Assembly (NCBI GenBank): GCA_002989075.1
Contig: PSQN01000014.1
Span: forward strand, 62,001-126,000
Direction: 5' to 3'
Origin: Arthonia radiata
Taxonomy: Eukaryota; Ascomycota; Arthoniomycetes; Arthoniales; Arthoniaceae
DNA length: 64,000 nucleotides
This document shows positions 1-64,000 of the stretch, piece by piece (position 1 is the first letter of the stretch; each line of letters opens with the position of its first letter). A program made the translations under genes and the position numbers. Under the pieces are notes generated by a model that saw nothing but the letters and a program-made list of their open reading frames with translations, was not told the origin of the DNA and did no database searches.

Positions 1-546
1 ATCTGGCGGGGTCGTCGCCCAGAGCCCCTCTCCCCTCTTGACTGTGGCTGTCTTCATGCAAGTAAACGCTGTCTGGTTGGGCTTGACGGGCCGACCCTCT
101 GGGCTACCTCTTAGCTGCAGCAAGCCTGCATGATAGGTGCGAACTCTTCACTGCATGGTTGACACACGAGGCGAACGTCGTAATCAGCAGCTACAAAGTC
201 GTGCTATGCAGACCGAGCCGCAGAGCGAAGTCAGCTCACAAGTATGGCAGTGATGCCCAGGCAATGCAGATGTAGCAGCGACAAATCATCATGCTTCCTC
301 GATGGGCATTGAGGTCGATGCGCTCTCGAATCTCGATTAACGCGGTAGATACTCATACCTGCACCAGTCGCTGCTCAAGTCAATTGCAGCGAGAGGGCTC
401 GATCAGGACGGTGCAGGCGCCTTTCTGTAATCGAAGCCTTCGATGAAATGCCATCGTCGAGGTTCTGACTTGACCGCAGGCCAACATGATAGTCAATGTT
501 TATTGCCCAGAAGCTGTGCTCATTTTCGAGGACTTGCGCCTTTCTA
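1..546. other. Intergenic, no gene recognised
   Basis: I see no supported gene here. Short open frames on both strands lack family-like sequence. The stretch probably holds 3' flanking sequence of the RBR ligase gene and unassigned upstream sequence. Confidence 0.5.
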
Positions 547-954
547 TTAGAGTGTTGTAACAATGGAGGAGGCTTGTGAGATGCGCTGTCTCTTCAATGC
601 CGGTCCTTGTCCGTCGTCGTCGTCCTCGACAGAGATTGTCGATCCAGCTGGAGCAGCAGAGATGATAGTGGCAGTGGTAGCGTCTCCAGTGTCACGCACG
701 TTGTGACGAGCTTTGAGGACAACCGTGTCCGGTCTATCGACAGAATCGAGGTTGTCCGCACTTTGTTTGCCCATACCAGCGTTCGCGCTGTCCGCATTAG
801 AATCCGCATCTGCCGCTTCCGGATCTTTCCCATCAACGCTAGCTTCCTCCGCTCCATCGCCAACTGGCTCGTCTGGATCTTCCTCAGGCTTCTCAAAGTC
901 GCTTACTTTCTTGTCGTGCAGATAAATTCTGCTGGGCACTTTGGAGGCGAGCGT
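547..954 (-). other. Open in-frame acidic extension after the RBR stop codon
   Basis: Directly after the TGA that ends the RBR ligase (955-957), the same minus-strand frame stays open for about 135 codons. The predicted sequence is low-complexity and acidic (DEPVGDGAEEAS, SVEDDDDGQGP) and ends with a basic KRQR stretch. It looks like a natural disordered C-terminal tail rather than random sequence. It could be an ancestral tail cut off by a new stop, a tail reached by an unrecognised intron, or a tail reached by read-through. I found no convincing GT-AG pair that removes the TGA. Confidence 0.4.
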
Positions 955-2183
955 TCATGAGCGGATGCCGTATTTCTCGTATTTCTTGTTCATGATGATA
1001 GAGCGATCTTCATCATCCAACGCAGTCGGATGGAAACGCGGATCATAGTCCACACCACGCCAACAGCAGTCTCCGCCATGGGCTGTCCGCCCATCGACGT
1101 TGGTCTTCCACCTGAAGACGCCGCACTCATAGCAGAACTGCCACTTGCATTTGGGGCCTGGTGGAAATAATATCAGTAAATGTGATTATTCGCTCGGTGA
1201 CGAACATTCGACTCACAGAACACAAAGTCGCAGCCATCCAGCTTCGTGACCCATTCATTACAAAGCGGGCCCGGACACTGTTTCGCAGATCGCTTGAGCT
1301 TGGCAATGGATGCGTCGTCCAAAGCTCGCTGCTCACTGTTGCTATCGACACGCTGATGGCACGGCAATCCCTCGTCGCTCTCAATGCATTCGTCCTCGAC
1401 GGAGCAAACGCGGTCGCATTTCTTGCATTTGTCCTGCGGGCATTTGGGACAGAAGGTGAGAGGGGCCTTCATTTTGTTACATGTATCGAACCACGCATGG
1501 CCGCAGCTTGTGCATTCTCGAAAATCGCCCATCTCTTGGAGTGCTTTCCGAAGCAGCATGTGGTCATAACTATCGGTAGTCAGTAACCCGTCGTGGCAAT
1601 CAAAGGGTCGAAGAAGGACGTACGACCAGAAAGGACCACATTCTTTCTTCGGAAAGAGATCGCGGACCGCATGATATTCCATGAGCACACTGCAGCCATA
1701 GCATTCTATGGCTGTGTTTCCATCCTCGATTTTGAGTCTGACGCGATTTTGAACGCATTTGCGACAGGCGTCGAAGCCATGGGCGCACGAAGCGCTCATA
1801 TGCACGGTCGGAAATGCCATGACCTTCTTAACTCTTGAGCAAATTGCGCACTGCCTACGCTCAACGGGCGCCATCTGCGGCAGGCCGGATTTGGGATCAA
1901 CCTTAATCTCACCATGACTCTTGCGCTTGCTGTCAGCGGTTACCGGGCCGTGAAGCGACTCCGGCATTGCCTCGCTGGCGAATTGCCTTGTCTTCAATAG
2001 TGCGTAGATCTTCTCGACCTGCTTGACGATGGTCTCCTTCTCGTCGAGCATGGAGATCGGCAATTTCAGCTTGTAGAACACCGCTGGCCGTGAGGGTTTC
2101 TTCCGATATTTGTGGTGGGGTTGCTGAGTATCAAGAGTCATATCTGCTTGTGAAGCAGAAGATGCTCCGGTAGAAGTTGCCAT
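955..2183 (-). CDS. RBR-type E3 ubiquitin ligase (RING1-IBR-RING2)
   Basis: Two exons, 1217-2183 and 955-1157, give 389 residues. The intron 1158-1216 has donor GTGAGT, an ACTGAT branch site and acceptor CAG. RING1 starts at CAIC near residue 112 (C-x2-C, then a CAHGFDACRKC cluster and C-x2-C at about 161-164). An IBR-like Cys-rich part covers about 205-275 and RING2 starts at CPGPLC near 303. Cys318 in the LDGC string sits where RBR ligases carry the catalytic cysteine that accepts ubiquitin from the E2. Splicing rebuilds the RING2 core FCPKCKWQFCYECG across the exon junction, which supports the intron. RBR ligases pass ubiquitin through a thioester intermediate; the substrate is unknown. 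The frame stays open for about 135 codons past the TGA, so the annotated C-terminus may be short. Confidence 0.85.
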
Positions 2184-2453
2184 GCTGAGTGTGTGCTCCG
2201 AGATGTCAGACGAAGTTCAGTCCATACCGCGTAAGGTATGAAGGAACGATAGGGTAGTTCAGAGCGGAGAGTGTGGGCGAAGAATAATCGGACGAGGAGA
2301 CGTCGTGACGCGGAGAGGCGCAGGAGCTCTCGAGATGAGAACAGCGCCTATGAACGTGCATCGAGGTGAGTGACAGACTTTCACAAGTTTAATATCAATC
2401 TTGAGTAATCGCACCAGCTACGATCTGGACACTTTGATGTGGGCGTGAGATGC

Positions 2454-4894
2454 TCATTGGTTATCTTGCAAATCTCCAAATAAGAATGCTGCCTTGCCGT
2501 GAGCTTTATCTCGCTTTTCCGGTGACTTGAAACTACGAGAATCATACAACGGAGCTTGGTCAAAGGATGACCGAGACCGACTTGACTCATCTTGGCCGAG
2601 CATCCATGAGTATGGCGACTGCTCAAGCGAAGGGCGCACCGAAATATGCTGTGTACTCTTGGCTGAGTCTGATGGGGTAACGCGCCGGTGAGCCTGTGAG
2701 GCTGGCGGCGCCACGCTTGCTATAGGCTGAGTGATCATTTCAGAGACCAGCTCGCTAGGCTCGAATTCGAAAGATTTAACTTCAGCTCCGGGAGACGCCT
2801 GTGGCGGAGATCCTGCAAGATCATAAAATGTGGCGCGTTCTGCCGGCGTTGAAATGTTTGGCGCAGCGGCATCAAATAGGACCTCGCCGGACTCTGCTGA
2901 AGATTCGGCCTCAGGCTCATTGACAATGTCCTCCTCTAGCAGTGGCAGGGATTGGTCGGCAAGGTACACTTGGGCAAGTTGGACCTTGGCGATAGCCATG
3001 GTGAACGACTTTGCTTTCTCCCCATCTGAGCCTGTGGTCCCAGAACTCTCCAATGAGAGGTGCTGGTGTTGTTTCCAAAGCTCTGACACCGCACCTTCCA
3101 ACATGTGGGCCAATGACTTGTTTCGAGCTTTCATGTCATCAAGCCTGGTCTGCAAATCTTCGCCCGCAGTCATGTTACTGGCTAGAGATGTGCTACGACT
3201 GTGAGACCGCGCGCGCATATCATCTTGGATGGTCTGCACATTCTTGCGGACGTCGCCAACAGCGTCTCGAACAGCCTGGTTAACGCCCAAGCGCTCGCCA
3301 CTTGAATATACCGATCTCGCGGCGTTTTGCATGACCGCCTCAAAGCTGTTGCTGGGGAGGTGATTGGGACGAGGTGGTGACAGTAGATGTGGCGATTTAA
3401 GGTTGGCTTGAAATGATGCAGCGCTGTTCGCCCGTGAGAATGTTGGGCGAAGCTCCGAGGGAGTTTTGCGGACGGTCGGTGCCTTCCCAGTACGATCCAA
3501 TATTATCTGCTTACCGTGTTCAGCGTCTATGCTCTTCTGTAATAGCATCGCATCCTCAATGAGAGTGATGACGCGCTGTCCTGGGGGCAGCGGAGGGTAA
3601 TGCAATAGGAGTCCAAGGGCTGTGTTGTGGTCCGCCTTCAACACTAGTAACGATCAGTCAGGAGCACCACATGGTAGACTAGACGATTTTCTTACACTGC
3701 CAGCGTATGCGAAGCACCATCGCAACACATACTAGATCGACAAAGTCTGATGAAGCGTCTTGTGCGAAGATGCAGTCCCAGAGCACAACGCATGAGTCGA
3801 AGCTGAACTCTCGTCCAAACAGCAGCCGTATCCAGCGCCTGTTTCAATCAGTCGTTGCCTACGTTGCCGGAGATATAGCTTTCTTACATCAGAAACAGCT
3901 GAGGTGGTATGTCGAGGGTCATTAGATGAGCTCCCACTTGGGGATCTGCTGCTGTCACTCGCTCTTGCATAATTGTCCGTGATCTTGCAACAATCTCGGG
4001 CTCAGAGCCAAGCGAATTGGAGTATTTGTGCCCGCCGGTCTGGGAGGATCTTGCAGCGTATGCGGGCTTGAGACTCTTCATCAGCGCCTCGAAAAGAGTG
4101 AACGAATCGTGCTCAATATAGCTGGCGTCAAAAGTGGATCTACACGCGTTCTCGCTAGCATCTGAAGTGCTGGTGTTGATACTCGTGGGATCGATGGCGT
4201 CTCTTTCTACAGCCCAAACGAGGGGTGCCAACACCTCATGCATGCCCTGCCTGTACGATACATCCGTATTCAACTTGCTCCAGATGAACAGAACCTCCAA
4301 AAGCATAGTGCGGGTTCCCGGCTGACGGAAGAACAGGTTCTCTGGCATGCATCGTTCGACATCCTGTAGTATCTCGGATCGGAGGGTTTCGTCTTTCCTC
4401 AAGGCTGACCATGAGGACTTCAAGTCTTAGTCCTCGGTCAGAAATAATCAGAAGACGGCAGTGCCGGTCAGCAACTTACATCCGGGCCTTCACTTAGAGG
4501 ATCTGCGAAGGAGTCTGTCTCATCTTCTCGGGGTTCACTGAGATATCGATCTCTGTGCGCCGCATATTGCTCGCGTTTCTCAGCCAGTTGAGTAGGCCAA
4601 GATGCAAGGTCCAGGTTTCTTGTTACGAGGAAAGCTTTCCAACATCCCGAGCGACTGCCCGCTGGCTCTCTCACACGCCCGTTGGCATCCGGCTGTTGGC
4701 TCTCAACGAAGTTTCGTAGGTCCTGTGAAGACTGATACTGCTCCAGTGTGCGCCATTGGTCTCTGGTTTCTGTCAGATTCTGAGGCTAGCCTTGTGTTGC
4801 GAAATCGTACAATGATTGGGACGCTGTGCGCATAGCCAGCAATTATATCCTTTCTCTTGGAAAATAACAACCTCAAGGAGCTAATAACTCTCAT
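2454..4894 (-). CDS. TBC-domain Rab GTPase-activating protein, TBC1D5-like
   Basis: Proposed exons are 4889-4894, 4480-4779, 3888-4417, 3696-3838 and 2454-3643, giving 722 residues in phase. The TBC domain is clear: SGCWKAFL early, then the LFFRQPGTRTMLLEVLFIW and YRQGMHEVLAPLVW strings, and after splicing the RWIRLLFGREF and VVLWDCIFA strings. These match TBC1D5 (a retromer/autophagy-linked Rab GAP) closely. The C-terminal 350 residues are low-complexity and Ser-rich, with a short heptad-like helix (KARNKSLAHMLEGAVSELWKQ). The 62-, 49- and 52-nt introns have normal donors (GTAAG). The first exon is tentative: ATGAGA followed by a GTTATT donor yields an MRNLTETRDQW start, which resembles fungal family N-termini. 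An ATG at 4833 is in frame but runs into a TAG. Confidence 0.82.
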
Positions 4895-5146
4895 CTTGGT
4901 TTCATCCCACCTGCCAGAACTCCGGATAAACTTTTGGCCGCCTAATGTTCTCCCTGCCATCTTGTCTCAACCTACTCTCTTGGAGTCCCTCACAGAGGCT
5001 TTGACGGGCTTCGCCGTGAGCGCACGATCTATCAATCGCGCACAACATTCGGTCTGGGTCCAGTCTCCCTCGAAAGTGGTTCGCAAGTCTTTTGCGATGG
5101 GACATTCTGAGCATTCCAGGGATACAACCCGTGTAGAACGCTGGCC
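4895..5146. promoter_or_regulatory. Shared divergent upstream region (TBC GAP / PF11951 gene)
   Basis: About 250 bp separate the two diverging starts, so both promoters must lie here or overlap the 5' ends. No specific binding site is recognised. Confidence 0.4.
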
Positions 5147-6822
5147 ATGGCGGGCCATGGGCATACGCCCGAGCACGGAGCAGGATTCTCATTCGTGAAC
5201 ATGACGCATCCTAGCCAAGCGAAGAACAGGATAGCGAGGAAACAGATACTCTCACATGCGATGAAGGACCATTTACGGCGACGAGATTGCGTAAAAGTTC
5301 GCTCGCGCAAAGGCAGGTGGATGGCCGATGCTGGTGTCGAAGCTGCTGAAACCACGCGCCATGCCAACTTGGTAAGACTCCAGCCAAGTCAATCTGTTGA
5401 CCGCGGCGCACTTGCCGTCGTGAAGGCGGCTCACGTCTGTGATCTCAACCATTGCATGTGTCAATTGGGTCCCCGTTTCGCCTGCGCTGAGGAGCCGAAT
5501 GTCGCTTTTTTGAAGGAACTTCCGGCGAGAAGGCTCTCAGCAGGTAGCAAAGACCCGTTCAGATCGCTGCTTCGCCTACCCGGCTTGAACGCTCCCCTAA
5601 CACTGGAGGTCGGAAATCCATGTATGTACACGACCTAGACTGGAAGGCTGGCATTGACTCATTCGAAGCAAACGTAGCTAAATCGAAGCCAAATTCATTG
5701 GATACGTGGTGGGCTGACAAGACTGAAAATGACCTAATACCCTTACTTTGTGCTCATCTTGCGACTTCCTTAGACGATGATTTGTCTGCGGATCAGACTA
5801 CCAGGATTTTCTCAATGCATGTCCGACACCATTTGGTGCAGAGCATCCAAAGAGACATTGACGTTGCAGGAAGGAGAATTGCTGATGTAACCATGTTGGG
5901 AATTGTATACCTGTCATGTGACGATCTTTGGCGTGATGATCTCACGAGCATAGCTTCTAATCGAACAGGGAGCGAAGCTGTAATACGTGAGAAGGGTAGA
6001 CTGCAAGCGTGGGCTGCCACAAACATGCTAGTCGCTAAAGCGCTACTCAGCGTGACGATATTGGCTGATATCCTTTCAGAGCAACCCTCTCTCGCGCAGT
6101 TCGATGAACATGTCCTCGTCGAAGCCCCGAATGCCCGCCGCAGTGGATGTTCTCCGCTGCACTGGGACCATGACGCTGTACCGTCCCTTCAAAACAGCTC
6201 TTATTGCTCGGCAAGCACATTTGCCTTACTCAAAAAGCTTCGCGAACTTATCGAACTGATCCTTGAGGACGAGCTGTCCTCAAGCTCGCCGCAACATGCA
6301 GCAGAGTTTCTACAAGTGTCCTTACTCAAGCAAACAGCGTTGCCAATCGAGATAGAATCTTTTCAGCAACAGCGGATTAGTACTGTCGTCAGATATGCAT
6401 CCGTTCTTCTCACAACTGCTATCACGCGGCGCATGCCAATTTCCGACTCTGTCGACTGTGCATCAGAGAGGCTTGGCGTGCCAGATATATTGCGTGCGGC
6501 GGCTGACGCTGTTTCTTCCACTGAAGTCAAAAACATTTGGGACGACGATCACTTTTGGGCTATCTCGCTGTTCCTCGGGTTGATGTTCCTTCCAGCAAGC
6601 ATATCATTAAATGGTGAGGTCAACTCCGACGAGGATCAGCTCATTTTAAGACGTTTGAGAGCACCTGCGCTCATGCTGATCGCTGCGCCTGTGAGAGGCC
6701 TAGCACTACCTTACTTCGAAAGTCTGAAGACTGTGCTCAAACTGCAAAGATGGCTAGAAGGCGAGAGCGCGAAGAGCGTTGCTTCGGAATGGTCTCAGCT
6801 TTCCGGCAGTGGCTTATCTTAG
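5147..6822 (+). CDS. Fungal-specific transcription factor-like protein (PF11951 type, 'tachykinin family')
   Basis: Exons 5147-5621 and 5669-6822 give 542 residues. The N-terminus FSFVNMTHPSQAKNRIARKQILSHAMKDHLRRR (in two pieces of the family pattern: FVNMTHPSQ and SHAMKDHLRRR) followed by AGSKDPF is the usual opening of fungal proteins annotated as tachykinin-family or Fungal_trans_2 (PF11951). The long helical C-terminal part fits that domain. No Zn2Cys6 cluster precedes it, as is usual for this subgroup, so DNA binding is unproven. The 47-nt intron has a strong GTATGT donor and repairs an apparent frame change, giving GNPSNVAKSKP at the junction. The start ATG is the first one before the conserved motif. 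Target genes are unknown. Confidence 0.75.
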
Positions 6823-7384
6823 GATGAAGGGGGCGTCTGCTTAAACACTATGCGCCGGCAACGAAGATGATCGTCTAGCTGCTTAACGGCAGCTAAGTGA
6901 GCTCAGCTACGTGAGAGTAGCCTCGGTCACTCCTTCCATCTTTCCGCTCGTATCGACGTGGAGTTTGAGGATGCATAATCCAGCTTCTCCCGGCAGCTCC
7001 GTCCACCGCTCTACGGTGCGCTCCATATCTGAGCGAAGAGGTGATCAGCATTGCACGGAGGAATCACGAGTCTTGCACCGTTTATCAACGCGAACATGTG
7101 TACTCTCATCCCCAAAGCATGCCTACTCTTGTTTGTTGGCGTCTTTCACTGCCATAATGGCTCACTCTTGGGACACACAGTGTGACCAGATCGAGAAAAG
7201 GAGCTCAAAACGCCAGCACATTTGTAGGTCTCGGAAACGTCGCAAGGACTGAGTCGGAGCTGTTGCGTGTTACCAATCGAGTCTACAAAACAAGAACAGC
7301 GGCCCTCCATCCAATTGCAGTTCAAGGTCAAACTATCCAATTATTTACCTGGTAGTCTCTCCTATGGCTGACTAGGCCCGTTAC
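6823..7384. other. Intergenic, convergent 3' flanks
   Basis: This lies between a plus-strand and a minus-strand gene end. Short frames on both strands look random. I see nothing else. Confidence 0.5.
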
Positions 7385-8430
7385 TCACGCCAAACGGAAC
7401 GTCGATATCGCACCACCCTCCGTCTCGGTTCCCGCAGTGCTGATATACAGCACCCTACCCTCCCCATCTTCAGCCACCTTCACAGCCGTCGGACGACTGC
7501 TCAGCCCCACCACGGGCGCAATCGCGCCTCCACCCTGGGCAAACTGAACAGCATTCAGCGCCGCATCGGTGATGAACGCAGACTCGCTCTGCGTGCCGAA
7601 GTCAAAGTCATCCGGCCCAGGATTGGGCGTACCCTGGACGATAGCCTGAGCGGGCCCAGTAGCAATGCCATTCTCGTTGATTGGTGCGCGCGCCAGCGCT
7701 TGACGCGCCGTGTTTGTCCAGTACGCGTAGCCGTCGCGGACATGCACGCCGTTCGCGCCGAGGGGAAGAGTGGCGGTGGTGTCGACGGAAGTGAGCTCAT
7801 TCTGGATGGCGATGCTATACGATCTCGTTAGCACATCTCAGATTATTGGCCAAAATCTAACACTTACGTGGCCTCCCCACTGTCGACGTCAACCCGCCAG
7901 ATCAGTCCCATCGTCGAGTCCGCGACGAGCAGCCCTCGGGTTCCCTTCAACGCGCCGACGCCGTTCAAAAGACCGGAGCCCGCCACAGTCGCGACGAGCT
8001 TGGTCTTCATCTTGTCCTCCTGGCCTGGACAGCCGTCATACTCCCGCAAATCCACCTCCCAGATCTGCCCGGTTCCATTCGTTCGCGGGCCGAGCCCATT
8101 CGGAGCTTTGGACGAGGTCGCGACGTAGAAGACGTCTGTGTCCAATTTATCGATACCCAACACACCTTCGGCAGGCGCAGGAAAGCTCGCGATGATCGGC
8201 GCTGCGGCATCAGGGTTGGCGAGGTCAACATAGGCTATCTCAGGCACGTTGATGAGGTTCGCAAGGACGGCGGTGTTATCCCGGAGAGCGAGATTCTCTA
8301 TTTGAGTACCGACGGGGAAGGTGTGGATGGCTGTTGCGGTTGGCAGAGCCGATGAAGTGGTTGTTCCTTGGGGTAGGGCATATGAGGCAACGGCGAGGAC
8401 CGAAAGTGGAAGAGCCGTGTACGAATGCAT
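7385..8430 (-). CDS. Secreted SMP-30/gluconolactonase-like beta-propeller protein
   Basis: Exons 7868-8430 and 7385-7814 give 330 residues; the 53-nt intron has donor GTAAGT and acceptor TAG. Residues 1-19 form a signal peptide (hydrophobic core LPLSVLAVASYA). The rest is a repeated pattern of beta-strand blades: IENLALRDNTAVLANL, VLGIDKLDTDVFYVAT, GVGALKGTRGLLVADS, GLIWRVDVDSGEAT, GVHVRDGYAYWTN. This matches fungal six-bladed SMP-30/TolB-like propellers. The family includes lactonases, but no metal ligand set is certain here, so activity is not assigned. A GTGAGT string overlaps the stop (ggcGTGAGTaac), so an extra 3' exon cannot be excluded. Confidence 0.75.
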
Positions 8431-9055
8431 GGTGATTGGATATGCAGGGATGCTGATTGGGGTTTCGGTTGAGATGTTGATGATACTCTTCAGACCTCAA
8501 CACAAAGGCCTGCCTGTCATCCACTCTTATATAGATTGTCTGTCGCGACATCATGCATGGACCTCGCAATGGATTCTCCATTAATAAGCCCAACCACCGC
8601 CCCAAATGAGCATGCACCTAGCGCCGACCCGCTACGCTTGCTGACATGACTGTTTGCTTGCATGGATCCTTTTTTTTGTTTCGCAAGAGCATTACTAATA
8701 GCTACGCTCGCACTCTTGCCTATTCTGACGACCAGTCCACTGTCCCCTATAACAGAGAAAATATGGCGCTAACCCCATGCTCATCCTTGACGAGCCGCGC
8801 TAACTGTTCCTGGGTGCTCGCCCGTCAGTCACTAATAGAAGCTGCAGTCGTGTGCCGTTGATCGCACTTTCCAAGACTCGGGTCCGTATCAGTTGACCTT
8901 GTCGTATTGGTAAGCAGCCAGCCTCGTCAAAGAAAGCCTTGGCTTCATTTTTGTAAGCACTCCTTCCCTTGCTAAAACCCACAGGCTCCGACCATTCACA
9001 TTCTCGCGGTTGGGATTCCCTCTGAATATTTGTCGCTCATTCTCTATGGCCGCGC
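8431..9055. other. Upstream region of the propeller gene
   Basis: This lies between two minus-strand genes and holds the likely promoter of the propeller gene and the 3' flank of the monooxygenase gene. No gene is recognised. Confidence 0.45.
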
Positions 9056-11088
9056 CTACACTGTGCCGCGCTGCAATCGCAACCATTCGTCCACGAGGCC
9101 TACGTAATCAGCCTTCCCGTACGGCTCGAAGGCTTCTCTCGCAGTACCTCTCACCCAGCCCCAAGGTCCTCCACTCTCCCTCATCATCTTCCGTCTCACT
9201 TCCAGACCCAGATCACCCAATATCATGTCCAAGTACGGCACCAATTCGAAGATGCTAGAAAGGAGATGTCAGCACAGTCCGTTCTGAAGTTTGTTCCGGT
9301 TCCAAACAAAGTGTTTTGAGACGACGCCGGCGCCTTAGCTGCCGAAAGGTGGCATTTGAAGCAACGGAAAGAAATGTGTGGAGGCTCTAAGACTCACAAG
9401 TCTGGAAACCTGTTTCCGAATCCCCATGGAAACCTCAGCTTGCAGAATTCCGTATGCAGTAACGTTTCCTGCCTGATGCGTTGATCAATTGAGTCCGTGT
9501 CGATACTTGGCAGGAGCTCTGTCTTCTCTGGATCGGATGATTGAAGAGCGACGTTCGAGTGGACGAGTAGAGGCGGTCCGAGCGATGGCAGCTGGCCATT
9601 CAGGTGTGCTGCAATCCATAGGGCCTGCGTCTGCACAGTCAGCGTCGTGCCGAAGTTGATTTGCAGGCCGCAGAACGCCAACGAGCGTTCGTGGATGTAT
9701 GGGGCTTGTGGCGCAACGAAGCGATAGAGTCGGTACGGTGTGTTCGCCCGTTTCTCATCGACCTCGGCGAGCGTGACTGAGCGCGATGGCGGAGTGTGGG
9801 TGTTCTTCAGCAGTGGCAGCGCCGCCGTGACGGCGTCATCTGCCGCCCTCATTTCATTTGTGCTTCCAGCCGTGGGGTCGTAATATGGCACACCCAACTT
9901 CTTCTCAATGCCCTCCGGTAGAAATTTGATGGAGGACTCGTGCCGCCAACCGGTGCAGCAAACCAATGCATCCGCGTCGAGTTTACTCGCCTCTTCCAAC
10001 CGCACTGTGTGATCGCTCAGCTCGACAATTTCATCAATGTGCACATCTATGAGACCCCTCTCCACCAGTGATAGGATGTCTTGTTCCTCCTGCAGCGCGC
10101 CTTGTCCCGCAGCCACATTCATGAAGTCGGTCCACGGTTTGAGCTTTGCAGTCGCCGGGCAGCGATCGTAGCCGACAGCGTCCATGAGATCCGCTTGCAT
10201 GGCGCTGAAGAGACCATGTACCATTTTGCGCCCAAGCCAGGTCCGCTGCAGGAAGGCGCGCGCGCAGGCTTCGAGGTATGAAGATGTGCCACCCCAGATG
10301 CAGGGGCTGAACCAGCTCACTGCTCGTGTCATGACGAGATCTTCCTTTTTGAGCTTGAGCGGCGTGGCTCGTGAAGGCCCCATCCAGCAGGGTCCATGGC
10401 CAGACTTGCGGATGACCCAGTGCACTTTCGCGCCGGCGTGTGCGTACGCGTACGCAGCATCCCAGGCTAGCTTGGTGCCGCCGAAGACGACGACAGAGGC
10501 GTTTGGTTTGAGTGTCTTGAGATGTGCGCTCATGTATCTACCGTGGAGCACAGGGGCATTGAAACTGCCGCCCCCAATATGATCGAAGTCCGGAAGAAAA
10601 GGGCGATCACAGAGCCCGGCTGCTACAATGAGTTTGGCGGTGAGGATGCTGCGGGCTGAAGTGGTGTTCGTCAAACGGTCGGTGCAACGCACGGTGAGTA
10701 ACCAGCCCTGCTCACCCTTGTGCTCGGCGGACTCGACGCGGTGGCTGAGCCGAATACGAGATTCGATATCAAAGTGGAGAGCGTAAGCTGTGAGGTATTT
10801 ATTCACGTCGGCACTCGTGGCATGAGAGTCGTACTCAGGTATGTCGACGCCGGCCATGGAGTAGGAATAGTCGCTGAATTCATAGTAGCCGTTGAGATTG
10901 TTGGTGTGCAAATGAGGATAGGAGCGCTCGGTTGCCCAGACACCACCGAGGCCGTTTCCACCTTCCAGGATGGCATATGTTGTATGCGGATTGACTTGGC
11001 TGTATGTCTTTGCGGCGCAGAGACCGGCGACGCCAGCACCTATGATGGTGAGGTCGAGCCGCTCGTCGTACGGCTCCGACGTCGCCAT
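9056..11088 (-). CDS. FAD-dependent monooxygenase (FMO-like)
   Basis: Exons 9398-11088 and 9056-9254 give 629 residues. The start is placed at MATSEPYDERLDL because an FAD-binding Rossmann motif follows at once (LTIIGAGVAGLCAAKTY, GxGxxG). A GGVWATERSYPHLHTN string follows, as in flavin-containing monooxygenases. A second dinucleotide-binding site, VVVFGGTKLAWDAAYAYA, is atypical because the usual GxGxSG is altered. ALVCCTGWRHESS is the C-terminal FMO ATG/CTG-type motif. The downstream exon supplies the tail (LVPYLDMILGDLGLE, FEPYGKADYVGLVDEW), which is typical of fungal FMO-like proteins. Such enzymes use NADPH and O2 to oxygenate N, S or ketone groups; the substrate is unknown. The intron 9255-9397 is an introner-like element. 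Confidence 0.85.
9255..9397 (-). mobile_element. Introner-like element A (143-nt intron)
   Basis: This intron of the monooxygenase gene (phase 2) begins GTGAGTCTTAGAGCCTCC and ends GTGCTGACATCTCCTTTCTAG. It shares its head, a middle CTTTGTTTGG core and a GCTGAC branch motif 19 nt before the acceptor end with four other introns in this window. Ordinary introns nearby are 47-67 nt and share none of this. Confidence 0.8.
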
Positions 11089-12565
11089 GCTTGAATGAGG
11101 CGATTCTTGTGAGCTGGAGTCCCACGGATAGATCCTTGCAGCTATGAGGGCTTCAGGATGTATGGGTATAGAGCTGCGTTCTTCGCAAGACGGAGTGCGC
11201 CTCCAGAGCACCCAAGGACTTGTCACAACTGATGCGTGCGCACCTGAAGCTACTTCACAAGATGATAACAAACGCTGTTGGCATGAAGTACAGAATAGCG
11301 CTCTTGCTGGCAGATGAGGTCTTGCGACTTATAGAATACTAGGAGAGGCTTGCAAGGGACAACTGAGACACATGTGGTAGATATGCCACTTCAAAGAGAT
11401 CTACGCAGCGAGCACGACTCAAAATACTTGGGAGGGACAGAAGATCCTTTTAAACAACATAGTAGGGCGCAAGCCTAACAGAAACGATACACGAACACGT
11501 GCGTATGTCAGACTTGGAGTTAGTGAGCTCCATATTTACCACGGTCGACGTAGACGGATCTACGTGGGCTCCTTGATAAGCGGAAACGGGAGGAACACGA
11601 GAGTTTGAGCTCGAGAAAACGGCTGGGTTGGGCGAGCCAGCCGCCTCGTCGTGAACATGCTTATGGCAAGAGATGGGTTTCACCGAGTTATATCACAGTC
11701 CAGATAGCGTTTCTGGTGACAAATGCAGCAATTGGTGGTGAGACTTAAGTTGGCGGGTGGTGGTGGAGTATACAAGGCTGCATCGCTACGTTCTCCGTGG
11801 CATCCTTCGATGTGAGCTGTGCGTGCAGGATGCCTGCAGAGATGCAATGGAGCGTCCTCGAGGCCGTGGAGATAGATGCAGGGCGCGCCCGTTGTAGGGT
11901 AATGCAAGCTCTGATGGTTGGAGCGATGTTGAAGGGAACACGGTGGGAAAAGCCGAGCTGAAGAAGACGTAATACACTGATATTATCGAATGATTGGTTG
12001 ATTCCTGGCTGTAGCAATGTTTATGTCCAACCCTCACGGTACTCATCCGCTTCCCTCTCGTCTGAATCTGGCTCCATCGATGGTGCTTCAGCTGTTCGAA
12101 GACACCGTACTCAGCCTCTTTGCACCAGATGTCGGCGACGAAGGAGCTCCCCCTCCGAAGCCAATCCTCGAATCACTAGCTGCATCGTTGTGGGCCTCGG
12201 CGACCGCGGACCGAACGCGACTCGTACAAACGCCGTGTTGTATCATGCACAACCATCTTCATTACAGTCTTCGTGCAGACGTATAAGTACCGGGTGTGAG
12301 CCAGCTGACACTCTGCCTCGCGGGCCAAGAGCATGGCCTCTCATCGACTAGCTTTACAAAGGCAGCAGGTGCGGGGGCGACTGGGTGTAGCATCAAGCGC
12401 GTCGGGTACAACTACCGCATGCGTAGCCGAACCAAGAACTATGCCACTCGTAGCACTCAAAATGGACTTTGTGGAGTTTCCAAGTCCTTCTGTAGCACCT
12501 CTGGAAGCGCACAGGAGGTAAGACGAGTACAGCAAGAGTCAACAGAGCGAGGCAAGACACGCAAC
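11089..12565. other. Long intergenic region, divergent
   Basis: About 1.5 kb lies between the monooxygenase start (-) and the MetE-like start (+), so it holds both promoters. Open frames on both strands are short and do not look protein-like. No repeat or RNA gene is recognised. Confidence 0.5.
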
Positions 12566-13846
12566 ATGGCCGCCGCTCCCCTCAAGCGCAACCCACCCTT
12601 CCGCGCTGAGCATATCGGCTCGCTGTTACGCCCCGCAGAGCTCGTCAAGCTTCGATACGATGTCGTCGAGAAGAAGGCAACGCCTGATCAGCTCGTTCCT
12701 GTCGAGCAAAAGGCCATCAAAGACATCGTTACCCTACAGCAAGAATGCGGCTTCCACGCCCTCACCAACGGCGAGTACTCTCGCCATCAGTTCTGGGGGA
12801 CCTTCTTCGAGACCTTGAATGGTATGGAGGAAATCAATCTGCGCGAGGGCGGTTACGATCAGTCTATCTTTAGGATGTACGCGCCGGACGTGAGCTCCTT
12901 CATGCATGCCAAGCAGGTGCCAAACCAGGTCACCGTGGCTGTCAGTAAGATATCGCACACAGGGAAGAGCAGCTATCTGCCAGAGTTCGAGTACATGAAG
13001 ACGCTCGTACCGAAAGAGCGGTGGGGGGAGATCAAGCTGACCTTGGCGAGTCCATCGTGGTATCATTTCCGCTATGGGCCGAAGAAGGCATACGTGAATG
13101 ATGCCTACAACAACGATGATGACTACTTCGCGGATATTGCCAAGGCATATCAGACAGAGTTGAAGATATTGTATGAAGCGGGACTGCGAAACGCACAGGT
13201 AGATGATCCGAACTTAGCTTGTCAGTATTTATTGTGATCGGCCAAGGATTGAGGTGTTCGCTGCTGACTAGATCCAGACTTCTGCTCCGAAGCCATGCTT
13301 GAGGGGTGGCGGAACGATAAGCAGAACTTCCAAACCGCTGATGAGCAGTTTGCGGCATACATGAAGTTTTACAACGCCTGCTTTGAGCGTCCTGCAGATA
13401 TGCACCTTGGAATCCATCTCTGCCGTGGTAACTACCTCGGTAGCAAGCACTTCTCCGAGGGCGCCTACGACGCCATCGCCTCGACCATGTTCACGTCTTT
13501 GAATGTCAACACCTTCTACCTCGAGTATGACACGCCGCGTGCTGGCGGCTTCGAGCCCCTCAAGCACCTACCGTCGAACAAGAACGTTGTGTTAGGTGTA
13601 GTAACCTCCAAATTTCCAAAGCTGGAGGACAAAGATGAGATGATTCAGAGGGTGATGAAGGCAGCCGAATTTGTGGCGAGTGGTCCCGCTGGTAACAAAG
13701 CAGAGGCGCTGAAGAGATTGAGTGTCAGTCCACAGTGTGGCTTCGCAAGCCACGCTGAAGGAAATGCACTTGAGAGGGACGACATGAAGGCGAAATTGAA
13801 GCTGGTGAGGAGTATTGCTGATGAAATCTGGCTGGGCCAGCCATAG
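12566..13846 (+). CDS. MetE-like cobalamin-independent methionine synthase family protein
   Basis: Exons 12566-13220 and 13278-13846 give 407 residues. The 57-nt intron (GTCAGT...CCAG) restores DPNLAYFCSEAMLEGW, a hallmark string of this family. The protein opens with FRAEHIGSLLRP, continues with LTNGEYSRHQFW, and carries the likely zinc ligands in IHLCRGN and SPQCGFAS. It is about 400 residues long, so it corresponds to the short YxjG-type proteins and not to the two-domain 750-residue methionine synthase. These proteins are thought to move methyl groups to homocysteine-like thiols; the methyl donor is not known. An open upstream extension to 12296 has no ATG and is not family-like, so the start is taken at MAAAPLKRN. 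Confidence 0.88.
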
Positions 13847-14313
13847 AGTTTGATGCGCTCGCTCTGAGGGTGGTTGCGGGACATCTGGACCTTAGCACGT
13901 AGCCTCGTCGGAAGTTGTGTACATATAAGCTTCACGATGTGCTTGAGGCCTCAACGCTGCCGAAACCGATACTCGTCGCTTTCTTCGCTGCATCGGCAAT
14001 TTGTCAGCCATGTCTTCAACAAACAATTCGAACCCGAGCACATGCTACAAAGTCCTTGTTAAGAATAGCGAGTCGCCAACAGCGTAAGCTCTCTGACATA
14101 TGCAAGTCAAATGTCCGAAAATGCAACTGGCAGCGGTCTCAGTCGTCATGCCACCAATGTTTACTGTTCTCGCCTGTTGGCGTTCCGCGCTTCCGAATCC
14201 ATAAGTTGCAAACCCTGAGATCAGTGGCCTCGTGGTCTTTTGGTTGCCATGATCTTGCATGCGCTACCATATGTTCACTTTGAGTAGGAGTCCGGTGGAT
14301 CTCCCCAATCAGC
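13847..14313. other. Convergent intergenic region
   Basis: This holds the 3' flanks of the MetE-like gene (+) and the hydrolase (-). No feature is recognised. Confidence 0.45.
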
Positions 14314-15330
14314 CTACCCCAATGCCTCACTCTTCTCAATCAACTCCTCGACCAGCTTGTGGAATTCCTCTCTTTTCTCAATAGGGATGCCATGAGCCTG
14401 CCCTTCAAAAATCACCCTTTTCACGCCCTTGCCCTCCCCACCTCCTCGACTCAACTCCTCCGCCAACACCTCCGCATGTGGTATTGTAATCATTTGGTCT
14501 TCCGTGCCATGCATTACTTGCATCCTGTCTCTGCCCACTTTGTCCGCTAATTGCTTTAGTTGCTCCGCGCTCTTGTTATGCCACCCCGCCGCCAGCGCCT
14601 GCGCAATGAAGCCTGTTCTGGGGAACGCATCTGGACGGCTCCGTTTCCACAGCTCTTGCGCGCCGAATCTGTCGCCACCTGTCGGAAATGGCTCCACAGT
14701 GTGTTCGGTAGGATCAGGACTCTCTGTATATGACTTTGTATATAGCATCTGCATAGATTGATCAATCTGGTCATCTAGACTCTTCGGCGCAAACATGTTG
14801 ATCCTGTTCCTCAGATTCTCAAAGAAGCCAATCGTATTCACCAGCCGCGCCGCAGTGCTCACAAGAGTCAAAGTCGCAAGTCTCTCCGGATCCAACATCG
14901 CCAGTTCCTGGGCAATCATTCCGCCCATGCTTATACCAACAATATGGACGCTCCTCTTTTCAGTCCAGCCGACGTGGTCCAGCAGTTCAAGGGTGTCCTG
15001 AGCCATAGACGAGGTGCTATACCGCATGAACGGTTTACCGCTGTCGCCAATGCCGCGATTGTCGAACACCAGGACGGAGTATTGGTCGCTACGCGTATGC
15101 CCAAAGTCCTTGCTTTGTCGCTGCCAGGCTCCGCGCAGCATTCCCAGGCCGCCGATGAAGAGGATGCGCCGCTTGCTCGGGGCGTCATCACCGTGGAGAT
15201 CATAGGCAATATCATAGGGGCCGCCGCGACCCGCGCCGCAGGCGACAGAAGAAGTGGTGCATGGTAGATCCCAGAAGACGTGAGGATACTCAGGATGGGC
15301 CTTGAGTTGCTCGGCGGTGAGGTGAGGCAT
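14314..15330 (-). CDS. Alpha/beta hydrolase
   Basis: A single exon encodes 338 residues. The alpha/beta hydrolase fold shows the oxyanion region (LFIGGLGMLRGAW), a VLVFDNRGIGDSGKP strand-loop and the nucleophile elbow GISMGG with Ser134. The acid is probably the Asp in HGTEDQMI, and the base is the His in GQAHGIPIEKREEF. This layout matches fungal proteins near the prolyl aminopeptidase/epoxide-hydrolase side of the superfamily. With a Ser nucleophile it should be an esterase, lipase or peptidase type enzyme and not an epoxide hydrolase. No signal peptide is visible, so it is probably intracellular. The substrate cannot be inferred. Confidence 0.85.
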   Translation of the reverse strand: MPHLTAEQLKAHPEYPHVFWDLPCTTSSVACGAGRGGPYDIAYDLHGDDAPSKRRILFIGGLGMLRGAWQRQSKDFGHTRSDQYSVLVFDNRGIGDSGKPFMRYSTSSMAQDTLELLDHVGWTEKRSVHIVGISMGGMIAQELAMLDPERLATLTLVSTAARLVNTIGFFENLRNRINMFAPKSLDDQIDQSMQMLYTKSYTESPDPTEHTVEPFPTGGDRFGAQELWKRSRPDAFPRTGFIAQALAAGWHNKSAEQLKQLADKVGRDRMQVMHGTEDQMITIPHAEVLAEELSRGGGEGKGVKRVIFEGQAHGIPIEKREEFHKLVEELIEKSEALG

Positions 15331-15741
15331 GGTTATGCACGGCGGTCAAGGCGATGGGAGCAAAGAGCGAAGAGTATGAAGGATGAAATGAGAGACACGC
15401 GCACCGCGAGGATTTGAATGCTTTGCAGCACGGACTGACTGCGCACAGGTGGCCCAACTGTCGGCAACGTCGGCGACATCTCGAGGGAATACGCCTTAGG
15501 ATACTTTCACATGCCGAGGCCATTTTTCGGAGATTCGGAGTTAAGACTGGTCGCGTCTCTGGACGCGTTAATGCAAGTCTCATTGTTCTTCTTCTTCGCG
15601 GTCAAGTAACGTATTTCATCCTCGATCGCTAATCTTGTGTACTCCGACGGTCGCGGTGCCCTTTGCACTGAGCCAAAGATGAGGAGCAGAAAGCGCCGGA
15701 TGTCTTTGATTGTGCCAATACGCGCTGTCTGACCAACGGCC
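15331..15741. promoter_or_regulatory. Divergent promoter region (hydrolase / TOP3)
   Basis: About 410 bp lie between diverging starts. No specific site is recognised. Confidence 0.4.
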
Positions 15742-17963
15742 ATGGTGTCGAAGATTCTCTGCGTAGCTGAGAAGCCATCTATTGCCAAAGCAGTTGCTCA
15801 TCATCTGAGTGATCAGGTTCAGGCGAGACAGACTGCCTCCAAGTTCAATCTGAACTACGAGTTTGACTTTCAATTCTCTCCACCATGGGGTCTTTGCAAG
15901 GTCGTTATGACAAGCGTCGCCGGTCATCTCATTAGCTCCGACTTCTCGGGCAGATATGCCAAGTGGGACGGTTGTAGCCCCCACGAGCTCTTTGATGCCG
16001 AAATTGTAGACTTCGTCGATGTATGAGTCCGCTGTGCAACGGTAAGTCTACGGCTAATGCAGAATGCAGAAGGACAAGAAAGGCATTGCCGAGAACATCG
16101 AGAAACAGGCTCGCTATTGTCGGGGCCTCTTCATTTGGACGGATTGTGATCGCGAGGGAGAGTACATCGGAACCGAGATCAGGAGCATCGCTTTCAAGGG
16201 CAAGAGCAACCTGGAAGTGAAACGAGCGAAGTTTAGCAATATCGAGAGAGCGTGAGTTTCTAGTGGGCGATGTTTGGCTGATGACTAACACACACTTCGG
16301 CAGTCATGTCATTCAAGCAGCAAAGAACCCAATCATGCTTGACGAGAGACAGGCACAAGCTGTTCAAGCTCGAATCGAGCTTGATTTGCGCATCGGCGCC
16401 TCCTTCACACGCGCTCTGACGAAGCTTCTTAGAGGTTTGATCTCGCAGGTGCAGGAGCTCAAAGTCATCAGCTACGGTAAGTGACCTCAGCATGTTTTGC
16501 ACTCTGGCTATGCTGACTCAGTAAAGGATCATGCCAGTTTCCCACGCTAGGCTTCGTGGTCGATCGATACTTCAGGGTAAAGAACTTTCGTCCAGAGCCG
16601 TTCTGGAAGCTACAGGTTTGGCATGAACGTGACGAAATAATGGTGGAGTTTAAATGGAAGCGCAATCATCTTTTCGACCGGATGATCGCTACAATCATAT
16701 TTGAGCGCTGCCTCAGCACCTGGCTTGCAACAGTGACTTCGATCGTGCAGAAGCCGACGAGCAAATGGAGGCCTCTGCCTCTGACGACTGTTGAACTTCA
16801 GAAGAACGGGAGCCGTTTTCTCCACATGGACAGTCAGCGGGTCATGAAACTTGCCGAGGAGCTGTACCAGAAGGGCTTTATCAGCTACCCGCGCACGGAA
16901 ACTGACATGTTCTCGCGTGACATGGATCTTCAAGCCATCATCAACCAGCAGACTTCGGACAATCAATGGGGTCAGTATGCTCAGCAACTTCTCAATGGAG
17001 CGTTTAATTGGCCTCGAAACGGCCGCAACAACGATCAAGCTCATCCACCGATCCACCCCGTCAACCACCCGTCGGACCACCTGGAGCACGATTCGTGGCG
17101 AGTTTATGAATTCGTAGTTCGTCGCTTTCTGGCCTGCTGTTCTGAAGACGCAAAGGGCTCATCGACTACGGTTACACTCGCGTATGGGTCAGAGGTCTTC
17201 ACTGCAAACGGTCTTGAAGTACTTGAGCGCAATTATCTGGACGTGTATCCGTATGAAAATTGGACTTCGACCCAGCAACTACCAGTCTTTCAACAGGGCG
17301 AGCGCTTCGTGCCAGACAAAGCAGAGATGAATGAAGGTCGCACCTCCCCACCCGGATATCTGACAGAGCCAGAATTGATCGCGCTGATGGATGCAAACGG
17401 CATTGGTACAGATGCAACCATGGCTGAGCACATCGCAAAGATCAAGGAAAGAGAATATGTCACCACCTTGGGACAGACCGGGTTGGCTGTCAACGGTGAC
17501 TCAGGCCGTGCAGGTCGTGCAGGTCGCGGGGGACGGGGCGGCGCCATTGCTGGGGGAGGCGGTGGCGGAGGTGGCGGAAACGCTGTTTTCATTCCGACTA
17601 CGCTTGGTGTTGCGCTTTATGAAGGATACGAAAACCTGCAGCTTGAAACGAGCTTGACAAAGCCTTTCGTACGGAAGGAGGTAGGTTCTCTGAGGCTGAG
17701 TTGGCCTCAGCATCACCGATCAAACACAGCACTGACTCTATGCGCAGATGGAGCTCCAGCTTAGGGCCATCTGCGACGGTACTAGATCGAGAAGCGACGT
17801 TGTTCGCAACAACATTGATCAATTTCGTGACGTCTACGTGCGAACGATGCAGCAGAAGGCGGTTCTGACAGCAGTACGTAGTGCCATTTCATGCAGTGAA
17901 ATCCCACAAATTACTAATGCTGCATAGGCCGTTCAAAAGTATGTTCTACCGAATGGTCAGTAG
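15742..17963 (+). CDS. TOP3: DNA topoisomerase III (type IA)
   Basis: Six exons (15742-16020, 16070-16251, 16304-16476, 16527-17680, 17748-17873, 17928-17963) give 649 residues. The Toprim domain shows ILCVAEKPSIAKAVA and the acidic DCDREGE motif. The catalytic tyrosine is Tyr332 in FISYPRTETDMF. The HPPIHPV and GIGTDATMAEHI motifs and the C-terminal MELQLRAICDG segment are all typical of eukaryotic TOP3. The enzyme passes single DNA strands and works with a RecQ helicase and Rmi1 to resolve recombination intermediates. A Gly/Arg insertion (GRAGRAGRGGRGG, then nine glycines) lies between GLAV and VFIPTTLG. Introns are 49, 52, 50, 67 and 54 nt, and all have GT-AG ends. No C-terminal zinc-finger tail is present, as in other fungal TOP3. 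Confidence 0.95.
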
Positions 17964-18524
17964 GACTGATGGTATGAGAGCTCTGTCGCTGGGCGCACAA
18001 AGCGTCACGACGTGGCGCTGCAATTGTTGGGCAAAATCGGTCCAAGAGGCAGAGTCGCTCCCTTTGTCACCTTTCTGCTGCACGCTCTCGATCACATGAT
18101 GTTGCATGTCCAGGGCAAATTCTGTTGTCGGGATTGAACTTTTGAAGTGCAAATTATGCATTACTAAACCCGCAGCGCTTGCCACTAGCATGTGCAGTAC
18201 AGAGTGCCATTTCAGGCCAGCCCGTCTCTGTGTGTGTGCTTTAACAAGCCATCCTACACTGTCCGCAGCGCAGTGCGCTGCTGAGATCTCTGTGCTAAAG
18301 ATGGTAACAAAAAAACTTTGGACAATACGTCTACTGGGCGATCTTTCATATGCGCATCTTGTGCGCCTTGTCATCGCGTCCGGACTGTTCTGCAGATATC
18401 ACAACCCAGACGACCTGCAGCTGATTGAAGTTTTGCATAATTTCAAGCTTCCCACTTACTCAAAACACCCCTTTTGTAATCAAAAAGCACGAAAACGATC
18501 GCCTAGTTGCGATCGCCATCAAAT
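17964..18524 (+). other. Intergenic, upstream of an interrupted gene
   Basis: This lies between TOP3 and the next plus-strand gene. A 215-codon open frame (18106-18753) crosses into the next gene in another frame and does not look coding. No other feature is seen. Confidence 0.4.
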
Positions 18525-19457
18525 ATGCCGACCACGATGGTACTTCGGCCACGAGAACAGCGCACAGGTAACGAAGACAGCCTACCTAAGCCCAGCACAC
18601 TGCGATCGTGCCTCAAGAGCCCAAGTCCTACTGCGGTTGCTGAGAATACGAAGCAAGTCACCTTCTCTGATATACCCCAGGTCCGCGAGTTCAAACCCTG
18701 CCGCGAGGAGCTCGCAGAGAGAAAAGAGCATTGGAACCAGATCCAAGACGTAGCGGATACTGAACTACATGGACCCGTCATATCCGCTCAGATACGCACC
18801 CTGATCAAGAACATGGACATTATTATACCAAAGTTGCCCCCCAGCGAGCGAAAGAATATCGCCGTCGTCATTCATAGCGTTGCTCGCCAAGTTGGGCGTG
18901 GTAGATTGACCGGCACGCAGCGATGAATCATGTACAAGGGCTTCATAAGACTTGCCAATCGGTGGTCGAAGGTTCCCGATGAAAATCTGCCTGAGATAAA
19001 AGAGGAACTGCAGGAAATCAAGGCGACGCTGCGTGGGATGATTGAAGATAACATCTGCAAAGCGGACGCTGCTTAGCCTTCTAAAACCCCTGCTCAAATA
19101 CCTGGTGAGTATACGTACGAGCCGCGTTTTTTCGGTCACTGCCACGAGAGCGCAGCTGCTTGGCTGGCTGGCTTCGATGATCGGCACGGTTTCAACGGAG
19201 AGGGCGACTTCAGCACTCCGAAGGAATGGCTTGGGACATTCATGAGGCTACTACAAGCTGATGCAGAGCGATGGGCACTTGAAAACGAGGTCGTACGGCA
19301 TTTCTTAGTGCACATCGAGATTGTTGATTGGGAGGTCGCGGACCTCGTGCGGGAGCTTTTCCTCGAGCAATTTCCGGAGCGGGAAGGCAGGCAGGCGACG
19401 ACACAACTTCCGGAGGGAAAGAGTAAGGAGTTCGAGGAGGAGTGTGAAATGTTTTGA
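18525..19457 (+). pseudogene. Interrupted gene of unknown function (one frame, two in-frame stops)
   Basis: One frame reads 311 codons from ATG 18525 to 19457, broken only by TGA at 18924-18926 and TAG at 19074-19076. All three segments look like real protein: LRSCLKSPSP and KQVTFSDIPQVREF; then MYKGFIRLANRWSKVP; then EYTYEPRFFGHCHESAAAWLAGFDD and LENEVVRHFLVHIEIVDWEV. KQVTF fits an RVxF-type protein phosphatase 1 docking motif, which is an inference. The family is not recognised. Possibilities are a young pseudogene, sequencing errors, RNA editing (UAG to UGG is known in some ascomycetes), or unseen introns. A 48-nt GT-AG interval with a poor GTTGGG donor could remove the TGA, but I found none for the TAG. 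The first segment alone would be a 133-residue protein. Confidence 0.55.
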
Positions 19458-19890
19458 ATGTGGACATAAGAAAGGAGGCTCGAATGCAAAAGATCGCGGG
19501 GTGAAAGGTATATGTTGACTCAGTGTGTCGTGCATGATATTACCAGATGACGTACTCCCTAAGCAATGGGTGATGTCTAGCAGTACGCGATCTGACCATG
19601 GTAGTTCTCAACAGATTCAATGCACGCTGCCGGACCTCTGCACTGTGAACGGCAGGTCCGAATACAGCTGTCGGACTGCAATTTTGCTGCAACAAAGCAC
19701 CACTGTGCACTCACACGCCCATCGCCGGCAGTGCCAACGGTGTGCGACAATTCAAGATGCTTTATCAATCTGCACGGCGACCTGAGCAACCAGAACAGTT
19801 CTGTCATCGATTGACCTTGACTACAAAACCATCATACCTTTCAACATCAGCAATCTCACGCTTGTTCCACGCCCTAAACACCCAAGCAAC
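19458..19890. other. Intergenic
   Basis: About 430 bp with no recognised gene. It is the likely promoter of the following plus-strand gene. Confidence 0.4.
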
Positions 19891-21123
19891 ATGGTTAAAG
19901 CCGTCGCCTCAGGAGTAGAACTTCCAAGCACCCCACCCACACCAACTACCCCGTCTATCCCTGGTACATATCTCACACCCACCACAACTCACGATCTCAC
20001 GTCGCAGGACTTAGTCACCTTAGGCGTCTACCAATATCCGGAGTCCCCGATCATGCTCAAGCCCGACGTCTACCAGCGTCCTCAACCCCTAGATCTCCAG
20101 GACCCCGATCGCACACCACGTGCGTCTGACTTCCCTCGCCCTGCCTGTGCCGAAGATCTCCAGGACCCCGATCGCACACCACGCGCGTCGGACTTCCCTC
20201 GCCACACCTGCGCCGAGACACCCTCTCGCGCCGAGACTTCCTGGTTCGATAACTCCAGCAGCAACGGCGACGCCCTCAGCGTCCGCACCTCCGCCACACG
20301 CTCAAGCGTCGGCAGCGGCAGCGTCGTGCTCAAGCAAGCACACTCCGAAGAACTGATCAAAGGTCAAGCTCGCAAGGTGAGTGTCGTCATCCCACCCAAG
20401 CTTCGGTCTGGGCTTGATCATGCTCCTCACTGCCCTAGCCCATATCCCACGACGCCGAGCACGTGCTGTTCTACCAATCCGTCTGAAGTCGCTGAAGTCG
20501 CTGACGAGAAGCCCAAAGACGCTCAAGTGAAGCCGAAGCGGTCGTTCATCACGGCCTTCGGACGTAGTAAGCGGTCGCCTTCACCGGCTACGAAGGGGGT
20601 GTTGCTAACTCAGCCTTACGTCCTGCCTTCTGACATCAAGCAGCGTACCAGTGTCGGAGGCAAATTGATCCTGGAAGCCGCGATCATGCCAATCCTGCAG
20701 GCTTGCACCATCCACCCGCTTGCTGTGCCCACTTCCGAGATCAAGAGCCGCGTCGACGGCGGCGCAGGACCGCGAGACAACCGTTTCTGGCTGAAAGCTG
20801 CAGTGAGCAGTGTACACTATGCCAGCATCATCCCGCGCAGTAAGGTCCCTGAGGGCGTCGTCGAAACAGAGGGCGGCGTCGTTGTTCCGCTTTATGTCGC
20901 CGGCATTGCGACTGCGACTGACAAGGGTAAGGTGCTGAAGTTGGAGGTCGCGGCGGATGTCGTGGATGACTGCGTCTTGCCGAGTCTGAGCGGCGCGGAT
21001 ATGGTGATAGGGAGCAACTTTCTGCAGCAGTACAAGGCTTGTCTGAAGTTCGCTGGCGACGAGGTGAGCTTGCGCGAGGGCGACGTGGAGGTCAATGTGA
21101 AGATTGTCTATGTCAATCCGTGA
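19891..21123 (+). CDS. Hypothetical Pro/Ser-rich protein with tandem repeat
   Basis: A single open frame encodes 410 residues. The N-terminal half is disordered and rich in Pro, Thr and Ser, with two 21-residue direct repeats (DLQDPDRTPRASDFPR...CAE). The C-terminal half (from about LLTQPYVLPSDIK) alternates strands and ends in DMVIGSNFLQQYKACLKF, which faintly recalls the end of a pepsin-like half-barrel; no active-site DTG/DSG is present. No family is assigned. Inside the frame there is a well-formed 62-nt intron candidate from about 20377 (donor GTGAGT) to 20438 (acceptor CCCTAG). Removing it shifts the frame to an early stop after PISHDAEHVLFYQSV, so intron retention would decide which protein is made. 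Confidence 0.55.
   Translation: MVKAVASGVELPSTPPTPTTPSIPGTYLTPTTTHDLTSQDLVTLGVYQYPESPIMLKPDVYQRPQPLDLQDPDRTPRASDFPRPACAEDLQDPDRTPRASDFPRHTCAETPSRAETSWFDNSSSNGDALSVRTSATRSSVGSGSVVLKQAHSEELIKGQARKVSVVIPPKLRSGLDHAPHCPSPYPTTPSTCCSTNPSEVAEVADEKPKDAQVKPKRSFITAFGRSKRSPSPATKGVLLTQPYVLPSDIKQRTSVGGKLILEAAIMPILQACTIHPLAVPTSEIKSRVDGGAGPRDNRFWLKAAVSSVHYASIIPRSKVPEGVVETEGGVVVPLYVAGIATATDKGKVLKLEVAADVVDDCVLPSLSGADMVIGSNFLQQYKACLKFAGDEVSLREGDVEVNVKIVYVNP
20092..20217 (+). repeat. Tandem 63-bp direct repeat (two copies)
   Basis: Two adjacent 63-bp units (20092-20154 and 20155-20217) encode the 21-residue repeats of the Pro/Ser-rich protein. They are nearly identical, so the duplication is recent or kept similar. 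Confidence 0.85.
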
Positions 21124-21619
21124 GATGAAGACCAGAGAGAAGAGAACAGCGGTGCTGGGATAGATACAGTAATAGATTTGATATTACCATGAGTTGTTCA
21201 CTTTTACGATTGCACTGCTTTGTACAGATAGCCCATCATTTTCTCGCGTTCTTTTCAGCTGCATTTCAGTAAGTTGCACTGTAAGCAATCGATAGTCTAG
21301 ATTTGAGCGCCATATTACTTCAGAGTCAATCTCAGACAAGTGCATACTGAGCCCGAGTGAGATACAATCTCTGCCAAGGACCGGACCCGTTGTCATCAAG
21401 CAGCGAGAGAGTGAGTAGCAGACTACGGCGCGTTATAAAGCGCTTCAGCTTAGCGAACGAGGCGACTTTGCTGGATTGATGGTCGCAAGCCGTTTTTGAA
21501 TACCGCAGTGTAAGTCCAATCCGCTTCAGCATCATAGATATCATCAGTATGTGCAGGGTATCTTGATAGCAATATCTCGATGCTTCTATCACCATTACTC
21601 CGAGTCAGCATCGCTCACC
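21124..21619. other. Convergent intergenic region
   Basis: These are the 3' flanks of the Pro/Ser-rich gene (+) and the transporter (-). No feature is recognised. Confidence 0.45.
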
Positions 21620-23826
21620 TCAAAGTTTCCAAGGATCGTCTCCGGGTCGTTCGCTCATTGTGCCGTTGCTCTGCGCCGTCCGCTTCTCTGTTCTCTCCCC
21701 CCTCATCCGTATGTCTTTGCTATCACCTCCGCTTGCAGCATCCGTGCCCGACGCCTCATCTGCGCCCGCATCATTACTGGCACCAGCACCGCCGCCAAAC
21801 CCGCCCGCTGCACCCTCGCCGCCCCGACCGTGACTCGACTCAGCACCAAGCGGAGCGTCTTCGACGCCGTGAATGCCGCCCACGCTTTCCATCGTAAACG
21901 GACTTGCCGTAGGTGCATCTAGCACGTCCAGCTCTTCTTTCCGGAAGAATCTCGGCATGCCCCAAACCCGCCACGGTATTGGCGCTATAAGGATGATCGG
22001 AAAGCCAATGGCTGCGATGGTCTGCGTAATTGCAAAGGCGACCGCAAAGAAGAAAAGCTCCATCGCGACGAAGACCCAGATCATGCACTGCCTCTGAATC
22101 TGCTTCAGCGGCTCTGTGGCAGATGTGCCAGATAGCGAGCGCTCGCGGCAGAGGTAAAGAATCTTGAGAACGACGCCGTTCCCGGAGAGGGCCTGAGCGC
22201 CCATCGTGAAGAAAAGACCTGCAAGGACGCCTTGAGGGATAAGATGAACGACGATGAGAAGAGGGCCGGACATGGTGCCGAGGGTGAGAAGACCTTGGGT
22301 AAGGTTGGAGACACGCTGCTCGACAACGTGGTCTACAACACGCTCAAGCTTGTACTCTTGATCCAGTTCATCCACAGAGCTCGCGTCGTCTGAGGTCTTT
22401 GTTGGCGCAACAGGGACGCGGCGCTGCTTGGTCACGCACAACGCATTGGTGTGGAACGGTGCCTGTGGAATGAGACCGTTGGGAAATGGAATTCCAAGCA
22501 AGCCAGCGACACCGGTTGTGACGCCAAGCAAAAAGATATCCCAGTGGAAGCCAGCAGGTTTTCGTAGAGGAAACTCAGTGCCCTGCGCGATAAGTGAGGA
22601 CACATTGTGGTCAAACCAAAAGAGGATGGTCAGAATCAGTGCAAAAGGGAAAGCGACCCCAACATCACTTGCTGAAACCTCCCAGAAGTCCACGAACCAG
22701 CCTCGCTGCGCTGTTGGAAAGAAGGATTTGCTGACCGGCAGCGTGCGGAGCTTGACAGAGTTAATGTGACCAAAATGCACGAATCCAGTGAAAAATATAA
22801 TGGTGAGTGGCGTACCGTAGTCCTCGATGAATTTCCGAACATAACGCTGAAAAAGGGATGAGTCTCCAATGATGCCGCATCCATAGGCTACGATGAGCAC
22901 TAGAAGCGCAATCATGACCGAGAGATACAGTGCAGGGTCGCCATCGGTGTGCTGTCGTGTGAGAACCTGCACGCCCTTTTGCAGATAGATTAGAGCGACG
23001 TAGAAGCCGAATGTATCGCAGGAAAAGCGCGTGACATAGCGAAGGCCATTGCAGGAGTTGGTAATGGCCAGAAACCAATGCATGACCATTGCCCATCTGC
23101 AGCATCGTCAGTAGTGGCATCGGTGCTGCCGTCCAGACATGATGACTTACAGTCCAACCAAAGCCATGAAAGCGAAGAAATTGCTGCCTTTGGGCACCAT
23201 GATATCGTACACTGTGTAGCTGAAGACGGTAATGGGTCCCGTCACACCAACGATGGTCAACGGCTGAGCGGCAAACAACGAAAATACGAAAGCTGCTAAA
23301 ACAGATGACAGCAGGACTTCGTTGACGCCGTAGCTATTGTTTGTACGATCGAACATGTCCAATGAGAAAGCAAGCGCGGGGAGAATACTGTATGCCGTGG
23401 TCAGCAGCTCCACTCGGGCTATCGATTTGCAGATCACATGTAAGGTTGGGTAACATTGAAACGGTACGCAAGATGGAAACAGAAGTGCCAGGGTTTGAAA
23501 AGAGTTGAACGTGAAGGGATTCCATACTTCGCGAAGTACATGTACACCGTCGCGGGCACGACACGATAGTCCCAAGCATCCAAAAAGTCACTGCCATAGA
23601 AGGGCGCCCTCCTTTTAACGTCTCTCCACATGCCGCGAAACCAATATATGCGCCACCATTTGGAAGGCTTGCGTCTTGACGAGGTGGTGGTCTGACGACT
23701 GATAGAATGTGTCAAAACATCGTCTCTTGCTGCTTCGCCAGCCTTTTCGCCTTCGTCTGTGCCAGCAAAATCTGGGGACGGCGTATGAGTAGTCTGAGAG
23801 ACGAGTAAAGGATTAAGACGTGGCAT
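21620..23826 (-). CDS. BOR1: BOR1-like borate/bicarbonate-type anion transporter
   Basis: Exons 23528-23826, 23151-23387 and 21620-23096 give 670 residues. Splicing builds the family core: YFANILPALAFSLDMF, SVLAAFVFSLFAAQPLTIVGVTGPITVFSYTVYDI (in segments), and WFLAITNSCNGLRYVTRFSCDTFGFYVALIYLQKG. This is the HCO3-/SLC4-type transporter domain found in yeast Bor1, a plasma-membrane borate exporter. About 10-12 hydrophobic helices follow, and the C-terminal 90 residues are a Gly-rich soluble tail. Bor1-type proteins export boron and affect vacuolar sorting in yeast. The first intron is 140 nt, longer than usual here (donor GTATGG, acceptor CAG, with a GCTGAC near its end); the second is 54 nt. 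Confidence 0.9.
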
Positions 23827-24516
23827 TGTTGGAAGAAAGTGCTTCACCACGTTGGGTGGCGAGGCAATCGACAGAAGAGATGGTAGGGTTGTTCATTCAA
23901 TGTAGGGCGAGACGTTCATAGCTTTGAGTCACTTAGTGCCAAAAGAGCACTAAGATGATCGCGCAACTAAGTGGAGGGAGGTATCACAATTGTAAGATAT
24001 GACGGTGCTGCCGCGCGAAGAGAGAGAGAGGTGAAGAAGAGACGAGATGGCTGTTGAAATTGTAGAGCATTGAAGCGTGGGGAAGCAATCTCATCCTCTG
24101 ATTGGGCCACAATTAATCCGAGATCCGGGTGTCCGTGCGCGGAAATCTCCCGCACTGTTGCCTTTCTTCCATCCAATTGTTAACCGAACATTCTCACTCT
24201 CCCTTAAGAAGATGCCATGATGTGTTTCTCGTCGCCAGATTAGGCTTTGGCGGTTGAAGCACATGCAGGTCTGTTCTACAACAATGCTGCTCAGTGCTTA
24301 TCGGGACGCCACCAAGGCAGCCAACCCTAGTGAGGTTTGACAAACAATTTTTGAGCGTGGCGAGCAATTTGCAAAACTACTCCTACTGATCGTTGTTTCG
24401 TCCGGACTCTCAGCCGCTCAGTCTTTACTGCTTCGAATCGCAAAGTGCCGACACGAGACCTGACCAACGTCTTTGCTCTTTGTATACCACGTCTTGTTTT
24501 AGGTATATTCGCCAAA
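23827..24516. promoter_or_regulatory. Divergent promoter region (transporter / N-acetyltransferase)
   Basis: About 690 bp lie between diverging starts. An AG-rich run (gagagagag near 24018-24031) is seen but no specific site is recognised. Confidence 0.4.
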
Positions 24517-25524
24517 ATGACAGGCACTTTACCTTCTACAGTATATCGTGAAAGTCAACTCTATACGACGGATCAGATTTATGCCTACTATGAGCGTATA
24601 GCTCTTCCCGAATATTGGCGAATCGAGCCAGGCACCGATAGCGCAGCGTTAGCCCGTGATCCAGAGCGAGGTTTGGCTTTCTTAACAGCGCTGCAACGAT
24701 TTCATCTAGCAAATATCCCCTTTGAGAACCTCGACCTACACTACAACCGTCATCATGACATTTTCATTGACTTGCCTCATTTGTTCGAGAAGATCGTAGC
24801 ACGCGGCGCAGGACGTGGCGGCTATTGCATGGAAGTTAATGGCCTCTTCGGCGCTGTCCTAAGGAGCCTCGGATTCGATTTGTATCCAACGGCGGCTCGG
24901 GTCTACACAGCAAGCGGTCCCCTGAACGATTTCAATGGCGCACAGTTTACCGGCTGGAGTCACATGGTACACATCGTCATGCTTGGTGCACGCAGGTATC
25001 AAGTCGACGTCGGCTTCGGAGTGCCTGGGCCATCAAGTCCGTTGCTTCTAGACGAGACTTCTAGAACGCCAAAATCAAACACACCTCCGCAACTGGAACG
25101 TTTGCGGAACATTCGAATTTTAGATTCGGTACGATCGGTAGGCACTCAGCAGCCCACATGGGTCTACGAGGTCCAGCACAAACCGGCTGAGAATAGTATG
25201 TGGAAGCCCATCTATTGTTTCAGTGAGCTGGAGTTCTTGCCGTCAGATTTCGAGGTCATCAACTTCTACACCAGCCAATCACCGACCATATGGTTCCGTC
25301 GCGACGTAGTCTGTACCAGATACCTGCTTAAGAACAGCAACGTCATTGGTTCTGTTGCTCTGTACAGTCGTGGCTTGAAACGACGCGAACACGGCGAGAA
25401 AGTGCTCGACTTGGATTTTAAGAGCGAAGAGGAGCGCGTCAATGCTCTCAAAGAGCATCTTGGTATTTCGCTGACAGTTGATGAAAAAGTAGCGATCGAA
25501 GGTTATCCTTCGCAAATTCGATGA
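24517..25524 (+). CDS. Arylamine N-acetyltransferase
   Basis: A single exon encodes 335 residues. The NAT catalytic triad is visible: Cys104 in RGGYCMEVNGL, His149 in GWSHMVHIV and Asp164 in YQVDVGFG. The protein also has the family strings LTALQRFHLANIPFENLDLHY and FYTSQSPTIWFRRDVVCTR. The enzyme transfers acetyl (or malonyl, in some fungi) groups from CoA to aromatic amines, hydrazines or N-hydroxylamines. Fungal members are known for detoxifying aminophenols derived from plant benzoxazolinones. The start is the first ATG before the conserved part. It is flanked by a transporter and a broken F-box gene, so it shows no obvious cluster partner. Confidence 0.93.
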   Translation: MTGTLPSTVYRESQLYTTDQIYAYYERIALPEYWRIEPGTDSAALARDPERGLAFLTALQRFHLANIPFENLDLHYNRHHDIFIDLPHLFEKIVARGAGRGGYCMEVNGLFGAVLRSLGFDLYPTAARVYTASGPLNDFNGAQFTGWSHMVHIVMLGARRYQVDVGFGVPGPSSPLLLDETSRTPKSNTPPQLERLRNIRILDSVRSVGTQQPTWVYEVQHKPAENSMWKPIYCFSELEFLPSDFEVINFYTSQSPTIWFRRDVVCTRYLLKNSNVIGSVALYSRGLKRREHGEKVLDLDFKSEEERVNALKEHLGISLTVDEKVAIEGYPSQIR

Positions 25525-25998
25525 ATAGTCCAGTGAGGATACACACACACGTGTATATATACTAACAACGTCACCAGAATCGTTCTCCCCGCATTGGAGA
25601 ATCTTGCGGGGCCATACGAGTTTCATTGCTGACAATGTCGCTCATGACACTGGCCAATCATCGACAAAACTTCGCTATTGCTGTTGAAATGGCGGCGGTT
25701 ACCCTCTCCTTACTGAGACAAAGGCACCGCACCGTTGGCGCGCAGAGTCTCAACAAACGCTGTGTTTGCTGAGGTAGCAGTCGAGCAAGCCGATGTCCAA
25801 ATCTGGAATAGGTCACGAACTTGACACGGGCAAGGTGCTAGGTCACTGTTTGGTCTGCTTTCGCATCACCTTGAGGTACAAATGTATAGTTTCTCGTGCA
25901 AACAACTTCCCGAAAACTCGCATCCGTCTCTCAACAACTTGACAATTTGACAGCTTCCCAAATCTCGCGATTACCTTATCCAAAGCGGAACATCTACG
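25525..25998. other. Intergenic
   Basis: This begins with a short CA/TA-rich run (acacacacacgtgtatatata near 25542-25562). No gene is recognised. Confidence 0.4.
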
Positions 25999-27787
25999 AT
26001 GTCTCATTACGTCAAAGAAAAGAGCTGGGATCGCCGATGCACCCACTGTCAGACACGCGACGGCGAGCCAGTTTTTCCGTGTACAGGGGGAACTGATTCC
26101 ATAAACGCAATCTCAGCGAACCCAGCACCTCAAGGCCCTACTAACAATGCGTCCGCCCCATCGACTCAGTAAGCGAATCTCGACACCTTGCCGACCGAGC
26201 TAATCAACAACATCATCGACTTTGTGTGGGAGCCGTTCTTGCGCGTTCTCGATAAACGTGACGAACATGATGCAGACTGGACGGATGGATTTAGCGATGA
26301 GGGACTCGAGGAGCCAATTAGATGCACCAAACGGCGAAGGAATGAATCAAGGCAAGGCCGTCGAGCACCTTGGTCCGGACGAGCCTGCACCTCTGCAGCG
26401 GCCGTATACCCATTATGGTTTGGAGGGGTGCTGGAAGGCACTCGAAGGACTACATGGAGTCAATCACCGCTTGCACGACATCGCCATTGGTTTCTTTGCC
26501 GACAAAGTGAGATAGTACCCACAACAACTAGCAGCCTTCAAGCGAATTCCCTACGAGCCAACCGCGGACTCATTAGCGGGTCTGAAGGCGGTGGTCCTGA
26601 ATCCGACTCTTGCAGCACTTGTCGAGGAGATTCATGTTGGCGCATTCCAGCCTCATCGTTTACTCTCTGATGAGGATAAGTTCAAAGCCGCACTTCAGCA
26701 GACACTCAAATCAGACAACCTGTTCAATAAGTTCACCAAATTCGAACAGGACTGCGCAATTCATTCTTCTTGGATCGAAGCTCGGGAGTATTTCTTTGAG
26801 CAGCTGCATATGCTCAGCCGGCATCACGATCTCGCCATACTGGAGTCCGCTGCTCCAGTGCTTACCTCGCTCAAGGCTGTGAAGTTTACAGCATATTACT
26901 CATTGGCCAGGTCCTACTGCCGGCATAGCTCATGCTACCCCAACTTGAGCGAGCAAGTGAATCGGCGCCCCATCGACGAAGCTTTTTTGCGTCAACCCTT
27001 CCATTGGCGGGCTTTCGCAACGGTAGCCAAAGTGTTCCAGAAGAACGTCAACATCGAATCAGTGTCCCTGTATGGTGTGAACGCGGACTTGGCGACACTG
27101 CCTCAATCGGACCTTTCGAGCATGGAAACTTTGCTGTCTCACGTCAAGCAATTGGAACTCGAATTTCGATCAGACAGACCGAACGTCTCCCGTGCGTTGA
27201 CAACGAAATGCCTTGACTTGTTGGCGAGGGCTGGCGCCACTCGTCACTTGATCATTGGCTTTGACCGAAAGTGTGTCGGGTACGTCTCTGGTGGCAAGAT
27301 GTCTCAATGCCGTTACCACTGGTCCACGCAACAACCAAGTCGACTATTGAAAGAGCTCTTGGCTTCAGTACGTTTTCCGCAATTGATCCGGTTGAATATG
27401 CAGTGGATGGAAATAGATCTACCTACAGTCTCAGCATTTTTGGCTCGCAATAAAGCCTGCTTGAAATACTTGCTCATCGCGAACATCGACGAGGGATACC
27501 GCCCTTCCGGTTCCGTGGAGTGGAGCGTGGTGCTTGATCAGGTTCGACGAATGAACCTACTCAAAGACTACCATATTTCTGAGTTGGCCTTCTACCCGCC
27601 AGCCGCCGGCAGTCGGACCATCATTGAAGAAGTAGGGGACAGAGACAAACTCGATTACATCAAGGATCACTGTCAGCACAATAAGGAGATGTGTGATGTG
27701 GGTCATCCTGGTATTCGTTACGGTGCCGTTTGGAAGAAATGGTTCCGAGATTACGATGTCCGACAGGAAGGAACAAAGCTTGCATAG
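25999..27787 (+). pseudogene. Broken F-box protein gene
   Basis: Protein-like sequence runs from ATG 25999 (MSHYVKEKSWDRRCTHCQTRDGE) to 27787 but is interrupted. A TAA at 26170-26172 lies just before the F-box-like segment LDTLPTELINNIIDFVWEPF. The coding sense then moves to the +1 frame somewhere in 26300-26360 (segment EPAPLQRPYTHYGLEGCWKALEGLH). A TAG at 26513-26515 lies before LAAFKRIPYEPTADSLAGLK. From about 26525 the frame is open for 420 codons with a leucine-rich, F-box-associated type of sequence (LSRHHDLAILESAAPVLTSLKAVKF, LLKELLASVRFPQLIRLNMQW). Fungal F-box proteins act as SCF ubiquitin-ligase adaptors. No GT-AG introns were found that remove all three defects, so this looks like a recent pseudogene; the intact 3' part could still be expressed. 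Confidence 0.65.
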
Positions 27788-28396
27788 GCTTCAGGATTAC
27801 CAGTGAGGAAAGGTACGCTGGTGACTGAGAACCCACGAAGGGTGTTTTGGGGACGAAATACCATCAGATTGCGAGGGCAGTCTGATATAACAATGCCGTA
27901 GCTTAGGTCTCCGCAGCATATGCGCTGCGATGTCTTATCGCTTATTGCCACGGAATATCGCATGTCTACACCTTAGCCTTTCCTCAAAACTGCGATTGCT
28001 CCGCCAAGAGTGCGAATTACTACGTCATTGAATTGACATTTGCACTAATCGAGTATAGCGGGTGTCGAGGTATGCACAGACGCGTCGTGCTTCAACGATT
28101 GCTAATCATTCACACTCTCCTCCCCTTCTATATTCACCACTTTGTGGACATCTTCCTTCGTTGGTCTGGCAACCGTCGCGTGCGATTATCGATCGTGCAT
28201 CTGTATCCTTGCTTTTGTGAGACTTGTTGCGAGACTTGTTGCGACAACAAGCAAATCATCTCCGTGGCTGAAATTAGGCGATTACAGCCACGATCACTCT
28301 TTGTCAACTCTCGCTGAAGCTGCATTCTGAGCTCCTCGCACAAATCAGTCGAAATAACGAAAGAATCCTCGCCGGTTGTCCAGTGAATCCTTGATC
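27788..28396. other. Intergenic, upstream of the forkhead gene
   Basis: About 600 bp with no recognised gene. A short direct repeat (gagacttgttgc twice near 28218-28241) is seen. It is the likely promoter of the forkhead gene. Confidence 0.45.
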
Positions 28397-30817
28397 ATGC
28401 CACCGTCCGCATCAAAAAGGGCGAAGACTCGAAAGCAGCCAGAGCCGCAGGAGAAGCCAGACGTCGAAGATCACGAGGGGATCAACACTCCCACGCGCAA
28501 GCGCAGAAAGGTGCGCAGATTCTCCCGTCCTCCAGCACCACAAGGGATTGCTGACGAGAACATAGCCTAACCCAGCTGCTGACACCGCCCCCCAAAAGCG
28601 GAATTCGAGCACGCGAGCACAAAGTCGTAATCGCTCCAGCGATGTAAAAATTTACGAAGAAGAGTCGAGCTTCAATGATGATGATTCAGACAATGTCATC
28701 CGCAATTTGCGCACGGCCAGTTATGCCATTGCTGCCGCGAACGATTACGACAATGACGTCCATATCATGAACTACCCTGAGGGAAAGCAGGCTTATGCGA
28801 AGCTAGCGGGGAAGACGTGGACGTTTTATATTGAAGAGCTAGAGGTACGCATTGGTCGACCGCCGGAGGAGCGGCAGCCTATCACACAGCCTGGAGGGAA
28901 ATCGAAAATTCCAGCAATGGACAAGTCGCTTGTTCATATCGACTTAGGACCATCAAAATTGATCTCGCGCATCCACGCTGAAATCAGATACCATCAAACA
29001 CATGGGTACTGGTACGTGGCGGTAAATGGCAGGAACGGTATCAAGCTCGACGGGGATGAGCTGAAGAGGGGATCTGAATCTCCACTGCACTCCGGTTCTA
29101 TCATCGAGATCGCAGGCACACAAATGGTCTTCATCACGCCAAATGATCCTCTGGAAATTGATCCTCGAATCGTCGCACAAATGAAAGGCAAGCAAGATAA
29201 TGAAGAAGAAGAAGAAGAGGACCTAATGGGTCCTCCGTCATTACCAAATCGAACACCAACAAGAGGCAATGGGGGTAGGTCAACAAACGAGCAACGGCCG
29301 TCATCTTCACATCAGCCGTCGAGTCAAAGAGGACATCACAGCTTCTCGGCATCGATGCCACCATCTGCATTCATTCAGAACGATGGCACAGTTGACAACG
29401 GCCCGCCGAGCAGCCAGGCAACGAAACTACGCACTTCACCTACGTTTCAGCGAGGTCTGATGCTCGAGACAGCTGACGACATCGATTACAGTCAAGATAG
29501 CGCCAAGGATCTGAAGCCGCCATACAGCTACGCGCAGTTGATCGGCATGGCTGTTTTGTCTAGTGCAGAGGAGAAATTGACGCTCAATGCAATCTACGAA
29601 TGGATCAAGGAGCGTTACGCATTTTATCGCTTCAGTGGAGGCGGCTGGCAGAACTCGATCAGACACAATCTATCGCTCAACAAAAACTTCGAGAAAGTCG
29701 CTCGACGAACAGACGAGCCCGGGAAAGGCATGAAATGGCAGATAGTACCCGAGCACCGTGATGAGTACCTGAAGAAGGGTCTCAGCCAGGCACAGCACGG
29801 TCGCAAGTCAAACGCGCGCACCTCGTCAGGACCCAACTCGCCCTCGAAGGATCCCGCATCAAACGGCGGCTGGCCGACTTCAGATGTGTTCGAGACGAAA
29901 GAGTATAAGAATGCCAATCTATTCAACATCAAGACATCACCTGGCTCAACGCCACCAATGGCCAATTACCCACTCGCAAAGACCTCATACACACCAGACC
30001 GCGGCGGTAACATTCTCAGCAAGCTTGGAAAAGATGAAGGATCGAGCCCCATCAAGGGACTCGGAATCGGCACGAGTCCATTGCCTTACAGCGTCAAGAA
30101 GGAAAGATGGCACGGTCTGACGGAAGCTGCTGCGGCTGGCTCTCCTGGTGGGCCTCGCATCCCGTTTGGCAGCGACATGATCGAGAACATGCAGACGCCG
30201 CTGATCACCAAGACCAAGCCGAATCTCATGCCGCCGAGCACGGCGCGTCTGCCCAGTCAGTATATGGCTTTGAGCAGCCCAGCACCGTTCTGGAAGTTCG
30301 GGGACATGAATCAGAGCTCTCCAGCGAAGCCAACTTTTGGGGGTAGCCCTTCGAAGGAGGCGAAAGAGGGAGCCAACAGCCACGGAGAGAACGATGAAGA
30401 TACGAAAGGAGACGAAGAAAAACCTGCGGAGCCTCCCATTCGAAGCAGCAGTCCACCATTACCGGAAAGCCCGACAAGAGCCGCGAGTGCTCGTTCATTG
30501 GGTCTCAGACCTACTGTTGGCCCACCACGACCATCTTCAGCAACGCATTTCCCTCCTCCACACCGGCCACAGCAGCGTCACCCGGCGCCCTCAAAATATC
30601 AGACTGCTCCTCCACCGCCGCCCCGACAGCAGCCAGCAAACGACACCGACGACGATGATGATGACGCTGGTGCTGGTCTGGATCTCTTGAAGTAAGTCGC
30701 ACTGTTTGCTAGCTCCCACCTTTCGTTGCTAATTGTCTTTACAGTGTCGGCAAATTTCAAGGTATTGGCAACTTCCACCGTAGTATGAATGCGAATGGAA
30801 TGATGAGCAGGACGTGA
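28397..30817 (+). CDS. Forkhead transcription factor with FHA domain (Fkh1/Fkh2-like)
   Basis: Tentative exons are 28397-28510, 28599-30691 and 30745-30817 (759 residues). The FHA domain lies at about 120-218 (VRIGRPPEERQ, SKLISRIHAEI, NGRNGIKLDG). The forkhead domain lies at about 342-434 (KPPYSYAQLIGMAV, GWQNSIRHNLSLNKNFEKV). FHA plus forkhead is the layout of yeast Fkh1/Fkh2, which drive G2/M gene expression and bind phosphothreonine partners. The last exon (GKFQGIGNFHRSMNANGMMSRT) follows a clear 53-nt intron (GTAAGT...ACAG). The N-terminal junction is unsure: an 88-nt GT-AG interval restores the frame, but its acceptor (CAAAAG) is weak. A CCGCCCCCCAAAA run there could instead hide an indel, since a QLLTPPPK motif reads in the third frame. 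Confidence 0.88.
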
Positions 30818-31637
30818 GGAGCGATGTGCGACGAATCTGAAAGGCGGACATTGTTCATAGCGGTAATTATTGCATCTCGCTCTTTGACAGCACGTGCGCA
30901 ACCGCAGGAGTACCATTGAAAGACCATACTCTAGATATTCAGGTTTGAGGACTTGGGGCAGAGGCTAGCAGAAGGTCATCTAGGTACAAGCTACCAATTG
31001 GCCCGTAACATGGACGCAGATACTGGCACTGCGCTCTCCGGATGTGTCGGTTAACAAGGAACACTGCTCTGATCTGGTAGCTTGCGTTGCTGGCTATGTC
31101 TTGTACTGTCGTCTAGACACCCAACTCCTGCTTTGACTATTGCCACGATCTTGCCTCGCTCCGAAACGCATAGCTACAGCCAAGCCGAACCGGACTCTTT
31201 AGCCGGCTTGCGAGTCCGTCCTGTTTCAATGAGTCAGCCGGCTTGGTTCCAGCCGCAAACGGAACGTCTTTTGAAGGCATTCAGTGCGAGATTACTAGTC
31301 TCGGGGCCGAGGTCTTGACCGTGTCTGGCGGATGACTGCTTAGGTGTTGCCTTTTGACAGGCGGGCGGGTCTTGCGAGGCCGGCATTCGCATTGGGCGGA
31401 GAGTCGTTTCCAGCTTCTTTTAGCAGAGTTTGGATGCCGCAGGTGAGAGCTAAAAATGATCGCAAGGACCATCTCAGGTTCGGTCACATCGAAGAGGGCG
31501 GATCCAGATGTACGCCTTGCACATAATACCCGGCGACTGCCTACAAATGATACCGCCCCCTCCTTTTTCAGTGTTGAACTGTACGCTTTTCTACTACTCA
31601 ACCTGTACCCGAAAGTCATAGCTACAAAGTGCCCACC
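30818..31637. other. Intergenic
   Basis: About 820 bp between two plus-strand genes. No gene or repeat of note is recognised; it is the likely promoter of the reductase gene. Confidence 0.45.
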
Positions 31638-32882
31638 ATGACCTCTACAACCCCACCCCTCATCCTACTCACTGGCGGCAACGGCTTTATCGGCGTTGCC
31701 GTGCTCCTCGCCATGCTCCAGAAAGGCTACCACGTCCGCACCTCCGTCCGCCGTCAAGACGCCATCGATGCCATCACCTCCACGCCCGAGTTCACCCCCT
31801 ACGCCAAGTCCGGGGCTCTCACCTTCCCCCTCATCACCGACATCACCGCCCCTGACGCCTTCGTCGCCGCCGCCAAAGACTGCACTTACATCATTCACAT
31901 CGCCTCACCACTGCCGACACAGCCCGGCGACCTCGTCACGCCCGCCGTCCGCGGCACCGAGGCAATCTTGCGCGCGGCCGAGCAGAACAAGAGCGTCAAG
32001 CGCGTCATCTTCACCGGGTCGAGCATGAGCTTCCAGCCGCATGAGGCGCGGTTCGCTGATCGACCAGTGAACGTAGCGATTGCGAAGGGTGGTAAGGATT
32101 ACGAGGAAGCGACCACCCTGCGTGCGACGGATCACGTGGAGACAACGCCGCCACAGGCGGAGGGTGAGGAAAGATCGCGCTTCAAGGACTACGATGCCAG
32201 CAAGGTGGCTGCGACGAACGCAATTCGTGAGTATGCGAAGAGCGGGAGGTCAGCGGGACAGAACTTCAGTATCGTGGATATCAGCCCTGGGTACGTGCTC
32301 GGGAAAGAGTTGCTGACGCGGAAGAGAGCGGACGCAATGAAGGGGAGTAATCTGATCTTGAGTTGGATGTGGGGATTGAATGATCGGGTGATGAACCATT
32401 TGAGCGATGTGGATATTAATGAGGATGTGAGTGCAGTCTTGATCTTGGGAAGATGCAGTGGAGGATACTGACGGGTTTTTAGCTCCCTGTTAATGGGCAG
32501 GTGGTAGATCTGAAGGACGTCGTGGAGTGCTACGTGAATGCGTTGGATACTGAGAAGGTCAAGGGCCCGTACCGGGACTTCTTGCTGCTGCAGGATGGAC
32601 CGTCAGGGCCGACACTGGCGGACGCGAGCAAGATCGTGAAGAGGAGGTTGCCCGAGGTGGCGAAGCAGATACCATTCAATGGAAGAGAATGGGGTAAGTC
32701 GTCGTTCTCTTTGTCGCCACTACGGACAGTTTGAAGGGTCATTGCTAACGGAGAGCGCAGACACTATCAAGTGCAAGTTCGATGTCAGCGAATCCGAGAA
32801 AGAGCTGCTTGGCCATTCTTTCCGATCTTTTGAGGAATCGGTGGTCGATACCGTGGAGTGGTACATGAGCCTACCAGAGTAA
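31638..32882 (+). CDS. NAD(P)-dependent epimerase/dehydratase-type reductase
   Basis: Exons 31638-32426, 32483-32693 and 32761-32882 give 373 residues; introns are 56 and 67 nt. The N-terminus carries the extended-SDR nucleotide-binding motif LLTGGNGFIGVAVL (GxxGxxG), then IHIASPLP, RVIFTGSS and the catalytic YDASK (YxxxK). This is the dihydroflavonol-4-reductase/cinnamoyl-CoA-reductase-like branch of extended SDRs. In fungi these reduce aldehydes or ketones such as methylglyoxal or secondary-metabolite intermediates; the substrate cannot be told. The GDxR-type loop suggests NADP use through the Arg-rich VRTSVRR segment, an inference. There is no signal peptide, so it is cytosolic. Confidence 0.88.
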
Positions 32883-33961
32883 GCGCTCGACCGTTCGAGC
32901 CATCATGGAGCTTCATTGTTCCTGTCTAGGTGGACCGCGACTCGTTCGTGATGGTCTTCAGCTCGCCCACTGTAGTGGCAGCATAGGATCACAATTCTCA
33001 TTCTCGAAGTCTTGATTAGACTGTACTCTCTGCTCTATTTTGCTTTCTGCGCTTTCTAATCCAGCTGCGGGTTTCTCTATACACTGTCTTCGACCTTGTT
33101 CCTGCCGCGGAAAACCGATGGTGACGCAGTCGCGTGCCTAGAAAGTCTCAACACAGTCAGCTCTTGAACCGCGCACGAAGAATGGATTAACTCGTCATGG
33201 AAGTATCCGCCTTGGCTTGCTATCACCTGCAAGACAGGAATAAGCAAGAGCAGGCTGGATGCAAGCCAGCCATCTGGCCGACATCGAATCTCATCTTATT
33301 TTCATCGCAAGGTAACATCAGCGGGCTGCCGGCACCCGGTCAGTCATTCAACGAGAGGGGACAATCCCTGCTGGTTCTGCCAGCGCGAGTCGGCAGCGAG
33401 CAACGTGGAGTGCTGAGGTGTGGAGAAATCTGAGAGGATTCTGGCAGACAGGAAGGGCGAAGGGGGTCTAGTGCGCTGACTGCAGCCCTATGGGAGATCA
33501 TCACCTGCCGATCTGATCGTAGCCCGCATTGGCCCTGGCAGGTCGGCCAATGGCAGATGCTGGTCGCTGGGGTAATGACGTCCTTAGCGCTGCATCCGAA
33601 GCTGGGGTAGAAGCTTGCAGAGATCGCTTCAGTCTGGTTGCTGACATCCTTCTCTGCGCCGTGCGGAAGTTTGTCGACGAGCGCAAGACACAGCCAAGCG
33701 ATGCGCCTGCAAGTTCATCGCGCTACGCCGCAAATCCTAACCACGAACGACTAGACGCCCTCCACCCTGCTGTCATTGTTATTGACTTGTTCTGGCGCTT
33801 CCATACACGTCCCGCGTTTGGCGTCCTTCTAGAAGCTTTGGCATTGAGTAAATAAGACGGGCATCCGCTGCTTCCAGGAGTGATCTTTTCGATCTGAATC
33901 AGATGCTGCCCAATTTGCTTTGCCCGCAGTAGTTTCATTCTTTCGCTTGGATTTCTTCGCT
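32883..33961. other. Long intergenic region upstream of beta-glucosidase
   Basis: About 1.1 kb with no recognised gene. It likely contains the promoter of the secreted GH3 gene. Short open frames on both strands show no family-like sequence. Confidence 0.45.
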
Positions 33962-36900
33962 ATGAAGCAAGCATCTGCTCTCCTGCTGGCTGCTGGGCTC
34001 GTTGGAGCTCAGAGCACAACACAGCAGAAGACACCTCCGCCAGCTCCGTCTGGTGTTCCTGTGAGTTCGCATAGCTTGTATTCTGTGCACACTACAGCGC
34101 TGACCATCATCTTTGCAGTTCCCGAATATCGTCTACCCAGGCTACGCGGAGCCCTATGCTCAGGCAGGCGCTCAGTCTGGCCAGACCTCCCCACCCTTCT
34201 ATCCCTCACCATGGATGTCCGGAGCAGGAAACTGGTCAGAAGCCTACAGCCAAGCGCAAGCTCTAGTGCGGCAATTGACGCTGCCTGAGAAGGTCAACTT
34301 GACTACAGGCACCGGGTACGCATCCTCGTCAAGAGCAGCGTGTCTTTGACAGAAACTGACATCTCTCTTAGATGGCAAACTGAGCGTTGCGTCGGCGAAA
34401 CCGGCTCCGTCCCTCGTCTCGGCATTCGTGGCCTTTGCATGCAAGACTCGCCATTGGGCGTCAGAGACAGTATGATCGCCACAGTCCCTTTTACCAGTAT
34501 CACTTACCGAGTTCTTTCAGCCGATTATGTTTCCGCATTTGCCGCCGGCGGTACCATTGCCGCGTCGTGGGATCGCCAGCTCATCTACCAACGTGGATAC
34601 GACATGGGCTCTGAGCACAAGGGCAAGGGCGTTGATGTCCAGCTGGGACCCGTTGTCGGACCGCTGGGCCGCGCGCCCGAAGGTGGACGAAACTGGGAAG
34701 GTTTGTGAGCGCCATTCGATCGGATTCCACATATGCTCATAGCATGGCACAGGCTTCAGTCCAGACCCTTACCTCTCCGGCGTCGCCGTCGCCGAGTCCG
34801 TACGCGGTATCCAAGATGCTGGTGTCGTTGCTTGCACTAAGCACTTCATCGCCAACGAGCAAGGTTAGTCGAATGTCAGGTTACCGCAGAGGAGACGCTG
34901 ACGTCTATAAAGAGCACTTCCGTCAAGTCGGTGAATGGGGACCAAGCGGCTATGGGTACAACATCTCGCAGGAAGTCAGCTCCAACGTTGATGACCGCAC
35001 AATGCACGAGCTGTACCTCTGGCCCTTCGCTGATGCCGTCCGTGCGGGCACTGGAGCGATCATGTGCTCTTACAACTTCATCAATGGCAGCTACGGATGC
35101 CAAAACTCCTACACCTTGAACTACCTTCTCAAGAACGAGCTCGACTTCCAAGGTTTCGTCATGTCCGATTGGGGTGCGCAGCACTCTGGCGTGGCTGGTT
35201 CACTTGCTGGTATGGACATGGCCATGCCCGGTGATACGTCTTTCGACTCACGTCTGGGCTTCTGGGGCACCAACCTCACCATCGCCGTACTGAACGGCAC
35301 TGTCCCTGAATGGCGCATGGACGACATGGTTACTCGTATCCTGGCGGCATGGTACTACGTGGGACGTGACGAGACCGCCGTACCCATCAACTTCGATTCG
35401 TGGACGCTCGACACCTATGGCCCGGAGCACTTCATCTCTAGCGAGGGCAATGCTTTGATCAACGAGCATGTCAATGTTCGTGGTGAGCATGGCGCAGACA
35501 TTCGCAAATCTGCGGCTGCTTCGACTGTCCTTCTGAAGAACAACGGCGCTCTCCCGCTTAACGCCAAGGATGTGAACTTCACTGCAGTCTTCGGGTACGA
35601 TGCGGGCGACAACCCATACGGACCCAACGGCTGCTCTGACCGCGGCTGTGACAATGGTACACTTGCCATGGGTTGGGGTTCGGGCACAGCCAACTTCCCC
35701 TATCTCGTTTCGCCTTACACCGCGATCCAGAATGAAGTCATCGCCAACGGTAACGGCCAGGTTCAAGGCCTCACTGACAACTATGCTATCTCTCAAATAG
35801 ACGTGTTGGCCCGCCAGGTGAGGCTTTTTTCTTCTTTGCAGGTTACTATTCACGTGCTGATCATCACTAGACCGGTGCGTCCATTGTCTTCGTCAACGCG
35901 GATAGTGGTGAAGGTTACATCAGCATCGACTCCAACGCCGGTGACCGCAACAACCTCACGCTGTGGGATGATGGTGACAGACTCATCACTGAAGTCGCTG
36001 GCAACTGCAGCAACACCATCGTCGTCATGCACACTGTTGGCGCCGTCCTAGTCGCTGACTGGTATGACCACCCCAACGTGACCGCCATCCTGTGGGCTGG
36101 TCTTCCCGGCCAAGAGTCTGGCAACGCCATCGCGGACGTCCTTTACGGTCGCGTAAACCCTGGTGGCAAGCTACCCTTCACCCTTGGCGAGACCCGTGCA
36201 GACTACGGTGTTGACCTCCTTTACGACCCCAACAACGGTGAAGATTCACCCCAAAACAACTTTGAGGAAGGCGTCTTCATCGATTACCGTGCTTTCGACC
36301 GACACAACACCACCCCAATCTTCGAGTTTGGCTTCGGTCTTAGCTACACCAACTTCTCTTACTCTAACCTGCAAGTCACACCCAAGAGCGCCGGCCCGTA
36401 CGTCCCTGCTTCAGGCGAGACTCTGGAGGCCCCATCGCTTGGGGAGCCAGGCAATGCAGCCGATTTTGTCTACCCTGACAATTTCACCCGCATTGGGTAC
36501 TACATCTACCCGTTCCTCAACTCCACTGACCTCGAAGCATCCTCTGGCGACCCGGAGTATGGCACCGACACCTTTATCCCAGAGGGCGGCCGTGACGGCA
36601 CACCACAGTCAATCCCCGCCGCTGGTGGCGACATTGGTGGCAACAAGGGTCTTTACGATGTTCTGTATACTGTTTCGGCTACCATCACCAACACCGGATC
36701 TTGCGTCGGTGATGAAGTTGTTCAGCTTTACCTGAGCCTTGGCGGCCCTGACGACCCAGTCGTGCAACTCCGTGGCTTTGACAGGCTCAACGGCATCCAG
36801 GCTGGCCAGACTGCCACTTTCAGCGCCGACTTGACCCGCCGCGACATCTCTAACTGGGACATTGTGTCCCAGAACTGGGTTGTGAGCGAGTACCCAAAGA

Positions 36901-36965
36901 CGGTGTTCGTTGGTGCAAGCAGCAGGAACTTGCCGCTGACGGCGCCACTGCCTGCGCCTGCATAG
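33962..36965 (+). CDS. Secreted beta-glucosidase, glycoside hydrolase family 3
   Basis: Seven exons (33962-34060, 34119-34315, 34372-34469, 34521-34700, 34753-34863, 34913-35817, 35871-36965) give 894 residues. Residues 1-16 are a signal peptide ([13 protein letters not shown]). The protein shows the GH3 N-terminal barrel ([28 protein letters not shown]) with the nucleophile Asp in [11 protein letters not shown]. The C-terminal alpha/beta sandwich ([25 protein letters not shown]) and a fibronectin-III-like tail ([16 protein letters not shown]) follow. Many N-x-S/T sites fit secretion. It removes terminal beta-linked glucose from cellobiose and other oligosaccharides. All six introns are 49-58 nt; one donor is GTTTGT. 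It opens a run of four carbohydrate-active genes in about 15 kb. Confidence 0.96.
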
Positions 36966-37231
36966 ATGGCTTTGAGCACTTGCATGCATTGATAATATTC
37001 ATACATATACCTTTCAATTCTTTGACAATTTATTCGATTAACAATTGACCATTGCTTTCAAATGATTTTCCGTCGCTGTGACATGCTTGGTCCGTGCATG
37101 CCGCCCTAGTGCGGACAGGTATCTTTGTTCCTGCATATGCTTCCGAGTCCGCATCTTTCCTGACTTCCCGATGTACTTGCGGACTCTACCTATATTCTGG
37201 CAGGTCGTAAGACTCCGTTGAACAATTCAAG

Positions 37232-38044
37232 ATGGCTCCTATTCAGATTCAAACGTCAAAGCCGATCAGCACCTCTCAGAGGTCCCCCACCTCCTCTCAG
37301 CCACCTTCACAGCAGCCCTCGAGAGCTCCATCGCCCACACGAACAGCCGCAAAGCCTCCTCCATCACCCACTACATTAGCTCCTCCACCTGCGTCCGGCC
37401 CTTCTGCGGCTGCATCCCGCTATGCTCCTGCTTCACCAACATCCACAACTCCTGCGACAAGCATGTATCCTTCAGCGCAACCAGGTGCTGCAGTGGGATC
37501 TGCGCCAACAGGCACTGCGCTACCACCTCCTCCACGATCACCCACGCGAACGACCCAGCCCTTCTCCCCACCGACTCAAGAAGGGCCTCCGCCCCCGCAA
37601 CCTGGTGCCGCGCCTGTCCCCAAAACAGCACCATCGTTTCTATCCGGCCAACCCGGAGGTGGTCCTCCACCGCCTCAGCCTGGGCCAGCACCGTCGTTGA
37701 GTCACCCACCTGGCTATCAGCAAAATCCACACGCCGGCACTTCAACAGGCGGGACAGTGGCAGCGCCAAACACATCCATGGGCATGGGCAGTCTGACACC
37801 CTTGTCCATCTCACGAAACCCCTCACCAGGTCCAACTGGTAGGTTGCAAAACCAAGGGGCGGGTTTGCCTGACCCGGGTGCGGGAGGTGGCATGCTGAAT
37901 GGTGTCTTACCCGATGGCACTGCGGAGCAGGCTGGGCAAGCGTGGACGGCGGTGAAGGGATGGGTGGGCAGCACAGCGAGTACGGTTGGCAAAAAGGCGA
38001 TTGAAGTCGAGGGGCAGGTGTGGAAGAAGGTGAATGGAGAATGA
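37232..38044 (+). CDS. Hypothetical proline-rich protein
   Basis: A single exon encodes 270 residues. About 190 residues are disordered and rich in Pro, Ser, Thr and Gly, with several PPPPQPG-type strings (EGPPPPQPGAAP, GGGPPPPQPGPAP), which could bind SH3 or WW domains. The C-terminal 45 residues are different and look folded or amphipathic (EQAGQAWTAVKGWVGSTASTVGKKAIEVEGQVWKKVNGE, given as one trailing helix-like region). No domain is recognised. It lies between the GH3 and O-methyltransferase genes on the same strand with its own 260-bp upstream gap. The base bias of a Pro-rich gene keeps the opposite strand open too, so the long antisense frame here is a shadow. Confidence 0.6.
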   Translation: MAPIQIQTSKPISTSQRSPTSSQPPSQQPSRAPSPTRTAAKPPPSPTTLAPPPASGPSAAASRYAPASPTSTTPATSMYPSAQPGAAVGSAPTGTALPPPPRSPTRTTQPFSPPTQEGPPPPQPGAAPVPKTAPSFLSGQPGGGPPPPQPGPAPSLSHPPGYQQNPHAGTSTGGTVAAPNTSMGMGSLTPLSISRNPSPGPTGRLQNQGAGLPDPGAGGGMLNGVLPDGTAEQAGQAWTAVKGWVGSTASTVGKKAIEVEGQVWKKVNGE

Positions 38045-38572
38045 AGATTATACTCAAAGTGCAGTCTGCTCCTACGAAGTTTTGCATGCAGGACGAAGCA
38101 TTGCAACCCGTGAAAGCAATCCACTTGACGACCCCACACTCATGCTTAGCAGCGGCCATTCACTGCCCATACGAATGTCCGCACTGGCAGCTGTAACTGC
38201 ATAAAAAGAACTTTCCTCCCATTGGAGGCTCGCAAGGAGCTCTGCTTACTGACATGTAAGCAAGTAACGCATCTCATCTTGACATTCCCACAGGCACAAA
38301 TAAGCCAGCAATACCCCATATTCGCCGTGAAACAGCTCCGATCCTCCCGGCCCCTGACCATCATCATTGAGGCTGAGCATCACCCCCTTTGGTAACTCGA
38401 CCTCGAGACGGACATTCCTGCTTACATAAGCCCGGGTGCCTCGGACGGACTGTATAAACACTAGCAGCAGCAAAGTCTATAAGAGCAACGCAGGGGTCGA
38501 TGGCATGAAGGGAGAGCAGTTCGGAACACCTGCATTGATCAGACACATCATATCGATTATACAAGCACTGCA
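38045..38572. other. Intergenic
   Basis: About 530 bp between two plus-strand genes. It is the likely promoter of the O-methyltransferase gene; no other feature is seen. Confidence 0.45.
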
Positions 38573-40059
38573 ATGGCTGCCAGTATCACTGAACTTGCGA
38601 ATGCAATCGCTAAAGACACTACCCTCGTCGACGACTACTTTGAAAAGCGCAACCTCCCCAAGCCGAGCTTCAACGAGGATGGCCCTTCTAACATTCGTAT
38701 TCCTCCATCATCGCCAGATGTTGCTGCAGCTCACGCTCGGGCAGTGGCAGCGACCAGAGAGCTCCATGCACTGTTGCAAGGCCCCAGTATGGGCCTACGT
38801 ACCATCTTTCAGATCAACGACTTGCTCGCTCTGCAGTTCATCTACCGCTTTGAAGTGGCCAATCATGTTCCGGTTGGCAACGACATTTCATTCGAGGAGC
38901 TCTCAAGAGCGGCCGGCATTGATCAGCAGACGCTGACGCGGGTCTTGCGATATGGCTTCACCAATTGGTTATTCAGAGAGACACGTCCAGGTTGTGTTGG
39001 TCACACTGCCGCGACGAGAGCGATGCATGATAGCAAAGGCACTCGTGATTCCGTTGGGCTCGGCGTGAATGAGGGTCTCAGCAGCTCCTTCAACGTAGTT
39101 GATGCTCTGCAAAAGTATGGGGCGTCTAGTGAGCCTAATGAGTCGGGATGGGCGCTCGCCAACAGCGCGACGCAGCCATTCTTCATGGAGCTTGCCCTTC
39201 GCCATCCCGAGCGTTCCGCCGTGGTTGCTGGAGCAATGGAGGCATACTCCGCCGGCATACCTCTGGATCCGCTGTTCGAAGCCTACGACTTTTCCGCCGC
39301 TGGTCACAAGGTCGTCGATATCGGTGGCGGTCACGGCCAAGTCAGCATTGGGATCGCCAAGCGCTATCCAGACATGCACTGCATCGTTCAAGACTTGCCC
39401 GAGGTAAGTCTCACGGTGTATATTAAGCGCTACAACTAAAGATCCTGAGTACTCTTATAGCAGCAGCCGTACCTTGCCTTGCCCGCCTGTTCACCCAGCG
39501 GCTGGCAACTGGTCCGCTGGCCTTCACTCAAAATACTCTGTTTGAGGCCTGACCACTGTTGCGCGAACGCTTTCCAGAACACGATGCGCTGACATATCGC
39601 TCTTAGGTCATAAAAGCCGCAGAGAGTACAAGAAAGGATCTGTCTGATGACATCAAGCACCGCGTCGAATATCAATTCCATGATTTCTTTGACGAACAGC
39701 CAGTCAAGGACGCAGACCTCTACCTCTACCGCGCCGTCTTCCACAACTGGTCCGACAAATACTGCTTCAAGGCCCTCAAGGCCCTCGTACCAGCGCTGAA
39801 GAAAGGCACTCGTGTCGTCATCATCGACTCTGTGATGCCTGAGCCTGGCGTGGCTCCGCCGGCTGTTGAGCGGCTGAAGATGGCAGTCGACTTGAATATG
39901 ATGACGTACTTCAACGCTCGCGAGCGCACGCTTGAAGACTGGAAGGACCTTTTCGCAAAAGCTGATGATCGTCTGAAGTTTCAAGGAGTGAAGAGTGTGG
40001 GCAAAGGGGGTCAAGCTTTCATGATGGCATCGGTCATGGAGGCTATTTGGGAGCCTTGA
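38573..40059 (+). CDS. SAM-dependent O-methyltransferase (fungal OmtA-like)
   Basis: Exons 38573-39403 and 39607-40059 give 427 residues. The N-terminal part is a winged-helix dimerisation domain (ISFEELSRAAGIDQQTLTRVLRYGF). The SAM-binding motif I is KVVDIGGGHGQVSIGIAKRYP, followed by CIVQDLPEVI. The catalytic His lies in YLYRAVFHNWSD, and GTRVVIIDSVMPEPG is the next conserved strand. This is the family of sterigmatocystin/aflatoxin-type O-methyltransferases, which methylate phenolic or polyketide hydroxyls. No polyketide synthase or other backbone gene is in the window, so no secondary-metabolite cluster is claimed. The single 203-nt intron is an introner-like element with an extended 5' part. 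Confidence 0.92.
39404..39606 (+). mobile_element. Introner-like element E (203-nt intron, extended)
   Basis: The phase-0 intron of the O-methyltransferase gene. Its 3' 100 nt match the introner family: a CTCAAAATACTCTGTTTGAG core and TGCGCTGACATATCGCTCTTAG at the end, with GCTGAC again 19 nt from the acceptor end. The head GTAAGTCTCA also matches. Between them lies extra sequence that includes a complete-looking short intron end (TTATAG at 39460), so the element may be composite. Confidence 0.65.
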
Positions 40060-40203
40060 TGGGAAGATTTGAGCTTCGTCTACGAGGTGTAGCCAGCCCA
40101 AAATACACTGAAAGTGGTTCAGCACCGCCACTATGTAAAGAAATAAAGATGTTCTCTCCACCAGGATCCCTGTTCCCTACTCCTCTCTCCCATCCAGCTT
40201 CAA

Positions 40204-41284
40204 TTAAGCCCCACACAGATTCGATCCACTCGTACTATTATACCACATCTCCACCTTCAATATTCTCAGCACGCTCTTCTCCAGCGGCGGTTTCCCCGTC
40301 CAAGTCGTCGACCCATCACTCCAATTATTCCACATCCACTGCCCGGGTCTCGTCGGCGTGTTTTCCGTAATCTCACCAGCCTGCTCGTTGTCCACGTAGA
40401 ACACCGTCCGGCCATCCAACCAATCCATGCGATACTCATGCGGCGCGCTCGTCGCATCACTCGGCGTCTTACCCACAATCTTATGGCTCGACGGCGGCGC
40501 CGGCCGCGACCCATCCAGCGGCTGATTCGTCAACTGCAGGGGCATCACGCCGCTCGCGCCGGTGTTGGCAGGCACCGAGGGATCGGTGAGGTACTCGATG
40601 TCGCATTCATTATTATTACCGTTCCACATGAAGAAGCCATGGCATGTCCCGGGCACGTCGCTCAGGATCGCAGTGGTGCGCACCGACGCGTGGAAGATGG
40701 TATTGTCAGTCGTGACGACTTCGCCGCAGTGGATTGGGCTCGTGGACTGGCCGGCGGGCACGATTAGCTGGAGGGCGTCGTCGATGATCTGTGCGTTGTC
40801 AAGCGTGGAGAGCCGCGAGTAAGGCGCGTCGTTGCTGCTGGGACCAACGGTGTTTTGGGCAACGGATAGGTCGGCCGGGAGTTGCTTGAGGGTGGTGAAG
40901 TCGTAGAGAGCGCTGGGGTGGGTTAGCAGTTTAATTTGAGAGTGTAGGGTGGAAGACGGACTAGTGAGTGAACTTTTGGCCGTCGACGTTGTCACAGGTG
41001 GGATGCCCTGTCGACTGCGGGAGGCTGCCGTAGGTGTTTGTTGCGCCGGCGGTGACGACAGAAGTAGCTCCTGAAATTTCTGAAGCTGCAGATGCTGGAG
41101 GCGCTGGGGCTGCAGCGTAGGTATTTTGGACTGAGGGTGCTGGGTTGTAGTAGGGGTTATAATAGGGGTTATAGTAGGGGTTTTGTGGAGGCCAAGCTTC
41201 GCGCGCCACGTGCAGGCGGCCATGGTCTGCAATAGTCAAGGGATACAATGAAAGGAATAAGAAGGCGTTAACGACAGAATGCAT
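40204..41284 (-). CDS. Secreted GH16-like glucanase/transglycosylase-type protein
   Basis: Exons 40974-41284 and 40204-40912 give 339 residues. Residues 1-19 form a signal peptide (VVNAFLFLSLYPLTIA). A tandem NPYY repeat follows at about residues 34-47 and then an Ala/Pro/Ser linker. The catalytic domain starts near residue 105 and carries the GH16 motif ExDxE as Glu206-Asp208-Glu210 in NNECDIEYL. It continues with HEYRMDWLDGRTVFYVDNEQAG and PGQWMWNNWSDGSTTWTG, typical of fungal GH16 proteins with a concanavalin-A-like fold. Such enzymes cut or transfer beta-glucan chains in the fungal wall or in plant material. The 61-nt intron 40913-40973 has an unusual GTTCAC donor but a good CTAAC branch and CAG acceptor, and it keeps the frame. 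Confidence 0.8.
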
Positions 41285-42500
41285 GTTGCAGGCCGAATGA
41301 TGGGTTCAATGGAACGATTGACGCTCCGTGGGAAAAGGAATGAATGATCTTGCAGAAACAGAACGCTCCGCCGGGGCTCTAAAGATGATGTGGTCCATCT
41401 TTGAAGGATCATTACGGTTTTCCAAGACCTTTCAGACACGTCTGCCGTAGGCAACGGATGAGACGAAAGGCTAACTGATGCAAGCAAAACCTACGTTGAC
41501 AACCCGTGGCGAACCGTCTTATGGTGTCACGGTCGGTTGGTTGGGCAGCCGCATTTTCGATGGCTTGCCCAACGTGATTAACTTTGGTGAGCTTCTGCAA
41601 AAATGACAGAGAGATACTAGGGTAGATCTCAAAATGGCTACTGAGTGCAAGCGAGGGACACTCCAAGTGGCTCCAAACCAAGGGCGCGGGAGGACGGGTT
41701 TCATCTGCGTGGCACGCTTCTGGGCAGCGATGGAGTGCCACGAGCCGCTCTTGTGGATTCGAGGGCGGATCAATGGGTTGTTCTGCTTCAGCTTCAGGTT
41801 TTGAGACTGCATTGGCGAAAGATGGGTCAAGCGTGGACAAGTCAATCAAGATGAGAAAACGTCTTATTGTTGATGAGGGGGGACGCGGTGGGATTTCGTG
41901 GCACACCCAAATACGTGTCTTGCCACTTGTATGAGTATCATATACTTTGTATCAGCTTGGCCATGTTCTGTCGAGAATAATGTTCTTCCCTCTTGTTTCT
42001 CTTCCCCTCTTTGACAATGGTCGAAGGAAGTTCTGGCGAGACTGAAATGCGCAACTCACCAAGACTAGCGCAGTCATGATCGTTGCTCCTCGCGAGTCAT
42101 GGGCTCCGTCCACGGTGTTGCGGCCGAGCTCACAGGCAGAGGGGCTAGGCACAGCCTCAGCGTCTCCAATCCTCCACCGCCCGAGCACGAATCTTCGCCC
42201 ATGCCCGCTTCTTGAAGCCGCGATGACTTTGCTACGTATCAGCTATAAACTGCTTGTAGGCTGTTAGGTTTGGATTCGCAGTGCATATCGTGTATTGGGG
42301 GCCAGGCTCACATCATGAGCATGTAGGCGTTGCCGGCTGTGTATCCATCCTTCAGAGTACGTGCGGGCCCGAGTCCAAGTACAGGCGTCACAGGTCAATC
42401 TGACGGCCTCTTGAAGCTGGCTTAGGCATACAGGCAGCTATCGACGTAGCGATTGCCTGTTCATCTTCGGTCAGAACCAGGCATTGGGCTGACGTGAGCC
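41285..42500. other. Long intergenic region, divergent
   Basis: About 1.2 kb between the GH16-like start (-) and the membrane-protein start (+). A 164-codon open frame on the minus strand (41412-41906) has no family-like sequence and is not called. No repeat is recognised. Confidence 0.45.
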
Positions 42501-44633
42501 ATGGAGTCTGATCAATCGCCTTCTCTTACCAATCGCGGCGCCGTTCGCTCACCGGACTCGGACGCTTGGAGTTTCGACTTTGGTGCTGCAGAGAACGTGG
42601 AGGGTGTATCTGAAGAGCGATCACCCAAGGATGAAACCAGGCGAACTGCACGTAGGCGATCACCAGAAGACCGTAGTCGACCACGTGACAAGTACAACTC
42701 CCCTCCACCAGACTATCGTTCGTCTGTGAAAGACCGCAAGCCTCCAAAGGGTATGGCGCCAGGGCTTGTTCCGAGCTATTACAATGTGGGTGCATTTTAC
42801 ACGAACCAGCCAATCCCCACCATTCAACCTGATCAATCCGTTCTCACTCGATCTGCAACCTCCCCAGCAGTACATGACGCCTCCGTCAGAGCCCCTGCTG
42901 GTTTTCAAAGGATTTTGAAAGGGTGGGACGATCACCACGCAGCAAAGCGGAGCAGGCTGAGCCGCATTTTCAAACGAGACACATATAGAAGAGCCAGCGA
43001 TGGACCTTCACCGATGCATTATCAGCCTGAGCCTAGATCAGAAGATATACTTGGTCAATCTACGCCTACTGAACTATCCGCGGACACCAGCGTCTCCATA
43101 TCCAACATATCACCAGAACGTATGAAGAATCCCATATTACCATCCGCTAACAACGCTGTAAATGGCGAGCCTTCGCGACCAAAATCACTTATAGTGCCCG
43201 TCAAATGCTTGAAAACCCCCATTGACAAGTCACAACCGAGATGGCTTGATTCACAATCGACAGTTCTCAGTCAAGATAGCCCGGCGCCCAAATCACCGAG
43301 CCCCAGCTCTGGCGTGAGCTCTGCACAATGGCGACGTGCCTCTCAAAGAACTCAACGAGCTGTTCTCGAGGATGTGGCCGAGCACGGAGACAATGAGTCG
43401 ACTCATAACGTCGTCATGCCAAGGACGCCGGTTGAGCCGGGGATGGGCACTTATGTGATGAGGTCTGCCGCATCGGCGGCCAGCGCTTACATACATGCTT
43501 TTTCCGATGGGTTGAAAGCCCTCCATGATCTGCTTCCGATCGAGCCGCCAGTACCACAGGGTCATACGCGCATACGCTGGACCTGTAGATGTGGCGATGC
43601 CTTGTTTGATGATTTCATCGAGAACGAGCCTGGAGCCGCCGAGAGACTTCAGGCTGAGCTGAATAAGCCATTGCTATCAAAGGGTCTACGCAAACACAGA
43701 CGGCTGCATTCAAGCCACCATCGATCTCGGGGAAGCGGCGGAAGTTCCACGCCGAGTCGCAGCGAGAGCAATGGAGGCTCCAGCATTTTTAGCACGGCTT
43801 CTACCCAGTCTTCTGCCACCTCCTCGGGTGACATTGGAGACATGTCGCTCAACAGTGGTGGCAGTGGTAGCTCTTCAAGGCTAAACAAATCGACCTTCAC
43901 AACGCAGGCAAATGAGACACCTCATTTGGTTCCTTTAGGCACCGAGTCTGATGTCCCATGGCTGTTGACATGCTGTAACGAAGCACGACTCACGCCGAAG
44001 CTCACACATTTATCGATGGATTCAACTACTGTCAACTCTGATCGAGATGTTGCATTGGCATTAAGACGACACTATGACAGCGTTCACACTGGCGTTAGTG
44101 CTCTTGTACGATTACGGGGCCTCAAATCGATCGATTTTGTCAAATTTGAAGTGCACCGCAACCGCTTCACTGACATCCGTGCCAAGCCGCACATGCCGCC
44201 TTATCCTCACCCGTCTGCCATTCCTGGCTACGATCCTGAACGTCCTGACAGCATCTCTTGGGCACAGACCACTGACTACTCTTTCGAGCCGGGCCATCTC
44301 GTACCACCCGTTGGTCCCCGCTATTTGATGCATCTCTTTGAGCACCCGCACGATTACGACATGGAGACCATCACACTCAAGCGCATCCCCAAGAAGCTGG
44401 GTGGCAAGCTTGACTTCGGCGTCGGCTGGGGCGTAGAGCTTGTCGAAGGTTTCGTTCACAGCCGTGTTTGGGCGCTGCTGTTTGCTCTGATGGTGACAAC
44501 CAGTGCAATCTTTATCGGAGTGTGGCTAACTCGCGGAGGTAAAGGAGATGTGCAGGGAGCTTTTGCAGTTGCAGGTTGGTTTGTTGCCTGCATTGGCATT
44601 CTAGGAGGCTGGATTGGAGCCATGGTTGAGTAA
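42501..44633 (+). CDS. Hypothetical fungal membrane protein with C-terminal hydrophobic pair
   Basis: A single exon encodes 710 residues. The N-terminal 300 residues are disordered and Ser/Pro/Arg-rich (RRSPEDRSRPRDKYNSPPPDY). A Cys-containing module follows near residue 350 (RIRWTCRCGDALFDDFIENEPGAA), then a Ser/Gly-rich linker. A folded part comes next (WLLTCCNEARLTPKLTHLSM, ALALRRHYDSVHTG, LRGLKSIDFVKFEVHRN). Two hydrophobic segments at the C-terminus (WALLFALMVTTSAIFIGVWL and AFAVAGWFVACIGILGGWIGAMV) should anchor it in a membrane. Similar fungal proteins occur as uncharacterised families as far as I recall; no function is assigned. The start at MESDQSPSL has an in-frame context that fits. 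Confidence 0.8.
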   Translation: MESDQSPSLTNRGAVRSPDSDAWSFDFGAAENVEGVSEERSPKDETRRTARRRSPEDRSRPRDKYNSPPPDYRSSVKDRKPPKGMAPGLVPSYYNVGAFYTNQPIPTIQPDQSVLTRSATSPAVHDASVRAPAGFQRILKGWDDHHAAKRSRLSRIFKRDTYRRASDGPSPMHYQPEPRSEDILGQSTPTELSADTSVSISNISPERMKNPILPSANNAVNGEPSRPKSLIVPVKCLKTPIDKSQPRWLDSQSTVLSQDSPAPKSPSPSSGVSSAQWRRASQRTQRAVLEDVAEHGDNESTHNVVMPRTPVEPGMGTYVMRSAASAASAYIHAFSDGLKALHDLLPIEPPVPQGHTRIRWTCRCGDALFDDFIENEPGAAERLQAELNKPLLSKGLRKHRRLHSSHHRSRGSGGSSTPSRSESNGGSSIFSTASTQSSATSSGDIGDMSLNSGGSGSSSRLNKSTFTTQANETPHLVPLGTESDVPWLLTCCNEARLTPKLTHLSMDSTTVNSDRDVALALRRHYDSVHTGVSALVRLRGLKSIDFVKFEVHRNRFTDIRAKPHMPPYPHPSAIPGYDPERPDSISWAQTTDYSFEPGHLVPPVGPRYLMHLFEHPHDYDMETITLKRIPKKLGGKLDFGVGWGVELVEGFVHSRVWALLFALMVTTSAIFIGVWLTRGGKGDVQGAFAVAGWFVACIGILGGWIGAMVE

Positions 44634-44795
44634 GCTGCAACGAAGCACTCGGTTACCAATCCCGTGTGACACTGGACACCCCAATCATAAGTTTGCAGCA
44701 AGCCGAACCTGCTCACTGCAGCGCCTTCAGCAGAGCGAACGATGATCTTCTGCTTTCACCCACATCTGCAACAGCCTGCTAGGCTCTATTAACTT

Positions 44796-46439
44796 CTACG
44801 TACACGTCTGCCCATGCAGGCCACTTTCCTTAACATTGCGACAAGTCGTCTCTACAGCTGTACCATTCGTCAAAGCGGTCACACTGTAGTTTTCATAGCT
44901 AATGTTGAAGCACGGATGCCGCGCGGAACACGTGATCTGGTTGCCGATCTGCGACCGGTTGCTGTATCCCGTGAAGTTCACGAAAGAGACATCAGATACC
45001 AACATGTTCGAAGTGCCAGTGAAGCTGCCGTTGTTGCCACTATCCTGGCTGATGGCGGTGGCGAGGCTCGGCCCATGCAAGACGAAGTTGCTGAACAGAA
45101 TGTTTGACACGGACCCCCAGCCGCCGCCTCTGGGTAGGCCCGCGCTTTCGTAGGATGATTGGGGAGCAAGCTCACCGATCCACGTCTTGATGTAGGCACC
45201 GTTCTCCATGTCTTCGTTGTACTAGGGAGAAAGTGTCAGCACAGTTTCTTCCGAAGGTCGTTCAGGTTTCAAACAAAGCGTCTGGGAGCAGCGCCAGCGC
45301 GCTAGCAGTCCGACAAAGGTTGGGAGGCAACAGAAGGGAATGCCTGGAGACTCTAAGACTTACCTAGAAACAAGATGTCAGCGCAGCCGCTTCTGTTGTG
45401 CGCTCAGTTTTCAACCCAAGTCTTTTGGGGCAACGCCAGCGCGCTAGTTGCCTGACAAAATTTTTTGCGGCAACAGAATGAAATGTGAGGATGCTCTGAG
45501 ACTTACCATCTCGATAGTGACGTTGTCCACGCAGACATTAGCGACTGAGCTATCCTCAAGGTATTGGCCGAGAGAACCGATTGCCATGCCATTACCTCCG
45601 CGGCAAAGGGCGTTCTTGACGATCACGTTATAGCTGCGCGGCTTGATGGCAATGCAATCCTGAACAAAGATCAGCTTGTTCGTCACCAGGAGTCTTGGAA
45701 TTCACCTACATCGCCGCCTTGGTAAGTGAAGTTCTCTAAACGGATATTGTTCGCATCCATTGTGTCTGTGCTGTCAGCAAGATGGTCTGTTCGGTCAGGA
45801 GCGCTCTAGCTTACCAAAGCCGTCCGTGTTCTGCACCCAATTCTGGCCGTATGGTACCTGCGTGGCTGTTGCGTTCACATACATGTTACTGAACGACATG
45901 TCCGTGCCGTTCATGATGTTGATTGACCACAGCTGGGGCTGCTTTACAAAGAAGTCGTCGACGGTCACATCGCTCACATTCCAGAAAACAAACGGCATTG
46001 GTCTGCCTGGCTGTGTCTTGCCGGCTTCTGCGGTATACCATGTATCGCCGTTGCCATCGATGCCACCGGTTCCATAGCCATTGATGTGGATGCCGTCGCC
46101 TGTCAAAACAAAGCCTGCGGCATGATTCTGGAACGCAATCGGGTAAGAGTTGTTGCGCCAGTAGTCCAGGTCCGTCGAGTATACCCAGGTGCCACGCCAC
46201 TCGATTGTCACGTCGTCGACTACCGGGTTGAGCCTCGAGGCAATGTTGTAGGATCTACCTTCTGGGAAGACAATCGTGCCGCCATTGTTGCATCGTGCGA
46301 AGGCGTCGAGTATCTGAGGGACGTCGTCTGCCCCGTTGCCCAAAGGTTCAACGGTGCATGTGTCGCTTGCTTGTCGGCTCTCAACCACTGCAGCTTTCGT
46401 GACTACTACGCAGAGCAATGCGGACCACCAACCATGCAT
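44796..46439 (-). CDS. Secreted GH28 pectinase (exopolygalacturonase / rhamnogalacturonan-hydrolase type)
   Basis: Exons 45815-46439, 45710-45765, 45507-45659 and 44796-45221 give 419 residues with a signal peptide at the start (WWSALLCVVVTKAAVV). The GH28 parallel beta-helix motifs appear after splicing: NTDGFD (204-209), GGDDC (225-229, two catalytic Asp), GGNGMAIGSLGQY (248-260) and YIKTW (288-292). The usual GHG catalytic-loop His is replaced by Asn, as in some exo-acting members; this affects the likely mechanism or substrate. The enzyme should cleave galacturonate-containing pectin chains outside the cell. Two 49-50 nt introns are ordinary. The last two introns are introner-like elements joined with no exon between. 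It diverges from the GH78 rhamnosidase gene. Confidence 0.9.
45222..45363 (-). mobile_element. Introner-like element B (142-nt intron)
   Basis: This element of the GH28 gene begins GTAAGTCTTAGAGTCTCC and ends GTGCTGACACTTTCTCCCTAG on the minus strand. It shares CTAGCGCGCTGGCG with copy C and CTTTGTTTG with copy A. Its 5' splice site starts on the base right after the 3' end of copy C. Confidence 0.82.
45364..45506 (-). mobile_element. Introner-like element C (143-nt intron)
   Basis: This begins GTAAGTCTCAGAGCATCC after the codon ATG and ends GCGCTGACATCTTGTTTCTAG. A GTTGCC...GGCAAC inverted repeat with a 16-nt loop could form a hairpin. Its acceptor AG directly touches the GTAAGT of copy B, leaving a zero-length exon. 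Confidence 0.82.
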
Positions 46440-46931
46440 CGTCGAAGTCCGTGATCAATTTAGTGATACCAAGAGTTTGTCGATATTCAGAAGATGTTGG
46501 ACGCTTTGGAAAGCATCTTCCCCAGGTCAAAGCCCTCTTCCGACGCCAACGGCATGTCATTTCTCCCCACACGGTTCCCCAAGGCTAAGACAGCCGCATT
46601 TTCTCCACAGTGCGCTAATGCGGACCTAAGTAAGTACCACGCAGATCATCAATTCTTTGATGCTTGCTTCTCACAATGAGCTTCCCAGAAAGGCTAGTAT
46701 CGCCGGGTTGAAGGTCGCCGAGATGCCAAAGACATGTAGTCGATGGGAGCATGACTGCTCGCAAGGTCCGTAGGAGGCTTACTATTCTCTGAGAGTGAAA
46801 GAGTCGATGTTGGAGTCGCAAGATGTCGATGCGCTGCCTTCAGAGATCCTTCGGACAACGCCGCCGTGAAGAGTCGTGAGGACGCTATTTGCACAGGATC
46901 ATTTGTCACGTTCCAGGTTAGAAAGACTATC
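46440..46931. promoter_or_regulatory. Shared divergent promoter of GH28 and GH78 genes
   Basis: 492 bp lie between the two diverging start codons of secreted pectin-acting enzymes, which suggests joint control, for example by pectin-degradation regulators. I could not assign specific sites. Confidence 0.5.
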
Positions 46932-49019
46932 ATGGCATTTATCGCCGTCTGGCTTGTCTCCTTTGTCAGTCTCGTCAGTGGGCAGTGTTGGCAAGACGTG
47001 TCCTGCACCGGCCCGACAGAAGCAGCATTTCGGGGGCCTTGGGATGACAACATCTACGCATCGTCAACGAGGACAGTGTCTCCGACACAGATCCTCACGT
47101 GGCCTGATCTCACCGTCGAGCCCAACAATGATGTTCAGATCATCACCGGCAATGGCACGCTGCTGACCTTCGACTTCGGGAAGGAGGTCGGCGGTCTCAT
47201 CTCTCTCGACTGGAACAGCACTACCACCGGGACGCTGGGCATCGCCTTCAGCGAAGCCAAGAACTACGTCGGCTACTTCTCTGATTCTTCCAACGGCAAG
47301 TTTCAAGGACCAGACGGCTACCTCTCAGCCCCCCTCACACCAGGCAGCGGGACGTACGACATGCCAATGGCTCAGCTGCGTGGAGGCTTTCGATACCTGA
47401 CCGTCTTCCTGCTGACCAACGACGCCGCTGCCTTGCCTTCGGTTTCCATCAGCAACGTCATCATGACCCTCAACTTTCAGCCAACCTGGCCCAACCTCCG
47501 CGCCTACTCCGGCTACTTTCACTCCTCATCCGAGCTCCTCAATCGAATCTGGTACGCTGGCGCCTATACTTTGCAATCGAACATGGTCCCAACGAACACC
47601 GGCCGCCAAGTCCCCTTTTTGACCTCCGGCTGGGCGAACAACGCCTCGATGGGCCCCGGCGACACCACTATCGTTGACGGAGCGAAGCGAGACCGCGCTG
47701 TCTGGCCCGGTGACATGGGTGTTGCAGTGCCCTCTGCGTTCGTGAGCATAGGTGATCTTGAGTCGATACGAAACGCCCTGCAAGTGATGTATGACACGCA
47801 AAACAAGACGACGGGCGCGTTCGCGGAGTCTGGCCCGCCCTTGAGCCAGCTGGGAAGCGACACCTATCATATATGGAGTATGATCGGGACGTACAACTAC
47901 GTCTTGTATACCAATGACACAGCGTGGCTTCGGCAGAACTGGGTGGGGTACCAACAAGCCATGAGTTTCATTCTGGGTAAGGTGCAGCCGGATGGTGGGC
48001 TGTTGAATGTGACTGGACTGAGAGATTGGGCGCGGAAAGGCCAGGGTGGGACGAATACAGAGGCGAATATGATTCTTTATCGGACACTTATCACGGGATC
48101 GTCTCTCGTCGGTTGGCTTCCTGGCGCTGACGCTGCGCTCGCGGCGGATTGGACTGGGCGGGCGACTTCACTCGCCACGGCTGTTCAGAGTCAGTTGTAT
48201 GACTCCGCATACGGCGCCTTCCGCGACAACACCACCGCGCTCGGCTCGTTGATCCACCCTCAAGACGCCAACAGCCTTTCACTCCTCTTCTTGCAAATTC
48301 CCAACGTCCAGACCACGTCCATCGCCTCTGTGCTCGAGCGGAACTGGACGCCTTTCGGCCCAGTCACACCAGAGCTTCCCAATAACATCTCGCCGTTCAT
48401 TTCCTCCTTCGAGCTGCAAGGCCGTCTCAACGTCAACGACACAGCCGGTGCGATGAAATTGCTGCAGGACACCTGGGGCTTCATCGTGAACAACCCCAAC
48501 TCGACTGAGTCAACACTGCTGGAAGGCTACCTCGCGAACGGAAGCTTTGGATATCGAAATTACCAGGGTTATGCCTACGATGAGAGCTACGTCAGTCACG
48601 CGCATGGCTGGAGCAGCGGACCGACATCAGCGTTGACGAATTACGTGCTTGGGCTCGATGTAACCAGTCCAGCAGGCAGTAACTGGAGTCTGGCGCCAAG
48701 AGTAAGTGGAAGTGGATTGAATTTTGCAGAAGGCGGGTTTTCGACGGGGTTGGGCAAGTTCCAGGCTGCGTGGAATGTGACGGACAAAGTGCTGGAGATG
48801 AGCTGGAGTATGCCTGATGAGACAGCAGGGACGCTGACAGTGCCGATGGATGGTGTTAGCTGTGGTAATGCAAAGGTGATGGTGGCGTCCGGCGGTGCGG
48901 AAGGTAAGGAGGTGAAAGAGGGCGATGAGGGTGTTACTATTGGCGACACCGCCTTTGGTGGGAAGTGGCTGAGCTTGATGGTCGCAGGGGGGCCAGGAGG
49001 TGCAAACGTGTCGTGCTAA
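46932..49019 (+). CDS. Secreted alpha-L-rhamnosidase, glycoside hydrolase family 78-like
   Basis: A single exon encodes 695 residues with signal peptide MAFIAVWLVSFVSLVSGQC. The start is the ATG at the hydrophobic core; upstream open codons lack an ATG. The (alpha/alpha)6-barrel part shows RNRIW-like SELLNRIWYAGAYTLQSNM, DGAKRDRAVWPGDMGVAV (the acidic cluster used by GH78 enzymes) and DTYHIWSMIGTYNYVLYTND. It ends with a beta-sandwich part (SHAHGWSSGPTSALTNYVLG, GTLTVPMDG). These enzymes remove terminal alpha-L-rhamnose from rhamnogalacturonan I side chains or flavonoid glycosides. Many N-x-S/T sites fit secretion. Its divergent partner is a GH28 pectinase, which supports a role in pectin breakdown. 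No introns, unlike its neighbours. Confidence 0.9.
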   Translation: MAFIAVWLVSFVSLVSGQCWQDVSCTGPTEAAFRGPWDDNIYASSTRTVSPTQILTWPDLTVEPNNDVQIITGNGTLLTFDFGKEVGGLISLDWNSTTTGTLGIAFSEAKNYVGYFSDSSNGKFQGPDGYLSAPLTPGSGTYDMPMAQLRGGFRYLTVFLLTNDAAALPSVSISNVIMTLNFQPTWPNLRAYSGYFHSSSELLNRIWYAGAYTLQSNMVPTNTGRQVPFLTSGWANNASMGPGDTTIVDGAKRDRAVWPGDMGVAVPSAFVSIGDLESIRNALQVMYDTQNKTTGAFAESGPPLSQLGSDTYHIWSMIGTYNYVLYTNDTAWLRQNWVGYQQAMSFILGKVQPDGGLLNVTGLRDWARKGQGGTNTEANMILYRTLITGSSLVGWLPGADAALAADWTGRATSLATAVQSQLYDSAYGAFRDNTTALGSLIHPQDANSLSLLFLQIPNVQTTSIASVLERNWTPFGPVTPELPNNISPFISSFELQGRLNVNDTAGAMKLLQDTWGFIVNNPNSTESTLLEGYLANGSFGYRNYQGYAYDESYVSHAHGWSSGPTSALTNYVLGLDVTSPAGSNWSLAPRVSGSGLNFAEGGFSTGLGKFQAAWNVTDKVLEMSWSMPDETAGTLTVPMDGVSCGNAKVMVASGGAEGKEVKEGDEGVTIGDTAFGGKWLSLMVAGGPGGANVSC

Positions 49020-49889
49020 TCTATAGGTTCATACAGCATCGCTCCCAGCTGAGATAGAGCCATGTCACTTGCCTATTAATAAGACTAAGCAGAAGACTTA
49101 CCGTCCTCGCTCTTTCGAACTTCGTGGAGACGGATCCTCCACGAAAGCTCGCCTTTAGCTCAACTAGAAGTACGTCGGCTTGCTTGTGAGCCGACGTGCT
49201 GATAATATGTGATGGGACAGCTGGTCGCACAGCTGTCTCGCAGCTGGAAAAGGGCGTAAAGCCGAAGTCGGCGGCGTACAGTACCACAGATGAAAGAAGC
49301 GGACGCAGAAAGTCAGCAGCTGGTCCTACACTTACTGATGACCGTGTCATCCATGATCACCTCAACACACATTTGGGCCAATCTTTAGGAGGTCGTGTCC
49401 GGAGGTCAGTCTGAGGCGAATTCCAGACGTCGCCGAATCCTCCACAAATCTTAGGAATGCCAATACTTGTTCGTTCTGGGGCATTATCTATGCTGGATTT
49501 CTCGACGGCTAATTCCCTTGTCACAGAGAGTACAGGTATGACTTAGAGAAACAAAGAAAGCTCGCTCAGTACAGAGCTCGGCTGTAATGTCGTTAGTAAT
49601 CATGCACGAAGTAGATGTTGACTGCAGCCCCATTGCATGTACGAGCGTAAATGCTAGTAAGGTAATAGTTTTCACCGTTACGAGCGAAGGTAATAATAGC
49701 AAAGACATTTGATCGGGGCTAGCAACGCTCTTTTGGAAGGCTTCACATTCATTGTTGGAGCGGGGATACAATGCATAGTATAGCAATGACTCTGACCTTT
49801 CTATTTCGAAGTATTTGTCGTGTCAATCTGTTTCAATGAAGCGGCTCGTCAAAATTCACTTCTATTGCACGTGCAAAAAAATTGGCTTC
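49020..49889. other. Convergent intergenic region
   Basis: About 870 bp between the GH78 end and the small minus-strand gene end. No gene is recognised. Confidence 0.45.
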
Positions 49890-50219
49890 TCATGCATCAG
49901 ACGCATCCGACACTTTGTGTCCCCCCAACTCCAGCTTCTGTTTGGCTTCCTCGGCAAGTTTACCGTACCAATGAACGTAGCCTTCATGTTCCGTCTTGTT
50001 CCTTGCAGTCTCTTCTTTCGTAAAGTCGCCTTGTTTCTTGGGTTTCGGGTCGGCACCTGCTTCATCGTTGGCGCGCTGGACCCTCTTTTGGTAGTAACTG
50101 TGCCGTCCTGTGAACATTTCGTGAAGATATTGTAGGTGCGTCGGGGCTTCTGTGTCTTTGATAACCTGGGAATGATAGTCGTAGTCACCCTTGCCGTGGA
50201 GTACGGTGCTGTCGGTCAT
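49890..50219 (-). CDS. Small conserved-looking hydrophilic protein
   Basis: A single exon encodes 109 residues starting at MTDSTVLHGKGDYDYHSQVIKD. The sequence is charged and lacks membrane segments (FTGRHSYYQKRVQRAN, KKQGDFTKEETARNKTEHEGYVHWYGKLAEEAKQ), with a likely helix in the C-terminal half. No family name is recalled. Upstream codons to 50405 are open but lower in quality, so the start at 50219 is preferred. The balanced, non-repetitive composition and Tyr-rich N-terminus argue for a real gene. Function unknown. Confidence 0.6.
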   Translation of the reverse strand: MTDSTVLHGKGDYDYHSQVIKDTEAPTHLQYLHEMFTGRHSYYQKRVQRANDEAGADPKPKKQGDFTKEETARNKTEHEGYVHWYGKLAEEAKQKLELGGHKVSDASDA

Positions 50220-51085
50220 GGTAGATGGCGTATTGGTGGCACCCGGATATGCAAGGATAGGAACGAGTCGACGATGCAGCGACTTCAATAGAGGTTGAAA
50301 TCTAAGGGTTGCATCAATAGAACAGATCGTGAGGAGACACGAAGAATGAGATGACGGATAGCTTTTCGCTTCAGATAGGGGCATTCGAAGTACACGTGTT
50401 TCCACGGCTTGGTCCCCGAAACAGCGCGACCAGTGAGGTCAATGCAATGAAACGATCTGTAGTGGAACGAAACTCCATTGGAGATGTTTCACGGGATCTA
50501 TAATCGTGGTCGCGTAATTCTACTTATTCTATCAAACCTACCAATATACTGCTTTATCGGGTAATATATCCGTTGATGGTAGAATAAATGCAACCATGGC
50601 CTAAGTGAAGTGGGACGAAATCATGGCCGAGTCAGTGAAATTCCACTCCATGGACATCACTGCCAGTGTAGAGTAGAGCTACCTCTCGCTTGTTCCTGGT
50701 GTAGAGGTTTACGAGAGTAGCGACTTGCCCGCGACTGAGCTACTAGAGTAGTTGCTGGACTGAGAGACATTCGAGCTCCACCGCTGTATAGCCGTGTGTG
50801 TTCTTTTCGACATGGCCTGTGTACTGTTGTACAGCGACCGCTACAAGTAGCAGCTCGTGCTACTACTTGTATAGGAATGATAAATAGTGGCCTTGTAATT
50901 CAGGCGCCCAGCGTTTGACAGCCGACGAATCTCACTAACCTCTTTCGTCGTCACTGCTGGATCCATCTGCAGAAAGATTTCGAGACATCGTCCAACGTCA
51001 AGCCCGCCTCTTCCTCAAGCCAGTCCTTACTGTCGAGTTGACAGTTGCGCATCAACCTATCCACTAACATCAATCAATACCGGTA
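50220..51085. promoter_or_regulatory. Divergent upstream region (small protein / TIM17)
   Basis: About 870 bp, partly AT-rich, between diverging starts. Repeated short gtagag/ctactag strings around 50670-50870 are seen, but no known site is recognised. Confidence 0.4.
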
Positions 51086-51798
51086 ATGGATCACACGAGG
51101 GACCCTTGTCCCTGGGTAGCTCTCAACGATTTTGGCGGCGCGTTCTGCATGGGAGTGAGTCTCCACGTTCGCATTGTATCACCGCCTCGCTGACATACGT
51201 ACAGGCAATCGGCGGCGCATTATGGCATGGAGTCAAAGGTCAGCAACCACGTATCCCACACTCTCTAGCAACCATACCGGACGAGTCCTTCGACCCCTTC
51301 CGCCACCACCACAGCTTGGCTATTGCCTCAACAGGGTCCCCAAACGCTCCGCGCCAGGGCTGTACTAACATACTAAAGGCTTCAGAAATAGTCCACATGG
51401 CGAGCGACGAATAGGCATGATCACAGCTGTCAAAGCGCGCGCACCTGTATTAGGCGGCAACTTTGGTGTATGGGGAGGCCTCTTCAGCACATTCGATTGC
51501 GCTGTGAAAGGCATACGGAAGAAGGAGGACCCATACAATGCCAGTACGTTTGGAGAGCGTCGATTCAAAATCAGAGAATGCAGCGCTGACACCCGCAACA
51601 GTCACAGCAGGCTTCCTCACAGGAGGCTCGCTGGCGATAAGAGGCGGCTTCAAGGCTGCGCGAAACTCCGCCATCGGTTGTGGAATCCTTCTCGCAGTTA
51701 TCGAAGGCGTCGGTATTGGATTCCAGCGGATGTTTGCTGGTAACACCAAGCTTGAGGCGCCTTTGCCGCCATCACAAGGACAAGCAGCGATGGCATAA
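51086..51798 (+). CDS. TIM17: Mitochondrial inner membrane translocase subunit Tim17
   Basis: Exons 51086-51154, 51205-51238, 51379-51543 and 51602-51798 give 154 residues, the usual Tim17 length. Family features are the N-terminus [27 protein letters not shown], then WHGVKGFRNSP, the [14 protein letters not shown] helix and the signature [23 protein letters not shown]. Four hydrophobic helices span the inner membrane. Tim17 is a core part of the TIM23 complex that imports presequence proteins. The two conserved Cys of the intermembrane-space side (CPW and FDC) can be seen. Introns are 50, 140 and 58 nt; the 140-nt one (51239-51378) has a classical TACTAACATACTAAAG end and no introner signature. 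Confidence 0.96.
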
Positions 51799-52029
51799 CC
51801 GGGCAGCTCCTTCGCTTCGCCTGTCTGTACAACACTTTGGTATTTTGACATCTATTTAGCGGCATGGCGACGGTGCACGGCGTTGGGGAAAGAGACACAG
51901 CTCGAAAGAGGCTGTGGTGCAAGACCATGAGTATGCGGGTGGCATTTCGACCCAGGCAGAAGAATCACACGACTTCACTCAAACGAACAATTGCAGCAGG
52001 CTTGAGCTTGCGCTCCGCCACGTTTATCT

Positions 52030-53572
52030 CTACTGCGCTGCTTTCAGCGCATTCTCGATCTCCTCCGCGATCATCTCAACGCCCACAGTCCCCTCCTGGC
52101 ATGGCACCCAGTGACCAGCTCTTTCTATCCACCTCACTTTCACCATTCCCTTGCTCCATTCTTCGATGCCGTCTACCATTACCCTCCAGTCTAGTGCCGG
52201 ATCTTTCCTGCCCCAGATAATTGTCACCCGTCTCTTCACTTCACCTAGAAGCGAGAGGTCAGCACGGCTTGTTCCAGAGAGTGTTCACACCTCGGCCATT
52301 CATGTTCCAGACTGAGGCAATGCCAGCGCGACGGATGTCAAACACTGCTCCGCAGGCAACATGATCGAATTTGTGGATACTTTGAGACTCACCATCTGTT
52401 TCGCCACTTCCCGCTCTCGGCCTGTCCATCTCCTCGCACATCTCCTTCGCACGTCCTTCCATTCTCCACGTCTCATCCGCTAACCCATCACGATAATACC
52501 GCACGCTTTCCGTCTCCGCATTACCCCATCCTGCTCTACTCGTCACCCGTTGTTTGACGTCGCTACTATAGACCCTAATCCCTCCATTTTCAGCTTGCAC
52601 GCTCTCCGCCAGCGCACTCCCCTTGGAGACCTCTCCAGGACCCAACGATACCGCTAAATGCTCGGCAATCGTCTCCTCATTCCTGTCATCGTGAGCTGGG
52701 CCCAAACCCGGTAGGGCACCCGGTCCCCTGCCTGTAATCGCAAGCTGCGCCACAGATCGCAAAAAGAACCGTTGACCAGACCAAAATGTGAACGACACAA
52801 TAGATGGCAGTCTAAAAACGAAAATATAGTAGCTCTTCGCCAGCTGAGCCAACACCGGTCCCAACTGCCGCCACGCCGCACTCACCTCGAGCCTCTTCAG
52901 GTGCAGGACGCCTGAGTGTGCCCTCCGCTGCACGTTCCATGAAGCAAAGGCGGAAATCGGTCCATTGATCAAGATGAAGCTGTCAGCCACCGCGGGGGCT
53001 TCGACCGCGAGGCGTCCTACGATTGCGGCGCCCCAGTCATGGCTCACTAGTAAGACCTTACCATCACGATGGGTGTACCGCTGGCGCAGGAGATAGATGA
53101 GCTCGACGATCGTGTCGAGGACGGAGGTGGCGCTGTATGATGATAGACCGTCGGAGCCGCCGAAGCCAGGGAGATCAGGCGCTACTAAAGTGGCGTGAAG
53201 AGATGGGTTGGCGGTGAGGAGGGCTCTCCACGTCTTGAGCCAAAGATGACCGGAGTCAGGCCAGCCGTGCAGGAAGATGATGAGATCCTTTTTGCCGCTT
53301 GCATTGACGGGCGTGCTTGAAACGGATGGTTGGGTGGTTAGATAGTGTATTGCTGTGCCCGCTTGAAGGCGGATGAAGTTGTGATGAGCGTGACGAGACT
53401 CCATGAGCGGTATCGGCTTTGACAAGTCCCACAAGGTGTTTCGATACGAAGCGAGTAATGCGTAGAAGCGCTTCGTTGGTGGAGAAAAGACGTGGCCGTC
53501 TAGCGTTGCTCGCAGGGAAAGGACCAGGGCGAGCACGGTGCCGTAGCCTGTTGCCAGCGCCTGGAGGAGCAT
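52030..53572 (-). CDS. Epoxide-hydrolase-like alpha/beta hydrolase
   Basis: Exons 52393-53572 and 52030-52244 give 464 residues. A hydrophobic N-terminal segment (ALATGYGTVLALVLSLRATL) could anchor it in a membrane. The oxyanion motif HGWPDSG (102-108) and the nucleophile Asp179 in LLVSHDWGAAIVG mark the epoxide-hydrolase/haloalkane-dehalogenase branch. The second exon supplies the acid and base: the Asp in IIWGRKDPALDWR and the His in RAGHWVPCQEG. This gives a complete Asp-His-acid set. The likely role is epoxide opening; the natural substrate is unknown. The long insert between lid and C-terminus (residues about 270-390) is low in conservation-like features. The intron 52245-52392 is an introner-like element. 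Confidence 0.88.
52245..52392 (-). mobile_element. Introner-like element D (148-nt intron)
   Basis: The phase-1 intron of the epoxide-hydrolase-like gene begins GTGAGTCTCAAAGTATCC and ends GTGCTGACCTCTCGCTTCTAG. It shares ATGTTGCCT and CGCGCTGGC with the GH28 copies and has GCTGAC 19 nt from the acceptor end. It is the most diverged of the four full-length-type copies. Confidence 0.75.
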
Positions 53573-53948
53573 GTCGAGCGTTTTGAGATTGTTTTCAGAG
53601 CGTCGATGTGCTATCCGTGGCCCTCTCCAACCTGCACTGTAGTCTTACAATTTTTAGCGGTTATTGGTTGCCGGACATTGCTACCTTCACGCAGTCCCAG
53701 AGGTAAATGCAATGGAGGCCACGGAGCCGAGTGTGGTAACGACCAAGTCTATGCACTTGCTCTCTCGCTGACCATACTCAACGGTGAAGTTGGCAGATGA
53801 TATTTCAGAGGTTATGACAAAGCCATCATTGCTCCAAGCGATTTGGAAAGGTCTTGTACGAGCGTGACTCAGTAGCACATATGTAGCACACGATAGGCTA
53901 ATTCTTCTATGTTCAAATTCTATGATGATGTTCATAAACGGTCGTAAT
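53573..53948. other. Intergenic
   Basis: About 380 bp between two minus-strand genes; promoter of the hydrolase gene and 3' flank of the LMBR1 gene. Nothing else is seen. Confidence 0.4.
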
Positions 53949-56057
53949 CTATAATCGCAGACCTCCGCTATCTTTGCCTCCAAACAGCCGATCTAACGGA
54001 CCAGGCCCACCGCTGCTGCGTGAGCCTTCGTTGTCGTCCCCAATGTTCATCCATTTGGGCTTCGTGAAGTTGATCTTGGGGAGCTCAGGCTTGTCCACGG
54101 CATCGAAGGTATTCTTCACGCGATGCGCAAACTCCTGGAAGAAGTTGCCCTCGTTCTCCTCTTCTGCTGGCTGACGACGAGCGGCAGGCGCTGACGTCGG
54201 GCCCTCTCTCGCTGTCGGCGTCATTGGTGCAACTGCCTGTTTCCTTCTTGGTGACATGGCTCCTGACGGGGTGTTCTGCCCTGATCGAGGTGGACTGTCA
54301 GAGTAGGGTGCAAGTGCAGGCCCCGCCGTTGATCTTGCGTGCTGGTGACTGCTACCGTCATGAGCTTGATCTGCAAGCCCAACGCCAGAGTTGCCTAGCC
54401 GCTCGCGCTCCAACAGCGCTCGGCCTTCTCTCCAGCCGCCAGTGCCAAAACCTGACTGATTGTCTTCGCTATCGTCGTCAAGGAAGCCGAAACCCACAAC
54501 CTTCTTGATTCGACCGTAGAGGTTGAACAAGCTCGCCAGGACAGGCACAAGAATGAGAATCGGAAAGAACGCGGAGAACACCTCGCCCAGAGGCGTGAAG
54601 TTGATGAGCTTGCCCAGAAATCTGTAGTAAGCTGTCTCTGTGTAGATTTCCTTCGGCAGGAACGTGATAAAGTTGTAAGACAAAGGCACAGTAAGCTTGG
54701 CAACCTGCATGGCGTACCAACACGCGCTCTCCGAGTATGTGTGTCTCCGGACTAGAGCTCGATTGCCCCAGACTTTGACCTCACTGATCGACCTCAGAGC
54801 GGCTGCGCACATGTAGCAAAGCCAGGCGCCTGCCATGAGTTGACCTGCGAAGCCAATCTTACCGCGCTCAGTGGATTTTGGGTGATGGACGATCGAGAGG
54901 CCCACCACTGAAATAGCGGGAACCGCACGCTTGAAGATTTCCGACCAAACAACACAGGCGGACGCCAAGCCGAAGAAGATACTGCCTGCCAGGCGCAGAG
55001 CCGGGAAGAACGTTGCGTGCACTTGGTACCTCACATACGGCGTAAAGACCTTTGGTCGGTACCAGTTCGAGTGTGACGCAAAGATCCCGTACTCGAGCTT
55101 CTTCGATGATGAGGCATCTAGGATCGCCTGCAACTCATTCGCTTCGCGCACCAGCTGATCCCACTCCTCGATAAATCGTATCCGTCTGTGCCGGGCACGC
55201 TTCAGCTTCCTTGTCAGATCAGCCAGATACCGTTCTGTGATGATGTGCGGTACGTTGTTCTCGGCAATGCGAGCCCTGGGTGCTCGGGCCGCACGCGCCT
55301 CTGGTAAATCTGAGGTATCTGCTAGTTCCTCGATCCAAGCTTGAAAGTCGAGTGCTGTTCCTGTCTTGCGCTTCCGCAGCTCCATTACTTGTACTTCGAG
55401 GTTGTCGTGCTCATCCATCGCATCCGTCATCTTGTCGTGCACTCGTGGGGCTTGCGTCTCCAGCTGTCGCAATCTGCCGCTTGTGCTAGCGCTGTGGTAT
55501 AGTCTCCTCGGAATAGCGACCAAGCCGTGGCCCATGAGGTATATGGCGAGTATCAAACCCCAAGCGTACGCCAAAGCGATGGCAGTGCCCTTGATAGTAT
55601 TTGCATGAAACCCATTGTTCAAGATGTAGTATACGAGCACAGCGATGGCGGATCCAAATATCATGAGCTGATAGCGGAGGTTCGATCGTACAGAGTCCCA
55701 AACTCGTTTATCCGTGTCACGGTGGCCTGAATCCACATAGTCGCCGAGGAAAGGTAGTATGAACCAGGTCAAGACGAAGGTCAACCAGTACGCAATGCGC
55801 CACATGGCCCGCACGAAGCCATCCGGTAGCGAGATTCCGCGAGCGATGCCATCTTCGTCCTCAACAGCATTGCTCGCGAGGTCTATTGGGACCAAAAGAA
55901 TAATACTGCATGGTATTGCGAGACAGAGGAAGACGGGTAGGAGGAGGTACGCCGGTGTTGACCGGAGTGGAAGGTAATAGCGGAGCAAGAAGAGAGTGAG
56001 AACACATATGGCCACGAGCGCGAAGGAGAAGGTAGCTGTTGATCCAGCTTGTGACAT
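53949..56057 (-). CDS. LMBR1 domain membrane protein (LMBD2-like)
   Basis: A single exon encodes 702 residues. Five hydrophobic helices lie in the N-terminal 190 residues (ALVAICVLTLFLLRYYL, LLLPVFLCLAIPCSIILLV, YWLTFVLTWFILPFL, LMIFGSAIAVLVYYIL, AIALAYAWGLILAIYLMGHGLVAIPRRL). A long charged coiled-coil region follows (DKMTDAMDEHDNLEVQVMELRKRK, ERYLADLTRKLKRARHRR). Four more helices come next, ending in FITFLPKEIYTETAYYRFLGKLINFTPLG, a hallmark of LMBD2-type proteins. The tail is disordered. LMBD2 proteins are multi-pass membrane proteins linked to receptor signalling in animals; their fungal role is not established. The gene diverges from AP-1 gamma. Confidence 0.9.
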   Translation of the reverse strand: MSQAGSTATFSFALVAICVLTLFLLRYYLPLRSTPAYLLLPVFLCLAIPCSIILLVPIDLASNAVEDEDGIARGISLPDGFVRAMWRIAYWLTFVLTWFILPFLGDYVDSGHRDTDKRVWDSVRSNLRYQLMIFGSAIAVLVYYILNNGFHANTIKGTAIALAYAWGLILAIYLMGHGLVAIPRRLYHSASTSGRLRQLETQAPRVHDKMTDAMDEHDNLEVQVMELRKRKTGTALDFQAWIEELADTSDLPEARAARAPRARIAENNVPHIITERYLADLTRKLKRARHRRIRFIEEWDQLVREANELQAILDASSSKKLEYGIFASHSNWYRPKVFTPYVRYQVHATFFPALRLAGSIFFGLASACVVWSEIFKRAVPAISVVGLSIVHHPKSTERGKIGFAGQLMAGAWLCYMCAAALRSISEVKVWGNRALVRRHTYSESACWYAMQVAKLTVPLSYNFITFLPKEIYTETAYYRFLGKLINFTPLGEVFSAFFPILILVPVLASLFNLYGRIKKVVGFGFLDDDSEDNQSGFGTGGWREGRALLERERLGNSGVGLADQAHDGSSHQHARSTAGPALAPYSDSPPRSGQNTPSGAMSPRRKQAVAPMTPTAREGPTSAPAARRQPAEEENEGNFFQEFAHRVKNTFDAVDKPELPKINFTKPKWMNIGDDNEGSRSSGGPGPLDRLFGGKDSGGLRL

Positions 56058-56545
56058 ATCTATTGTGGTGTTCGCTGGGAGAGGGCGGGTTGCGCCCAGG
56101 CGGTTGACATCAGCGGGAGAGGCTCCGGTGCTGAGCTTGCGGTGTCATGTGCAGCTATGGATATAGCTCAAGTTGTTCAAATGGAAGGGTTTGAAAGTAG
56201 TTCTGACGAAGAGGTACTGAATGGGAAGATAGAAGTTGAGGACGTGGCCGACACTTTCCTCGTGATAGATCTCATCTACACTAGCGCCGCTAGCAGAGGG
56301 GCGAGAAATTTTCCTGCCTGATTTGTAGACGTCCCAGAATTCATGCTTCACCAGATGTTGATATTCAAAGAACATCACACTGTAAAACCCGAAGCCACAC
56401 TCGAGCTCCACTCACTCCATGCACCAAGTCACAGTCCATACTTACGCTTCAGTCTGGATGCTGTCAATGAGTTGAGCTTGGACTTTGGGAGCACCGTCAA
56501 CCTCCGTCTCTTTGCGTGCAACACACATCCCTTGCGGCTTGAGCC
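56058..56545. promoter_or_regulatory. Divergent promoter region (LMBR1 protein / AP-1 gamma)
   Basis: About 490 bp between diverging starts. No specific element is recognised. Confidence 0.4.
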
Positions 56546-59238
56546 ATGAGCTCCTGTGAGTCGGACAAGAGGCTCTAACGCTGATAACTTGGAGCTGATA
56601 CCAGTCATAACCTAGTAAAGCAATTCATCCGCAATGTGCGCGCCGCAAAGACCATCGCTGACGAGCGAGCCGTCGTTCAAAAGGAGAGTGCAGCCATACG
56701 AGCAAGCTTTAGGGAAGAAAGCCACGACTCCAATGTGCGGCGCAACAATGTCGCCAAACTACTATACCTGTTCACATTGGGTGAGCGAACACACTTTGGG
56801 CAGATCGAATGCCTCAAGCTTTTGGCCTCGCCGCGCTTTGCGGACAAGCGATTGGGCTACCTGGGGACAATGCTCCTACTGGATGAGAATCAAGAGGTGT
56901 TGACACTAGTGACGAATTCACTGTCCAAGTATGCTCGCCCATATCTACCGCTACCGCAAACAGATGATGTGCTAATCTGAGGAAACAGTGATCTGAAGCA
57001 TTCCAATCAGTTCGTTGTCGGCCTCGCCTTGACGACACTGGGTAACATCGCAGGTGTCGAGATGTCGCGAGATCTGTTCCCAGAAGTCGAGAGCATGCTA
57101 ACCACAGCCAATCCATACATCCGCCGAAAAGCAGCACTATGCGCAATGCGAATATGTCGGAAAGTACCAGACCTACAAGAACATTTCTTCGACAAGGCGA
57201 AAATACTGCTCAACGATCGCAATCATGGCGTGCTCATGTGCGGTCTCACACTAGTTACAAGCATGTGCGAGGCCGAAGAAGATTCTGAAGAGGAGGCTGA
57301 GGAGAGCGTCATTGAGCTGTTCAAGCCGTTGACAGGCTCCCTTGTAAAAGTGTTGAAAGGGCTTGCCAGCTCAGGGTACGCACCAGAGCATGATGTTTCT
57401 GGCATTGCCGATCCATTTGTTCAAGTCAAAATCTTGAAATTGTTCAGAGTACTGGGTCGCGGCGATACTGAGATTAGCGAGCAGATCAACGACATCCTGG
57501 CGCAGGTCGCTACCAACACTGACTCCTCCAAGAACGTTGGCAACTCCATCCTTTACGAGACCGTGCTCACCATTCTCGAGATCGAAGCGGACACCGGCTT
57601 GAGAGTGCTAGGTGTCAATATACTTGGCAAGTTTCTCTCCAACAAGGACAACAACATCCGCTACGTCGCGCTCAACACCCTTATCAAAGTCGTCGCTATC
57701 GAACCAAATGCCGTGCAACGACATCGCAATACTATCCTAGACTGCTTGCGAGACCCCGACATCAGCATCCGAAGACGAGCCCTCGATCTTAGCTTTACCT
57801 TAATCAACGCGGACAATGTGCGATATCTCGTGCGCGAGCTGCTGGCATTCCTTGAAGTGGCCGATAACGAGTTCAAACCAAACCTCACATCACAGATTGG
57901 GGTTTCAGCAGACCGCTATGCACCCAACAAGAGATGGCATGTCGACACCATGCTGCGCATGCTCAAGCTGGCTGGCAACTATGTCAAAGAGCCTATTCTG
58001 GCGTCGTTCGTTCGTCTGATTGCTACAAGTCCAGATCTCCAGACCTATGCTGTTCAAAAGCTGTACTCGAATCTCCGAGAGGACATCTCGCAGGAAGGTC
58101 TAACGTTAGCCGCAACTTGGTGCATTGGTGAATATGGAGACTCACTGCTGCGCGGTGGTTCTTACGAAGAAGAGGAGCTCGTCAAAGAAGTGCGAGAAAG
58201 CGACATCGTGGATCTCTACGCTCGGATATTAGGAAGTAGCTTCAAGAGCCAGAACGTTACTCAATACATCGTCACATCGGCAATGAAGCTTTCCACTCGT
58301 TTCGGCGAACCTTCGCAGATTGAACGATTGCGAAGGCTTGAGCTCAACTATCAAGCAGACCTTGATGTTGAAATTCAGCAGAGAGCGATGGAGTACGGCA
58401 ACCTCTTCGGGTTTGATCAGATTCGACAAGGTGTCCTGGAGAAGATGCCAGCGCCAGAGATCCGGGATGAGCAGCGAATACTGGGAGAGCAAAATACGCG
58501 CAAAAGGCAGCCCAAGGTACAGAAGAAAAAGCCCAGCAAGATTACGCAAGACGATCTGCTGGACCTTATGGGTGGTGACACGGACATGGCCGGGCCAGAC
58601 ATTAGTGCCACAGTCAACGGCAATCAAGCAAATAATGCGGATCTACTAGCGGACGTTCTGAACGTGTCATCGCCCACGTCTGGCCCTGTGAGCCCTCAGG
58701 CTCGCAACAATAACGACATAATGAGTCTTTTCGACAATTCAGGACCTGGCAACACCACTCCCACTGTTCAACAACAGCAGCAGTCGTCCAACTTTGATCT
58801 TCTGAACGGCTCAAGCTCTGCGGCACCTGCTGCGGCCCCGTCAACGCAAGCCCACCAAGCCTATTCAAAGAATGATCTGGTGGTCACGTTCTCCATCAAG
58901 CGCGACGCATCTGCAGTTCAGGCTGTTGCGCGCTTCACTAACAACAGTCTCGCTTCCAATATATCGAGCTTGTCTTTGCAAGTCGCTGTTCCGAAGTCTC
59001 AAAGGCTGCAGCTACAGTCGCTGAACAAGGATGTGCTACCTCCTGGAGAGGATGCGACGCAAGCGATGAAGGTGGTTGGGGTGAATGGAGTAGGTCGCGC
59101 TCGATCACCGTAAATGATACACACTAATTCAGACTGTAGCCGCCGCCGGCTAAGCTTCGACTACGGCTTAAGCTTCAATACGCAATAGACGGTGGAGCAC
59201 CTCTTAATGAACAAGTGGACTGGTCTGAACCTGCTTGA
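56546..59238 (+). CDS. APL4: AP-1 adaptor complex gamma subunit (gamma-adaptin)
   Basis: Exons 56546-56555, 56616-56928, 56989-59089 and 59140-59238 give 840 residues. The 10-nt first exon plus a TA at the next acceptor gives [32 protein letters not shown] (in segments), the exact start expected for gamma-adaptin. The armadillo-like trunk spans about 1-590 ([54 protein letters not shown]). A Gln/Ser-rich hinge follows with possible clathrin-interaction strings ([16 protein letters not shown]). The C-terminal ear ([19 protein letters not shown] to [21 protein letters not shown]) is completed only by the last exon. AP-1 sorts cargo into clathrin vesicles between trans-Golgi and endosomes. Introns are 60, 60 and 50 nt. 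Confidence 0.97.
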
Positions 59239-59749
59239 GAGGATTTTGTCTCGAGATACACGACTGCACACGACGTAACGAGACGCATTGGAGCTAACCT
59301 CATGAGGAGCCACAGGCAATGCATTCAGCATCCCCAGCAAGCGACCATTATCACTACCGATGATACATTAGAGGCACTACCACGATCCTCACAGCCTTCT
59401 GAATTAGAACAATCACAGCAATTCGAGCTTTACACAATGCTTACGGCGACATTATTGCAATAATGGCACGAAGAGCACTGCTGGAAATCTGTATACACGC
59501 TGGTTGCTTGACGAACTAGCGCGTGTTGGTGCCCCCTGATTGGGTACTCTTGCGAGTAGGCTCGCATGCTCGTGGCCCTATTTGCGAGAGTGCTTACAGA
59601 TCCCGGCATAAGCACAATAACGGAGTTTAAGTCGCGCCGCCTGCGGGTTTTGCCCAGTCCGTCAGGCTATATAACCATCCAAAGGGACATCTCAAAGCTC
59701 ATCGGCGACGCATTAGCAAAGCTGTGTAGCCAATATTGACGCATTCAAG
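59239..59749. other. Intergenic, upstream of the carboxylesterase
   Basis: About 510 bp. A tataaccat string near 59669 could act as a TATA-type element about 80 bp before the start codon. No gene is recognised. Confidence 0.45.
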
Positions 59750-61560
59750 ATGATCTCCAACAGAGCAACTTCGACTCGGACGCTTTTTCAGCTGTTCCTT
59801 CTGACTTTGGCTCGAGCTGTACCACAGCCAACAGTCGACCTAGGATATACGCAGTACGAAGGTCTGGATCTGGGCAATGGTGTTTCCCAGTTTCTTGGGC
59901 TACGGTATGCGAAGGCACCTACTGGCGATCTGAGGTGGGCACTTCCACAGGCACCAGACAGAACGTCGGGGGTCATGGAGGCTACTGAGGTATGTACCTC
60001 CCGTTGCATTAGAAAATCCAAGCAAGCATCGAAGCATCGACGTAGAATTGATGGAGGCCTGGAGCACAAAGCTTTCGCCTTCCCAAATGCCAGACTAAGT
60101 CTTTTCAATAGCATGGTCCGCTTTGCTTTGCTGCGAACCTACCTTCAACCTCCAGATACGGTGATTCGGAAGACTGTCTGTTCGCCGATGTTTGGACGCC
60201 TGCATTCTCTATTGCCGACGATGGTGCGCCGAGCTTGAATAAGACCAAGCTGCCCGTCTTCGTATGGATCACTGGTGGCAGCTACAGTCAGCTGTACAAC
60301 TCCGAATACAACGGGACCAGTTTGGTTGAGAAGTCTGGCAATGACATTGTAGTCGTCACGTTCAACTACCGAGTTGGCGCCTTTGGATTCCTGGCCAGCG
60401 AGGAGATTGCTCAGAATGGCGCACTCAACGCCGGACTGATGGACCAGCGATTCTTCCTGCAATGGATACAGCAAAACATCGACAAGTTTGGTGGCGACCC
60501 TGGACATGTTACTCTCGTCGGAACATCGGCCGGCGCCGGTTCCTTCCTTCACCATAGCACAGCATACTCAGGGCGGAACGACAATCTCTTCCAAGCCGCA
60601 ATTTCCGACTCCCTCTACATTCCCTTTCAGCCGCGGTGCAGCTACTACCAGTATCAGTACGATGCTTACGTTGACGCAACAGGCTGCGGCGACGTAGACG
60701 ACACCCTTGCGTGCCTTCGCGCTCTTGACTCCGCTACGCTCAATGAAGCAAATGTTGCCTACCCATATCCCAATAGGTCTGAGGCTGCCAATTTCAGTGC
60801 GACCGTCGGCTCATCTGCGAATTTTCCGTATGGACCGTGTATCGACGGTGATTTCATTGCGGATGGGACGAATGCCTTGCTCGCGGCTGGCAAGTTCATA
60901 CAAGTGCCACTACTTCTCGGGAACGACAACGATGAAGGTAGCATCTTCACACCCAATACCAACAATACGAATGATGTCGATGCTTTCTTTGCTGACAACT
61001 ATCCCCTGCTTACGCTTGACGACGTCACTTCGATCAGCTCTGAGACATACTCATACCTGGCCGGCACCACTACGCCAAACCATGGGCCGTTATTTGCCCT
61101 TGCGCAAACCGCATACGGAGAGAGCACTTTCACCTGCCCATCAAACAATCTCGCATCTATTTACGCCAGTAGAATCCCAGCAGACTGTGAAGCGGCGCCG
61201 GTATGGAATTACAGATATGCTGTGCTCTCTGAAGCGAACGCCGCTGCAGGGCTTGGGACTACGCATACGTACCAGATTGCGGCATATTGGGGGCCTGGCG
61301 ATCCAGACTACAATGAGGAGTACACGACAGCGAACGCTGCGGTCATTCCGCTTGTGTCCACGTATTGGCTGAGCTTTGTCAAGACATATGATCCGAATAC
61401 GCTCGCGGGTGAGGGCGCCCCCAGCTGGGACACTTACGGCGGCGAGCAGAGTCGGCTGCTCTTTAATAACACCGGTGTGTATCCTGAGGTCGTGCCGCCG
61501 GAGCAAAATGCGAGGTGTGACTTCTGGTTGAATACAGTCGGCGAGGATCTGATGCAATAG
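59750..61560 (+). CDS. Secreted carboxylesterase/lipase (type B)
   Basis: Exons 59750-59989 and 60112-61560 give 562 residues, the family's usual size. Residues 1-24 act as a signal peptide (LFQLFLLTLARAVP). The type-B motifs are SQFLGLRYAKAPTGDLRW, then SEDCLFADVWTP after the intron, VVTFNYRVGAFGFLAS, LNAGLMDQRFFLQWIQQNI and FGGDPGHVTLVGTSAGAGS, with the nucleophile Ser in GTSAG (usually GESAG). The acid is probably the Glu in NDNDEGSIF and the base lies near THTYQIAAYWG, where the family has His. Such enzymes hydrolyse carboxylic esters outside the cell. The 122-nt intron (donor GTATGT, acceptor AATAG) is longer than average but has no introner signature. Confidence 0.92.
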
Positions 61561-61632
61561 AAAGCACAATCTTTGTTCCTGTTCAGGCTCACTGTCTGCA
61601 CTTCAGGTAGACGCAATGATCCGTGCGTGGCT

Positions 61633-62427
61633 TCAGTCGTCGCCAAAAAAGCTCAAGCCAGAGCCTTCACTATCGTTCCCAGCCTCTTCCTGCTCTAGGG
61701 TATTGTGCGGTCTTTTCTTGACTCGATCAGCTGTATCCCCACCTTCCTTATGCCGCGTGCCCTTCTTTGCGTTGCTTGTATGTTTTGACGCAGTGACATT
61801 CAACCTCATTTTCGATGACTGCTCGATCAGTTTTGGCGCCTCTGCCCCAGGGAACCACATCCCCTCCCTCAGGTCTTCCAGCTTGCCTTCCTCAGAAGCT
61901 TGTTCCACAACTCCCCACATATCGCCCCTCTCCACACTTTCTTCACCATCATCTCTCTTGCGATACAACCTCACATATTCCCTCTCGAGCGGGAAGTATA
62001 TTGCATAGCTCAAGTCAACCCGCCTTCTTCTTACCTCCGCTTCCTGCTCGTCCAGTCTCTGCCCGCCTTCTTCCTTACTTTCTCGTGCCTCTCGCAACTG
62101 CCTCACCGCCCTGCCCAATCTCCTCTCCGCTTTCCGTCGTTCAAAGAAGCGGATCTTGTGATACTTGGCAATCATCCGACTGCGCTCTTCCTTCTTTTCA
62201 ATGCCTTCAATCTCTTTCCGTAGGCTTGTCTCCTCATCTTGAAGACTCACGAGCTGTGGTGCCGACATATGCTCGGATTTGTGGGCGAGTAAGCGCGTCA
62301 CGGAGCGCAGGCGCGATTTCCGAGGGTTTATTGGGTTCGGCTTTGGTGCTGGTTTATGTGGGTTCGCGCGGGAGCGCGGATCAGACTTGTGGCGCTTCCC
62401 CGCGCGATCGCGGTCTGATGTAGACAT
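61633..62427 (-). CDS. EFG1: rRNA-processing protein Efg1
   Basis: A single exon encodes 264 residues. The basic N-terminus (RDRAGKRHKSDPRSR) is followed by the Efg1 core: RLRSVTRLLAH, LVSLQDEETSLRKEIEGIEKKEERSRMIAKYHKIRFFERRKAERRLGRAVRQL (in one coiled coil) and DLSYAIYFPLEREYVRLY. Efg1 is a nucleolar component of the early 90S/SSU processome needed for 18S rRNA maturation in yeast. The Lys/Arg-rich tail (NAKKGTRHKEGGDTADRVKKR) could act as a nuclear signal, an inference. It diverges from the SEA4/MIO gene, another growth-related gene, over about 300 bp. Confidence 0.9.
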   Translation of the reverse strand: MSTSDRDRAGKRHKSDPRSRANPHKPAPKPNPINPRKSRLRSVTRLLAHKSEHMSAPQLVSLQDEETSLRKEIEGIEKKEERSRMIAKYHKIRFFERRKAERRLGRAVRQLREARESKEEGGQRLDEQEAEVRRRRVDLSYAIYFPLEREYVRLYRKRDDGEESVERGDMWGVVEQASEEGKLEDLREGMWFPGAEAPKLIEQSSKMRLNVTASKHTSNAKKGTRHKEGGDTADRVKKRPHNTLEQEEAGNDSEGSGLSFFGDD

Positions 62428-62724
62428 GGTGCCTGTCTAGAGACAAGCAGTTCGTGCGGAGCGCGTAAAACGCAGCCCAGTGGCTTCAAGTGACAGCGAT
62501 GGCACATGCTGCATGGGAAGGTCCAGAAATTGACAAATTTTGGGTGTTCCCTTGCCGACCCTGTCCGCCAAGAGGAATCTTTTTGACTTCGTCGTTTCTG
62601 AGTCGCAGATGTTTTTTATATCGACCTACGCCTGCCACGTTTCTGAAGCAAATAGCTCTAATGAGGACAGACAGATGAAGCTGTCTACGCATTGCTATCC
62701 TTGATAAAACTATGGCCGCTAGCA
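62428..62724. promoter_or_regulatory. Divergent promoter region (EFG1 / SEA4)
   Basis: 297 bp between the diverging starts. No defined site is recognised. Confidence 0.35.
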
Positions 62725-64000
62725 ATGGAAGCCGCCATTCGATGGTCGGCCCGCAACCACCAAGATGCAACCCGTCGCTTTCTTGTCGCCGATGTCGCGA
62801 ACAACAGCATACAGTATGGTGACATAGCAGACGTGAGCGATGGCCTAATAGAACATCGCATTATCACCAGACGTGACCAACTGCCCAACTTCACTGCCTT
62901 TGACTGGTCGCGTGACGATGATACTCTGGTAGCCATTGGCACCTCAGTTGGCGAAGGCCGTATCATCAGCATTGACCCGGACCGGTCTGAACCGGATGTA
63001 CTGACACTGCCTGTGAAACTGCAACGCAAGTGCAATTCCATCTCGTTCAGTCGCGACGGCCAACTGGCAATTGGTCTGGACAGGATCCGTGGCGACACGT
63101 CGTTGAATACGTACGACATTGCATCGCAGAGCGTTGAGCCAGTCCGTAGACTAAGTGGGTCTGAAGTAATAACAAACGTCAAATATTTCAGTGACCAGCC
63201 GCAGACGCTGGTTGTAGGATCTGGTGGGATTGGTAGGTACGGACAGAGCCTGAAGATCTGGGACGTCAGAGGTACGCGCACTTTTTGTATTGATGTCGTG
63301 GAATTCTGTATGCTAAACGGGCATAGAGCCTACATCGACACCAACTGCTACCATACCAACACGGCATGTACATCTTATATCGTTGGACCCACTGGATGAG
63401 AACTACTTTGCGTCCGCAGGACCAGCCGCCGAAAATGTAGTCAGCATCTGGGACAAGCGCCGGCTACCAGATACTGAGACAGCAGCCTCGCCTTCACCAA
63501 CAAGCGCGGCTCTGCTTGAGATGGGGTCAGTACTACCTCAGGCGACACAGCCGAGCATCTGGAGTCTTCGATATAGCGGCTATAAACGAGGCGCTTTTGC
63601 TGTCTTATCCGCCGATGGCCAGATCCGCTACTTTGAGACTGCTCAGATGGCTTCTGAGGGTGGAAATGAGAGTCAGCTCTTCGTCAAGCGGTCTCACAAT
63701 GTCTTCTCGCAGCAGGTCAAGGAGAGCGACCAGGTCATTGGCTTTGATCATTCAACTCCCCGGGGCGGTAAAAATTGTCAAAGCCTCATTACAATCCGGC
63801 ACAGCCGTCAGCTATGGGCTGTAAGCGTTCCAACCTCAGCACCTACAGCAATAATGTCTTCTGCTGGTACCGCGGCTTTTACCTCAAATGCATCAACCTT
63901 TGCATGCTCGACGCGAACATCTCGCAAGCAGCTCAAGTGGTCACGATCGACACTGAATATTGAAGCTAATCCTCGATCCCACATTACGGCAGACAATACT
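62725..64000 (+). CDS. SEA4: SEA complex/GATOR2 subunit Sea4 (MIO/Mios), 5' part
   Basis: Exons 62725-63271 and 63327 to beyond 64000, so the gene is cut by the window end (about 407 residues visible). The N-terminus MEAAIRWSARNHQDATRRFLVADV matches Mios/Sea4 proteins. WD40 repeats follow (FTAFDWSRDDDTLVAIGTSVGEGRI, SISFSRDGQLAIGLDRIRGD, LDPLDENYFASAGPAAENVVSIWDKRRL, IWSLRYSGYKRGAFAVLSADGQIRYFET). Sea4/Mios forms part of GATOR2, which regulates TORC1 at the vacuole in response to amino acids. The 55-nt intron (donor GTACGC, branch GCTAAAC, acceptor TAG) restores the frame. The RING-like C-terminal end lies outside the window. Confidence 0.88.

Follow-up and report, generated by a model that had tools for sequence, protein, structure and literature searches.

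The gene on the minus strand at positions 46439-44796 of the window, by which we mean the whole stretch of 64,000 nucleotides analysed here, is predicted to encode a 419-residue glycosyl hydrolase of family 28 (GH28; PF00295, E = 2.1e-44), the product of which resembles fungal proteins named galacturonan 1,4-alpha-galacturonidase. The closest GH28 protein among the matches listed is that of Coniocarpon cinnabarinum (79%), an arthoniomycete, and the host fungus is probably lichen-forming. The coding sequence is interrupted by two ordinary short introns and, further downstream, by two adjoining introners, e1 and e2, around which the order on the minus strand is exon ...GTCACTATCGAGATG / GTAAGTCTCAG...GCTGACATCTTGTTTCTAG (e1) / GTAAGTCTTAG...GCTGACACTTTCTCCCTAG (e2) / TACAACGAAGAC exon. 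The features of the gene, and the other members of this introner family in the window, are as follows.

45815..46439, minus strand: GH28 exon 1, with the predicted start codon at 46439 (PF00295)
45766..45814, minus strand: ordinary short intron 1, 49 nt, predicted (sequence; frame and homologues)
45710..45765, minus strand: GH28 exon 2 (sequence)
45660..45709, minus strand: ordinary short intron 2, 50 nt, predicted (sequence; frame and homologues)
45507..45659, minus strand: GH28 exon 3, ending in VTIEM (sequence; homologue alignment)
45506-45364, minus strand: introner e1, 143 nt, with the GT donor at 45506-45505 and the AG acceptor ending at 45364
45377..45381, minus strand: putative branch point CTGAC of e1 (sequence; GCTGAC invariant in the 24-copy alignment)
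45363..45364, minus strand: zero-length exon, the AG/GT joint of e1 and e2 (sequence)
45363-45222, minus strand: introner e2, 142 nt, with the GT donor at 45363-45362 and the AG acceptor ending at 45222
45235..45239, minus strand: putative branch point CTGAC of e2 (sequence; GCTGAC invariant in the 24-copy alignment)
44796..45221, minus strand: GH28 exon 4, beginning with YNEDM, with the stop codon at 44798-44796 (homologue alignment)
9255-9397, minus strand: further introner of the family (profile match)
52245-52392, minus strand: further introner of the family, diverged (profile match)
39462-39606, plus strand: further introner of the family, diverged (profile match)

The e1/e2 pair and its joint

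The preliminary description had placed two head-to-tail introners with a zero-length exon, at an AG|GT junction, in 45222..45506, and the coordinates and profile matches bear this out to the base. The two elements together make up 285 nt with a spacer of 0 nt, and both donors are whole, i.e. ATG|GTAAGT for e1 and CTAG|GTAAGT for e2. The sequence GTAAGTCTTAG is found at 4 places in the window when at most 1 mismatch is allowed, compared with 0.51 expected from shuffling. A profile built from e1 and e2 themselves matches them with E-values of 2.1e-45 and 2e-43, respectively, and finds 3 more copies in the window that were not used in building it (E = 1e-25, 3.7e-11 and 9.4e-07), none of which has an adjoining introner match in the profile search. 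The identity between e1 and e2 is 72%, while the nearest relative of e1 elsewhere (C1:1006984) is 87% identical to it and that of e2 (C15:1824421) 92%, in either case along both halves of the element.

Cutting out the 285 nt joins VTIEM in frame to YNEDM, just as had been described, and in 110 of the 120 listed homologues (440 were found) the residues on either side of the join follow each other with none inserted. The codon before the insertion (45507-45509) is ATG, encoding M, at a position where the 25 homologues examined mostly carry R. If either e1 or e2 were retained singly the frame would shift, because neither 143 nor 142 is a multiple of 3, and retention of both brings stop codons into all three frames. 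With a donor, a branch point and an acceptor to each element, either of the two short introns could go first. The spliceosome would remove them by intron definition, the mode attributed to Ascomycota (PMC12403724), stepwise or at once, and by an alternative route the outer donor might be paired directly with the outer acceptor. All these routes would yield the same mRNA, and the order of splicing is not readable from the DNA, because either order, or a single 285-nt intron, leads to the same product; the sequence thus speaks neither for nor against the recursive ratchet that the preliminary description had raised.

The introner family and its arrays across the genome

In the genome searched (33,499,693 bases in 16 contigs), the 5' end of the family, GTRAGTCTYAGAGCNTCCANRCATT, is found with at most 3 mismatches at 185 places, and the reversed-pattern control at 0. 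The profile gives 185 matches as well, a coincidence of numbers, in 116 stretches that comprise 273 kb with the window included. The termini common to these introners are GTAAGTCTYAGAGCNTCCA at the 5' end and GCTGAC...YAG at the 3' end. An alignment of 24 copies has a mean column identity of 83% and 22 invariant columns, and G1 T2, GCTGAC and the final AG, all invariant in it, constitute complete spliceosomal signals. At least three types can be distinguished by eye, namely A (~142 nt, including e1 and e2), B (~156 nt) and D (~306 nt), and the genes in which they sit are unrelated (GH28, UBE2C-like, MFS, ankyrin, rhodopsin-like, SLX1-like and GST). The family is thus one of introners or introner-like elements (ILEs), i.e. 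many similar introns in unrelated genes, and is like the ILEs described from Dothideomycetes, which are multicopy spliceosomal introns of unrelated genes held to be recent gains (PMC4457414). Stable folding is described for fungal ILEs, as quoted in PMC8469720, though introners in general are not defined by it; unusually stable RNA folding was not found by z-scores in the 30 best of 147 copies here (mean z -0.38, with 3 of the 30 below -2). The consensus fold is weak (-7.7 kcal/mol, with 2 of 19 pairs changed on both sides). RNAalifold pairs consensus columns 5-13, after the donor, with columns 121-130 in the branch point region, with little covariation; this pairing bears some resemblance to stems described close to the termini of stwintrons.

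The head-to-tail arrangement, which the preliminary description had not foreseen outside the GH28 gene, is general in the host genome. Its frequency was taken only from the 5'-end sample, because the loci from the joint searches had been selected for tandem joints; the sample consists of the first 100 of the 185 places ordered by mismatches, hence the best conserved, of which 99 were evaluable. In 36 of these 99 copies (directly upstream in 18, directly downstream in 22) another introner match adjoins head to tail, at about -12 to +20 nt from where the end is expected, at least 2 of the 36 being halves of a fused type, B'A (C1:1597463 and C2:1230280). By a strict count an intact YAG|GTRNGY joint is present in 25 of the 99, and of the 18 joints on the upstream side 15 have kept AG|GT or AG|GC. 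The rate is lower in another sample, whose places were ranked by their similarity to e1; there 2 of the 13 new places (of 15 e1-like places) adjoin by eye. When all scanned stretches are taken together, in a set that includes loci chosen for their tandem joints, 40 of 127 clusters hold at least two matches and 28 at least one intact joint. The tandem-joint pattern itself occurs at 29 places versus 6 in the reversed control, 19 of the 29 being, by eye, joints between profile matches, and another search for tandem joints gave 10 places versus 3 in its reversed control. According to a rough estimate, which assumes half a million G|G sites in coding DNA, a few hundred introners would by chance produce well under one exact abutment.

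Among 65 same-strand gaps shorter than 600 nt, 33 are exactly 0 and 56 lie within -12 to +14; the remainder are two boundary overlaps (-25 and -63), three gaps of 32, 113 and 147, and four longer ones, gaps beyond the short range being undercounted because most of the short stretches examined are 541 nt long. There is no excess of near misses with a tiny exon among these 65. Rows of three and four matches are found by the profile search. One row of about 1 kb (G000:C16:967222-968240; L137, L076) holds seven matches of mixed types, or about five elements if the fused types are counted as one each, and several of its inner splice sites have decayed. At L149:1-60 a weak match on the opposite strand (E = 3.9e-05) lies ~3 nt upstream of an introner without a GT donor, and this pair may be an old head-to-head arrangement.

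Judged from the proteins that they interrupt, the arrays look like working introns. Of 20 arrays, 6 were picked since their proteins were recognisable, and in five of these removal restores domains across the join for UQ_con (E = 5.6e-39), Fung_rhodopsin, SLX1_C, Ank_2 and MFS_1, the last with a match below its curated cut-off, as it does for GH28; the sixth join has no Pfam match and resembles the N-terminus of a glutathione transferase. The UBE2C-like join aligns gap-free, and so does that of the glutathione transferase, but only about four residues precede the latter. Of 20 arrays, 17 have an open frame at the exact join, as do 52 of 64 single introners (43 and 38 when shifted by 1 and 2 nt); alone, this test is weak, because array joins shifted by 1 or 2 nt are also open in 12 and 14 of the 20.

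As the inner splice sites of an array would be dispensable they could decay, by which the array would turn into one longer intron. Splice sites are intact in 33 of 58 joints for internal acceptors and in 39 of 50 for internal donors, compared with 32 of 38 outer donors and 30 of 35 outer acceptors, but young joints and old fused types are pooled here, and for the outer acceptors the search was laxer; the comparison is only suggestive of inner decay. The fused form B'A, about 273 nt long, consists of a B-like element of 130 or 131 nt and an A-like element, without inner splice sites, and is found at five places whose inner joints are similar (C2:1230280, C2:1434199, C1:1597463, C14:1882849 and C16:967380), the copy at C1:1597463 lying in the UBE2C-like gene. 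Type D is found at no fewer than 11 places, 6 of which adjoin another introner by eye; the D copy used as query itself adjoins an A element, and some D-like matches lie outside the 11 places. Of 7 newly examined D loci, 4 match the introner profile with both halves, L138 and L139 strongly, L140 and L141 weakly in the first half. The halves of L138 to L141 resemble the A type, and L142 is a further type D locus. On their sequences, B'A and D look like fused dimers that later multiplied.

Placement of introners and origin of the arrays

Adjoining partners are not particularly related to each other. In the 32 adjoining pairs in which both copies are near full length, the mean identity of partners is 0.617, versus 0.629 for all pairs of 147 copies; the partner is the nearest relative in 0 of 64 cases, and on average it ranks a little below the middle. 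In no case (0 of 64) does half of a copy resemble the partner more than it does the best relative, and the likeness of partners is not clearly raised in any window of the alignment, the ends included, columns 41-65 being below the null (z ~-2). The first and second copies show no co-divergence (r 0.019, P 0.42), and the first copy is closer to its relatives in 17 of the 32 pairs, i.e. there is no polarity. Two candidate routes were rejected on these data. Dimers spreading as a unit do not agree with the absence of co-divergence, the fused types B'A and D being the exceptions, and a single crossover by which a circle enters the middle of a resident copy does not agree with the absence of chimaeras, which leaves room only for crossovers inside the shared ends.

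The places where introners land are restricted as well. When 142 of the 147 near-full elements were removed singly and their flanks rejoined, none was found to be interrupted by another copy, in a test that recovered 113 of 115 simulated interior insertions. None of 105 upstream flanks ends as an ordinary intron does (branch point motif plus AG), and 2 of 72 downstream flanks start with GTRNGY; by these motifs, which are no annotation and which odd introns could escape, few or no introners appear to adjoin ordinary introns. Taken together, the absence of interior insertions and the apparent absence of ordinary-intron borders suggest that placement recognises introners and not just any splice site. 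The outer flanks favour G|G, with G in 76% at -1 (n = 105) and in 63% at +1 (n = 70), and carry no longer motif. There is no target-site duplication, matches of 1 to 8 nt being about as frequent as in shuffled pairs (n = 58), and in this the family matches the introners of the ascomycete type. Helitrons have TC at the 5' end and CTRR at the 3' end, and insert between A and T. Helitron-like transposition was rejected here, since the 3' CTAG and the lack of duplication would fit but the 5' GTAAGT and the mostly G|G flanks do not.

We consider it probable, from the comparison of copies and joints, that independent introners were inserted at the borders of resident introners and that the resulting arrays are spliced seamlessly. 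Insertion of one introner at a splice site of another, one of the two origins offered in the preliminary description, fits the many adjoining pairs and their unrelated partners. The two introners would arrive one after the other, with integration guided by the termini that introners have in common. A possible agent is a joined-end copy (an intron circle), which might recombine with a resident terminus and thereby leave an AG|GT joint; this joined-end, homology-guided step is put forward tentatively, with the balance leaning against it. That the common ends are short is a counter-point to homologous recombination. In its fullest form the proposal would be one of self-homing, in which joined-end copies integrate at resident termini and build concatemers, the inner sites decay and the longer introner multiplies, and this whole sequence of events is a shade more doubtful than the integration step.

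Joint arrival, in which two different excised introners, as RNA or cDNA, are first linked head to tail and then enter the gene as an array in one insertion, would also yield exact AG|GT joints, unrelated partners and no interior insertions. It gains some weight from a weak correlation (r 0.39, P 0.03) between the ages of partners, measured by how identical each is to its nearest relative elsewhere, as joint arrival predicts; the composition of the family can also produce such a correlation. However, the identity to nearest relatives differs by more than 0.10 between the partners in 9 of the 32 pairs, and ordinary introns are not clearly among the partners, though their excised RNA should be on hand, which makes joint arrival rather unlikely. 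A re-used hot site, where one bond in the gene draws introners repeatedly and a second copy enters there before or behind the first, we rate no higher. It likewise predicts zero gaps and unrelated partners, and three parallel intron gains in a 15-bp window have been reported for introner-like elements (PMC4457414), but the outer flanks here offer just G|G, and neither the near-miss excess nor the polarity that would speak for such a site is seen.

The other explanations fare much worse. Were insertion random and selection to spare only harmless positions, the borders of introners would be occupied, being harmless; yet interiors and ordinary borders should be equally harmless, and with 0 of 142 interiors used, and at possible ordinary borders 0 of 105 upstream and 2 of 72 downstream, selection alone is very improbable. 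Tandem duplication of one introner, the other origin in the preliminary description, accounts for the head-to-tail order and has almost no probability left, as partners are no more alike than random copies and joints also connect different introner types, so that it is refuted for the 32 pairs, and e1 and e2 themselves have closer relatives elsewhere than each other. Loss of a small exon between two introners, which would likewise leave AG|GT, is just as improbable, since no residues are missing at the alignable joins of the GH28, UBE2C-like and, for the few residues before it, GST genes.

Relation to known introns and significance

The nearest known systems are fungal ILEs, [D1,2] stwintrons and recursive splicing. 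In four sequenced fragments described from Dothideomycetes, neighbouring ILEs lie 145 to 626 bp apart with an exon between them (PMC4457414), unlike the introners studied here, a quarter to a third of the sampled copies of which adjoin with no exon. The [D1,2] stwintrons of Xylariales are two adjoining U2 introns that can be removed stepwise, in two reactions, or be misspliced as a single intron; some of them multiply, and loss of the inner branch point has made one a single long intron (PMC8469720, PMC9024468, PMC12403724). In these the inner intron splits the donor between G1 and U2 and has to go first, and the authors suggest that the parts were duplicated as one unit (PMC8469720, PMC9024468, PMC12403724). 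The introner pairs, on the other hand, have whole donors, would be workable in any order of removal and have partners that differ from site to site. Because no donor is split, the pairs fall outside the definition of a stwintron, though they work like a twin intron. The juxtaposition of acceptor and donor as AG|GT at e1/e2 is also that of the ratchet points of recursive splicing, by which long fly introns are subdivided (PMC8605326, PMC6110457), whereas in an introner pair each half is a short introner, complete and with a separate history.

Introners have been described as DNA transposons, i.e. mobile introns that make new introns genome-wide; the ascomycete families of that study are without TSD and TIR, and fungal introners, which are without the marks of DNA transposition, are ascribed there to reverse splicing (PMC9860276). 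The words 'tandem' and 'nested' have 0 occurrences in the main text of that paper, in which tandem or nested introners are not raised. Exonless head-to-tail introners are absent from the matches listed in a full-text search of the open literature, and we do not claim priority.

How new spliceosomal introns enter genes is a long-standing question. The preference for the borders of introners, which apparently is not extended to ordinary introns or to the interiors of introners, is a constraint for every model, and the 28 arrays with intact joints make the question testable. If true, self-homing would give spliceosomal introns a route of integration that is so far unrecorded, and introns a likewise unrecorded way to grow.
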